Source: SAR324 cluster bacterium SAR324-CTD7B (GTDB lineage: Bacteria; SAR324; NAC60-12). From it: DNA of 45,658 nt. The notes below the pieces were generated by a model. That model saw nothing but the letters and a program-made list of their open reading frames with translations, was not told where the DNA came from and searched no databases. Positions 1 to 45,658 of the stretch are shown in pieces (position 1 is the stretch's first letter; each line of letters opens with the position of its first letter). The DNA is taken from the NCBI GenBank assembly GCA_002082305.1, contig LSNO01000085.1, forward strand, positions 1 through 45,658, written 5' to 3'. Both the position numbers and the translations under genes were made by a program.

Positions 1-72
1 CCACGCTGCTTCAGAACCTGCCAATCCTGCTCCAACAATGGCAACCGTGTGTTTTTCCTTTATTTCCTGCAT
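1..72 (-). CDS. trmFO: TrmFO-like FAD-dependent tRNA methyltransferase, N-terminal fragment
   Basis: Only the first 24 codons lie in the window; the gene runs off the left edge on the minus strand. The peptide contains VAIVGAGLAGSEAAW, the FAD-binding dinucleotide motif (GxGxxGxE) in the form typical of TrmFO. TrmFO is the folate/FAD-dependent enzyme that makes 5-methyluridine at position 54 of tRNA. MnmG/GidA has a related motif, but usually GGGHAGCEAA, so TrmFO fits better. The ATG at 70-72 has no strong ribosome-binding site. With so few residues the family call rests on one motif. Confidence 0.7.
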   Translation of the reverse strand, partial: MQEIKEKHTVAIVGAGLAGSEAAW

Positions 73-424
73 CCGTTTAATTTAATTATTTGCGCCAACT
101 ATAGTCAACTGTGAATGGTAAAAGTACATCTATATTGACAAGTATTAAACGCTTCCAGCCTTGTTCTAATAATAATATTTCAGTTGGAAAGTAGAAAGTT
201 GAAAGTTGAAAGGCGCTCTTGTATCACTTTAACAGTAATTTATACAACAGAACTCTTATTCCCTTTGAGTGAAAAAATACGTGTAGTTTCATTACAGGAT
301 TTTGTCTTAACCTCCATGCAGAAATAAAGCACATAAAAATAATTTCACTTTCAAAACAAAAAAGCCTCACCATTCCACATTGGAAAATAGATTGTGTTCT
401 TCTATCTATACGGAAAATAATAAC
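73..424. other. Intergenic stretch between trmFO and vapBC
   Basis: I see no gene here. The only local structure is a short tandem repeat at about 194-212 made of GAAAGTT units, followed by plain AT-rich DNA up to the vapBC promoter. Confidence 0.5.
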
Positions 425-453
425 TTGAATTGTTTTTATAGTACATATATAAT
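425..453 (+). promoter_or_regulatory. vapBC promoter (-35 and -10)
   Basis: TTGAAT at 425-430 and a perfect TATAAT at 448-453 are separated by 17 bases, an almost ideal sigma-70 promoter. It points into vapB, whose ATG is at 500. A second TATAAT lies at 471-476 but has no good -35 partner. Transcription would start near 460, inside the inverted repeat listed next. Confidence 0.75.
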
Positions 454-471
454 GTCATCATACGATGATAT
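452..471 (+). promoter_or_regulatory. Inverted repeat, probable VapBC operator
   Basis: TCATC at 455-459 and GATGA at 464-468 form an inverted repeat around ATAC. The symmetry resumes at 452-453 and 470-471 after one mismatched pair. It overlaps the expected transcription start. VapB antitoxins usually repress their own operon by binding such palindromes with an N-terminal DNA-binding domain, so this is the likely autoregulatory site. The role is inferred from position and family. Confidence 0.6.
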
Positions 472-499
472 ATAATGCGCACATTTATCGAGAATTGAA

Positions 500-697
500 A
501 TGAGAACCACCATAAACATAGATGACGAATTGATGGAGAAAGCACAAAGCATGACAGGCATGGCCGAAAAAACTGCTCTTGTTCGTGAGGGCTTACGGGC
601 TTTGATTGAACGGGAAAGTGCACGGAGATTGGCACGGCTCGGAGGAACTGAACCGAAATTACAGACCATTCCACGTCGGCAAACAGGGATGAAATGA
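500..697 (+). CDS. vapB: Type II antitoxin, VapB family
   Basis: This 65-residue protein begins MRTTINIDDELMEKA, the ribbon-helix-helix type N-terminus of VapB antitoxins (compare RTTxxIDDxL). The N-terminal part should bind DNA as a dimer, and the basic C-terminal tail (about 40-65, rich in R and K) should wrap the toxin. Its stop overlaps the vapC start by four bases (ATGA at 694-697), the usual arrangement for coupled translation of antitoxin and toxin. The operon has its own promoter and a palindromic operator just upstream. Length and order are normal for the family. Confidence 0.88.
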   Translation: MRTTINIDDELMEKAQSMTGMAEKTALVREGLRALIERESARRLARLGGTEPKLQTIPRRQTGMK

Positions 698-1068
698 TTT
701 TGGTCGATACCTCTGTTTGGATTGATCATTTACGTTTCGTGGATGAAAATTTGGTGGCTCTGTTGGAGAGTGGACAAGTCGTGAATCACCACTTTGTGAC
801 CGGAGAACTGGCCTGCGGTAATTTGCAAAACAGAGAGCTAATTTTGAAAATGCTCAAATCTTTGCCGCAAGCATTGACTGCGACTGAAGAGGAAGTTCTG
901 TACTTTATGGAACAGCAACAGTTGATGGGACAAGGATTAGGTTACATTGATTGTCATCTTTTGACCGCCACAGCACTGACTCCATCAACGCTCCTCTGGA
1001 CACGTGACAAACAGTTAATAGAGGCGGCAATCTCAATGAACTTGATTTACAACGCAGGTGAAGTCTGA
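694..1068 (+). CDS. vapC: VapC toxin, PIN-domain ribonuclease
   Basis: The 124 residues form one PIN domain. The acidic metal-binding residues are visible: Asp5 in ILVDTSVWIDHL, Glu39 in TGELACG, Asp86 in GYIDCHLL and Asp105 in LLWTRDKQL. VapC toxins are Mg-dependent endoribonucleases that cut tRNA or rRNA and stop translation unless held by VapB. All four acidic positions are intact, so the toxin is likely active. It is translationally coupled to vapB. The exact RNA target cannot be read from sequence. Confidence 0.92.
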   Translation: MILVDTSVWIDHLRFVDENLVALLESGQVVNHHFVTGELACGNLQNRELILKMLKSLPQALTATEEEVLYFMEQQQLMGQGLGYIDCHLLTATALTPSTLLWTRDKQLIEAAISMNLIYNAGEV

Positions 1069-1243
1069 GGGAATAATCAAATTTCTTATTTTGTCAAATA
1101 TAGTTGCAACTTTGAAGCTTCCTTAGACTAGAATTTAAATGAATCAATAATAGTGTAAAGTAAAATATTAATTCCTGATGATTCATTTTTTATCCAACTT
1201 GAAGTAAGCCCGGAACCTGTAGCTTCAAAGCATAATTTCTGTT

Positions 1244-2338
1244 ATGCTTAAATTACAACATTTCAATGAAAACAAGATGTATCATCCTGGAAGATACTGG
1301 CAAAAACTTGATGACGGCAGGATTCAATGTGACGTCTGCCCGAGGCAGTGCAAACTACATGACGGGCAGCGTGGACTTTGTTTTGTGCGCCAGGCAAAAG
1401 GGGAGCAAATTGTACTGACAACTTATGGACGTTCCAGCGGATTTTGCATTGATCCGATTGAAAAAAAACCTCTGAATCATTTCCTTCCGGGCACACCGGT
1501 TTTATCGTTTGGAACTGCCGGATGTAATCTCACCTGTAAATTTTGTCAAAACTGGGACATCAGTAAGTCGCGTGAATTTGACAGACTCACCGAAACCGCT
1601 TCTCCTGAAATGATTGCCAAAGCTGCAAAAGACTCCGGCTGCCGCAGCGTCGCTTTCACTTACAATGATCCGGTGATTTTCCTGGAATATGCAGTGGATA
1701 TCGCACAGGCCTGCCGGGATTCTGGTGTTCATCCGGTTGCAGTCACAGCAGGCTATGTCCTTCCGGAAGCACGTGCCGAATTTTTCCAGAACATGGATGC
1801 AGCCAACGTTGACCTAAAGGCTTTTAGTGAAAAATTTTACAAAAAGATTTGCGGAGGAAAACTTGCTGCTGTTTTGGAAACTTTGGAATATTTAAAGCAC
1901 GAAACTGAGGTTTGGTTTGAACTGACCACGCTGCTCATTCCGGGTGAAAACGATGCTCCGGAAGAACTGCATGCAATGACGGAATGGATAGTGGAGCACC
2001 TCGGTCCGGATGTTCCCCTGCACTTTTCCGCATTTCATCCGGACTGGAAAATGCGTGATATCGAAAACACTCCGCACTCAACTTTAAGCCGCGCAAGGGA
2101 AATTGCTCTGGGAAATGGAATTCGTTACGTCTATGTCGGAAATGTTCATGACAAATCCGGATCAAGCACATACTGCCATCAATGTGGTGAGTTGTTAATC
2201 GGCAGGGACTGGTATGAATTAAGCGACTGGAACCTGGATGGAGCCGGACTCTGTATTTCCTGCGGATCTGAGTGTCCCGGACTTATTGAAAATCATCCCG
2301 GAGACTGGGGATCAAAGAGGCTTCCGATACGTTTATAA
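1244..2338 (+). CDS. amrS: AmmeMemoRadiSam system radical SAM enzyme
   Basis: A 364-residue radical SAM protein of the AmrS family. The cluster-binding CxxxCxxC is Cys94, Cys98 and Cys101 in GCNLTCKFCQNW. Further cysteines precede it (29, 32, 36, 46) and a C-terminal set (YCHQC, CISCGSEC) resembles an added metal site. Family members occur with AmrB (Memo-like) and AmrA (AMMECR1-like) in an uncharacterised three-part system, so no reaction can be named. AmrB lies immediately downstream on the opposite strand, only 8 bases from this stop. ATG 1244 lacks a clear ribosome site. ATG 1277, starting MYHPGRYWQ, is an equally plausible start and closer to family N-termini. Confidence 0.9.
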   Translation: MLKLQHFNENKMYHPGRYWQKLDDGRIQCDVCPRQCKLHDGQRGLCFVRQAKGEQIVLTTYGRSSGFCIDPIEKKPLNHFLPGTPVLSFGTAGCNLTCKFCQNWDISKSREFDRLTETASPEMIAKAAKDSGCRSVAFTYNDPVIFLEYAVDIAQACRDSGVHPVAVTAGYVLPEARAEFFQNMDAANVDLKAFSEKFYKKICGGKLAAVLETLEYLKHETEVWFELTTLLIPGENDAPEELHAMTEWIVEHLGPDVPLHFSAFHPDWKMRDIENTPHSTLSRAREIALGNGIRYVYVGNVHDKSGSSTYCHQCGELLIGRDWYELSDWNLDGAGLCISCGSECPGLIENHPGDWGSKRLPIRL

Positions 2339-2346
2339 ATCCAGGG

Positions 2347-3186
2347 TCAGGCAGTCATCGCCCACGCGCCATAACCGACAACACGTCCGCGATCTCCCGC
2401 AGTATCTCCGGAATTACAGAGGCCAAGCCGATGAACGTTCCATTGGTTTTGAGAAGCGGCTAATAAAGCTCCCCGCAGCGGATATGCTCCACAGGCATCT
2501 TCTGTTGAAATCCGGTTTTGCTCCAGATGTTCTATTGCATTTGCGGTACGTGCATCGATTTCCCGTGCCGTTTGATAGTCATGAAAATGACTGAGGTCCG
2601 TACTGATCACAATAAGCGTTTCATGGTCTTCGCTAAATTGCTGAATTAGTGCAGCAAGCAGTTCTGTTTTCGCATCTCCCACAACCAGTGGAAGCAGTTT
2701 GAATTCACCAAGAGTTTCCTGTAAAAAAGGCAGCTGCACTTCCAGACAATGCTCTTCGGCATGTGCCTCATCACTGACAGAAATCCATGAAAATTCCGCC
2801 AGCATTTTTTCAATCAACTCTTTATCCAGAGTTATCTCACCAAGTGGAGTTTGAAAGGCATCTGCCTCAGGAAAAGCCGCACCCTCAAGCCATACCCGAT
2901 GTGCCGGTCCCAAAAGCAAAACCCGTTTAAATTGATTTTGATTTTGCTCTAGAAGACGATAGGCGGAAGCCGCTATTTTTCCGGAATAAATGTAACCGGC
3001 ATGTGGAACAATCAGTGTGCGTAATTCAGCAGTTTCACCTTTTTTCAACTTGGGAACGTCTTCTTCTGTGCCTGCATTGCTCAAATAATTCTGCACTGCA
3101 TTCCTTAGTTCTGCAGTACCTCCTGGATAGAACATTGAGGCCACTGCAGGAGGTCGAATATTTTTTTCAGTGTTTCCAGTAATCAT
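2347..3186 (-). CDS. amrB: AmmeMemoRadiSam system protein B (Memo-like)
   Basis: The protein matches the AmrB/Memo family, which shares a fold with class III extradiol dioxygenases. Recognisable stretches are IRPPAVASMFYPGG near the N-terminus, VPHAGYIYSGKIA, LLLGPAHR, HAEEHCLEVQLPFLQ and STDLSHFHDY, carrying the conserved histidines of the pocket. The longest frame begins at 3207, but ATG 3184-3186 has GAGGA five bases upstream and is preferred, giving 279 residues. It follows the AMP nucleosidase gene closely (stop at 3219), so the two are probably cotranscribed, and it converges on amrS. No AmrA (AMMECR1) domain is seen in the window. The biochemical role of the family is unknown. Confidence 0.87.
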   Translation of the reverse strand: MITGNTEKNIRPPAVASMFYPGGTAELRNAVQNYLSNAGTEEDVPKLKKGETAELRTLIVPHAGYIYSGKIAASAYRLLEQNQNQFKRVLLLGPAHRVWLEGAAFPEADAFQTPLGEITLDKELIEKMLAEFSWISVSDEAHAEEHCLEVQLPFLQETLGEFKLLPLVVGDAKTELLAALIQQFSEDHETLIVISTDLSHFHDYQTAREIDARTANAIEHLEQNRISTEDACGAYPLRGALLAASQNQWNVHRLGLCNSGDTAGDRGRVVGYGAWAMTA

Positions 3187-3218
3187 CGTATTCCTCACAA
3201 TTTTCATTCGCCGAATTG

Positions 3219-3992
3219 TCAGTAACCAAAGTGTTTGATTTCCTCACCTTTTTCCTCTATATCGGTCATGGCCTGGATGCCCATTTCGAGATGCATATCC
3301 ACATATTTTGCAGTAACTTTTTTGTCCATTTCCTGAGTTTTTACTCCTTCAGGCATAAGCGGCATATCTGAAACAAGGAGAATTGCACCTCGGGAAATTT
3401 TATTCGCATGACCAACTATAAATAAAGTAGCTGTTTCCATGTCAATACCAATGGCAGAAAGGTCTATCAGCCGCTTGCGGAATTTATTGTCCCACTCCCA
3501 GACACGGCGATTTGTCGTGTAAATTACACCGGTACGATATTCCTGCCCATAGTCCAGGACGGTATCAGAGACAAATTTGTGCAGCTTAAATGAAGGTAAA
3601 GCAGGTACTTCCGGCGGCAGATAATCATTGCTCGTTCCTTCTCCGCGAATTGCCGCAATAGGGATGATATAGCGTCCAATTTCAGCAGATTGCTTCAAAC
3701 CTCCACACTTGCCTAAAAACAAAACTCCTTTTGGATTACAGGCAGTCAACAGGTCCATGATCGTAGCCGCATTCGCAGAGCCGATTCCAAAATTTATGAT
3801 GCTCAGTCCATTGCTGTTTGTGGCAGTCTGCATGGGACGGCCTTTGCCCTTGATTTCACAGTCGAAACGTTTAGCAAATTTGCTCAAATAATTACTGAAA
3901 TTTGTCAGCAAAATGTATTCTCCAAATTCAAAAATCTCTGTTCCGGTATAACGCGGCAGCCAGTCGCGGGTGATCTCAATTTTGGTTATCAC
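3219..3992 (-). CDS. amn: AMP nucleosidase, short form
   Basis: A 257-residue protein of the purine phosphorylase/nucleosidase superfamily. Diagnostic stretches are INFGIGSANAATIMDLL, GVLFLGKCGGLK, IRGEGTSNDY and IGIDMETATLFIVG, the last carrying the base- and ribose-contacting Met-Glu. AMP nucleosidase splits AMP to adenine and ribose-5-phosphate. E. coli Amn is much longer because of an N-terminal regulatory domain that is absent here; short forms occur in other phyla. The start is GTG at 3990-3992 with a weak AAGAG upstream, and an inverted repeat lies 16 bases further up. The gene sits directly before amrB on the same strand. Confidence 0.85.
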   Translation of the reverse strand: MITKIEITRDWLPRYTGTEIFEFGEYILLTNFSNYLSKFAKRFDCEIKGKGRPMQTATNSNGLSIINFGIGSANAATIMDLLTACNPKGVLFLGKCGGLKQSAEIGRYIIPIAAIRGEGTSNDYLPPEVPALPSFKLHKFVSDTVLDYGQEYRTGVIYTTNRRVWEWDNKFRKRLIDLSAIGIDMETATLFIVGHANKISRGAILLVSDMPLMPEGVKTQEMDKKVTAKYVDMHLEMGIQAMTDIEEKGEEIKHFGY

Positions 3993-4007
3993 AAAATTAC
4001 TCTTTTT

Positions 4008-4029
4008 TTAATAACTCGTTAGTTATTAA
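4008..4029. repeat. Inverted repeat upstream of the AMP nucleosidase start
   Basis: TTAATAACT at 4008-4016 and AGTTATTAA at 4021-4029 are perfect inverted arms around CGTT. The site ends 16 bases before the GTG start of the minus-strand gene. It could be an operator or a 5' leader hairpin. There is no T-run on the correct side for a terminator of either strand. Confidence 0.45.
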
Positions 4030-4063
4030 TTCTTGAAAGGTGCTAATATTATCGACTGTGACA

Positions 4064-4140
4064 TGTCATCTCGACCGAAGGGAGAGATCTGTCAAAGTAC
4101 TGATATCTTAGAAGATCTCTCACATACGTTCGGGATGACA
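4064..4140. repeat. 77-bp dispersed hairpin repeat, family A copy 1
   Basis: The element begins TGTCATCTCGACCGAAG and ends CGTTCGGGATGACA, so its ends are imperfect inverted repeats. Inside, GAGAGATCT and AGATCTCTC also pair. A second copy of exactly the same length is at 23535-23611. It has no coding capacity and is probably a REP- or MITE-like element. Confidence 0.8.
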
Positions 4141-4195
4141 AATTTTTAATTTCAAACTTTATTTCTAGACAGTCATACCTTAGATTTTCCTCCAT

Positions 4196-4236
4196 TGTCA
4201 TTCCGGGCGAAGCGCAGCATAGACCCGGAATCCAGG
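4196..4236. repeat. Short hairpin repeat, family B copy 1
   Basis: TGTCATTCCGGG at the left and CCCGGAATCCAGG at the right form an imperfect stem around GCGAAGCGCAGCATAGA. The sequence belongs to the widespread TGTCATTCC...GGAATCCAGG type of bacterial interspersed repeat. It is one of three such hairpins in this intergenic stretch. Confidence 0.65.
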
Positions 4237-4424
4237 AGTTGTTCTTCAATTCTCGTACTCAAACTGATCGTAAATATTAATCACAGATCAAGTCCGGTTT
4301 GAAAAAATAAATTTTTATACAGTGTGTCATAATTTCAGAAGTATCTCAAACAATCCACTTCCAAATTACAATTTGCTTCCTTTTTTTACCAAGAGACAAA
4401 TATGAAGGAAAAGTAGAAGTTTCC

Positions 4425-4476
4425 CCTGGATTCCCGCTCCCCAATCAGGCCGAGGACAAGCTTCGCGGGAATGACA
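4425..4476. repeat. Short hairpin repeat, family B copy 2
   Basis: CTGGATTCCCGC at the left pairs imperfectly with GCGGGAATGACA at the right. The inner part CAATCAGGCCGAGGACAAG recurs in inverted orientation at the right edge of the window (45623-45658), which shows that it is a dispersed element. Confidence 0.75.
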
Positions 4477-4525
4477 ATCGAAGGTCTGCAATATTTGAAA
4501 GAGGATTAGCTTTGTAGAAGCACCC

Positions 4526-4589
4526 ATGGATTCTCTCTTCCGCGGGACTGATAAGTTACGCTAGAACGACTAGCTTACCCGGAATGACA
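4526..4589. repeat. Short hairpin repeat, family B copy 3 (diverged)
   Basis: ATGGATTCTC at the left edge and ACCCGGAATGACA at the right edge match the ends of the family B hairpins. An inner inverted pair, ACGCTAG and CTAGCTT, is weak. It lies about 100 bases before the first of the virus-like genes. Confidence 0.5.
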
Positions 4590-4686
4590 AATTACATGAG
4601 AATAATGAGAATCTCGTTATATTTATTTTCAGTTACGGTTGGTTTTTCGGTTTGATTCCTATTTTACTAGGTAGCTGGATTGGCAT

Positions 4687-5142
4687 GTGCAAAGAAATAT
4701 TGTAGAGTATGAAAATTCTGAACAGAATGATTCACCAAATTTATTTATGTTTGTACATTTGTTTTATTCGAATGCTATAGTAACTCCCCATGACGGAAAA
4801 GAACTTTGGGGAATCGGGCATCCATGTAGTCCACATTTTGGGAAGATGCTTCCTATATTACAGAAATTAGACATAAAATCTTTGATACGTGTGAAGGCCA
4901 ATCTTTATCCATATTCTGGAGAAACTTTACATGAACACGGAATGCATACTGATTATGAGTTTCCCCATTATGCGGCATTATTATCACTTAACACTTGTGA
5001 TGGATATACTAAGCTGGAAGACTGTACTAAGGTAGAAAGTATTGCAAATCGAGTGGTGATTTTTGATGCAAGCCTGAAACATTGTTCGACTACTACTACA
5101 TCAGACTTCGCGAGGATTAATATTAATATAAATTACTTGTGA
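4687..5142 (+). CDS. 2-oxoglutarate/Fe(II)-dependent oxygenase, viral type
   Basis: The 151 residues fit the small 2OG-Fe(II) oxygenase family common in marine T4-like phages. The metal triad is visible as His87 and Asp89 in HGMHTDYEF and His132 in LKHCSTTTTSDF, with Arg143 in ARININI as the 2-oxoglutarate anchor. Preceding strands (LIRVKANLYPYSG, AALLSLNTCDGYTKLED, NRVVIFDASL) follow the double-stranded beta-helix order. The start used is GTG 4687, because an overlapping ATG at 4685 is out of frame and a stop lies at 4672. From memory, homologues have a longer N-terminus, so the gene may be 5'-truncated. The substrate (protein prolyl, nucleobase or other) is unknown. Base composition is visibly more AT-rich than the flanking metabolic genes. 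Confidence 0.75.
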   Translation: MQRNIVEYENSEQNDSPNLFMFVHLFYSNAIVTPHDGKELWGIGHPCSPHFGKMLPILQKLDIKSLIRVKANLYPYSGETLHEHGMHTDYEFPHYAALLSLNTCDGYTKLEDCTKVESIANRVVIFDASLKHCSTTTTSDFARINININYL

Positions 5143-5172
5143 AATAAATGGTAATTAAAAAAGAGAGATAAT

Positions 5173-5379
5173 ATGACAACATCTTTTGGAGAGTATTTTT
5201 ATGATCAACGTGATAGAATAGTCAAAGCAATGCAAAACAAGAATACTGAGTTGCACAAAGCGTGGCGAGAGGATTTTGATAAACGACAAAGCGCTCTAGC
5301 ATTACTCCGAAAGATAAAACCGGCAAGTACTAGAGAACAAGAAATTGTCAAAGAAATGATATTAAAAGAAATGAAATAA
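5173..5379 (+). CDS. Small charged hypothetical protein
   Basis: The 68-residue product is not recognised. It is highly charged and predicted helical, with many Lys, Arg and Glu in its C-terminal two thirds. GAGAG lies shortly before the ATG. It follows the oxygenase gene by 30 bases on the same strand and is followed two bases after its stop by another small gene, a packing style typical of phage genomes. Confidence 0.6.
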   Translation: MTTSFGEYFYDQRDRIVKAMQNKNTELHKAWREDFDKRQSALALLRKIKPASTREQEIVKEMILKEMK

Positions 5380-5380
5380 T

Positions 5381-5518
5381 ATGAATAAAGAAAAGCTGGA
5401 CGAGTGGGGATATCCGATACATCCAGAGATGAATTTCCTGAAGCCTGAGGGCGATTTCGAAACACGAATAGCTCTCATAATAGCATTCAGTTTAATAGTA
5501 ATTGGTATAATAATATGA
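5381..5518 (+). CDS. 45-residue protein with C-terminal membrane helix
   Basis: ATG 5381 opens a 45-codon frame beginning MNKEKLDEWGYPIHPEM and ending with the hydrophobic stretch IALIIAFSLIVIGIII, which should span a membrane and leave the N-terminus soluble. It starts one base after the preceding stop codon, and its own stop overlaps the next start by four bases (ATGA, 5515-5518). This compact joining on both sides supports a real gene. No family is recognised. The shape, a soluble head with a hydrophobic tail, resembles small phage membrane proteins. Confidence 0.6.
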   Translation: MNKEKLDEWGYPIHPEMNFLKPEGDFETRIALIIAFSLIVIGIII

Positions 5519-5754
5519 TAAAAGACGATATATCAAAAAAACGAAAACTCCCAACGATAGATCACGGTATTGATATTATCGGCGATGAATGGGATGAAGA
5601 AATAAATACCGATATTCTTCAAAACGAAGAAGATTGGGAAAACGAAGGTGGTGGAAATGGTATCTATAATAGTGCTCAGATGCTTAACGGTTCATTTGAG
5701 GGTGACACCATTTCTCAGATAGGTAAAAAACATCAAAAAAAGAAGAACGAATAA
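5515..5754 (+). CDS. Small acidic hypothetical protein
   Basis: A 79-residue product, strongly acidic in its middle (DEWDEEINTDILQNEEDWENEG) with a basic lysine-rich C-terminus. No family is recognised. Translation is probably coupled to the upstream 45-residue protein through the ATGA overlap. It belongs to the same run of virus-like small genes. Confidence 0.6.
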   Translation: MIKDDISKKRKLPTIDHGIDIIGDEWDEEINTDILQNEEDWENEGGGNGIYNSAQMLNGSFEGDTISQIGKKHQKKKNE

Positions 5755-5767
5755 TAATAATCAATTC

Positions 5768-5784
5768 TTCAGTCATTGACTGAA
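5768..5784. repeat. 17-base palindrome before the 93-residue gene
   Basis: TTCAGTCA and TGACTGAA are perfect inverted arms around one central T. The site lies 27 bases upstream of the next ATG, in the only real gap within the small-gene cluster. It could be a regulatory site; nothing proves that. Confidence 0.4.
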
Positions 5785-5811
5785 TAATCACTAAAATATG
5801 AAAGGTATGAT

Positions 5812-6093
5812 ATGCACAAATACAACTTTGAGAATGCTACAGAGAAGAGACAAGCAGATAAAGAGTTAGGACATATCCTCATTCCGTATCCAGATGGACA
5901 AGTGAAACACCCTGAACACTTGCAACAGCACGAAACCCTGCAGGTGTTACAGAGGTATGCATTAAATGGAAATGCAGAAAAGTGTAAAGAGATGATAGCA
6001 GAACTTCCAGAGCATCAACGAAAGGATACTATAAGAATGTTAAAAGGTGCTGTCAGAGAACATGGAAGAGAAATAGAGTTAGAAGATACTTAG
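5812..6093 (+). CDS. Hypothetical protein of the virus-like cluster
   Basis: A 93-residue product with no family I recognise. It is hydrophilic and helical (QQHETLQVLQRYALNGNAEKCKEMIAELP) and ends in an acidic tail. GAAAGG lies about eight bases before the chosen ATG; two upstream ATG triplets (5799, 5808) are not better placed. It is the last gene of the plus-strand cluster and is followed by a strong stem-loop before the convergent ABC transporter operon. Confidence 0.6.
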   Translation: MHKYNFENATEKRQADKELGHILIPYPDGQVKHPEHLQQHETLQVLQRYALNGNAEKCKEMIAELPEHQRKDTIRMLKGAVREHGREIELEDT

Positions 6094-6140
6094 TTGATAT
6101 TAAAGGGAGAGTATTGTAACTTAAGCAAGTGCTGGGAAAG

Positions 6141-6178
6141 AGTCCGGAAGCAACACAAGACTGCGTTGCTTCCGAACT
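6141..6178. terminator. Stem-loop between convergent operons
   Basis: CGGAAGCAAC at 6145-6154 and GTTGCTTCCG at 6165-6174 form a perfect 10-bp stem, extended by AGT/ACT after one mismatch, with a 10-base loop. It lies between the end of the small-gene cluster and the end of the pyrimidine operon. Neither strand has a good T-run, so it may block transcription or protect transcript ends rather than act as a classic terminator. Confidence 0.55.
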
Positions 6179-6194
6179 AGAAATTGAAATGGAA

Positions 6195-7187
6195 TTACAT
6201 AGCATTCCAGATAGAGTGAGTCCATGCGCCTTTAGGCTTTTTGGAGATCACAGGATCGGAATCAGATGACATCAGAACATCGACTGTGCGCCTGTAATCC
6301 GCTGGAATCAGGTAACCAATGCCCTGGGGCTGATTGCCAACCAACTTGTTTATTTCACGCATCATCCGACGCTGATGTTTTTCTGTCTGTGCACCGGTAT
6401 CGTCATTTTCCAGGACAATATCTGCTGCTTCATCAGGATGATCTGCTGCATACTTCCAACCTTTGATTGAAGCTTTGAGGAAGCGGGCCATTTTACTGAC
6501 AAAAGCCTTTTTTCTCAGATTTTTTTCCATTACATACAAACCGTCTTCCAAGGTAGAAACACCTTGATCTTCATATTTGTAGACCACTAATTCTGATGGA
6601 CTGAGGCCTGCATCAACAATTTGCCAGTATTCGTTGTAAGTCATGGTTGAAACACATTCTGCCTGCTTCTGCAGAATTGGATCTACGTTAAAGCCCTGCT
6701 TCAAAACAGTCACTCCGTTTGAACCGCCGGTGGTTGGAATACCCAATTTGCTCATCCAGCTCAGGAAAGGATATTCGTTTCCATAGAACCAGACTCCCAG
6801 CGTTTTCCCACGAAAATCAGCCGGTGATTTGATCCCGCTGTCTTTGCGGCAAGTGAGCATCATTCCTGACTTTTTGAAAATTTGGGCAATGTTCACCAGA
6901 GCCACACCTTTTTCACGTGATGCCAAGGCAGCAGGCATCCAATCGATGATTACATCGGCTCCTCCTCCTGCTATAACCTGAGGCGGCGCAATATCCGGTC
7001 CACCCGGCTTGATGGTCACATCCAGCCCTTCGGCTTGATAGTAGCCCTTGTCCTGGGCTACAAAGTAACCTCCAAACTGAGCCTGTGTGACCCACTTCAA
7101 CTGAATGGTAACTTTATCTGCTGCTTGTGTGGAAAATGCAAACCCAACTGTCAGCAACACCATCACTACTTTTTTTATTATACTCAT
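6195..7187 (-). CDS. ABC transporter periplasmic binding protein (NMT1/THI5 type), probably pyrimidine
   Basis: The protein has a Sec signal peptide (MSIIKKVVMVLLTVGFAFSTQAA) followed by VTIQLKWVTQAQFGGYFVAQDKGYY, the opening of the NMT1/THI5-like binding-protein family, which takes up pyrimidine-like, thiamine-precursor and sulfonate ligands. GGAGAG lies just before the second ATG, so the start is set at 7187 rather than 7199. It is the last gene of the operon, after two permeases, an ATPase and four pyrimidine-degradation enzymes, so uracil, thymine or a related catabolite is the most likely ligand. That assignment comes from context; the binding residues do not reveal it. Confidence 0.82.
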   Translation of the reverse strand: MSIIKKVVMVLLTVGFAFSTQAADKVTIQLKWVTQAQFGGYFVAQDKGYYQAEGLDVTIKPGGPDIAPPQVIAGGGADVIIDWMPAALASREKGVALVNIAQIFKKSGMMLTCRKDSGIKSPADFRGKTLGVWFYGNEYPFLSWMSKLGIPTTGGSNGVTVLKQGFNVDPILQKQAECVSTMTYNEYWQIVDAGLSPSELVVYKYEDQGVSTLEDGLYVMEKNLRKKAFVSKMARFLKASIKGWKYAADHPDEAADIVLENDDTGAQTEKHQRRMMREINKLVGNQPQGIGYLIPADYRRTVDVLMSSDSDPVISKKPKGAWTHSIWNAM

Positions 7188-7242
7188 AATTCTCTCCATT
7201 CGAGATTAAAATTAAGTCAGCTTTTTGTTTGCAACAAGCAAG

Positions 7243-8361
7243 TTAGCTGACCCTGAAAGATGGGTGCCATCCTGTAAACTGCCGTTCCAAAAAAGCCAGC
7301 AAGGCATAGAACAACGACCCGGACAATGCTGCCACCGCAATGGATGCCCATACGACGTCAACATTCATTCGACCAATTTCGGTGGAAATACGAAACCCCA
7401 TTCCGACAATCGGTGTACCGAAGAACTCCGCCACTATGGCACCAATAAGCGCCAAAGTAGAGTTGATCTTCAATGCGTTAAAAATAAAAGGCAGTGCGTT
7501 CGGAAGACGTACCTTAAGAAGCATCTGCCAGTAGTCTGCTGCATAAGAGTGCATTAAGTCAAGCTCCATTCGATCCGTGGACTTTAATCCTGTAAGAGTA
7601 TTCACCAGCATCGGGAAAAAGGTCATCATAACCACAACCGCTGCCTTGGACTGCCAGTCAAACCCAAACCACATAACCATGATTGGAGCTACCCCAACGA
7701 TGGGCAGAGCACTCGCCAGATTCCCCAGTGGAAGCAGGCCCCGCTGTAAAAAAGGAACTTTATCAACCAAAACGGCAACCACAATTCCGGAGACACAACC
7801 CATGAAAAAACCGGCTAGCACTGCTTTCAAAAATGTTTGCTGAAAATCAGCCCAGAGCATTTCCAGTGAGTTTGCAAAAGCAACTCCGATCAAGGACGGT
7901 GCCGGCAGCAAAACCTGTGGTACCTCGAAACCTATCGTCAACATTTCCCACAAATAAAGCAGCATCCCTCCAAATAATAATGGAACAAGTAAATTGATGA
8001 CAATTCCAGTTTTTTTATTGAGTTGGGTTTCCACCCTCGACCAGAATCCCATTACCTCCCACATCAGACCCGCCAGCGTCACAACATACAGCCAAATGCC
8101 CCAGGAAGTTGTACCCGATTCTGCAGAATGTACACTGTTTAAGGTTGCCATACATCCGGATGCAACCACGAGAGTTATCACAATTTTACCCGGCATCAGC
8201 ACGGTTACCCCTTTGCGAAAAAGAGCTGCTGCAGCTCCGATCAGTGGCATCAGGGCAAACAGAAAAGTGTTAACTCCAAACGACATCCAGTCCCTGGAAA
8301 ACAGAAACTGGATTGGAAAACAGATTATAAATAACCAGTAGAAAATTCCGGAAATTTTCAT
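7243..8361 (-). CDS. ABC transporter permease 2 with extra N-terminal membrane domain
   Basis: The C-terminal part, from about residue 140, is a BPD_transp_1 permease domain including the EAA-type loop LMHSYAADYWQMLLKVRLPNALP that contacts the ATPase. The first 120 or so residues hold several additional hydrophobic segments not present in a normal permease of about 260 residues. The true start is taken as ATG 8361, whose ATGA overlaps the stop of permease 1 (8358-8360), giving 372 residues. It probably forms a heterodimer with permease 1. It lies between permease 1 and the binding-protein gene. Confidence 0.83.
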   Translation of the reverse strand: MKISGIFYWLFIICFPIQFLFSRDWMSFGVNTFLFALMPLIGAAAALFRKGVTVLMPGKIVITLVVASGCMATLNSVHSAESGTTSWGIWLYVVTLAGLMWEVMGFWSRVETQLNKKTGIVINLLVPLLFGGMLLYLWEMLTIGFEVPQVLLPAPSLIGVAFANSLEMLWADFQQTFLKAVLAGFFMGCVSGIVVAVLVDKVPFLQRGLLPLGNLASALPIVGVAPIMVMWFGFDWQSKAAVVVMMTFFPMLVNTLTGLKSTDRMELDLMHSYAADYWQMLLKVRLPNALPFIFNALKINSTLALIGAIVAEFFGTPIVGMGFRISTEIGRMNVDVVWASIAVAALSGSLFYALLAFLERQFTGWHPSFRVS

Positions 8362-9236
8362 GCCTGTACACCCATTCTTTTTTGAACCCTGTTTTCCATG
8401 ACTGTCATCAGATAAACAAATGATCCAGCAATAATCGAGGCGACAAACAGTGCACTCCAAATTTGTACTGTCTGTCCATAATATGAACCTGTCAATAAAC
8501 GGGCACCTAAACCGGCCCTTGCTCCAGCCGGTAATTCTCCCACTATCGCTCCTACCAAACTGATGGCTATAGAAACCTTGAAACTTGCAAACAGAAAAGG
8601 AGTCGAGGTGGGCCAGCGTAATTTATAAAATGTTTGAGATTTAGATGCATTGTAAGTTTTCATCAAATCCAGATGCATTGGATCCGGTGAGCGCAGACCC
8701 TTGACCATACCGATTGCAATTGGGAAAAAACAGAGGTATGCAGAAATGATTGCTTTAGGTAAAAGACCTGTTACACCAATGGCTCCCAAGACAACTATAA
8801 CCATCGGTGCAATTGCCAAAATCGGTATTGTCTGTGAGGCAATTATCCAGGGTAAAACACTTTTGTTGAGTGTTGATACGTGCACAATTCCTACTGCCAG
8901 CAAAATACCTAAAACTGCACCCATTGCAAAACCAACCAGGGTTGACGAAATTGTCACCCATCCATGATAAACCAGGCTGCGCTTGGAACTTATTTTGTAA
9001 CCAAAAATCGACTTCTTCATGTCGAGCATAATCTGGTGCGGTGCCGGCATAACCGGACGTTTCATCGCCCAGGAATCTTCAACAAGTTTGGAAAAATTCC
9101 ACTCAATTTTTTTTCGATCATATTTATCTATCAAAACATCTGAATTGAGATAAACTGCTGCTCCATACCAAATGACAGTGGTGAAGGCAAGCACGGCTGC
9201 AATCGAAAAAAAAGATGAGGTACGAAGCCAATTCAT
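8358..9236 (-). CDS. ABC transporter permease 1
   Basis: A 292-residue inner membrane protein with one N-terminal membrane helix, then the BPD_transp_1 core. The ATPase-contacting loop is LMKTYNASKSQTFYKLRWP, and GMVKGLRSPDP precedes it, as in SsuC/TauC/ThiX-type permeases. It starts 10 bases after the ATPase gene stop and its own stop overlaps permease 2 by four bases, so the importer genes are translated as a block. Length is normal. The substrate is inferred from the operon to be a pyrimidine or derivative. Confidence 0.87.
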   Translation of the reverse strand: MNWLRTSSFFSIAAVLAFTTVIWYGAAVYLNSDVLIDKYDRKKIEWNFSKLVEDSWAMKRPVMPAPHQIMLDMKKSIFGYKISSKRSLVYHGWVTISSTLVGFAMGAVLGILLAVGIVHVSTLNKSVLPWIIASQTIPILAIAPMVIVVLGAIGVTGLLPKAIISAYLCFFPIAIGMVKGLRSPDPMHLDLMKTYNASKSQTFYKLRWPTSTPFLFASFKVSIAISLVGAIVGELPAGARAGLGARLLTGSYYGQTVQIWSALFVASIIAGSFVYLMTVMENRVQKRMGVQA

Positions 9237-9245
9237 AACATCTGG

Positions 9246-10030
9246 TCAATCATAACTATGACCTGCCCGCAAACCTTCCCGGATGCGGTGCGACAGTGCA
9301 AGGAATTCCGGAGTGTCCCGCATATCTAAAGTTCGTTTTTCTGGAAGGGTGCTTTCGATTATGTCGATGATTTTTCCGGGACGCGGTGACATAACCACAA
9401 TTTTTGTTGAAAGGTATGCTGCTTCAGGAATTGAGTGAGTAACAAAGACTACAGTTTTGTGGGTTTCTTCCCAAAGTCGGTGAAAATGTTCGTTTAATTG
9501 GTCACGGACAATTTCATCGAGAGCACCGAACGGTTCGTCCATCAACATCAAATCAGGATTAAATGTAAGGGCACGGGCGATAGAAACGCGTTGCTGCATG
9601 CCTCCGGAAAGTTGCCAGGGGAACTTTTTTTCAAAACCGGAAAGATCGACCATTTCCAAAACTTCTTTGGAACGTCGGGCCTGTTCCGTTTTGTCGATGC
9701 CCATTATTTCCAAAGGCAGTTTAAGGTTGCCTTCAACAGTGCGCCATGGGTAAAGAGCAGGTGCCTGAAAAACATAACCGTATGCACGCTGCAAGCGGGC
9801 CTCTTCCGGAGTCATCTCATTCACCTGGATGTCGCCTCCGGTAGGTTTTTCCAGGTCTGCAATCAAACGTAACAGCGTCGTTTTTCCACAACCGGAAGGC
9901 CCAATCAGTGAAATAAAATCGCCTTTATTAATTTCCAAATCAATTTCAGAAAGAGCGTGGACCGGGCCGTCTGAAGTCTGGAAAACCAAGTCAACTTTAC
10001 GAGCCTCTACAACCCGGACACTTTCTTTCA

Positions 10031-10031
<1 letters not shown>
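9246..10031 (-). CDS. ABC transporter ATP-binding protein
   Basis: A complete 261-residue nucleotide-binding subunit of the SsuB/TauB type. Walker A is GPSGCGKTT at 44-52, the Q-loop is in YVFQAPALYPWRTV, the signature LSGGMQQ is at 141-147, Walker B with the catalytic Glu is LMLMDEP at 161-167, and the H-loop is VFVTHSIPEA. The start codon overlaps the hydA stop by one base (TAATG on the coding strand), showing tight coupling with the catabolic genes. It should energise the importer formed with the two permeases. Confidence 0.92.
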
Positions 10032-11485
<1,454 letters not shown>

Positions 11486-11514
11486 TTATATTTAGTTTTT
11501 CATATTCTACAGAT

Positions 11515-12789
11515 TTAATTCTCTTCCACCCTCATCGGATTATTCGGATGGGTTGTCCAGTTCTGATATTCAGTTCCTGAATCAACTCGTTCCATGGTGA
11601 TGCAGTCCGGTACAGGACAGGCAAACATACAGAGATTGCAACCAACACATTCTTCGTCAATGACCTCAAATCGTCGATCACCATTTGCTTTTATTATACG
11701 AATGGCCTGGTGCGCAGCATCCTCACATGAAATATGACATAATCCACAATGGATGCAAGTCGATTCGTCAATGCGGGCTTTGATGTCGTATTTCAGGTTC
11801 AGAAATTGCCACTCAGTCACATTTGGAACAGCAATGCCCCTGAAATCCTCCAACGTCGCATAGCCCTTTTCGTCCATCCAGTTATTCAGTCCGTCAATCA
11901 TGTCATCCACTATTTTAAAACCATAGTGCATGACTGCAGTACAAACCTGCACACCGGCAGCTCCCATTGCGATAAATTCGGCGGCATCACGCCAGTTTGA
12001 TATTCCTCCGATGGCTGAGATTGGTAAATTTTTCGTTTCCGGAGCTTTGGCAATTTCTGTCACCATGTGCAAAGCTATCGGTTTGACTGCCGGTCCGCAA
12101 TATCCGCCGTGAGAGCCTTTTCCGTCAATAGTCGGTTCGGGAGCCATCAAATCCAGATCAACGGAAACAATAGAATTGACAGTGTTGATTAAAGCTACTC
12201 CATCACCTCCTCCGGCTTTTGCCGCGTTTGCCGCATGGCAGATATCCGCCACATTCGGTGTCAGCTTGACCAGGCACGGTAAGTCTGTACACTCCTTAAC
12301 CCAGCGGGTGACCATTTCAATGTACTCCGGAACCTGGCCGACAGCAGAACCCATTCCCCGTTCAGACATTCCGTGTGGGCATCCAAAATTCAGTTCCACT
12401 CCGTCACATCCGGTGTCCTCTATTTTATTAATGATGAACTGCCAGTCTTTTTCAGTGCATGGTACCATCAGTGAAACAACAACCGCTCGATCAGGCCAGT
12501 CTTTTTTGACTTGCTTGATGTCCTTAAGATTGTCTTCAAGCGGACGGTCAGTAATCAATTCAACGTTGTTAAATCCCATCATGCGTTGACCATTATAGTG
12601 CACTGCACCATAACGTGAACTGACATTAACGATGGGAGGATCAATTCCCAAAGTTTTCCAAACCACTCCGCCCCATCCCGCACGAAAAGCACGTTCAACA
12701 TTGTACAATTTGTCTGCGGGTGGAGCGGAGGCTACCCAAAATGGATTTGGGGCCGTGATACCGGCAACATTGCAACTTAAATCAGCCAT
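11515..12789 (-). CDS. preA: NAD(P)-dependent dihydropyrimidine dehydrogenase, catalytic subunit
   Basis: This 424-residue protein has an N-terminal FMN barrel of the dihydroorotate dehydrogenase family and a C-terminal ferredoxin domain with two [4Fe-4S] motifs (CIHCGLCHISCED and CVGCNLCMFACPVPD). Substrate- and FMN-side stretches include ELNFGCPHGMSERGMG, LVKLTPNV, LINTVNSI and PISAIGGI. With PreT it reduces uracil or thymine to the dihydro form in the cytoplasm. Where the mammalian enzyme has its catalytic Cys in GMGLACGQ, this protein reads GMGSAVGQ, so the general acid may be the nearby Ser; from memory other bacterial enzymes look similar. Confidence 0.93.
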   Translation of the reverse strand: MADLSCNVAGITAPNPFWVASAPPADKLYNVERAFRAGWGGVVWKTLGIDPPIVNVSSRYGAVHYNGQRMMGFNNVELITDRPLEDNLKDIKQVKKDWPDRAVVVSLMVPCTEKDWQFIINKIEDTGCDGVELNFGCPHGMSERGMGSAVGQVPEYIEMVTRWVKECTDLPCLVKLTPNVADICHAANAAKAGGGDGVALINTVNSIVSVDLDLMAPEPTIDGKGSHGGYCGPAVKPIALHMVTEIAKAPETKNLPISAIGGISNWRDAAEFIAMGAAGVQVCTAVMHYGFKIVDDMIDGLNNWMDEKGYATLEDFRGIAVPNVTEWQFLNLKYDIKARIDESTCIHCGLCHISCEDAAHQAIRIIKANGDRRFEVIDEECVGCNLCMFACPVPDCITMERVDSGTEYQNWTTHPNNPMRVEEN

Positions 12790-12820
12790 GATTGTTTTTT
12801 GATTATTGATTTCAGATTGA

Positions 12821-14158
12821 TTATTTTAATCTTCTATGAATAGAGAGTGCGGCCTGCTTGCCGTCTTCAACGGATTGTACAGTTAAATCCTCTCCGGAAT
12901 CCACACAATCTCCTCCGGCCCAGACGCCTGGTAGAGACGTTTCAAATTCCAGGTTGACGGTTATTTTTCCACCTTCAATTGCAGGCATTTCCGAACCAGA
13001 AAAAACAGAGTCTTCCAATAACTGACCGATAGCCTTAAAAACAACATCAGCTTCCATATAACGTAACTCTCCTGTTCCTCTTAGTTTCCCTTCCGGATTC
13101 AGTTCCGTGCACTCAAACTCAATCCCGGTAACATGTCCATTTTCTGACCGCAAACATTTTGGAGCAACCCAATGTTTTACACGGACTCCGTTGGTTTGCG
13201 CGAATTCCTGTTCTTTCCAGGTGGCACTCATTTGTTCTGGACCGCGCCGATAGGTCAAGGTGACATCTTCAGCACCAAGTTTTTTTGACTGAACCGCAAT
13301 GTCAATAGCCGTATTTCCGCCACCTATAACAACAATACGCCTTCCAACGGACAGTTCTTTCAGGCTTTCAGATTGTCGCAACTCTGAAATAGTTTCCACT
13401 GCATCGTATACACCTTTGGGTTCTTCACCTTCCAATCCAAGTGAATTTACATCTCCCAAACCGACACTCAGAAAAACCGCATCGTATTCTTTTCTAAGAT
13501 CATCGAGAATTACTTCTTGACCTAACTTTTGATTAGTTCTGGTTTCAATACCTCCGATTTGCAAAATAAAATCAACTTCACGCTGCGCAAAGTCGTTGAC
13601 AGTTTTATAGGCCGCAATTCCGTATTCATTTAGGCCGCTTAATTTTTCGCGGGCCTCAAAGACCACAACCTCATGCCCTGAGACTGCTAGTTGATGTGCA
13701 CAGGAAAGTCCTGCCGGACCGCCGCCGACAACCGCGATTCTTTTACCGGTCGGTTCACCTCTTTCAAAAAATGTTTCACCACTCTCAAAAAACCAATCTG
13801 TAGCATAGCGCTGCAATTCTCCTATCCGTACCGGTTGGTGCTCCTGTGCTTCCCGGACACATGCCCCTTGACACAGAATTTCTGTCGGACAAACACGGGC
13901 ACACATTCCGCCCATAATGTTTTGTGAAAGAATGTCTTTTGCAGATCCTTTAAGGTTGCCGGTAGAAATTTTGCGGATAAAATTTGGTATGTCGATAGCG
14001 GTGGGACACGCATCAATACATGGTGCGTCATAACAAAAATAACAGCGGTTTGCCTCAACAATCGCATTCCCCGAATTCAAAGGTGGATGAGAATCGGAAA
14101 AATTTTCGGAAAGCTGTTCCTGCGATAAGCGTCCGGCCTGAACGTCGATAGTGGTCAT
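12821..14158 (-). CDS. preT: NAD(P)-dependent dihydropyrimidine dehydrogenase, electron-transfer subunit
   Basis: A GltD-like flavoprotein that passes electrons from NAD(P)H to PreA. An N-terminal iron-sulfur region carries CYFCYDAPCIDACP and GGMCARVCPTEILCQGAC. The FAD site is GGGPAGLSCA and the NAD(P)H site GGGNTAIDIAV. A C-terminal GGDC motif completes the flavin domain. The open frame extends to a TTG at 14218 next to the pydC stop, but ATG 14158 (MTTIDVQAGRL) gives 445 residues and a family-like N-terminus and is preferred. It is followed 31 bases later by preA. Confidence 0.9.
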   Translation of the reverse strand: MTTIDVQAGRLSQEQLSENFSDSHPPLNSGNAIVEANRCYFCYDAPCIDACPTAIDIPNFIRKISTGNLKGSAKDILSQNIMGGMCARVCPTEILCQGACVREAQEHQPVRIGELQRYATDWFFESGETFFERGEPTGKRIAVVGGGPAGLSCAHQLAVSGHEVVVFEAREKLSGLNEYGIAAYKTVNDFAQREVDFILQIGGIETRTNQKLGQEVILDDLRKEYDAVFLSVGLGDVNSLGLEGEEPKGVYDAVETISELRQSESLKELSVGRRIVVIGGGNTAIDIAVQSKKLGAEDVTLTYRRGPEQMSATWKEQEFAQTNGVRVKHWVAPKCLRSENGHVTGIEFECTELNPEGKLRGTGELRYMEADVVFKAIGQLLEDSVFSGSEMPAIEGGKITVNLEFETSLPGVWAGGDCVDSGEDLTVQSVEDGKQAALSIHRRLK

Positions 14159-14218
14159 GGTTTTTTTCAGCGTTTTCGGCGGTAATCTTTGAACAAATAA
14201 CACCACCAGTTGAAACAA

Positions 14219-15082
14219 TTATTGCAGTACAGTTAAATCTCCATAAAGCTCCGGACGACGGTCACGGAAGAATTGCCAGAGGTTGCGTATTTCTCTGACT
14301 GCATCCATATCCATGTCATGAATCAGCAAACCATCAGTCTTATCATCCAACTGTGCTTCAATTTTACCTCGTGGATTTACTATGTAGCTTGAGCCATAAA
14401 ACGTACCAATATTCCAGGGTTCTTCGGTACCAATTCGATTGATAGCACCAATGTAGCAGCCATTAGCTGCAGCTGAGGCCGGTTGTTCCAGTTCCCATAA
14501 ATATTGAGATAGTCCTGCAACCGTGGCGGAAGGATTAACAATATACTCTGCACCGTTCAAAGCCAGAGCCCGCCAACCTTCCGGGAAATGCCTGTCGTAA
14601 CAAATATACACTCCAAGTTTACAGTAAGCAGTTTCAAAAACAGGATAGCCTAAATTTCCAGGTTTGAAGAAAAATTTCTCATAAAAACCTGCAACCTGTG
14701 GAATATGTGATTTGCGGTACTTACCAAGATATTTGCCGTCTGCATCTATTACTGCTGCAGTGTTATAATACACACCTGTCATTTCCTCTTCATAGATGGG
14801 AACGACAATCACCATGTTGTACTTTTTTGCATATTCCTGCATAAGTTTCGTAGTTGGTCCTTCTGGTATTTTTTCAACAGCTGCATACCATTTTGTATCC
14901 TGGCTGGGACAAAAATATGGTTGTGTAAAGACCTCCTGCATGCAGAGCACCTGAACCCCTTTTTCTCCTGCCTCCTCAATATAAGGGATATGTGCTTCAA
15001 TCATTATTTTGGTAATTTCTCCTGGAGCCATGGATGTATCCCCTTTGAGGGCCATTTGAATCAACCCGCTGCGAACTTTCAT
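14219..15082 (-). CDS. pydC: Beta-ureidopropionase (N-carbamoyl-beta-alanine amidohydrolase), nitrilase superfamily
   Basis: The first gene of the pyrimidine operon. Its 287 residues form a nitrilase-superfamily amidase with the Glu-Lys-Cys triad at Glu50 (CMQEVF), Lys124 (YRKSHIP) and Cys161 (YICYDRHFPEGW). HFPEGWR and GQ/GFYEKFFFKPG-like loops are as in beta-ureidopropionases, which release beta-alanine, CO2 and ammonia from the ring-opened pyrimidine. AAGGAG precedes ATG 15082. The promoter at 15186-15214 drives it. Position beside preT, preA and hydA supports this role over other carbamoylases. Confidence 0.92.
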   Translation of the reverse strand: MKVRSGLIQMALKGDTSMAPGEITKIMIEAHIPYIEEAGEKGVQVLCMQEVFTQPYFCPSQDTKWYAAVEKIPEGPTTKLMQEYAKKYNMVIVVPIYEEEMTGVYYNTAAVIDADGKYLGKYRKSHIPQVAGFYEKFFFKPGNLGYPVFETAYCKLGVYICYDRHFPEGWRALALNGAEYIVNPSATVAGLSQYLWELEQPASAAANGCYIGAINRIGTEEPWNIGTFYGSSYIVNPRGKIEAQLDDKTDGLLIHDMDMDAVREIRNLWQFFRDRRPELYGDLTVLQ

Positions 15083-15185
15083 TTTTTTTCTCCTTGCAAC
15101 TATCGAATGTGGAAGCTAACCCTGCAGGACGACATTCATCTTCCTGAGCTTTGCTGTAATGGAATTTGTTTCTTAAAGACTGAAA

Positions 15186-15214
15186 ATTATATAAGTTGAT
15201 ACAAGGCTCGTCAA
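15186..15214 (-). promoter_or_regulatory. Promoter of the pyrimidine catabolism operon
   Basis: Read on the minus strand, TTGACG (15214-15209) and a perfect TATAAT (15191-15186) are separated by exactly 17 bases. Transcription would start near 15179 and run about 95 bases to the pydC ATG. No regulator gene adjoins the operon. Confidence 0.75.
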
Positions 15215-15350
15215 GTCTTTTTCATGTTTTAAACTCCAAATCAGTCTAAAATACTTTCCGAGTTTTTTTATTTTTACTTGTCAACAATTAATTGATGTGT
15301 TAGTTTTTTAAGTATTATCACAGCCATTAAACGAATGATTCTGCAAAAAA

Positions 15351-16256
15351 ATGAATGAAAAAACTATTGTAGCCAACGTTTATCCATCTCTCAATTTCAG
15401 TAAGATCAGAGATTATATTACCTTAACAAAACCGAGGTTACTGTCCAGCGTACTGTTCAGCACAGTACTGGGTTATATTCTTCCAGTGGACAGTTCAGCT
15501 GGTGTCTTGCCGCTGCTATATCTTCTGTTAGGTACTGCTATGATTGGCGCAGGTGCAAATACACTTAATCAATGGCAGGAACAAATTCCTGACTCGAAGA
15601 TGAGAAGGACAAAGAATCGTCCTTTACCGACGGGAAAACTAAGTGGGAATGAAGCTTTGGCTTTTGGCATTATTATTTCGGTCGCGGGTTTCACTACATT
15701 ATGGCTTAGTCTAAACATACTTACTGCTGCTCTTGGATTGCTGACCCTCTTTTCTTACATTCTGATCTATACACCTCTAAAACAGAAATCAGTCAGTAAC
15801 ACCTGGTTTGGAGGAATAACTGGCGCATTACCTCCGGTGATGGGCTGGACGGCGGCTAGAGGTACGTTGGACTGGGAAGTCCTGCCAATTTTTGCCCTGC
15901 TTTATTTTTGGCAGCTTCCACATTTTTTTGCAATTGCCTGGATGTATCGTGATGACTACCGCAGAGGCGGTTTCAAAATGCTTTCACTTGAGGATCCAAC
16001 AGGTAAAAAAACCAGTGTTCAAATGCTGTTCTACGGCGGTTTGCTTTTTATTTCCAGCATTGCTATTTTTATTATCGGCCAGTTAAGTCTTGTTTATCTG
16101 GTAAGTGCAGTTATACTGGGGCTGGGATTTTTAGCAGTAATTTCTTTATTTTTTCGGAAAAGCAGTAATGAGAATGCACGTAAAGTTTTTCTTGCGTCCA
16201 TTATTTACTTGCCGGTCTTGAGCAGTATTATTATTCTGGATAGGATTATTTATTAA
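15351..16256 (+). CDS. ctaB: Protohaem IX farnesyltransferase (haem O synthase)
   Basis: A 301-residue UbiA-family membrane prenyltransferase with about nine membrane helices. The first Asp-rich region is seen as NTLNQWQEQIPDSKMRRTKNRPLPTG and the second as WMYRDDYRRGGFKML. It farnesylates haem B to haem O, which CtaA (22464-23456) then oxidises to haem A for the oxidase encoded just downstream. The start ATG 15351 has no evident ribosome-binding site. The opposite-facing pyrimidine operon begins about 270 bases upstream. Confidence 0.93.
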   Translation: MNEKTIVANVYPSLNFSKIRDYITLTKPRLLSSVLFSTVLGYILPVDSSAGVLPLLYLLLGTAMIGAGANTLNQWQEQIPDSKMRRTKNRPLPTGKLSGNEALAFGIIISVAGFTTLWLSLNILTAALGLLTLFSYILIYTPLKQKSVSNTWFGGITGALPPVMGWTAARGTLDWEVLPIFALLYFWQLPHFFAIAWMYRDDYRRGGFKMLSLEDPTGKKTSVQMLFYGGLLFISSIAIFIIGQLSLVYLVSAVILGLGFLAVISLFFRKSSNENARKVFLASIIYLPVLSSIIILDRIIY

Positions 16257-16273
16257 TTTGTTAAGGAGGATTT

Positions 16274-16381
16274 ATGGAGAAAAATGATTCGGATGCATGG
16301 GCACCAAGGGTATTTTATTTGATTTTCAGTGGATGTGTATTGTTTATGCTGGCTGCCTACATTTTTGCGTTTAATTCCTGA
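16274..16381 (+). CDS. 35-residue single-helix membrane protein in the cytochrome oxidase operon
   Basis: A perfect AAGGAGG ends four bases before ATG 16274, the strongest ribosome-binding site in this operon. The product starts MEKNDSDAWAPRVFYL and is followed by one membrane helix (IFSGCVLFMLAAYIFAF) ending in NS. It lies between ctaB and coxB on the same strand, 17 bases after ctaB. Its size, single helix and place suggest a small accessory or assembly subunit of the oxidase, comparable in kind to known tiny oxidase subunits, but I see no homology to a named one. It is short enough to be missed by standard gene callers. Confidence 0.7.
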   Translation: MEKNDSDAWAPRVFYLIFSGCVLFMLAAYIFAFNS

Positions 16382-16459
16382 TAACCTTTAAAATTGCTGA
16401 ACTAATTCTATGAGTTTTTTTGCTGAAAAGCGGTTAACGATGTTTTAGAGAAAACTTAG

Positions 16460-17239
16460 ATGATTGAATATTTTATACTCAGCGCGTCCTCATTTTCAGG
16501 GGATATAGACAACCTCTTTCTTGTGATTACTTTGATCATTGGATTTTGGTTTATTCTTGTATTTGGCGCACTTGTTTATTTCACACTCAAATTTCGCAGG
16601 AAAGACGGTGTAAAGGCCGAGTACATAACCGGCGAGAAGCACAGTGAAACAAAATGGACGCATTATCCTCACTATGCAGTGATAGCTATGGATGTGGTCA
16701 TAATTGCCGCTAATATCATAGTTTGGGTAAACATAAAACAGACTCTTCCTCCTAAAGACAACCTTATCAGGGTCATCGGGCAGCAATGGAGCTGGTCCTT
16801 TGTTGATGCAGGCCCGGATGGGGTCTTGGATACTGCTGATGATATTACTACAGTTAATGATCTGCATGTAAAAGTGGATGAAACATATCACTTTGAATTA
16901 CAGGCACGGGACGTGATTCATAATTTTTCAGTTCCGGTTTTTCGTTTGAGACAGGATGCATTGCCTGGAAGAACAATCAAAGGCTGGTTTAAGCCGACAA
17001 ATACCGGTTCTTTTGATATACAATGCGCTGAAATGTGTGGATATGGCCATGGAATTATGGGTGGTGCAATCACAGTACATACGAAGGAAAGCTACGACGA
17101 AACCATTGTACAGATAAAGAACGGTACATATGAAAGTCACTATCAGAAACGAATGGGAACAAAAACGCCCTTACCATCTAATACCTCGCATACTGAAGGT
17201 CATAATTCCTTCGCTGTGCTGTTAGCAAGTATATTTTAG
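16460..17239 (+). CDS. coxB: Cytochrome c oxidase subunit II
   Basis: The 259-residue protein has two N-terminal membrane helices (about 20-45 and 72-94) and a periplasmic cupredoxin domain. CuA ligands are the His in DVIHNFSVP and Cys, Cys, His, Met in CAEMCGYGHGIMGG. The aromatic electron-entry region is GQQWSWSF. A loop GPDGVLDTADDITTVNDLH follows, a GxDGxxxTADD-type insertion with possible Ca-binding character, reminiscent of deltaproteobacterial subunits. There is no fused cytochrome c domain. ctaB and the microprotein precede it and coxA follows by 21 bases. Confidence 0.93.
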   Translation: MIEYFILSASSFSGDIDNLFLVITLIIGFWFILVFGALVYFTLKFRRKDGVKAEYITGEKHSETKWTHYPHYAVIAMDVVIIAANIIVWVNIKQTLPPKDNLIRVIGQQWSWSFVDAGPDGVLDTADDITTVNDLHVKVDETYHFELQARDVIHNFSVPVFRLRQDALPGRTIKGWFKPTNTGSFDIQCAEMCGYGHGIMGGAITVHTKESYDETIVQIKNGTYESHYQKRMGTKTPLPSNTSHTEGHNSFAVLLASIF

Positions 17240-17260
17240 TTTATTTTAGTAAAGGACACA

Positions 17261-18970
17261 ATGAGCCAAGCAGCTGCCGCAGTCGAAACAGGCATCCATG
17301 CGGAACATCATGAAGATCTGAATTTTTTACACAAATATATTCTGCCTTTAGATCATAAGATCATTGCCATGCAGTACATCTTTACCGGTATGATCATGGC
17401 TATTATAGGTGGATATTTTGCCTATGCTTTCCGGATGCAGCTTGCTTTTCCAGGAGAACTGGTTCCAGGATATGGACTTGTCGGACCCGGTGAATATAAC
17501 ATGCTGGTTACAAATCACGGAACCATCATGATTTTCTGGGTGGCAATGCCAGTACTTATTGCAGGCTTCGGTAACTATCTAATTCCACTGATGATAGGTT
17601 GTGATGATATGGTTTTCCCACGTATAAACCGTTTGTCATATCAAATTTTCCTGGTCAGCGCTCTTGTTTTGATTCTCTCTTTCTTCGTAAAAGGGGGGGG
17701 ATTCGGTGGTGCATGGACTGCCTATCCCCCGCTTTCGTCTGTCGCCGAATACAATCTCACAGACTGGGGTTCTTCTTTGTGGGTGCTTGCCGTGGCTTTG
17801 GAGTTTATTTCCTTTTTATTAGGAGGCATCAATTTTGTCACTACTGCGATGAACGCTCGTGCTCCGGGAATGAAAATGATGGACATTCCAATTGCAGTCT
17901 GGTTCATAGTAATAGCAGTTATTTTGTTCATGGCGTCAGTTGGGCCTCTTATCGCAGGAGCGGTAATGCTTTTTATGGATCAGAGAATTGGTACAACTTT
18001 TTTCCTGCCTTCAGGAGGCGGAGACCCACTCCTTTGGGAACATCTTTTCTGGTTTTTCGGGCATCCTGAAGTATATGTTGTACTGCTGCCGACCTTGGGT
18101 ATAGTGGCGGATATTATCACAGTTTTCTCCAGAAAAAAGTTGTTCGGATATAAAACAGTATTGTACACGGCATTCGCGACCGGTGGTCTATCCTTTGTCG
18201 TTTGGGCGCATCACCAGTTTATAGCAGGCATTGATCCACGAATGGCTAATATTTTCGTCGTGACAACCGTCTTGATTTCAATTCCGCTTGCGGAAATGAT
18301 GTTCAGCTATATTGCCACCCTCTATGGTGGTTCGATTGAATTGAAAACTCCTATGCTCTGGGCCTTGAGTTTTTTGGCGGCCTTCCTGATTGGCGGTGTA
18401 ACCGGAATTTATTTGGGAGCAAGTGCCCTGGATGTATATTTCCATGATTCATATTTTGTACTGGCCCACTTCCATTATACTTTCTTCCCTATCACTATTA
18501 TTGGAATGTTTGCGGCATTAACCTTTTGGTTTCCGAAAATGTTTGGACGCATGATGAATGAAACTCTGGGGAAAATTCATTTCTGGGGTACATTTATTCC
18601 TTTCAACTGTATTTTCCTGCCTCTATTCTTCCTTGGATTGGCAGGCCAGCACCGGCGCATATACAATTACCAGCATTTTCCAGACTTAGCGACACAGGAA
18701 TTACAGAATATTCGGATTTTTGCAACAGTCAGTTTGGTAGTCATGCTGTTATTTCAGCTGGTTTTCGTTTACAACTTTTTCGTCAGCATGTTCAAAGGTG
18801 AAAAGGCACCAGACAATCCTTGGAGAGCAAACACCCTGGAATGGTCTACTTCTTCCCCGCCACCGCACGGCAATTTCAAAAAACTTCCTACTGTATATAG
18901 GGGAGCATATGAATATAGTACACCAGGGCGGGAAGAGGATTTCTGGCCGCAAAATGTAGCACCGGAATAG
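17261..18970 (+). CDS. coxA: Cytochrome c oxidase subunit I
   Basis: The 569-residue catalytic subunit, with about 12 membrane helices. Haem and copper ligands are in VTNHGTIM, GHPEVYVVLLP (with the A1-type Glu and the cross-linked Tyr), WAHHQF and HDSYFVLAHFHYTFF. The Glu in GHPEV marks an A1-type proton pathway. It reduces oxygen to water with electrons from CuA and pumps protons. A run of eight G at 17693-17700 encodes a Gly-Gly-Gly stretch and leaves the frame intact. No truncation is seen. Confidence 0.96.
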   Translation: MSQAAAAVETGIHAEHHEDLNFLHKYILPLDHKIIAMQYIFTGMIMAIIGGYFAYAFRMQLAFPGELVPGYGLVGPGEYNMLVTNHGTIMIFWVAMPVLIAGFGNYLIPLMIGCDDMVFPRINRLSYQIFLVSALVLILSFFVKGGGFGGAWTAYPPLSSVAEYNLTDWGSSLWVLAVALEFISFLLGGINFVTTAMNARAPGMKMMDIPIAVWFIVIAVILFMASVGPLIAGAVMLFMDQRIGTTFFLPSGGGDPLLWEHLFWFFGHPEVYVVLLPTLGIVADIITVFSRKKLFGYKTVLYTAFATGGLSFVVWAHHQFIAGIDPRMANIFVVTTVLISIPLAEMMFSYIATLYGGSIELKTPMLWALSFLAAFLIGGVTGIYLGASALDVYFHDSYFVLAHFHYTFFPITIIGMFAALTFWFPKMFGRMMNETLGKIHFWGTFIPFNCIFLPLFFLGLAGQHRRIYNYQHFPDLATQELQNIRIFATVSLVVMLLFQLVFVYNFFVSMFKGEKAPDNPWRANTLEWSTSSPPPHGNFKKLPTVYRGAYEYSTPGREEDFWPQNVAPE

Positions 18971-19044
18971 AACTGATTTATTTCATTAAAACGGAAGATC
19001 TAACTTCTTACGTTTAATTATTAACTACAAAAAAGATATATAAA

Positions 19045-19626
19045 ATGTCGATGCATGGTCCTATTGCAACACACCGCAGTGCTACAGGCGTGCCAACCGG
19101 GCGCTTAGGAACATGGTGGTTGCTGGCTTCAGAAATTTTTATTTTTGGTGGATTAATTGCCTGCTTTATCCTCTTTAAACTAAATGGAACTCCCGGGTTT
19201 GAAGATGCTTCCCTGACGAGTGTGACTGCAGGAGCTGTAAATACATTTGTACTTCTTACTTCCAGTTTGAGTATAGTACTGGCACATGCTGCAATCGAAA
19301 AAGGAGATCAAAATAAATCATTCACCTACATCTGGTACACAATTGGTGCAGGTCTGGTATTTTTAGGGATTAAAACTTATGAATACACCGGCAAAATTCT
19401 GCATGGTCATACAATTACGGAAAATTTATTCTGGTCATTTTATTATACTATGACCGGATTACATGCCCTGCATGTTATTGGCGGAATGGTTATCATGGCA
19501 CTCATTTCATTTGATATCCGCAAAGGGTACAATTATCAGCGTGTGGAACTGATAGGAATTTACTGGCACTTTGTAGATCTTATCTGGATCTTCTTGTTTC
19601 CTCTCTTGTATATTGCAAATTTCTAA
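19045..19626 (+). CDS. coxC: Cytochrome c oxidase subunit III, first copy
   Basis: A 193-residue membrane protein of the haem-copper oxidase subunit III family with about five helices. Family stretches are GTWWLLASEIFIFGGL, FVLLTSSLSIVLAHAA, GLHALHVIGGM and GIYWHFVDLIWIFLFPLLYI. It stabilises subunit I. This is the shorter five-helix form. A second, diverged subunit III gene follows after subunit IV, so the oxidase may contain two different III-type subunits or a split of roles. Confidence 0.9.
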   Translation: MSMHGPIATHRSATGVPTGRLGTWWLLASEIFIFGGLIACFILFKLNGTPGFEDASLTSVTAGAVNTFVLLTSSLSIVLAHAAIEKGDQNKSFTYIWYTIGAGLVFLGIKTYEYTGKILHGHTITENLFWSFYYTMTGLHALHVIGGMVIMALISFDIRKGYNYQRVELIGIYWHFVDLIWIFLFPLLYIANF

Positions 19627-19656
19627 TATTATTAACACATCTTTACAGATCAAACT

Positions 19657-19986
19657 ATGAGTGAAGCTTACGCACATCCCAACTATGTTAAAATATGGTT
19701 TTGGCTTGTTGTTTTACTGCTGATCAGCGTGGCAGGGCCAATGTTGGAAATTCCTGCGCTGACAATCATAACCGCCTTTGGAATTGCAGTCATTAAGGCA
19801 TTCCTTGTTGCAGCTAATTTTATGCATCTGAAGTTTGAAAAACAAATCATTTCGTTTTTACTGATTCTGGCCCTCTGCCTGCTAGGTGTTTTCTTTTTTG
19901 GTGTTGCACCGGATATCATGATGACAGATGGAGATCAGTGGATAGACTGCATTGCAGACAAATCTTGTGTAGAGCAGCGCTTGTGA
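19657..19986 (+). CDS. coxD: Cytochrome c oxidase subunit IV family protein
   Basis: A 109-residue protein with three hydrophobic segments (about 12-30, 32-52, 66-88), matching prokaryotic subunit IV proteins. AFLVAANFMHLKFEK is the typical central stretch. It sits between the two subunit III genes, and its stop overlaps the next start (GTGA, 19983-19986). Function is structural or assembly-related in oxidases of this type. Confidence 0.82.
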   Translation: MSEAYAHPNYVKIWFWLVVLLLISVAGPMLEIPALTIITAFGIAVIKAFLVAANFMHLKFEKQIISFLLILALCLLGVFFFGVAPDIMMTDGDQWIDCIADKSCVEQRL

Positions 19987-20609
19987 CAAACCCCTCCAGC
20001 CAGTCTGTTTTATTTGCCGCCTCAGAAGTTTCTTTGACCAATCGTCCAAAGCGGGCTAAGCCGCCTGTGTCAAGTGGTGTGATTGGAATGCTTATTTTTA
20101 TGGTTACCGAAGCCATGTTTTTTGCAGGTCTCATCAGTGCATACATGGTGATACGTTCCGGCATTGAAGAGTGGCCTCCATGGGGACAGCCCAGATTACC
20201 GGTTGAAACCACTGCATTCAATACTTTAGTTCTTTTGTTGAGTGGGTTAACGATGGGATTTTCACGCAACCTGCTGCAAAAACAAAAATTTCAGGAAGGA
20301 CGCAGATTGCTGGGAATATCCCTTTTATTAGGCACTTTCTTTTTGGTGGCTCAAGGTTATGAGTGGGTGCAATTGCTTAATTTCGGGATGACAGTCTCGT
20401 CCAGTGTGTACGGTGGTTTGTTCTATTTAATAATAGGCGCACACGGATTTCACGTGGTCGGAGTTTTGGCTGTGCTCATCCATGCCTGGAACCGATTGGG
20501 GGCTTCTAATAATCCTATAACTGCAGAAGGACTACTTCCTTTACAACTCCTGTGGTATTTTGTCGTTTGTGTCTGGCCTGTTTTGTATGTGCTGGTTTAT
20601 CTGACCTGA
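19983..20609 (+). CDS. Haem-copper oxidase subunit III, second copy
   Basis: A 208-residue subunit III homologue, with SSGVIGMLIFMVTEAMFFAGLISAY near the start, TFFLVAQGYEW in the middle and GAHGFHVVGVLAVLIHAW near the end. The longest frame begins at 19938 inside the previous gene, but GTG 19983 overlaps that gene's stop as GTGA and gives a normal N-terminus. It is clearly different in sequence from the first subunit III gene, so it is not a recent duplicate. Confidence 0.87.
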   Translation: MTNPSSQSVLFAASEVSLTNRPKRAKPPVSSGVIGMLIFMVTEAMFFAGLISAYMVIRSGIEEWPPWGQPRLPVETTAFNTLVLLLSGLTMGFSRNLLQKQKFQEGRRLLGISLLLGTFFLVAQGYEWVQLLNFGMTVSSSVYGGLFYLIIGAHGFHVVGVLAVLIHAWNRLGASNNPITAEGLLPLQLLWYFVVCVWPVLYVLVYLT

Positions 20610-20656
20610 TGCTAACAGCAAGTTTGAGTACACACCTCTAGAAGAATAATTTGAAA

Positions 20657-20863
20657 ATGCATCTGCAACATTTTCTCCTTTTCCCATTCCTGTTAGGCCT
20701 CCTCTTTGCACCGGAAATAGCAAATGCCTGTGCAGTCTGTTTCTCTTCCAGTGAAGAAACATTGGAAGCATTTTACTTTACGACTATTTTCCTGACTTTG
20801 CTTCCTGTTGTAATGCTCTTCACAATTGGTTATTGGCTGTATAGTAAACATAGAAAAACCTGA
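20657..20863 (+). CDS. Small membrane protein with CAVC motif, cox-associated
   Basis: A 68-residue protein with a signal-like N-terminus (LLFPFLLGLLFAPEIANA), then ACAVCFSSSEETLEAFY, one membrane helix (about 39-61) and a basic tail (YSKHRKT). The CxxC right after the probable signal cleavage site could bind metal or haem or act in thiol chemistry. Similar CAVC-type small proteins accompany oxidase genes in other lineages, to my recollection, but no function is established. ATG 20657 is preferred over TTG 20651. Confidence 0.7.
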   Translation: MHLQHFLLFPFLLGLLFAPEIANACAVCFSSSEETLEAFYFTTIFLTLLPVVMLFTIGYWLYSKHRKT

Positions 20864-20904
20864 TTATTAATCAAATTCTTGCAGCACAATAATTTATTCT
20901 TCAC

Positions 20905-21870
20905 GTGAAAAAAACTTTCTTTTTTTGGGTGGTTTTCCTGTGGTGTTCAGTCTTTGTTCATGCAAATGAACTGAGACCGGATGGTCTGATTTTTAGTGAT
21001 TATCCTGGGTCAACCGTTTTAGTTATAGACAAATCTGCATGTCGCTTGATGGTCTATAAGTTTCAGGAATCCTGGAAAATGCACCGTGTTTTCCCCTGTA
21101 CAACCGGCAAAGTAAATGGAGACAAGTTCCGTGAAGGAGATCTCAAAACTCCCATTGGCATATATTGGCTTAATCAGGCTTGGGCTGGATGGGAATTGGC
21201 TCAGTACTACGGCAATGGGGCCAATGTGTACGGAACCGGTGCTTTTGAGGTCAGTTATCCAAACTATTTTGATCAGGTAATCGAACGGAAAAACGGGGAC
21301 GGCATCTGGATTCACGGGACAGTAAAAGGTGATCCTATACCGACCCGAGGTTGTATTTCTATAAGTAATTATAACTTTCTGGAATTAACCCGTTCTGTTG
21401 AATTGGGAGCTACTCCGGTAATTATTGAAGAAAAGGTAACTTTTTCACCCAGTGCAGTAATTGCTCAAGAGCAACAATTCTTGATGGGTACTATTGAGTC
21501 GTGGAAGAGAGCCTGGGAATCAAATGATGTAGATAATTACCTGTCTTTTTATTCCTCAAATTTTCTCACAGAGAAATGGAATTTTAACAGTTGGCAGGCA
21601 CACAAAAAAAGTGTCAGTAACCAAAACAAAAGACGCCGTATTCTTTTAAATGATCTTTCAGTTCTTATGAGTAAGAATATTTACCACGTTCGCTTTGTAC
21701 AGACATATACATCTTCTTCAATCAACGATGTTGGTTTAAAACACCTCTTTCTTGTCAAAGAGGCAGATGGCCTAAAGATCATCAGCGAGAACTGGACTCC
21801 CTTAAATCAACTTTCCCCCAGCCCGGCATTTCAATATGCCTACAAGGAGTCACAACAAAACTCCATGTGA
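20905..21870 (+). CDS. L,D-transpeptidase family protein with C-terminal NTF2-like domain
   Basis: A signal peptide (residues 1-20) is followed by a YkuD catalytic domain with HGTVKGDPIPTRGCISISNYN, which holds the catalytic His and Cys (HG...RGCISIS). After about residue 190, WKRAWESNDVDNYLSFYSSNF begins an NTF2/Cds6-like domain. Such enzymes cross-link peptidoglycan or attach proteins to it in the periplasm. The start is GTG 20905. It is the last gene of the plus-strand oxidase run; the link to respiration may be only positional. Confidence 0.87.
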   Translation: MKKTFFFWVVFLWCSVFVHANELRPDGLIFSDYPGSTVLVIDKSACRLMVYKFQESWKMHRVFPCTTGKVNGDKFREGDLKTPIGIYWLNQAWAGWELAQYYGNGANVYGTGAFEVSYPNYFDQVIERKNGDGIWIHGTVKGDPIPTRGCISISNYNFLELTRSVELGATPVIIEEKVTFSPSAVIAQEQQFLMGTIESWKRAWESNDVDNYLSFYSSNFLTEKWNFNSWQAHKKSVSNQNKRRRILLNDLSVLMSKNIYHVRFVQTYTSSSINDVGLKHLFLVKEADGLKIISENWTPLNQLSPSPAFQYAYKESQQNSM

Positions 21871-21884
21871 TTTGAGACATTAAT

Positions 21885-21909
21885 AACGTTCATAATTCAT
21901 AAGAACGTT
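21885..21909. terminator. Possible terminator hairpin between convergent genes
   Basis: AACGTTC at 21885-21891 and GAACGTT at 21903-21909 form a 7-bp stem with an 11-base loop, lying between the transpeptidase stop and the end of the DUF420 gene. Only a short T stretch follows, so the call is tentative. Confidence 0.35.
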
Positions 21910-21933
21910 TCTCCTAATTTTCCCCCGCTTACA

Positions 21934-22467
21934 TCATAAATGGTACAGCATCAGGTAAACCAGTACACCTGTAACTGAGATATACATCCAGAGCGGCAGT
22001 GTAATCCGGGCAATTTTGGGATGCATGGTGAAATTACCCGTTGCCGCAAAGAAAACTGTGGTTAGAACCAGCGGCAAAACTACCACAGAAAGAATAATGT
22101 GCGAAATCAAAATAAAGAAATACAGCGGACGAACCCAGCCTTCACCCTGAAATAACGTGTCCCCATGAAAGGCATGATAGGTGAGGTAGCTGACTAAAAA
22201 TAAAAAAGAAAAAAATAATGCACTAAGCATCATTTTTTTATGACGCACCCGGTTGCCTCTTCTAATAGCTTTAAACCCAAAAATAAGACATGTGGCGCTC
22301 ATTAAGTTCAGCAATGCATTGAGTGCAGGTAGAATTGTAAGATCAAGAGAGCTGCCCTCTACTGGAGTTTCATGAAAGTAGATCAGCCAGAACAAAAATA
22401 ATAAAATCACTGCAGAAGCAATTAATATTAATGTTACTGCACTCCGATTTCCAATTAAAGTTTTCAT
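21934..22467 (-). CDS. DUF420 (YozB/CtaM-like) membrane protein
   Basis: A 177-residue protein with about five membrane helices. NALLNLMSATCLIFGFKAIRRG, HKKMMLSALFFSFLFLVSYLTYH and GNFTMHPKIARITLPLWMYIS match DUF420 proteins, including CtaM, which is needed to make active aa3 oxidase in Staphylococcus. The conserved histidines in those stretches suggest metal or haem handling. It overlaps the ctaA stop by four bases, so it is coexpressed with haem A synthase. A role in oxidase maturation is an inference from family and context. Confidence 0.83.
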   Translation of the reverse strand: MKTLIGNRSAVTLILIASAVILLFLFWLIYFHETPVEGSSLDLTILPALNALLNLMSATCLIFGFKAIRRGNRVRHKKMMLSALFFSFLFLVSYLTYHAFHGDTLFQGEGWVRPLYFFILISHIILSVVVLPLVLTTVFFAATGNFTMHPKIARITLPLWMYISVTGVLVYLMLYHL

Positions 22468-23456
22468 GCTTTCACCAAATTATGATTGCCTTCTGCAGCT
22501 GCAAAAAACAACAGTCCTGTCAGGGTGGCTGCAATTGCAGTATGCGTGGCAGATATTGGCGCAGGTACACGGAATACTGCATTAAGAATCCCCACGCATA
22601 TTTCCAGCAAAATTAGCGCAACAATACTCAGTCCTATTGCACTATGTCCATATCTGTTCTTCAGCCCGGCCCAGGCCATTATCATTAATACTACTCCACC
22701 AATAATGGCTGTCAAGCGGTGCAGCATGTGTATCCATTCGTTTTCATATACAGGAAGAAAACGTCCCTGATAATCTGATGGTGCAGGAGGCAAAATGTAC
22801 TCTTCGATTCCTGTCCACTCAGATAAGTCAGTACCACTCATTCCAAAAGATAAAGAACTTCCTTCATGGCATCCCGGAAATGCTTCACAGTGAGAGCCTG
22901 ATGAAGTAGAGCTATTATAACCTCCGGATATAATCATAATAAAAAGCACAGCCAGCATCAAAACTATGTGGCGTCTCTTTAACTCTCTATCTTTTCCCGG
23001 TTTAGTATGAGTAGAAGAACTGTCTGAAGGATATTCCACATTCTCCAGAAAAGTAACTCTAGCAAAATATACCAAAATTCCAAACAAAATATTTCCGCCC
23101 AGCAGGTGCATTGTAACAACCGGCGGCCAGAGCACCATTGTTACAGTCAGTGCCCCCAAAATTCCCTGGATACAAACTAAAATCAAACTGATTACGGCAA
23201 GTTTTCTATGGCGGCGATATGCAGGTTGCTGAAATGTTTTAACAGTGATTGTAATTATCAAAATTCCCAACAAAGTTGCAACAAACCTATGTCCCGTTTC
23301 CAAAGCAATCTCAAAGCCCGGAGGTGGAATAAATTGTCCGTAGCAAAGCGGCCAGTCCGGACAGGAAAGCCCTGCATTCTTCAAACGTACAAATGCTCCA
23401 AAAGGAATAAGCGGCCAGGTGAGAAGTGCCGCCCCAATGCATAACCATTTCATCAT
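22464..23456 (-). CDS. ctaA: Haem A synthase (COX15/CtaA family)
   Basis: A 330-residue membrane protein with about eight helices, in two homologous halves. The haem-ligand histidines are in ETGHRFVATLLG, VTMHLLGGN, HMLHRLTAIIGG and SATHTAIAAT. It oxidises haem O to haem A, completing the pathway started by CtaB (15351-16256). It is transcribed towards the oxidase operon and coupled to the DUF420 gene by an ATGA overlap. A long periplasmic loop between the halves includes a Cys pair (SHCEAFPGCHE). Confidence 0.92.
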   Translation of the reverse strand: MMKWLCIGAALLTWPLIPFGAFVRLKNAGLSCPDWPLCYGQFIPPPGFEIALETGHRFVATLLGILIITITVKTFQQPAYRRHRKLAVISLILVCIQGILGALTVTMVLWPPVVTMHLLGGNILFGILVYFARVTFLENVEYPSDSSSTHTKPGKDRELKRRHIVLMLAVLFIMIISGGYNSSTSSGSHCEAFPGCHEGSSLSFGMSGTDLSEWTGIEEYILPPAPSDYQGRFLPVYENEWIHMLHRLTAIIGGVVLMIMAWAGLKNRYGHSAIGLSIVALILLEICVGILNAVFRVPAPISATHTAIAATLTGLLFFAAAEGNHNLVKA

Positions 23457-23534
23457 AATGTAATTCTAGGCCCCTGATTAACTGACTCGTGAGTCGCGAA
23501 TTTTAGTAAGTTACTGATTTTAATGACTACACCG

Positions 23535-23611
23535 TGTCATCTCGACCGAAGGGATAGATCTGATAATGTACTGATATCATATATGTTCCTTCACATTCGT
23601 TCGGAATGACA
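23535..23611. repeat. 77-bp dispersed hairpin repeat, family A copy 2
   Basis: It has the same length and ends as the copy at 4064-4140: TGTCATCTCGACCGAAG at the left and ATTCGTTCGGAATGACA at the right, with the shared inner words GTACTGATATC and AGATCTG. It lies 79 bases behind the start of ctaA. The remaining DNA from 23457 to 23945 shows no other clear feature, apart from a TTGACA at 23797 without a convincing -10. Confidence 0.8.
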
Positions 23612-23945
23612 CGATAAAACGCGTGTCTGTAGTGTTAACTGATATTAGCAGAAAATAATTATGACAATCTCAACCGTTATACTCAAGCCACAGAAGAGGC
23701 TTAATACAGAAATGGGGATACTGATCACATTCCGGTTGAAAACTCTTTTCATAAAAGTTAAAGAATAATCTGTTTAGATCAAGTTAAGTCAAAGATTTGA
23801 CAATTCTTCCGTTTTTTCTTCAAGATTTTTTAGATTTTGCCGATGTAGAATGTGAGACAACAAGTTTGGCTTGCAAACCGGATGCATCAGGTAGGTGAAC
23901 AAAGTGTGCGGCCTTTTTTATGACAAAGATTGGAAGGATTGCAAA

Positions 23946-24143
23946 ATGTACATGCAAAACATTGATACAAAATTACAGAAAAAAGTTCAGTCTAAAGAGT
24001 TTGAAGAATCAGTTGATCAGGCAGTGCGGTCGTTCATGTACGAATTGGACTTCATGCTTCTTGAGGAACAGCATACCACTTCTAGCCTCAACTATTCATG
24101 CATTCAGCCAGATGCAGCAGTCAAGTGGGTTAACCCGGATTGA
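23946..24143 (+). CDS. Small hypothetical protein
   Basis: ATG 23946 is preceded by GGAAGG and opens a 65-residue frame starting MYMQNIDTKLQKKVQ, which is hydrophilic and predicted mostly helical. A GTG at 23895 would add 17 residues. No family is recognised. It converges on the histidine kinase gene. Coding status is uncertain; only the ribosome-binding site and charged composition favour it. Confidence 0.4.
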   Translation: MYMQNIDTKLQKKVQSKEFEESVDQAVRSFMYELDFMLLEEQHTTSSLNYSCIQPDAAVKWVNPD

Positions 24144-24195
24144 GAATCCTGTGGATTGCAGTACCTGACATAGGATAATTCTGCATTCAGGATTA

Positions 24196-25848
24196 TTACG
24201 CACTAAGGGAGATGGAATCACTTTGTTTCTGCACCGTACGTGATGGTGCAGGAATAACACAGTCAGGAAGAATAATCTCAAACACTACCCCGCGATTGTC
24301 CAGCAGATTGAACCCTCGAATACCTCCACCATGAGCTTCAATAAGTTGCTTGGATATTGACAGTCCAAGCCCAGTTCCCATTTCCTTGCCTTCAGTTTGA
24401 TACGATTGGAAAAGATTAGTTAAAATCGAATCCGGAATTGGGCCGCCGTTATCAACAATTTGAATTTTTAGTTCCCGCATATTTTGTGGAATAAAACGAA
24501 CCTCAATGAAAGCAGGTTTATCATCTTTTGTTTCCGGAAAATCCTGGAATTTTTCCCACGCATTTTTTACAAGATTCACAATCACACGAATGATTTTACG
24601 ACCGTCAATCCTGAGAAGGAAGACTGGCTGCCCTGCTGGAACACGATAATGTAAAAGAAGTTCATCTATAAAACCAAGTTGAGATTCAATTTGTTCCTGA
24701 AATTCATCTAATTGATATATTTCCGGACGAATCTCCATTCTGCCTGCAGCAAAATCCAGAATATCTGTTGTCAAACCTGTCACGTTGTTTGAAGAGTTTT
24801 TAATCCTGCGAATATAGGTCAATGCCTGAACCACCTCTATCGCCTTTATTCGATCCTTGTCAAGCATTTTTAAGAGCAAATTGGCAAAACTTGAAATGGA
24901 ACCATTTGCATTACGAATGTCATGTCCAAATTCTGCCACAGTGTTACCAAGCTCAACCAACCGACGCTCCTTCTGTTTAGCCACCTGCAGATCAGTCACA
25001 GTTTGTTCTAATTTCTGTTTTGAGTCTTCCAGTTCTTCCACATTTTGAGCCAGCTCTTCCTGCATGGACTGGAAACGTGTCCAAAGTTCTTCAAGAACTG
25101 CTATACGCTGTCCAATCAATGTTCGACCATCAGAAGTTTCGGCAGGATATAAATCTCCGGATTCGTTTTCGCGTCTATATTTAACAAAATGACGACAAAG
25201 AACATCAACCTGATCTGTTATTCGACGGGTTTGTTTAAATACCAGTAAAGCAACAATAAGCAAAACGACACTTCCGCTAATTAACGAACGTATCCAAAAG
25301 AAGATCCCCCCAAATGCAGAAATATCCTGAGAAATAACAAGTATTCCATGAGTTCCATCTTTTCCTACAGGTATCTGGAATGAGACTTTATTCCCAATTT
25401 GACCGAAAAATTCAGGATTTTTTTCTGTAACAGTAGCGTTTAATTTAAAATTTTCTGACCTGATAAAACTCAAACGTGTGACTCCCTTATATTCTCTGGC
25501 CAGCAATTTCTCTATTTTGTCAGTTCTGACAGTTTCTTCCTGCATCAAACTGCTGACTTTTGACGCTAATAAATTGAGTTCGTGAAGTGTTTTTAAGGGG
25601 AGAGAAGGAGAACTTATGGAAGAGAGAGGAAGAAAAGAGGTCAGGTAAAAAGTGATTGCAAAAATAATTACGGCAAGCAAACTAAAATGAGTTATTTTAA
25701 GCCATGATTCACTCAGTTTTTTTTCCGGCCTGTCTTGCTTTATGCTCCTATTTGATGCAAGTAAATCTCTTCTAGGTTTAATTTTCCTGGGAAATTTATG
25801 CTGGTTTCTTAATGTTACTTTGTTAAAAGTATTAATCATGATACCCAT
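24196..25848 (-). CDS. Membrane-bound sensor histidine kinase, orphan
   Basis: Of 550 residues, 52-75 and 182-204 are membrane helices that flank a small periplasmic sensor domain of about 105 residues. A long coiled-coil follows (250-300). The phospho-acceptor is probably His309 in EFGHDIRNANGSI. The ATPase domain has the N-box (Asn429 in NLVKNAWE), G1 (VDNGGPI at 465-471) and G2 (GTGLGLSI at 491-498). All catalytic motifs are intact. There is no response regulator beside it, so its partner must be elsewhere. The H-box GHDIRNANGSI resembles those of kinases in the HisKA_2/atypical range more than the classic HELRTPL. ATG 25839 is a possible alternative start. Confidence 0.9.
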   Translation of the reverse strand: MGIMINTFNKVTLRNQHKFPRKIKPRRDLLASNRSIKQDRPEKKLSESWLKITHFSLLAVIIFAITFYLTSFLPLSSISSPSLPLKTLHELNLLASKVSSLMQEETVRTDKIEKLLAREYKGVTRLSFIRSENFKLNATVTEKNPEFFGQIGNKVSFQIPVGKDGTHGILVISQDISAFGGIFFWIRSLISGSVVLLIVALLVFKQTRRITDQVDVLCRHFVKYRRENESGDLYPAETSDGRTLIGQRIAVLEELWTRFQSMQEELAQNVEELEDSKQKLEQTVTDLQVAKQKERRLVELGNTVAEFGHDIRNANGSISSFANLLLKMLDKDRIKAIEVVQALTYIRRIKNSSNNVTGLTTDILDFAAGRMEIRPEIYQLDEFQEQIESQLGFIDELLLHYRVPAGQPVFLLRIDGRKIIRVIVNLVKNAWEKFQDFPETKDDKPAFIEVRFIPQNMRELKIQIVDNGGPIPDSILTNLFQSYQTEGKEMGTGLGLSISKQLIEAHGGGIRGFNLLDNRGVVFEIILPDCVIPAPSRTVQKQSDSISLSA

Positions 25849-26266
25849 TCCAAGTAAATAAGTTCCAGATGGTTTCCATTCCTAAATCATTATAATTTCA
25901 CACATCCATGTGCAAAATATTTGCTTATTTAATGATCTGCAGCCTAAAATCATTACTGCATTGGATATTGTCTGATTAGTTATATGCCAAATCACAAAGC
26001 TATGCAAGCATTTTTTTTAAAATAATTGATTTTATGTAACATTTTTTGATTAAATATATATTTAATTATTTTTTTTTAATTATATCAATATCTTATATAA
26101 TCTTTGATTAAATATATTATTTATCAAAAAATACCTGAAATTTCAGATAACTGAGATTTTTACAATATTTTTTATAAAAAATAAATAGTTATGATTCACA
26201 AAATACATTTGTAATTCAGATTTGCTTTAAACATTAAATCACCACATGTTCATATAATGATATAAC
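25849..26266. other. Very AT-rich divergent intergenic region
   Basis: This stretch between the kinase and ahcY contains almost no G or C between about 26020 and 26120. It holds an 18-base palindrome at 26049-26066 and two copies of TTTGATTAAATATAT (26045-26059, 26103-26117). I see no gene and no recognisable SAH riboswitch. It may bind nucleoid proteins or act as an upstream activating element of the ahcY promoter. Confidence 0.55.
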
Positions 26267-26295
26267 TTGCATTCCTGTGCAGAATTAAATATAAT
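26267..26295 (+). promoter_or_regulatory. ahcY promoter
   Basis: TTGCAT at 26267-26272 and a perfect TATAAT at 26290-26295 are 17 bases apart. The expected transcript start, near 26302, gives a leader of about 70 bases before ATG 26374. A second TATAAT at 26253-26258 has no good -35 element. Confidence 0.7.
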
Positions 26296-26373
26296 TCAGA
26301 ATAATCTTAAAAAGTGCTTTCTTTGATTTGAGATTAAATATTATTAATTTTAAACAATTATTCAGGAGATAAA

Positions 26374-27723
26374 ATGAAAATGGAGTATAACGACATGCAA
26401 GAAGGAGTCAAAGGGATTGGAACTGCAAATCAGGATTTCAAGGTTGCAGACATTAATTTGGCGGAACTCGGACGGAAGAGTATCACAATGGCGGAGCACG
26501 AGATGCCTGGCCTGATGATGCTTCGGGAAGAGTACAAAGGTAAGAGGCCTTTGTCAGGTGCCCGCATTACGGGATCATTGCACATGACCGTGGAAACAGC
26601 AGTTTTGATTGAAACTCTGGTTGACTTGGGTGCTGATGTTCGATGGTCATCCTGCAATATTTTTTCAACTCAGGATGAAGCAGCAGCCGCAATGGCAGAG
26701 GCTGGCATTCCAGTATTTGCCTGGAAAGGTGAAACCGAAGAAGAATATTGGTGGTGTCTCGAACAAACTTTGGAATGGCCAGAAGGACAAGGCCCAAACT
26801 TACTCCTGGATGACGGAGGTGATCTTACCGGCTATGTACATGAAAAACGTCCTGATTTACTGAAAGAAGTCAATGGAGTCTCTGAGGAAACTACAACGGG
26901 TGTTCATCGGTTAAAGCAAATGGACAGGCAGGGCTTATTGAAAATTCCGGCATTCAATGTGAACGACTCGGTTACCAAGAGTAAATTTGACAATTTATAC
27001 GGTTGCCGTGAATCACTGATTGACGGAATCAAGCGCGCTACTGATGTGATGATTGCGGGAAAAATTGCAGTAGTTGCCGGCTATGGTGATGTAGGCAAAG
27101 GTTCTGCTCAATCGTTACGTGGACAAGGTGCACGTGTACTAGTGACAGAAATTGACCCGATTTGTGCATTACAAGCTTCAATGGAAGGTTATCAGGTTGT
27201 CACCATGGAAGATGCCGCACCAGTTGGAGACATATTTGTTACCACAACAGGCTGTGCTGACATCATTTGCCGTGAGCACATGGATGCCATGAAAGATCAG
27301 GCAATTGTCTGTAATATAGGACATTTTGACATCGAAATCGATGTTGCCTCACTGAACGATGATTCTTCACTTAAAAAGATCAACGTCAAGCCTCAGGTGG
27401 ATCAATATGTATGGCCGGACGGGAAGCGTATGATTTTACTGGCAGAAGGACGTCTGGTAAATTTAGGCTGTGCAACAGGTCATCCTGCTTTCGTTATGTC
27501 AAATAGTTTCACAAACCAAGTGATGGCCCAAATTGACCTTTGGGAAAATGGCAGCAAGTACGAGAATAAGGTATATGTACTGCCAAAATTACTTGATGAA
27601 AAAGTCGCCCGATTCCATTTAGACAAATTAGGAGTGAAATTAACCCGTCTGAGTGAGAAACAAGCAAAATATTTGGATATCCCAATTGAAGGTCCTTATA
27701 AGCCGGATCAATATCGTTATTAA
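26374..27723 (+). CDS. ahcY: Adenosylhomocysteinase
   Basis: A 449-residue SAH hydrolase that splits S-adenosylhomocysteine to adenosine and homocysteine, relieving inhibition of methyltransferases. Visible landmarks are [48 protein letters not shown] (substrate Lys/Asp), the NAD motif [26 protein letters not shown] and the C-terminal KPDQYRY, where most relatives have PDHYRY. AGGAG precedes the ATG. It is the first gene of a plus-strand run and supplies homocysteine, which MetY (31351-32640) also makes from O-acetylhomoserine. Confidence 0.96.
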
Positions 27724-27735
27724 GAGGTTATTTTG

Positions 27736-28641
27736 ATGTTAAGACTGTTCAACATTTTCAGTCGAAAATATTTGATAATTGGGCTTGGATTTGCACTTTT
27801 GCTGTTCACCGGTGGATGTGGTTCCAAGCCAATCATGCTCATGAACGCCCCTTTAGATAACGGTGAGGATGTTCCCATTCCTCCAACTCCGGAAGAACTC
27901 CTGACATCAAAATCATTTATCGCTTTTGTTCCGGCACAATTTTCAGAGAATCTTTCCCGCTACCACAAGGCACTGAGTGTGAGCTTTGTGCAGTCTGTAC
28001 TGGAGGAGCATGGAGATCTCAAAATAATTGACGAAGTCCGTGTTAAGAGTGCATTGAATCGGAGTGAGTTTGCAAAACTAAGTGCTTCTTTAAAGCAAAG
28101 TAAATTACGCAGTTTTGAAGACGACCTGGTAAAACAAACCATTGAACTGGGCAAGTGGCTGCGGGTACGTTATATAGTTTTAATGAGGGTACAACCAAGT
28201 CCAGAAAAGGTTTCGTCAAATGATTGGAGCACCTATATCAGATTCAGGATTTACCGGGTTGAAGATCCTGTAAGGAGCGAAATGAATCACGAATTCACTT
28301 TTGTTTTTTCGGAGTCAAATAATCTTTGGGAAGAACTTGGGGGGCTTGTTCGTGGTCGTTTCCCTTTAGGTGGATTTATCATCGAGTCACGTGCAAATAG
28401 AGCTTATGTACGCATTAATTTGGGAAGGCTCAACAGAGTCTCGGTCGAACAAGAGTGCAAAATATTCCGCAGGGTTCTCAAGAAAAAAAAGGGATCAAAC
28501 GGAAATATTATTTCCAGCATTGAGTTTGATAGAATAGGGCAATTGACTTTATTTCGCGTGCAGGAGGATTTTTCCTGGGGAAAAGTTCCTTCAAATTTTC
28601 GAGGCACCATCCTGAAAGGTGATGCAGTTCGCTGTTACTGA
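27736..28641 (+). CDS. Putative lipoprotein with CsgG/FlgT-like features
   Basis: The N-terminus has a basic start, a hydrophobic stretch (YLIIGLGFALLLFTGGCGS) and a Cys at about residue 29 that could be lipidated, though the lipobox is not canonical. The middle (IAFVPAQFSENLSRYHKALSV ... LKIIDEVRVKSAL) recalls the TolB/CsgG-type N-terminal fold, and the end (RANRAYVRINLGRLNRVSV ... ILKGDAV) resembles the beta-barrel C-terminal domain of FlgT-like proteins. These likenesses are impressions, so a role in an outer-membrane assembly is only possible. ATG 27736 is used instead of TTG 27733. It follows ahcY by 12 bases. Confidence 0.6.
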   Translation: MLRLFNIFSRKYLIIGLGFALLLFTGGCGSKPIMLMNAPLDNGEDVPIPPTPEELLTSKSFIAFVPAQFSENLSRYHKALSVSFVQSVLEEHGDLKIIDEVRVKSALNRSEFAKLSASLKQSKLRSFEDDLVKQTIELGKWLRVRYIVLMRVQPSPEKVSSNDWSTYIRFRIYRVEDPVRSEMNHEFTFVFSESNNLWEELGGLVRGRFPLGGFIIESRANRAYVRINLGRLNRVSVEQECKIFRRVLKKKKGSNGNIISSIEFDRIGQLTLFRVQEDFSWGKVPSNFRGTILKGDAVRCY

Positions 28642-28643
28642 GC

Positions 28644-29237
28644 ATGTCCGGGGTGTCGCTTTTGAACAAAACTGAAATACGAAAAACACTGCTGAAACAA
28701 CGCAGGGGATTGTCAGCATCAAAAAAAAAACAGTATGAGCTCCAGATGCTGAATTCCCTGCGGACATGGGATGTTTTCAAGGAAGCATGCATAATCCACA
28801 TTTTTCTCTCTAAAGCAGATGAACCGGAAACCAGCCAAATTATTGAACTGGCTTGGAAGTCCGGAAAACAAATCGGTGTACCATGTGTTCTACCGGATAC
28901 GCTCGAACTCTTCCATTCTCAACTGAATTCTTTCGAGGATTTACGCCCCGGTGCTTTAGGCGTTTTAGAACCTTCGCCAGAACAAAGAACAGCTTTGACT
29001 CCGGAAAGCTTCGATCTAGTAATAGTTCCGGGAGTTGCCTTTGACCGTCAGGGCGGAAGGCTTGGCTACGGCAAAGGCTACTATGATCGTTTTCTGGATC
29101 AAAGTCTCGCTTTTCGTTTAGCATTGGCCTTTGATTTTCAAATACTTGAAACAGTACCCACTGAAATGCATGATGTACCTATGGATGGTATTTTGACCGA
29201 AAATGGATTTTATTTCTGTGGAGATTCACAAACATGA
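28644..29237 (+). CDS. ygfA: 5-formyltetrahydrofolate cyclo-ligase
   Basis: A 197-residue protein of the MTHFS family, which uses ATP to convert 5-formyl-THF to 5,10-methenyl-THF. The substrate and ATP sites are visible in IRKTLLKQRRGLS, GVPCVLPD and the hallmark GGRLGYGKGYYDRFL. It begins two bases after the preceding stop. A TTG at 28662 (encoding MNKTEIRKTLL) is an alternative start closer to typical N-termini. Its stop overlaps the next gene by four bases. Position near ahcY suits one-carbon metabolism. Confidence 0.92.
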   Translation: MSGVSLLNKTEIRKTLLKQRRGLSASKKKQYELQMLNSLRTWDVFKEACIIHIFLSKADEPETSQIIELAWKSGKQIGVPCVLPDTLELFHSQLNSFEDLRPGALGVLEPSPEQRTALTPESFDLVIVPGVAFDRQGGRLGYGKGYYDRFLDQSLAFRLALAFDFQILETVPTEMHDVPMDGILTENGFYFCGDSQT

Positions 29238-29878
29238 AAAAATGGCTGATCGTCGTTATTATTGCTATAGGACTGCTTGCAACCGCAATTTCACAATACA
29301 AGTCAATCCTGACATCATACGCTGAGTTTTTTACTGTAAATAACGCAATTTCCGGTGCCGACGCAATTGTCGTACTTTCCGGCGGGAAAGCCACCCGAAT
29401 ACCTCATGCCTTAAAACTCTTTGCTCAAGGCTATGCCCCACGCCTGTTATTGACCGATGAAAAGAAAAGAAATATTCGTTTTGCTCATCTGTTTTCAACA
29501 AATGAAGAAATTGCGCAGGCCATGATTGAAGAATTAAAGATGAACGTTCAAATTAAAACTGTTCCTTCACTAAAGAAAGGTGCTACTTCAACATTTGATG
29601 AAGCATACGATCTACTACAATTAAGCAAAATTGAGGGATTTAACCACCTGATTTTAGTGACTGATGCTTTTCACACACGTCGTGCATACCATGCATTTCA
29701 AACTGTTTTCGAAGGAACAGAGATACGCCTGGAAATGTCTGCGGCACAGAATGAAATTTTTACTGAAAGTAACTGGTGGACTTCAGACCAGGGAATTTCA
29801 GCCTATGTTTTAGAAAGCATCAAGTATCCCGTTTATCTGCTATCCTCCAGAAACGCAACCTTTATCCGCAACGACTAG
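29234..29878 (+). CDS. YdcF family (DUF218) protein
   Basis: A single N-terminal membrane segment (WLIVVIIAIGLLATAIS) anchors a DUF218 domain. Its motifs are ADAIVVLSGGKATRIPHALKLF, APRLLLTDEKKR, TSTFDEAYDLL and LVTDAFHTRRAYHAFQ. The family includes SanA, ElyC and YdcF, which influence envelope integrity; no common enzymatic reaction is known. The ATG overlaps the previous stop (ATGA), so translation is coupled. Length is typical. Confidence 0.88.
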   Translation: MKKWLIVVIIAIGLLATAISQYKSILTSYAEFFTVNNAISGADAIVVLSGGKATRIPHALKLFAQGYAPRLLLTDEKKRNIRFAHLFSTNEEIAQAMIEELKMNVQIKTVPSLKKGATSTFDEAYDLLQLSKIEGFNHLILVTDAFHTRRAYHAFQTVFEGTEIRLEMSAAQNEIFTESNWWTSDQGISAYVLESIKYPVYLLSSRNATFIRND

Positions 29879-30315
29879 TGACCGAAAGTTCTCTCTTAAT
29901 CCGCCCATTTCAAACAGAAGATGAGGATGCTTTAGTTGCACTATGGAAAATGTGCGAATTAACAGTTCCATGGAATAATCCTCATAAAGACATTGCCAGA
30001 AAGCTTCAGGTTCAGCCTGAACTATTTTTGGTCGGTATTTTGGATAGTAGTTTAATTGCCACCGTGATGGGAGGTTATGAGGGCCACCGCGGGTGGATAA
30101 ATTATTTGGCGGTCCATCCGGATTTTCAGGGAAAGGGGTACGGACAGGAAATCATGAATTCTGTGGAAACCGGACTGCGGGAAATGGGTTGTCCCAAAAT
30201 CAATTTGCAGATTCGTACGGGAAACAATAAGATAGCATCCTTCTACCAAAAACTTGGTTTTACCAACGATCATGTAGTCAGTATGGGAAAACGGCTGGAA
30301 GCCGATCATTCCTGA
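29878..30315 (+). CDS. ypeA: GNAT acetyltransferase, YpeA type
   Basis: A 145-residue GNAT protein. The acetyl-CoA binding motif A is LAVHPDFQGKGYGQEIM, and GGYEGHRGWINYLAV before it and KLGFTNDHVVSMGKRL at the end match the YpeA subfamily. The open frame reaches back into ydcF, but GTG 29878 overlaps the ydcF stop by one base (TAGTG) and starts the family-like sequence (TESSLLIRPFQTED). The natural substrate of YpeA proteins is unknown. Confidence 0.87.
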   Translation: MTESSLLIRPFQTEDEDALVALWKMCELTVPWNNPHKDIARKLQVQPELFLVGILDSSLIATVMGGYEGHRGWINYLAVHPDFQGKGYGQEIMNSVETGLREMGCPKINLQIRTGNNKIASFYQKLGFTNDHVVSMGKRLEADHS

Positions 30316-30360
30316 AATACCCTATAAATTACAATCGTGACCACTTGCTTGAGATAAGTT

Positions 30361-31317
30361 ATGCCTGAATTACTAATGATTGCACTCTATATCACAGGTG
30401 GACTGGTTCTGCTTTATTTTGGTGCAGATTGGTTAGTACAGGGAGCAGTTACATTGGCCTTGCATTTAGGGTTAAGCCCGTTAATCGTCGGCCTGACCGT
30501 CGTTGCATTGGGAACGAGTGTTCCGGAAGCACTAGTCAGTGTACAGGCTGCAATAGGTCATCAAGGAGGAATTGCACTTGGAAACGTTATTGGTTCGAAT
30601 ATCCTGAACATTGCGTTGATTCTCGGACTCTCCTCCCTGATCCTTCCTTTGAAAGTCGATTCGCACATTGTAAAAGCCGATGTGCCTTTGCTGACTGGAG
30701 CTACTTTTATGCTAGTTGTCCTGCTTGAGGATTTTCACATTTCCCGCATGGAAGGCGCGTTTTTGCTCTTGTGCATTGTGTTTTATGTTACCGGAAACAT
30801 CATGACAGTCAAAAGGACTTCTCCGGAAGAGGATAAAATCGAGGGGATGGAAATACCGGAAGACTCCGGCAAAACTTTGTGGCGGGACGTCGGTTTTTTA
30901 ATATTGGGGATTGTTACATTAGGTTTTGGTGCTAATTTTCTAGTAACCGGTGCGGTAGACCTTGCGAGAATTTTCGGACTGAGCGAAGCCCTGATTGGAC
31001 TAACCATTGTCTCCATCGGAACTGGAACTCCGGAATTGGCCACCGCCCTGATGGCCGCATTCCGGAAGAGCCCTGACCTTGCCATTGGAAACGTAGTCGG
31101 CTCTAACCTTTTCAACATCATGTTTGTCCTCGGTATTGCCGGACTCGTTGCTCCACTAGACGGCAAAGGCATTTCTTCCGTCGATCTTTATGTAATGCTT
31201 GGAGTTACAATCCTGCTGCTACCTACAGTTTGGACCGGTCGCATTCTTGACCGCAAGGAGGGATTCCTTTTCCTGGCAATTTATGTTGGCTACCTGTATC
31301 ATCTGTGGCCTGCTTAA
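30361..31317 (+). CDS. Calcium/sodium antiporter, YrbG type
   Basis: A 318-residue, roughly ten-helix membrane protein of the Ca2+:cation antiporter superfamily. The two inverted alpha repeats are obvious: VGLTVVALGTSVPEALVS with GNVIGSNILNI, and IGLTIVSIGTGTPELATA with GNVVGSNLFNI. The acidic residues in SVPE and TPEL are the ion-binding ones. It exports Ca2+ or exchanges related cations with Na+ or H+. It is the last gene of the plus-strand run and converges on metY. Confidence 0.93.
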   Translation: MPELLMIALYITGGLVLLYFGADWLVQGAVTLALHLGLSPLIVGLTVVALGTSVPEALVSVQAAIGHQGGIALGNVIGSNILNIALILGLSSLILPLKVDSHIVKADVPLLTGATFMLVVLLEDFHISRMEGAFLLLCIVFYVTGNIMTVKRTSPEEDKIEGMEIPEDSGKTLWRDVGFLILGIVTLGFGANFLVTGAVDLARIFGLSEALIGLTIVSIGTGTPELATALMAAFRKSPDLAIGNVVGSNLFNIMFVLGIAGLVAPLDGKGISSVDLYVMLGVTILLLPTVWTGRILDRKEGFLFLAIYVGYLYHLWPA

Positions 31318-31350
31318 ACTGCACTTACAAGCCTCATGTTTTCAGATTTT

Positions 31351-32640
31351 TCATAAGCAGTTCAAAGCCTGATCCAAATCTGAAATGATATCTTCAACGC
31401 ACTCAATTCCAATGGAAAGACGAATCACTTCCGGTCCTGCACCTGCTGCGATACGCTGTTCCTCTGTGAGTTGTCGATGAGTGGTGGAGGCTGGATGGAG
31501 AATCAGTGAGCGGGTGTCACCAATGTTGGCCACATGACTGAACAACTCAACGGATTCCAGCATTTTTAAGCCGCTTTCATAACCCCCCTTGACACCAAAA
31601 GTAAAAACAGAACCTGTACCTTCAGGCAAATATTTTTTCCCAAGCTCAAAATAAGGACTGGATTCGAGACCAGCGTGAGAAACCCATTCTACGTTAGCCT
31701 GTTTTTCAAGAAATTTTGCTACAGCCAGACCGTTGGAACAGTGCCGTTCCATGCGCAAAGGCAAGGTTTCAATGCCGTTGAGAGTAATCCAGGCATTCAT
31801 TGGAGATTGCGTACAGCCAAGATCACGCAAACTGATGGCGTGACTGTACATGGTGTATGCAAGGTCTCCAAAAGTTTCTGCAAATGTGAGCCCGTTATAT
31901 TCCGGTGAGGGCGTACTCAAACTTGGAAATTTGGAATTTCCCAACCAGGGGAATTTTCCTGAATCAATAACCACTCCTCCGACCGCATTTCCCTGTCCGG
32001 ACAGGAATTTTGTTGTGGAATGCACTACCAAATCCGCTCCCCATTCAAACGGTTGACACAAAAAAGGAGTCGCCATCGTGTTGTCTACAACCAGAGGCAC
32101 TCCTGCTTCATCAGCAACTTTAGCAATTGCTTCCAGGTCAACAACAACTCCACCGGGATTGGCAAGGTTTTCAATAAAAATTGCCCGAGTTTTTTCAGTA
32201 ACCGCCTTGCGGAAAGCTTCCGGATTATCGGTGTCAACAAAAACTGCATTCCAGCCAAATTTCCGGTAACTTTTTCCCATTAAATTGATCGTTCCGCCGT
32301 ACAATTTGTCTGCCACTATCACCTCCATTCCTGGAGCCATCAACGGAAACAAAGCCAGAGTTTCCGCAGCATGTCCGGAAGAGGTTACTGTTCCACCGCG
32401 GCCGCCTTCAAGCGTGGCCAGCTTTTCTTCTAAAGCTGCTACAGTTGGGTTAGTCAAACGAGAATAAATAAAGCCTGGTTCCTGCAAGTTAAACAGTGAT
32501 GCAGCATGGTCTGCGTCATCAAATACATAGGCGGTAGTTTGATAAATTGGAAAAGAGCGCGCACCTGTCGTTGGATCTGGAGCCGTTCCAGAATGAACTG
32601 CAAGTGTATTAAAACCATATTCTGGATGCAGTTGTTTCAT
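31351..32640 (-). CDS. metY: O-acetylhomoserine sulfhydrylase
   Basis: A 429-residue PLP enzyme of the Cys/Met metabolism family that makes homocysteine from O-acetylhomoserine and sulfide. The cofactor lysine is in VVHSTTKFLSGQGNAVGGV; FNTLAVHSGTAPDPTTGAR, TPVY-type IYQTTAYVF and SSGHAAETLAL are as in this long-form subgroup. The start overlaps the stop of the CoA-binding protein gene by one base. Together with ahcY it points to local clustering of methionine-cycle genes. Confidence 0.93.
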   Translation of the reverse strand: MKQLHPEYGFNTLAVHSGTAPDPTTGARSFPIYQTTAYVFDDADHAASLFNLQEPGFIYSRLTNPTVAALEEKLATLEGGRGGTVTSSGHAAETLALFPLMAPGMEVIVADKLYGGTINLMGKSYRKFGWNAVFVDTDNPEAFRKAVTEKTRAIFIENLANPGGVVVDLEAIAKVADEAGVPLVVDNTMATPFLCQPFEWGADLVVHSTTKFLSGQGNAVGGVVIDSGKFPWLGNSKFPSLSTPSPEYNGLTFAETFGDLAYTMYSHAISLRDLGCTQSPMNAWITLNGIETLPLRMERHCSNGLAVAKFLEKQANVEWVSHAGLESSPYFELGKKYLPEGTGSVFTFGVKGGYESGLKMLESVELFSHVANIGDTRSLILHPASTTHRQLTEEQRIAAGAGPEVIRLSIGIECVEDIISDLDQALNCL

Positions 32641-33137
32641 TAAAGCCTCTTCCTGCGATTACTGATTACACCTGTATTGATTCCGTTCCAGCCCAGCTCA
32701 CCAGTCAAGCGGGCATATTCAATTTTAGGACAGCGATCCATCACCACCTGTAGTCCTGCTTCTTCAGCACGTTTTGCTGCTTCAGCATGACGGATTTCCA
32801 ACTGCATCCAGAAAACTTTTGCTCCAATTTTAATGGCCTCTTCTACCAGTTCTGGAGCATCTTCTGCCGGGCGGAAAATATCAACCATGTCCACAGTTCC
32901 AGAGAGTGAAGATAAATCCGGAAACACCGTTTCTCCACAAATTTTCTTGACAGCTGCATTAGGGTTGACCGGGATAACCTTAAATCCTTTTTTAAGTAAA
33001 TATTTCATGGCAAAATTGCTGGGACGGTTCCAGGTTGCACTGGCTCCAACCATTGCAATGCTGCGTACATTTCTTAGTATTTCACGAATATAAGAATCCG
33101 GATAGGAGTTGTGATCAACGGATGCAGGACCGGGCAT
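32640..33137 (-). CDS. CoA-binding protein, YccU family
   Basis: A 165-residue Rossmann-fold protein of the CoA_binding_2 family. The nucleotide loop is SIAMVGASATWNRPS, followed by GFKVIPVNPNA and VDMVDIFRPAEDAPELVEEAI. The C-terminal VVMDRCPKIEYARL is also typical. Such proteins bind CoA in crystal structures, but the cellular role is unknown. It is cotranscribed with metY through a TAATG overlap, which suggests a link to sulfur amino acid metabolism. Confidence 0.88.
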   Translation of the reverse strand: MPGPASVDHNSYPDSYIREILRNVRSIAMVGASATWNRPSNFAMKYLLKKGFKVIPVNPNAAVKKICGETVFPDLSSLSGTVDMVDIFRPAEDAPELVEEAIKIGAKVFWMQLEIRHAEAAKRAEEAGLQVVMDRCPKIEYARLTGELGWNGINTGVISNRRKRL

Positions 33138-33394
33138 GGAAGAAAATCAGGATTAGCGGTGATTAGTCTTGGATGGATACCTTAGCAAAATATATCACGC
33201 CACGCAAATAAATTCAACGTTGTGCATCAGGCTACAGGTTAACATAAGGAGGAAAAAATTAGGAAGATTCATATTTCATGGGTCATCAAGCGCAAAGGCT
33301 AAAGCACTTTCAACCAGAAACTATCAGTTATTAACAGGTTCCTGAATTCATCTGTGATAATACTTGACCTGAAACCGTATGGCGGAACCGTTTT

Positions 33395-33577
33395 TCATTC
33401 CCAAATCATATCAATAAATTTACCTTTACCATCCCATTTATCAGTAATTGCCGCAGATTTGCTGGTATCCACTCTCTGAGACAGTACACTAAAAGTTTTT
33501 GTTTCAGGAGAAACAATAAACCAGGAAATGGCAAATATTGCTAGAGCAATTGCCAATAAGACTTTCCAACTTTTCAT
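33395..33577 (-). CDS. Small exported or membrane-anchored hypothetical protein
   Basis: The 60-residue product begins with a short signal or anchor (MKSWKVLLAIALAIFAISWF) followed by a hydrophilic tail ending FIDMIWE. A perfect GGAGGT lies four bases before the ATG, which supports translation. No family is recognised. It stands alone between metY's operon and a 700-base gene-poor stretch. Confidence 0.6.
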   Translation of the reverse strand: MKSWKVLLAIALAIFAISWFIVSPETKTFSVLSQRVDTSKSAAITDKWDGKGKFIDMIWE

Positions 33578-34227
33578 ACTACCTCCTTCACAGAAGAGCA
33601 GTGGACAAAATTATTTGAAAACAAAGTGGTAAAACAGGAAAGCGATGTAAAATATATTAGAAGCAGATAAAAGTTCGATCTCAACAGCTTTCCCTGCAAC
33701 TATAATTCTATACCTATTGGTTCTGTAGTCAACTCTAAAATTTGTGGAGAAACAGGCAAAAGATAAAAATGCAAGAAGACCCAGGATTGAACAGAAACAA
33801 AGTACATTTCCCTAGACTTAACATCTATGAGAAAATCCCTGTACTCTCAGCCACCATTCACCAAGACATCAAGCGTCCCCTTTTTTTCGATGTCAGAGCG
33901 GATAGTTAAGAGTATTAGACAGATCACAGATGAAATTTTCTACACTTTGTTAGTTAAGATGTAGAAACTCTAAATTTGAGGAGTTAGGAGGACGGAACAC
34001 ACGGATCCCAACGTCAATCACGTAAAGTGGTTCATCTAATTTATGCCTATATGATCCACCAGTGATCAGCGTCACTACTATCTGGCGAGTTGGTGGTACC
34101 TGTGAATGTTATAATAAACTAACTCCATCACCGACTCCACCAGAAACATTAAGCAGGAACTCAGAAACTTAGAATAATTCCTGCAATCCCAGAACGAAAT
34201 ATTTTTGTAATTTGTGGTAGAATAATC
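33578..34227. other. Gene-poor stretch
   Basis: I see no convincing gene. The best open frame is 33769-33909 on the plus strand (46 residues, starting MQEDPGLNRNKVHFP), without a ribosome-binding site or family match. A GC-richer patch around 33960-34150 has stop codons in all frames and could be the remains of a decayed gene or mobile element, but nothing identifies it. Confidence 0.4.
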
Positions 34228-34263
34228 CCAGCTGGGTACACTTTAATTTAGGTACCCAGCTGG
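34228..34263 (-). terminator. Perfect 12-bp hairpin after the TRAP operon
   Basis: CCAGCTGGGTAC at 34228-34239 and GTACCCAGCTGG at 34252-34263 are perfect inverted arms with a 12-base AT-rich loop. It lies 24 bases beyond the stop of the last TRAP gene. On that strand it is followed by GATTATTCT, so the T-run is poor, but strength and place fit a terminator or a 3'-end stabilising structure. Confidence 0.65.
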
Positions 34264-34286
34264 AAAAGACCTGGGGGCAGATAGAA

Positions 34287-35372
34287 TTAACCGCAGGTAT
34301 AAATACCTTTGGCACTTTGCCTGACTGCATCGTAATCCTTGAAAATTTGGACTACTTTTGCAGCTACTTCGCCGGTTTCTGCGACTTCTGCCCAGAACTT
34401 TGCGGCCGCCTGTTCGACTTGATTCCACTCTTCTCTCGGAATGGACTGCACTTTGAGTTTTGTTCCTTTTGCGCGAAGAGAAGCTTCACCACCAAAGTAC
34501 CATTGGTTGCGGTAGAAATGGCCACTTTCCACGCAGGCGAGCACAAGCTTCTTCAAGTGAGCGGGTAGATCTGCCCAGCGTTTTTCGTTTACGAACCATG
34601 ACCCAATCCATGCACCGGAAATGTTGTTGGTAAGGAAGTAGTCGGTAACGTCTGCCCAACCGACGGTGTAGTCCTCGGTGATGCCAGACCAAGCCATTCC
34701 GTCAAGCTCTCCTGTCTGCACTGCGACCTCAGCGTCCTCATATGGAATCGACACCGGTATCACACCGAATTGTGCCAGGAAACGGCCCGCAGTAGGGAAG
34801 GTATAAAGTCTGAGGCCTTCGAGATCAGAAAGTTTGGTGATGCTTTTCTTAGTGTTGAAATTGCAGGGATCCTGCCCAGCCGCAGAAATCCAGACAACAC
34901 CACCAGCTTTTTTGTAAGCATCAGACCATATCTTATCGAATCCGTATTGGTGAAACAGCACCGGAACGTCCAGGGCGTGCCTCGTGGCCATTGGGAAGTA
35001 ACCTCCGAAAACTCTAACATCAACAGGTGCGGCCATAGAGTCATCATCGGAGTGTACAGCGTCGATGGTACCAGCTTGTAGGGCTCGGAACAATTCACCT
35101 GTTGGGACCAATTGGTCAGCGTAAAACAATTCGATTTGCATCTCACCATTTGAGGCTTCGTTGATCATGTCAATGGCTGGCTTGGTTACATACTGCCCCA
35201 ACGCCCCACCAGCATAGGTTTGAAACCGCCACCTAATAGGCTCCTTACCAATAACAACGGCAGGTGCCGCCAACGTACTGGCTGCACCTGCAGCAACAGC
35301 CGTTTTACCAGCTTTCTTTAAAAACTGACGTCTATTCGTATTTGCAACTTTGGTTTTCGATTCAATAGTCAT
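34287..35372 (-). CDS. TRAP transporter substrate-binding protein (DctP family), Tat-exported
   Basis: The 361-residue protein starts with a twin-arginine signal (NRRQFLKKAGKTAVAAGAAS) and continues as a DctP-type TRAP receptor (IRWRFQTYAGGALGQY, ELFRALQAGTIDAVHS, LSDLEGLRLYTFPTAG). The segment after LEGLRLY usually includes the carboxylate-binding Arg; here the nearest candidate is the Arg in GLRLY. GAGGAGAAT precedes the ATG. The ligand is probably an organic acid, but none can be named. It is the last gene of the SDR-dctQ-dctM-dctP run. Confidence 0.9.
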   Translation of the reverse strand: MTIESKTKVANTNRRQFLKKAGKTAVAAGAASTLAAPAVVIGKEPIRWRFQTYAGGALGQYVTKPAIDMINEASNGEMQIELFYADQLVPTGELFRALQAGTIDAVHSDDDSMAAPVDVRVFGGYFPMATRHALDVPVLFHQYGFDKIWSDAYKKAGGVVWISAAGQDPCNFNTKKSITKLSDLEGLRLYTFPTAGRFLAQFGVIPVSIPYEDAEVAVQTGELDGMAWSGITEDYTVGWADVTDYFLTNNISGAWIGSWFVNEKRWADLPAHLKKLVLACVESGHFYRNQWYFGGEASLRAKGTKLKVQSIPREEWNQVEQAAAKFWAEVAETGEVAAKVVQIFKDYDAVRQSAKGIYTCG

Positions 35373-35493
35373 TTTATTCTCCTCTATGTTTTGAATTGTA
35401 AATTATGAAATCCAGATTATAGTTTAATCCAGTTAAGCATTAAATAGCATTGCAATTTAATCCATTTTTCCTCCTTTCATAGACAGTTTAGTT

Positions 35494-36819
35494 TCATTTT
35501 CCATAGAACCAGTTTGGGAGCCAGAGCGCAATCTCAGGAAATATCATTATAAGAACCAAACCCAAAATCATTACAAACACGAATGGAATGATTGACCTAT
35601 AAATATCAGCAAGTGATATTTCAGGTGGTGCCATAGCACGCATCAGGAACAGGTTATAGCCGAAGGGTGGTGTCATGTAGGCGATCTGACAGGTGATTGT
35701 ATATAGAACTCCGTACCAGATCAAGTCAAAACCTAGTGAACCTACTAAAGGTACATAAAGTGGTGCTACTATAACCAGCATTGCCGTATCGTCAAGGAAC
35801 ATACCCATGATGATATATGAAATTTGCATAAGTATGAGAACTTCCCATGGACTTAGATCCATCCTGTCTACAAAAAGGAACTTAATTGTTTTAACTGCAC
35901 CGAGACCGTCGAACACTGCACCGAAGCACAATGCAGCCAAGATGATCCACATAAACATGCAGGTTACTTCGAGTGTCTTGCGTAACGTTGTTTCCATTAC
36001 CTGCTTGGTTAACCGTCCCTTGAACAATGCCGCCAAGGTAGCCGTGGTAGCACCAACAGCAGAACTTTCGACTAAACTGGTTACGCCCATGACGAACAAG
36101 CCGGTCATGGAAAAAAAGATTACCAAAGGTAGAATTCCAGCACGAAGAAGTTTAAATTTTTTTCTCCATGTAACTTCCGCTCGTTCTTGCTTTGAAAGAG
36201 GCGGCCCCAGGTGTGGTTGCAAAGTACATCTGATCCAAATGTACAGCATAAACAAGCCTGCCATTACTAGTCCTGGTATGGCTCCAGCTAACCACAACTG
36301 GCCCACCGGCTGGCGTGCGATCATGCCGTAAAGAACCAGAACTACGCTCGGAGGAACCAAGATCCCAAGGGAACTTCCTGCCTGGATGACCCCCGTTACC
36401 ATTACTTTGTCGTAATTGCGGCGCAAAAGCTCAGGAAGAGCAATTGTAGCACCTATGGCCATGCCTGCTACAGAGAGACCGTTCATTGCCGAAATTACTA
36501 CCATGAGAAAAATCGTGCCGATAGCAAGACCGCCTTGAACTGGTCCCATCCACACATGAAACATTTCATATAGATCGTCTGCAATTCTAGACTCTGACAT
36601 GATGTAACCCATGAAGATGAACATGGGCAGGGTCAACAGCGGATACCATTTCATTAGCTTAATAGTAGCACTGAAAGGCATAATTGACCCACCATCGCCC
36701 CAAAGAAAAAGAGCTGCAAAAGCACCTACAAATCCTATGGCTCCGAATACTCTCTGCCCTGTGAGAAGCATCAGCATCATGGTTGAGAACATGAGAAGAG
36801 CTATCATTTCGTAACTCAT
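35494..36819 (-). CDS. TRAP transporter large permease (DctM family)
   Basis: An inner membrane protein of 441 residues with about twelve helices. Typical stretches are LLTLPMFIFMGYIMSES, NGLSVAGMAIGATIALPEL, GSSLGILVPPSVVLVLYG and GMFLDDTAMLVIVAPLYVP. The open frame extends 35 codons into dctQ, but ATG 36819 overlaps the dctQ stop (ATGA, 36816-36819) and begins MSYEMIALLMF, as in relatives. It carries Na+-driven substrate entry together with DctQ. Confidence 0.92.
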   Translation of the reverse strand: MSYEMIALLMFSTMMLMLLTGQRVFGAIGFVGAFAALFLWGDGGSIMPFSATIKLMKWYPLLTLPMFIFMGYIMSESRIADDLYEMFHVWMGPVQGGLAIGTIFLMVVISAMNGLSVAGMAIGATIALPELLRRNYDKVMVTGVIQAGSSLGILVPPSVVLVLYGMIARQPVGQLWLAGAIPGLVMAGLFMLYIWIRCTLQPHLGPPLSKQERAEVTWRKKFKLLRAGILPLVIFFSMTGLFVMGVTSLVESSAVGATTATLAALFKGRLTKQVMETTLRKTLEVTCMFMWIILAALCFGAVFDGLGAVKTIKFLFVDRMDLSPWEVLILMQISYIIMGMFLDDTAMLVIVAPLYVPLVGSLGFDLIWYGVLYTITCQIAYMTPPFGYNLFLMRAMAPPEISLADIYRSIIPFVFVMILGLVLIMIFPEIALWLPNWFYGK

Positions 36820-37325
36820 GACAGCTTCTCGCCTATAGCTCCAGCTAAGTCTTTGAAGAATTGCGCAATGGCCTGGAGCAGCATCAGAAAAATGCCGAAT
36901 GACATGATCAACTTGATGGGCCACATATATGGCTGCCAGATCGAGTAACTACGCTCACCATATGAAATGGCGTAAATAGCACTGTCTATGCTGCCGTAGA
37001 ACATCAAAGCGAGATATGCGATCATTATTAGTGATGTGAAAGAGTCCCAACGGTTTTGAGTACGCTCACTCCAGCTTCCATAAAGCAAGTCCATGCGGAC
37101 GTGACCATGCAACTGGATTGAATACGCTCCACCAACTAGGAAGTAAGCCACCATTAGGAATTGTGCGAATTCGTATGTCCATAGAGACGGTGTGAAAAGC
37201 GTCTTTGTAATGGCCGAATAGAACATCACTCCGACCATGACAAAGATTATGAACATGGTTACCCTTCCTATAAGATAGTTCATCTTATCCACTAGTCGGA
37301 CATAATTTTTAATGTAATTGGCCAT
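36816..37325 (-). CDS. TRAP transporter small permease (DctQ family)
   Basis: A 169-residue protein with four membrane helices and the usual GGAYSIQLHGHVRMDLLY stretch of DctQ proteins. ATG 37325 is preferred to the TTG one codon earlier. It is translationally coupled to dctM. The gap of 140 bases to the SDR gene upstream is long enough for an internal promoter, although the SDR is on the same strand. Confidence 0.88.
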   Translation of the reverse strand: MANYIKNYVRLVDKMNYLIGRVTMFIIFVMVGVMFYSAITKTLFTPSLWTYEFAQFLMVAYFLVGGAYSIQLHGHVRMDLLYGSWSERTQNRWDSFTSLIMIAYLALMFYGSIDSAIYAISYGERSYSIWQPYMWPIKLIMSFGIFLMLLQAIAQFFKDLAGAIGEKLS

Positions 37326-37469
37326 CAACTTTCTTTGATTTTAGAATTGTTTAAAATGTTAATCGGGCTAAGTATTTTTTATCAATAACATCTGTTAGGA
37401 TGATTTCTTTTTAGTACTTTTTTTGAATAGATAAGTAAAACACTTTGAAAATCAAAATTCTAAAATGTT

Positions 37470-38243
37470 TTAAGTTTGCACGAGCATTCCGTTGTCTACG
37501 AACAACGTTTCACCGTTGACAAAACTGGCATCACTGCTCGCTAAAAAAAGTGCTACTTTGGCAACTTCCTCAGGTTCACATATGCGACCCTGAAGACGAC
37601 AAATATCCTCTTCTGTGACATTAACCCCATAACTTTGTAATTCCTTCAATTCCCGAATACCATGGTCTGTCTTGATAAACCCAGGACATACAGCATTACA
37701 ACGTATGCCCTGGTCACGAAACTCTGTGGCAATTGCTCGAGTGAACATATGACAGGCCCCTTTACTTGTGCAGTAAAGAACTTCCATCGGCGTACCGGCA
37801 ACCGCAGATATTGAGGATGTATTAACAATAGCACCTCCATTTTCAAGCATTGATGGCAATACAGCACGTGTCATCAGAAACATTGATTTCACGTTGACGT
37901 CCATCATCCAGTCCCATTCTGATTCTGTGGTTTCAAGGAATGGTTTAATAATAACTGTGCCAGCATGGTTAAAAAGAACATCGATACTATTCTCAAAACG
38001 ATCATTAATTTTTTCTATTGCATTTTCGACTTCTTCAGAAACGGAGACATCACACTTAACGAAAAACGCCTTCCCTTGGGTTTTACTTATACGTTCAGCA
38101 AGATTAACTCCGACCTTTTCTTGCACATCAACAATTGCTACATACGCACCTTCACTGGCAAAAATTTCTGAAGCCGCACCCCCTACGCCTGCTGCACCTC
38201 CTGAAACAACTACATTCTTACCTTCAAGCCGTCCTTCAGACAT
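37470..38243 (-). CDS. SDR family oxidoreductase upstream of TRAP genes
   Basis: A 257-residue classical short-chain dehydrogenase. The nucleotide motif is SGGAAGVGG (14-22), Asp39 in VAIVDVQ suggests NAD preference, the usual NNAG reads FNHAG (91-95), and the catalytic set is Ser143/144 with Tyr157 and Lys161 (YCTSK). CNAVCPGFIKT follows as usual. All catalytic residues are present. Its position at the head of the TRAP gene run suggests that it oxidises or reduces the transported compound. The substrate is unknown. Confidence 0.88.
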   Translation of the reverse strand: MSEGRLEGKNVVVSGGAAGVGGAASEIFASEGAYVAIVDVQEKVGVNLAERISKTQGKAFFVKCDVSVSEEVENAIEKINDRFENSIDVLFNHAGTVIIKPFLETTESEWDWMMDVNVKSMFLMTRAVLPSMLENGGAIVNTSSISAVAGTPMEVLYCTSKGACHMFTRAIATEFRDQGIRCNAVCPGFIKTDHGIRELKELQSYGVNVTEEDICRLQGRICEPEEVAKVALFLASSDASFVNGETLFVDNGMLVQT

Positions 38244-38686
38244 ATAACCTTTAATCTTCTATAATCATGAGTTTCACATGGTAAATTTAATATGATGATT
38301 AATGTGGGATGTAATTATAATCATAGAAATTTATTGGTGTCAACCGTTTATCCTCAAATAGAAAGAGGTACCAAATTATGAGATGACTAGGGGATGATTA
38401 TGACATTTAGATTTGCTTTGATTCTAGCCTTGCTCCAAACTGCTTTGCGGCTGATGAATCTTATTTGTGTAAAATTAGTCAGACCATCATCTTAAGAATC
38501 AATTTGATTCTGGTTTTAATCATTGATAAAATCAAATGTAAAACAGGCAGTGTTCAACAGTTCAATAAATTTTGAAATTTACTGCATTTTTTCCGTACTG
38601 AGGTGGAAGCTTTTGAGTCAGCTGTAACGGATTGGGAATTAAAACGATATTTTGAAAGAATTTAAATAAATTACGGGAGAATTTAA
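38244..38686. promoter_or_regulatory. Divergent regulatory region between two SDR genes
   Basis: No gene is visible. A 17-base palindrome, AGAATCAATTTGATTCT, lies at 38495-38511 (8-base arms around a T). A related half-site pair occurs about 20 bases further right (TTGATAAAATCAA). This may be an operator for one or both flanking dehydrogenase genes. No regulator gene adjoins it. Confidence 0.45.
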
Positions 38687-39460
38687 ATGCGATTAGAAAA
38701 TAAAGTTGCCCTTATCACAGGCGCATCAAGTGGAATTGGTAAAGAATCGGCACTATTGTTTGCGCAAGAAGGTGCTAAAATTGTGGCGGTGGATGTGAAT
38801 GACGCTGAAGGAGAAAAAACAGTTTCAGAAATTAAAGCTACTGGAGGCGAAGCGATTTATACACATGCGGATATTTCCAAAGCAGCAGACTGCGAAAATA
38901 TGGTTAAAGCCGCAGAAGATCAATTCGGCAAACTGAATGTGATGTTCAACAATGCCGGAATCATGGACAGCCGTGATGACAATGCGCTTGTTACAGAGGA
39001 AGAAGTTTGGGATTTAACGATGGCAATTAACCTTAAAGGAGTGTTTCTCGGCTGCAAATACGGAATTGCCGCCATGCAGCGCGCCGGTGGAGGATCGATC
39101 ATCAACACCGCGTCTTTCGTGGGACTGATGGGAGCGGCAACACCACAGGTTGCCTACACTGCCAGCAAAGGAGGTGTGATTGCCCTGACTCGTGAATTAT
39201 CCGTAATTCACGCACGTGAAAACATCCGGGTCAATGCCCTTTGTCCGGGACCTTTGCGCACTGAATTGCTGATGAAGTTCCTTGATACTGAAGCCAAAAA
39301 ACAAAAACGGCTGGTACATATTCCTATGGGTCGTTTTGGAGAAGCAAAAGAAATGGCACAGGCAGCTTTATTTTTAGCTTCCGATGAGTCGTCATACACC
39401 ACCGGAACAGAATTTGTAGTCGACGGCGGAATCACTTCAGCATATGTAACTCCGGAGTGA
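38687..39460 (+). CDS. SDR family oxidoreductase
   Basis: A complete classical short-chain dehydrogenase of 257 residues: TGASSGIG at 11-18, Asp36 in VAVDVND (NAD preference), NNAG at 88-91, Ser143, and Tyr157/Lys161 in YTASK, then VNALCPGPLRTEL. GGGAG lies before the ATG. It converges with the AMP-binding enzyme gene, 9 bases apart. It is only distantly like the SDR at 37470-38243, so this is not a tandem duplicate. The substrate cannot be told. Confidence 0.9.
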   Translation: MRLENKVALITGASSGIGKESALLFAQEGAKIVAVDVNDAEGEKTVSEIKATGGEAIYTHADISKAADCENMVKAAEDQFGKLNVMFNNAGIMDSRDDNALVTEEEVWDLTMAINLKGVFLGCKYGIAAMQRAGGGSIINTASFVGLMGAATPQVAYTASKGGVIALTRELSVIHARENIRVNALCPGPLRTELLMKFLDTEAKKQKRLVHIPMGRFGEAKEMAQAALFLASDESSYTTGTEFVVDGGITSAYVTPE

Positions 39461-39469
39461 TTTTTTCAA

Positions 39470-40978
39470 TCACTCTCCCCACTTAGCTTTTACTGCCTCA
39501 CGATCTACCTCATCATTTTCGCGAGGCAGTTTTTCCACAAATTCTACTTTTCTGGGTTTCTTAAAACCCGCAATTTGTCCGCCAACATAATCGCTTACTT
39601 CTTTTTCGGAAAGCTTGGATCCTTTCTTAAGCACACAAACTGCTTTCACTGCTTCGCCCCAGGTCTTATCAGGAACTCCTATAACACAGCAATCTTTAAT
39701 CTCAGCATGTTTCAGCAAAACCGATTCAACCTCACCGGGATAAACATTTTCTCCGCCGGTTTTTATCAACTCTTTTTCTGCCTTTCTTTTGACATACCAC
39801 AAGAATCCATCGTCATCTAAGCGTCCTATATCACCGGTGTGATGCCAACTGTTGCGCTGGGCATATGCTGTTGCTTCGGGCATATTCCAGTATTCAAGAA
39901 AAATGTTTTCTCCCCGCACAACAATTTCGCCCTCTTCCCCTGTTGGCACCTGTTCATCTAACTCATTAACAATTGCCACGGAGTTAATCAAAGTCGACTG
40001 TCCGGAAGCACCAAGACGTTCAGAAGCAGGAGACGCAGTCACAAAAGCCGTGGTTTCCGCTTGTCCAAAGCCCGTCCAAAAAACAGCATTGGTTTCTTCC
40101 TGTAAGCGTTTGATATTCTGTGGTCCTTCTAAACCATATACAACCTGTAAACTTTTCAAAACTGATCCTGTTTCTTTTGCAGAGTCAAGTACACGTTCCA
40201 AAATTGGCGGAAACGAACCAAAATATGTCAGTTGTTCTGCGTCAATTAAACGCACAGCTTCTTTATCATCAAATTGTTTAAGCACTACATTTTTACCACC
40301 ACCGATGAATGTCGCCCAGGCAGAAGTCAGACCCATCACATGAAAGATCGGCAACGCAAGTAAATGACCTTTGATGGCATCACGTCCAAAATGGTGGAGA
40401 TGCACTGCCGCAGAGGCCAAAACATTTCGTTGACTGAGCAAAGCACCTTTAGGTACACCATCCACTGCCGCAGTTGGAATAATCAACCAGCCCTCGTCCA
40501 CACCGGGTTGCGGCTCAGTGAGCGGTGCAGGGTTTTCATCCAGCAGTTGGTCAAAGGATGTAGAAAGTATCGAAGCTTCATCAATACAGTAAAATTGACG
40601 ATGTGGAAACAAATCACGTAGTTCTTCAGCCTGCTGTTCGAAACTCGTTTGAAATAGCAAGGCTTTCGGTTTTGTACTTTCAAGCACCATACGCATTTCG
40701 CCGGCACTTGTTCGTGTGTTCAAACAGACTGCAACTACCCCGATACGAGTACAGGCAGCCAAAAGCAGTGCATATTCGGCACAGTTGTTTAGCAGAACAG
40801 CAATCCTGTCTCCTTTCTCAAAACCGGTATTCAGTAATCCACGTGCCAGACAATTGACGTGAATTGGAATTTCCGAAAAAGTGAGTCGTAGATCGCCTGA
40901 AACCAGAGCTGTTTCTCCGGATAAATTCAGGGCATTCCTCATAATACAATCGTAAATAGTATGTTCCCGTATAGCCAT
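39470..40978 (-). CDS. AMP-binding (acyl-CoA synthetase-like) protein with eroded motifs
   Basis: A 502-residue member of the ANL (adenylate-forming) superfamily. LPIFHVMGL, the A5-like VFWTGFGQAETTAF, the A7 HHTGDIGRLDDDGF and the A8-hinge KRKAEKELIKTGGENVYPGEVE are all recognisable. The phosphate loop that normally reads TSGTTGxPKG is here TAAVDGVPKG, and the C-terminal lysine motif (usually LPKTxxGK) reads LPRENDEVDREAVK, with no Lys at the expected place. It may still bind an acyl substrate but could be slow or altered in adenylation. It follows mpl by 18 bases on the same strand. Confidence 0.85.
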   Translation of the reverse strand: MAIREHTIYDCIMRNALNLSGETALVSGDLRLTFSEIPIHVNCLARGLLNTGFEKGDRIAVLLNNCAEYALLLAACTRIGVVAVCLNTRTSAGEMRMVLESTKPKALLFQTSFEQQAEELRDLFPHRQFYCIDEASILSTSFDQLLDENPAPLTEPQPGVDEGWLIIPTAAVDGVPKGALLSQRNVLASAAVHLHHFGRDAIKGHLLALPIFHVMGLTSAWATFIGGGKNVVLKQFDDKEAVRLIDAEQLTYFGSFPPILERVLDSAKETGSVLKSLQVVYGLEGPQNIKRLQEETNAVFWTGFGQAETTAFVTASPASERLGASGQSTLINSVAIVNELDEQVPTGEEGEIVVRGENIFLEYWNMPEATAYAQRNSWHHTGDIGRLDDDGFLWYVKRKAEKELIKTGGENVYPGEVESVLLKHAEIKDCCVIGVPDKTWGEAVKAVCVLKKGSKLSEKEVSDYVGGQIAGFKKPRKVEFVEKLPRENDEVDREAVKAKWGE

Positions 40979-40996
40979 TATTTCCTTTTCAATTTG

Positions 40997-42418
40997 TTAA
41001 AGTTCTTCCAGCAAACGTTGATGAATATTATCGAATTTTCCATTACTCATAATTAAGACAACATCTCCTGAACGGCAATTTGATTTTAGATGTTCAATTA
41101 TGCCCTCTACTTGAGGAAATTCATAGGCAGGAATTTTGTTTTTAATCAGGGATTTCAAAACTTCCAAAACTTCCAGCCGCTGTTCTACAGGAGTCCATTC
41201 CAAACGATGGGGTGTAGTTAAAATCACCTCGTCGGCTTTCTTGAAAGAGTCAATCAAGGCGTCCTGGTGTATTTTAAGTACGCTGGTATTGCTTCGTGGC
41301 TCAAAAACGGTAATCAAGCGGCGTCCTGGATGTTTTTGCCTGATTGCAGTCACTGTCTCACGAATCGCTGTCGGATGATGTGCAAAGTCATCATAAACAG
41401 AAATTCCGTTTACTTCTCCACGTAATTCCTGCCTTCTGCGAACACTCTGGAATGAATCAAAAGCGGCCTGAATTGTTTTGTCTGCAATTCCGTTATACCG
41501 TGCCAGTACAATCACACCCAATGCATTGAGGACGTTGTACGTCCCAAAAAGATTTAGTTCAAATTCCTGATTTTGGGTAGAACTTTCAGCACGATTGTCA
41601 AGTACCTCAAAAGACATTCCTGCTTCACTGGATTTCAGATTTACTGCCTGTATATCACAAGATTTACCTAAACCAAATTTAAGTACCGGCGAAAAAGACG
41701 ACTCCAAAACACTTTTTACATTTTCATCATCTCCATTGGCAACAATCAGACCTTTCCGTGGAATAAGACGCAGCAGCAGTCTGAAGGCCTTTTTAATATC
41801 TGCAAGTGAATCAAAAATATCTGCATGATCAAATTCGAGATTATTCAGAATTAACTGATCCGGCAGATAGTGTAAAAATTTTGAACGCTTGTCAAAAAAT
41901 GCAGTATCGTACTCATCACCTTCAGTGATAAAACAGTTACCGCTTCCATCAAGACAACTGGCTCCAAAATTTTCTGCAATACCTCCAATCATGAAGCCCG
42001 GCTTTTTCTCTGCAGTCTCAAATACCCAGGCCAATAAAGACGTTGTAGTTGTTTTTCCGTGTGTTCCAGTGACCACAAGAGATGTTTTTCCACGTATGAA
42101 ATACTCTTTCAGCAGTTCCGCCATCGAAATATACGGCAGTTTACTCTCCAGAATTGCCTCTACCTCAGGATTACCTCGCGATAGAGCATTTCCGATTACA
42201 ACCAAATCAGGGACAGGCTCCAAATTTTTTGCGTCATATCCGCTCTTTACGGTTATGTTATTTTGTGAAAGAAATTCACTCATGGGAGGATAAACATTTT
42301 CATCAGAACCACATATATGATGACCACGCTGTTTCAATAACACTGCGAGAGAAGCCATTCCGGTTCCGCAGATTCCTGTAAAATGAATGAGCTTGGAATT
42401 TGAATATAGAAGAGACAT
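40997..42418 (-). CDS. mpl: UDP-N-acetylmuramate:murein tripeptide ligase
   Basis: A Mur-ligase family enzyme that attaches recycled L-Ala-gamma-D-Glu-meso-Dap to UDP-MurNAc, which marks Gram-negative peptidoglycan recycling. The N-terminal GICGTGMASLA, the ATP loop VVTGTHGKTTTTSLL, ITEGDEYDTAFFDKRSKF and VYDDFAHHPTAI are diagnostic for Mpl. ATG 42418 (MSLLYSNSKLIHFTG) is chosen over the longer frame from 42466, because the extra 16 residues have no counterpart in the family; this gives 473 residues. It is oddly placed between genes of acyl-CoA and TPP chemistry. Confidence 0.92.
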   Translation of the reverse strand: MSLLYSNSKLIHFTGICGTGMASLAVLLKQRGHHICGSDENVYPPMSEFLSQNNITVKSGYDAKNLEPVPDLVVIGNALSRGNPEVEAILESKLPYISMAELLKEYFIRGKTSLVVTGTHGKTTTTSLLAWVFETAEKKPGFMIGGIAENFGASCLDGSGNCFITEGDEYDTAFFDKRSKFLHYLPDQLILNNLEFDHADIFDSLADIKKAFRLLLRLIPRKGLIVANGDDENVKSVLESSFSPVLKFGLGKSCDIQAVNLKSSEAGMSFEVLDNRAESSTQNQEFELNLFGTYNVLNALGVIVLARYNGIADKTIQAAFDSFQSVRRRQELRGEVNGISVYDDFAHHPTAIRETVTAIRQKHPGRRLITVFEPRSNTSVLKIHQDALIDSFKKADEVILTTPHRLEWTPVEQRLEVLEVLKSLIKNKIPAYEFPQVEGIIEHLKSNCRSGDVVLIMSNGKFDNIHQRLLEEL

Positions 42419-42551
42419 CGGGTAACAAAATGCAGCTGCATTAAGAAAAACAGGAGGGAGCAGCACAGACTTTCATAAACTGTACTACGAAACAGAATCC
42501 GCGAACCTAATTGAGCAAAAAATGAGGATCGCAGTGGTCTGACAGCCCCAA

Positions 42552-44213
42552 TTAGAAGCGTCTATCGTAAACCTTTTCACCAATTATACAAGCCAGTAAC
42601 GTAAATGTTTCACGTTCAAAAGCTCCATCCAGTGCAACCTGTAGTTCGTTTCGACTTGAAATCCAGTGTCCAATACCACCCAAAGCCCGGGCTACAGCTG
42701 GAAAGTCGGTTGCACCAAAATCGACTCCGAGATTCTGTAATTTTGATTTGCGCTGTTTGAGTTCAATCAGGGCCAGTGATTCATCGATAAATACCACAAT
42801 CACAACAGGCAATTTTAAATCCCGCAAAGTCGCCAATTCACCTAAAACCATTTCCATACCTGCATCTCCGACAAAGGCCACGACCGCCGGAACGTCCGGT
42901 GCGGGACGATTCGCACCGGACATTCCGGACTGAGCCGCCAAACGAAAGCCCATGGCCAACGGTACAGCGCAACCCATCGTACAAAGTCCAGAAGATTGCA
43001 GCAAGCTGCGAGCTTCGTAACATTCCCACATCTGGCTCAGCAAAATCCTGTGCGCTCCGCTGTCCACCGTGGCAACTCCATTTCGTGGTAAAGCTTTTCG
43101 CACAACATCAACTACCGCTCCCGGCCCCCATTCCTCACCAGCACCGGACGTTACGGTTCCGGAAAAGATCGATTTCAAATCTCTCCTGACTTTTTCCGGT
43201 TCTCCATTTTTCCAAACCGGATTTGCAGAAGCTTCTTTTCTCAAGGTTTTCAAACCTTCACCAACGTGTCCGACAAAACTCAAATCGGCTTGGTGCATAT
43301 AATGCGTGTTCGGTACTGCGCAAAATTCGATCACCCTCGTGCCATCATCCCAGGGGTCACGCCAGCCTGAACGCATTTCAATCGGATCGTATCCTGCCAG
43401 AATAATTAAATCACTTTCCCGTACCAGCGGTAACAAATATTGGTCGGCCAAAGGCGAAAGTCCGGCACCGCCGAGAGCAAGCGGGTCATCCTCCGGCAAC
43501 ACGCCTTTTGCTTTGTAAGTTGTGATCAGTGGAATCCCGAAGTCCCGCACGAATTCCTTCACAACACACACCGCATTCTGATTCAACACATCTACACCGG
43601 CTATTATCAAAGGCCGTTGCGCTTCACGGAGCCACTGTCGGGCAGTTTCCAATTCTGTTCCTTCCGCTGGTGCGGTATGTGAAGGAAATGTTCGGACAAT
43701 CATAGTGCTTGCCGGCTGTGATTTCGAGGCCAGCCTAATCGGCAAATCGACATGCACCGGTCCGGGTTGACCGTCCAACGCGATCGCGATCGCCTTGTCA
43801 ATTGACACATCTACAGCGCCATCAACGACTTTTATACTGGCCTTAGTAACCGATTTGAGTAATTCACCGTGATCAAAAACCTGATGAGTGTAGGTCAGGG
43901 CCTCATCAGCATCCACGCAACCGGTGAGGAAAATCATCGGCACCCGATCCTGAAAAGCATTTGCTACTACATTCACAGCATTGGCAACTCCCGGACCAAT
44001 GGTCGCTACCAGAATTCCTGGCGCACCGTCAGCATGAAACCCGCCTTCCGCCATGAACCCGGCACAGTTTTCGTGCTTTGTTAAAACAAAATCAATTCCG
44101 GATTTTCTCAAGCCCTCCATCAAAACCAAAACCTCTCCGCCCGGAATCCCAAACGCACGTCGACATCCCGAGTGATACAGTCTTTTCCCAATTATTTCAG
44201 CAGAATTTGCCAT
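42552..44213 (-). CDS. Thiamine pyrophosphate enzyme, acetolactate synthase-like
   Basis: A 553-residue protein with the three-domain layout of the POX/ALS family. The TPP-activating Glu is in LTKHENCAGFMAEGG; the central domain has LIILAGYDPIEM; the TPP/Mg motif is GDAGMEMVLGELATL followed by VVFIDESLALIELKQ, where the usual terminal Asn is replaced (FID for FN). Missing features of true acetolactate synthases suggest another decarboxylase or ligase activity. AAAGG precedes the ATG. A loop just before the TPP motif (SGMSGANRPAPDVPA) looks inserted and is encoded by a DNA hairpin (42887-42928). The acyl-CoA dehydrogenase gene upstream may be cotranscribed. Confidence 0.85.
   Translation of the reverse strand: MANSAEIIGKRLYHSGCRRAFGIPGGEVLVLMEGLRKSGIDFVLTKHENCAGFMAEGGFHADGAPGILVATIGPGVANAVNVVANAFQDRVPMIFLTGCVDADEALTYTHQVFDHGELLKSVTKASIKVVDGAVDVSIDKAIAIALDGQPGPVHVDLPIRLASKSQPASTMIVRTFPSHTAPAEGTELETARQWLREAQRPLIIAGVDVLNQNAVCVVKEFVRDFGIPLITTYKAKGVLPEDDPLALGGAGLSPLADQYLLPLVRESDLIILAGYDPIEMRSGWRDPWDDGTRVIEFCAVPNTHYMHQADLSFVGHVGEGLKTLRKEASANPVWKNGEPEKVRRDLKSIFSGTVTSGAGEEWGPGAVVDVVRKALPRNGVATVDSGAHRILLSQMWECYEARSLLQSSGLCTMGCAVPLAMGFRLAAQSGMSGANRPAPDVPAVVAFVGDAGMEMVLGELATLRDLKLPVVIVVFIDESLALIELKQRKSKLQNLGVDFGATDFPAVARALGGIGHWISSRNELQVALDGAFERETFTLLACIIGEKVYDRRF
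42887..42928. repeat. Palindromic element inside the TPP enzyme gene
   Basis: CCGGAACGTCCGGTGCG (42887-42903) and CGCACCGGACATTCCGG (42912-42928) are 17-base inverted arms with one mismatch and an 8-base loop. It encodes an apparent surface-loop insertion. The left arm recurs exactly at 44619-44635 in the neighbouring gene, and a broken version is at 43141-43162. Confidence 0.65.
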
Positions 44214-44349
44214 TACAACCTTTCATTTTATTTTGCAAAAAACTCACAAAAACCAAAAATATATTTTGCCAATAACCAACATTTATTTTTTGCAAAAAGC
44301 TGTAGAGCCTGACAACGTGCCGGACATTGCGGAATTACATACCTGCGAA

Positions 44350-45576
44350 TTATGCCTCTTTTGCCGCCAATTTATAATGCCCGTCCCGTGTTTGCGGGAG
44401 TTTTCGATTCAGTAATGCGGAAGCCACTACAGTACGCAAAATCTGCGCTGTGCCGCCTCCAATGGTGAACATGCGTGCATCCCTCGCCATACGTTCCAGT
44501 GGCATGTTCCGGGAATATCCGGCAGAACCAAATATTTGCAGTGCGTCATTGGTGACTTTGATCGCCATTTCAGAGGAAAAAATCTTGGCCTGCGCCGCTT
44601 CCAGCATGTCCGGAAAACCCGGAACGTCCGGTGCGACTTGTCCAGAACTACCGGAACCTGAGCTAGCAGCTTTGTGAAGCAATAGACGTGCGGCTTCAAT
44701 TTGCGTGTGCATATCGACCAGCATCCACTGCAATCCCTGAAATTCGCAAATCGGGCGTCCGAATTGTTCACGTTGCTTTGAATAGTCCAAGGCCAGTTCA
44801 TAGGCACCTGCGGCAATGCCCAGCGCTACCGTTCCAGCTCCAACACGCTGGCCGTTGTAAGCATTCATCAACCCGGCAAATCCGCGCCGCAAACCTTCCG
44901 GCGGAATCAAGACCATTTCTTCCGGAACTTCCAAATCTTCGCAAATGATTTGCGTTTCCGGAATTCCGCGCAAACCCATCGCCGGTTCGCGTGTTCCGAC
45001 TTTCAATCCCTTTGTTCCCTGCAAAACGATAAATCCGGCAATACCCTGCGGTTCCTCATTTTCAAAAACACGGGCAAAAATTAAATGAAACTTGGAAACT
45101 CCGCCACCCGTAATCCAGTGCTTTGTACCGTTGAGAATGTAGCGGTCGCCTTTGTGATCGGCGCGGGTCGCCATTTCTGTGGCCGCACTTCCAGCTCCAG
45201 GTTCGGTGATGCAGATCGCCGGTTTGTCGCCGCTCAAAACATGTTCCGCCGCCAATTTTTTTTGAACTTCTGAACCGTATTTCATTACTGCTCCAACTGC
45301 TCCCATATTCGCTTCCACAACTATCCGAGCCGAAACCCCGCAGGCCTTTGCAATTTCCTCAATTACCAGTACCACATCCAGATACGACATTCCGGGGCCT
45401 CCATATTCTTCCGGAATCGTCATGCCCATGAAACCCTGCTTGGTCAAGAGTTCCACATTTTCCCATGGATACTGTTCCGTACGATCTACTTCTGCGGCAC
45501 GGGGCGCAATTTCCTTTTTGGCAAACTCCCGTGCGGTTGATTGCAGTTGTTTTTGAGTTTCTGATAGTTCAAACAT
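44350..45576 (-). CDS. Acyl-CoA dehydrogenase
   Basis: A flavoprotein of 408 residues in the acyl-CoA dehydrogenase family. Signature stretches are ICITEPGAGSAATEMAT, ILNGTKHWITGGG, REQFGRPICEFQ and the C-terminal QIFGSAGYSRNMPLERMARDARMF with GGTAQILR. It oxidises an acyl-CoA to the enoyl-CoA and passes electrons to ETF. The start is set at ATG 45576 (MFELSETQKQL) rather than 45591, on family resemblance. A Ser/Gly-rich segment (ASSGSGSSGQVAPDVPGFP) replaces a normal interhelix loop and contains the 17-base repeat word at 44619-44635. Substrate chain length is not evident. Confidence 0.9.
   Translation of the reverse strand: MFELSETQKQLQSTAREFAKKEIAPRAAEVDRTEQYPWENVELLTKQGFMGMTIPEEYGGPGMSYLDVVLVIEEIAKACGVSARIVVEANMGAVGAVMKYGSEVQKKLAAEHVLSGDKPAICITEPGAGSAATEMATRADHKGDRYILNGTKHWITGGGVSKFHLIFARVFENEEPQGIAGFIVLQGTKGLKVGTREPAMGLRGIPETQIICEDLEVPEEMVLIPPEGLRRGFAGLMNAYNGQRVGAGTVALGIAAGAYELALDYSKQREQFGRPICEFQGLQWMLVDMHTQIEAARLLLHKAASSGSGSSGQVAPDVPGFPDMLEAAQAKIFSSEMAIKVTNDALQIFGSAGYSRNMPLERMARDARMFTIGGGTAQILRTVVASALLNRKLPQTRDGHYKLAAKEA
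44619..44635. repeat. Second copy of the 17-base repeat word, inside the acyl-CoA dehydrogenase gene
   Basis: CCGGAACGTCCGGTGCG is identical to 42887-42903 and is read in the same strand and frame, giving the shared peptide APDVP. The matching second arm (about 44642-44654) is degenerate, with CCAGAACTACCGG in place of CCGGACATTCCGG. Confidence 0.65.
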
Positions 45577-45622
45577 GATTTTTCTTTTCATAAATGGTTG
45601 ATTTCGGGCTGATTTTTCATTT

Positions 45623-45658
45623 TGTCATTCCCGTGAAAGCTTGTCCTCAACCTGATTG
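45623..45658. repeat. Family B hairpin repeat, truncated by the window edge
   Basis: TGTCATTCCCGTGAAAGC followed by TTGTCCTCAACCTGATTG is the reverse complement, with few changes, of 4441-4476. It lies 47 bases upstream of the acyl-CoA dehydrogenase start and continues past the right end. Confidence 0.75.

Follow-up and report, generated by a model that had tools for sequence, protein, structure and literature searches.

A conserved 35-residue single-helix protein encoded next to coxB is a probable accessory subunit of the aa3 oxidase in SAR324 and other bacteria

Introduction

The cytochrome oxidase operon of SAR324 cluster bacterium SAR324-CTD7B contains, between ctaB and coxB, an open frame of 35 codons. 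Is this frame a gene, and does its product belong to the oxidase? The original prediction, made from the letters of the DNA, held that it encodes a small membrane subunit of the enzyme that matches no recognised one. In this study, we analysed the frame in the window, that is, the whole stretch of 45,658 nucleotides of contig LSNO01000085.1, and followed its relatives through the genomes of SAR324 and of other bacteria.

Results

The small gene lies on the forward strand at 16274..16381. It starts with ATG at 16274 and ends with TGA at 16379-16381, and direct reading of its 35 codons gives MEKNDSDAWAPRVFYLIFSGCVLFMLAAYIFAFNS. The start codon is preceded by a perfect Shine-Dalgarno sequence, AAGGAGG (16263..16269, forward strand), and the 4-nt spacer ATTT. 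This sequence forms part of a longer stretch able to pair with the anti-Shine-Dalgarno, TTAAGGAGG (16261-16269), found 4 nt past the stop codon of ctaB. The calculated pairing with the 16S rRNA anti-Shine-Dalgarno reaches -12.1 kcal/mol, stronger than at any other of the 15 start codons examined in the window, as against 0.1 kcal/mol for ctaB, -2.9 for coxB and -5.3 for coxA. Moreover, GGAGG is kept at identical spacing in most copies from the same genus. The product has an acidic head of 12 residues and a single hydrophobic segment spanning residues 13-31 (16310..16366, forward strand; Kyte-Doolittle 2.33), predicted to form a transmembrane helix. Hence, the features first read from the sequence all stand: the frame four bases behind a perfect AAGGAGG, a ribosome-binding site stronger than those of its neighbours, the location between ctaB and coxB, and a soluble head followed by one membrane helix.

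An alignment of 30 sequences from several phyla revealed that F14 is invariant and that F24 and F31 are nearly so. In most SAR324 members residue 12, which adjoins the helix, is basic. Conservation follows a helical period and peaks on one face of the helix, at positions 13, 17, 20, 21, 24, 28 and 31, although the shuffle test for this pattern is marginal (p about 0.03). No metal ligands are conserved among the 30 aligned sequences.

All genes of the operon are on the forward strand. Upstream of the small gene lies ctaB (15351..16256), identified as a heme o synthase gene by TIGR01473 (E 2.2e-86). Downstream, coxB (16460..17239; PF00116 E 2.7e-14, TIGR02866 E 1.2e-42) encodes the CuA-containing subunit II, with two transmembrane helices at residues 21-39 and 74-92, and coxA (17261..18970; PF00115 E 4.5e-131, TIGR02891) encodes subunit I. 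The GHPEVY motif, read directly in coxA, is one that we take to be typical of A1-type oxidases. A first subunit III gene (19045..19626; PF00510 E 2e-18) is followed by a gene for a caa3-type subunit IV of the COX4_pro family (19657..19986; PF03626 E 2.7e-8, TIGR02229 E 2.1e-12); a known type of small subunit is therefore encoded separately from the 35-residue protein. A second subunit III gene comes next (19938..20609; PF00510 E 4.7e-22), and its start codon is uncertain. The two subunit III genes flanking the subunit IV gene differ from each other, and the second overlaps the latter unless it starts later than 19938.

Several other features of the neighbourhood deserve mention. The second subunit III gene is followed by a gene for a protein of 70 residues (20651..20863, forward strand), with an N-terminus resembling a signal peptide, a CAVC motif and one transmembrane helix, for which no family was found in Pfam or NCBIfam. 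Loci of SAR324, Myxococcota and Verrucomicrobiota show the same pattern downstream of their cox genes, and from its sequence we regard this protein as the operon's second small component to have gone unrecognised. Just beyond the operon, on the opposite strand, are genes for a DUF420 protein and ctaA (21934-23456); DUF420 is presumably the family to which the assembly factor CtaM belongs. On the other side, the operon adjoins a cluster on the minus strand (10031-15082) whose translations, as read by eye, resemble proteins of pyrimidine degradation: a hydantoinase/dihydropyrimidinase, dihydropyrimidine dehydrogenase-like subunits and a nitrilase-type amidohydrolase. According to one report, SAR324 bacteria have neither kind of complex III and possess a 'high-affinity' oxidase (PMC9031357). 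The oxidase of the window, with its GHPEVY motif and haem A genes, looks instead like an A1-type enzyme.

Comparison with related genomes strongly argues that the small frame is coding. All 11 copies compared from the same genus keep it open, and the other two frames contain stops in 10 and 11 of them, respectively. In these copies, DNA identity is 0.69 inside the frame as opposed to 0.48 in the gap before coxB. The pN/pS ratio across the 11 copies is 0.37, which corresponds to a dN/dS of about 0.24 after Jukes-Cantor correction, and full-length matches in genomes of the genus share 50-79% protein identity. Thus, a conserved short frame with a substitution pattern of purifying selection, as anticipated for a true gene, does occur in the relatives. 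Broken copies beside intact flanking genes would have spoken for a spurious frame; we found the frame intact at 23 of 24 SAR324 coxB loci. The sole exception (genome G004, locus L052) carries a 1-base deletion. On the same contig, which belongs to a metagenome-assembled genome of five contigs, a frameshift also splits coxA (5808-7510), and for this reason the deletion looks like an assembly error. A TGA in the copy of another genome (G009) merely places the stop earlier at the C-terminus. Altogether, these sequence comparisons indicate that the small frame is almost certainly a real, conserved gene under purifying selection.

The distribution of the gene follows that of one type of coxB. We surveyed 52 SAR324 genomes and called coxB of the window type at E <= 1e-60. 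The small gene is present in 24 of the 24 genomes with such a coxB, and in a 25th (G008) it lies at a contig end that truncates the adjoining coxB. Both genes are missing from the other 27, which include SAR324 families whose CoxB is of a different type; the small gene therefore tracks the oxidase rather than the organism. Outside SAR324, homologues immediately precede coxB in Myxococcota (Archangium and others), Verrucomicrobiota (including Opitutales), Eisenbacteria and TMED88. At all coxB-linked loci the small gene immediately precedes the gene for subunit II, with a gap ranging from 3 to 156 nt. By contrast, ctaB is the upstream neighbour in SAR324 only: in 7 of 7 non-SAR324 loci tested, the gene before the small gene (or before the fused coxB described below) encodes a di-haem cytochrome c. 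The constant partner is thus subunit II.

A profile built from 30 members was run over 193 genomes from the phylum to which an Archangium metagenome-assembled genome belongs and yielded 23 matches, 21 of them immediately before a coxB of the window type. Among the Myxococcota matches outside the set used to build the profile, 15 of 17 lie 4-28 nt before coxB. When 195 genomes of the phylum holding the Opitutales genome were searched, that genome alone matched, which fits horizontal transfer. A few similar ORFs occur apart from cox genes, and none of these orphans adjoins another respiratory complex. Two SAR324 genomes share a similar one-helix ORF (L177, 5611-5709, MNQNIPEQMASGIFRMIFGGSILFILASAMIWIFDLIPVTG; L178, 5628-5723 in reverse-complement coordinates) in a conserved neighbourhood without respiratory genes. 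This ORF may represent a separate small protein family.

In a tree of CoxB that includes near outgroups, the proteins accompanied by the small gene fall on one side of a single branch, with moderate support (90/87). The presence of the gene requires one change on this tree, and none of 500 shuffles gave a count as low. The nearest outgroup proteins (L045-L049, L156 and L157) have two helices, no extra segment and no accompanying small gene. An aspartate-rich loop of the CuA domain, GxDxxLDTxDD, was considered as a marker of the clade and discarded because the outgroups L156 and L157 share it and L045-L047 contain close variants of it.

One member of the clade departs from the common arrangement. 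Candidatus Tanganyikabacteria (L085) has no separate small gene; here, CoxB bears in frame an extra N-terminal helix containing LARSVFLTTFLGAVIVVGTVLFYIF, which occupies the position of the small protein. The fused frame opens at GTG behind AAGGAG, two bases past the cytochrome c gene. As the fusion is nested within the clade, the likely order of events is that the gene was gained and later fused once. The extra helix scores 4.6 bits against the family profile, a value equalled by 140 of 5000 composition-preserving shuffles and exceeded by some unrelated helices. Because this match is weak, position is the main ground for its homology to the small protein. Should the fusion be accepted, the fused helix must end on the periplasmic side, where the N-terminus of CoxB lies, which implies an N-in/C-out topology. 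A search for a second genome with a fusion of this helix to CoxB found none. At the level of sequence, this one natural fusion, of weak family similarity, supports an association of the small protein with subunit II in the N-in/C-out orientation.

The small gene, coxB and coxA share a reading frame in the window, and to locate the helix AlphaFold2 was run on an artificial read-through chain of the three, with stops read as residues. The model shows a helix at residues 3-33 at low confidence (mean pLDDT 63), too weak for placing it, and a structure search with the model ranks aa3 oxidases first.

As to its family, none of the 30 members has a convincing match in Pfam or NCBIfam, and a search of PDB sequences retrieved no related structure, the only hit being a chance match to PsaX of photosystem I (E 0.45). 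A literature search whose coverage left out most subscription journals found no description of the 35-residue protein. Among the candidates tried, subunit IIa (CbaD, CoxIIa, PF08113) was recovered in 0 of 30 members at E <= 1, with a hhalign probability of 0.9%, and the Thermus IIa control scored 4e-21. The subunit IV of bacterial aa3 oxidases (COX4_pro_2, PF07835) was likewise found in 0 of 30 members and gave no hhalign alignment; the Paracoccus control scored 3e-16. The Pfam scores of both control sequences confirm their identity. CcoM (NF041600) reached at best an E-value of 0.17 in 1 of 30 members, which is not significant. The initial statement that the protein matches no recognised small oxidase subunit is therefore confirmed for Pfam, including PF08113 and PF07835, for NCBIfam and for the PDB.

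Discussion

In kind, the protein fits a familiar description, that of a short conserved one-helix protein from an oxidase operon, which denotes a function and not a sequence family. In gene order, the closest comparison is subunit IIa of B-type ba3 oxidases, a protein of 34 residues in Thermus thermophilus and 41 in Aquifex aeolicus that often goes unannotated and takes the place of the first helix, which its one-helix subunit II lacks (PMC3128077). Subunit IIa shares with the small protein its size, its single helix and a gene directly upstream of that for subunit II, and it is reported to run antiparallel to subunit II's first helix, the polarity also predicted here. Nevertheless, the subunit II served by IIa has one helix, whereas almost every CoxB scored from the small-gene clade has two, and the host enzyme of IIa is B-type rather than an A1-type oxidase with subunits III and IV. 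Subunit IV of the Paracoccus aa3 oxidase is also a short single-helix accessory subunit of an A1-type enzyme, although unrelated in sequence. CydX, CydY and CydZ of cytochrome bd are tiny one-helix proteins encoded in the operon. Their sequences vary greatly and few positions are fixed; each goes with a single clade of the catalytic subunit, and some are preceded by strong ribosome-binding sites (PMC4325964). However, they belong to another enzyme superfamily, and the small protein has no Pfam or NCBIfam match to them. CcoM, a 36-residue subunit of the haem-copper oxidase cbb3 (PMC10433244), differs in that its host is C-type. To the single-helix helpers TorE and NapE of respiratory chains (PMC6134056) the small protein likewise has no Pfam match, and their partners are the c-type cytochromes of TMAO and nitrate reduction. 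Judged by sequence, the small protein resembles the one-helix oxidase partners (IIa, IV, CcoM, CydX/Y/Z) in kind and belongs to none of their sequence families.

Our results thus point to an unrecognised single-helix accessory subunit of the A1-type aa3 oxidase, associated with subunit II, a reading to which we assign a probability of about 0.75. The proposal of a new small membrane subunit of the oxidase is supported by the intact frames, a family spread over several phyla, the constant coxB partner and one fusion to CoxB. We infer that the protein is translated and present in the oxidase complex, where, by analogy, it would act as a stabiliser. The strong ribosome-binding site, which might allow the high or early expression first suggested, would supply enough copies for 1:1 assembly. 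The helix would insert beside the first helix of subunit II, leaving the acidic head of 12 residues in the cytoplasm, and the face with G20, C21, F24, A28 and F31 would pack against the core. Such packing would stabilise the contact between subunits II and I or its lipids, as thought for CydX, CcoM and subunit IV. Of note, some closely related CoxB proteins with two helices lack the small gene, so this helix is not universally required. A bolder version of the proposal would make the protein a stoichiometric, lineage-wide subunit that marks out a distinct branch of A1-type oxidases, one dispersed over several phyla both vertically and by horizontal transfer. It would confer a special property, e.g. 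a supercomplex with a cytochrome c donor in organisms reported to be without complex III. We regard this extension as doubtful.

The same gene order could also point to a transient assembly factor, whose helix guides the membrane insertion of CoxB or helps CuA loading and then leaves the mature enzyme. A strongly initiated gene immediately before coxB would be translated just before subunit II, and CoxB of the clade lacks a signal peptide, beginning instead with a short exported tail. Yet there are other CoxB proteins with two helices and no signal peptide that are not accompanied by a small gene, the fusion to CoxB is permanent, and metal-binding residues are not conserved; this role seems unlikely. 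There is a slim chance that the protein is an adaptor joining the oxidase in a supercomplex with its electron donor, which would be either the di-haem cytochrome c whose gene lies upstream in most lineages or some other donor. Non-SAR324 loci do place the small gene between the cytochrome c gene and coxB, and SAR324 is reported to be without canonical and alternative complex III alike (PMC9031357), so that electrons may reach the oxidase by another route. However, in SAR324 the neighbour is ctaB, and a helix of 35 residues with almost no exposed C-terminus offers little periplasmic surface for docking.

Two further explanations concern the origin of the frame and its status as a gene. An extra hydrophobic segment is present at the N-terminus of many proteobacterial CoxB proteins and L085 has the helix fused, as would be expected if a three-helix CoxB had split to give the small gene, with its helix still in that place. 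We dropped this scenario, now very improbable, once the close outgroups proved to have a two-helix CoxB with no extra segment and no small gene. Moreover, the L085 fusion is nested among CoxB proteins with a separate small gene and so came later, and the proteobacterial segments score no better against the family profile than unrelated helices do. That the frame is a leader peptide or a non-coding spacer, whose translation merely tunes coxB expression, could be read from a strong ribosome-binding site directly upstream of a weakly initiated coxB. This is scarcely credible in view of selection at the amino acid level, residues conserved across phyla, the variable gap to coxB and a fused version in one genome. 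An accessory subunit associated with subunit II remains the reading that we favour.

Lists of bacterial aa3 subunits derive from few model organisms. The carriers of the small gene are bacteria of ocean, soil and lake, among them SAR324, an abundant group of the open ocean. Several Myxococcota are culturable, and hence the claim is open to direct test. If it is true, the aa3 oxidases of SAR324 and many Myxococcota would have an extra subunit absent from family databases and structural models.
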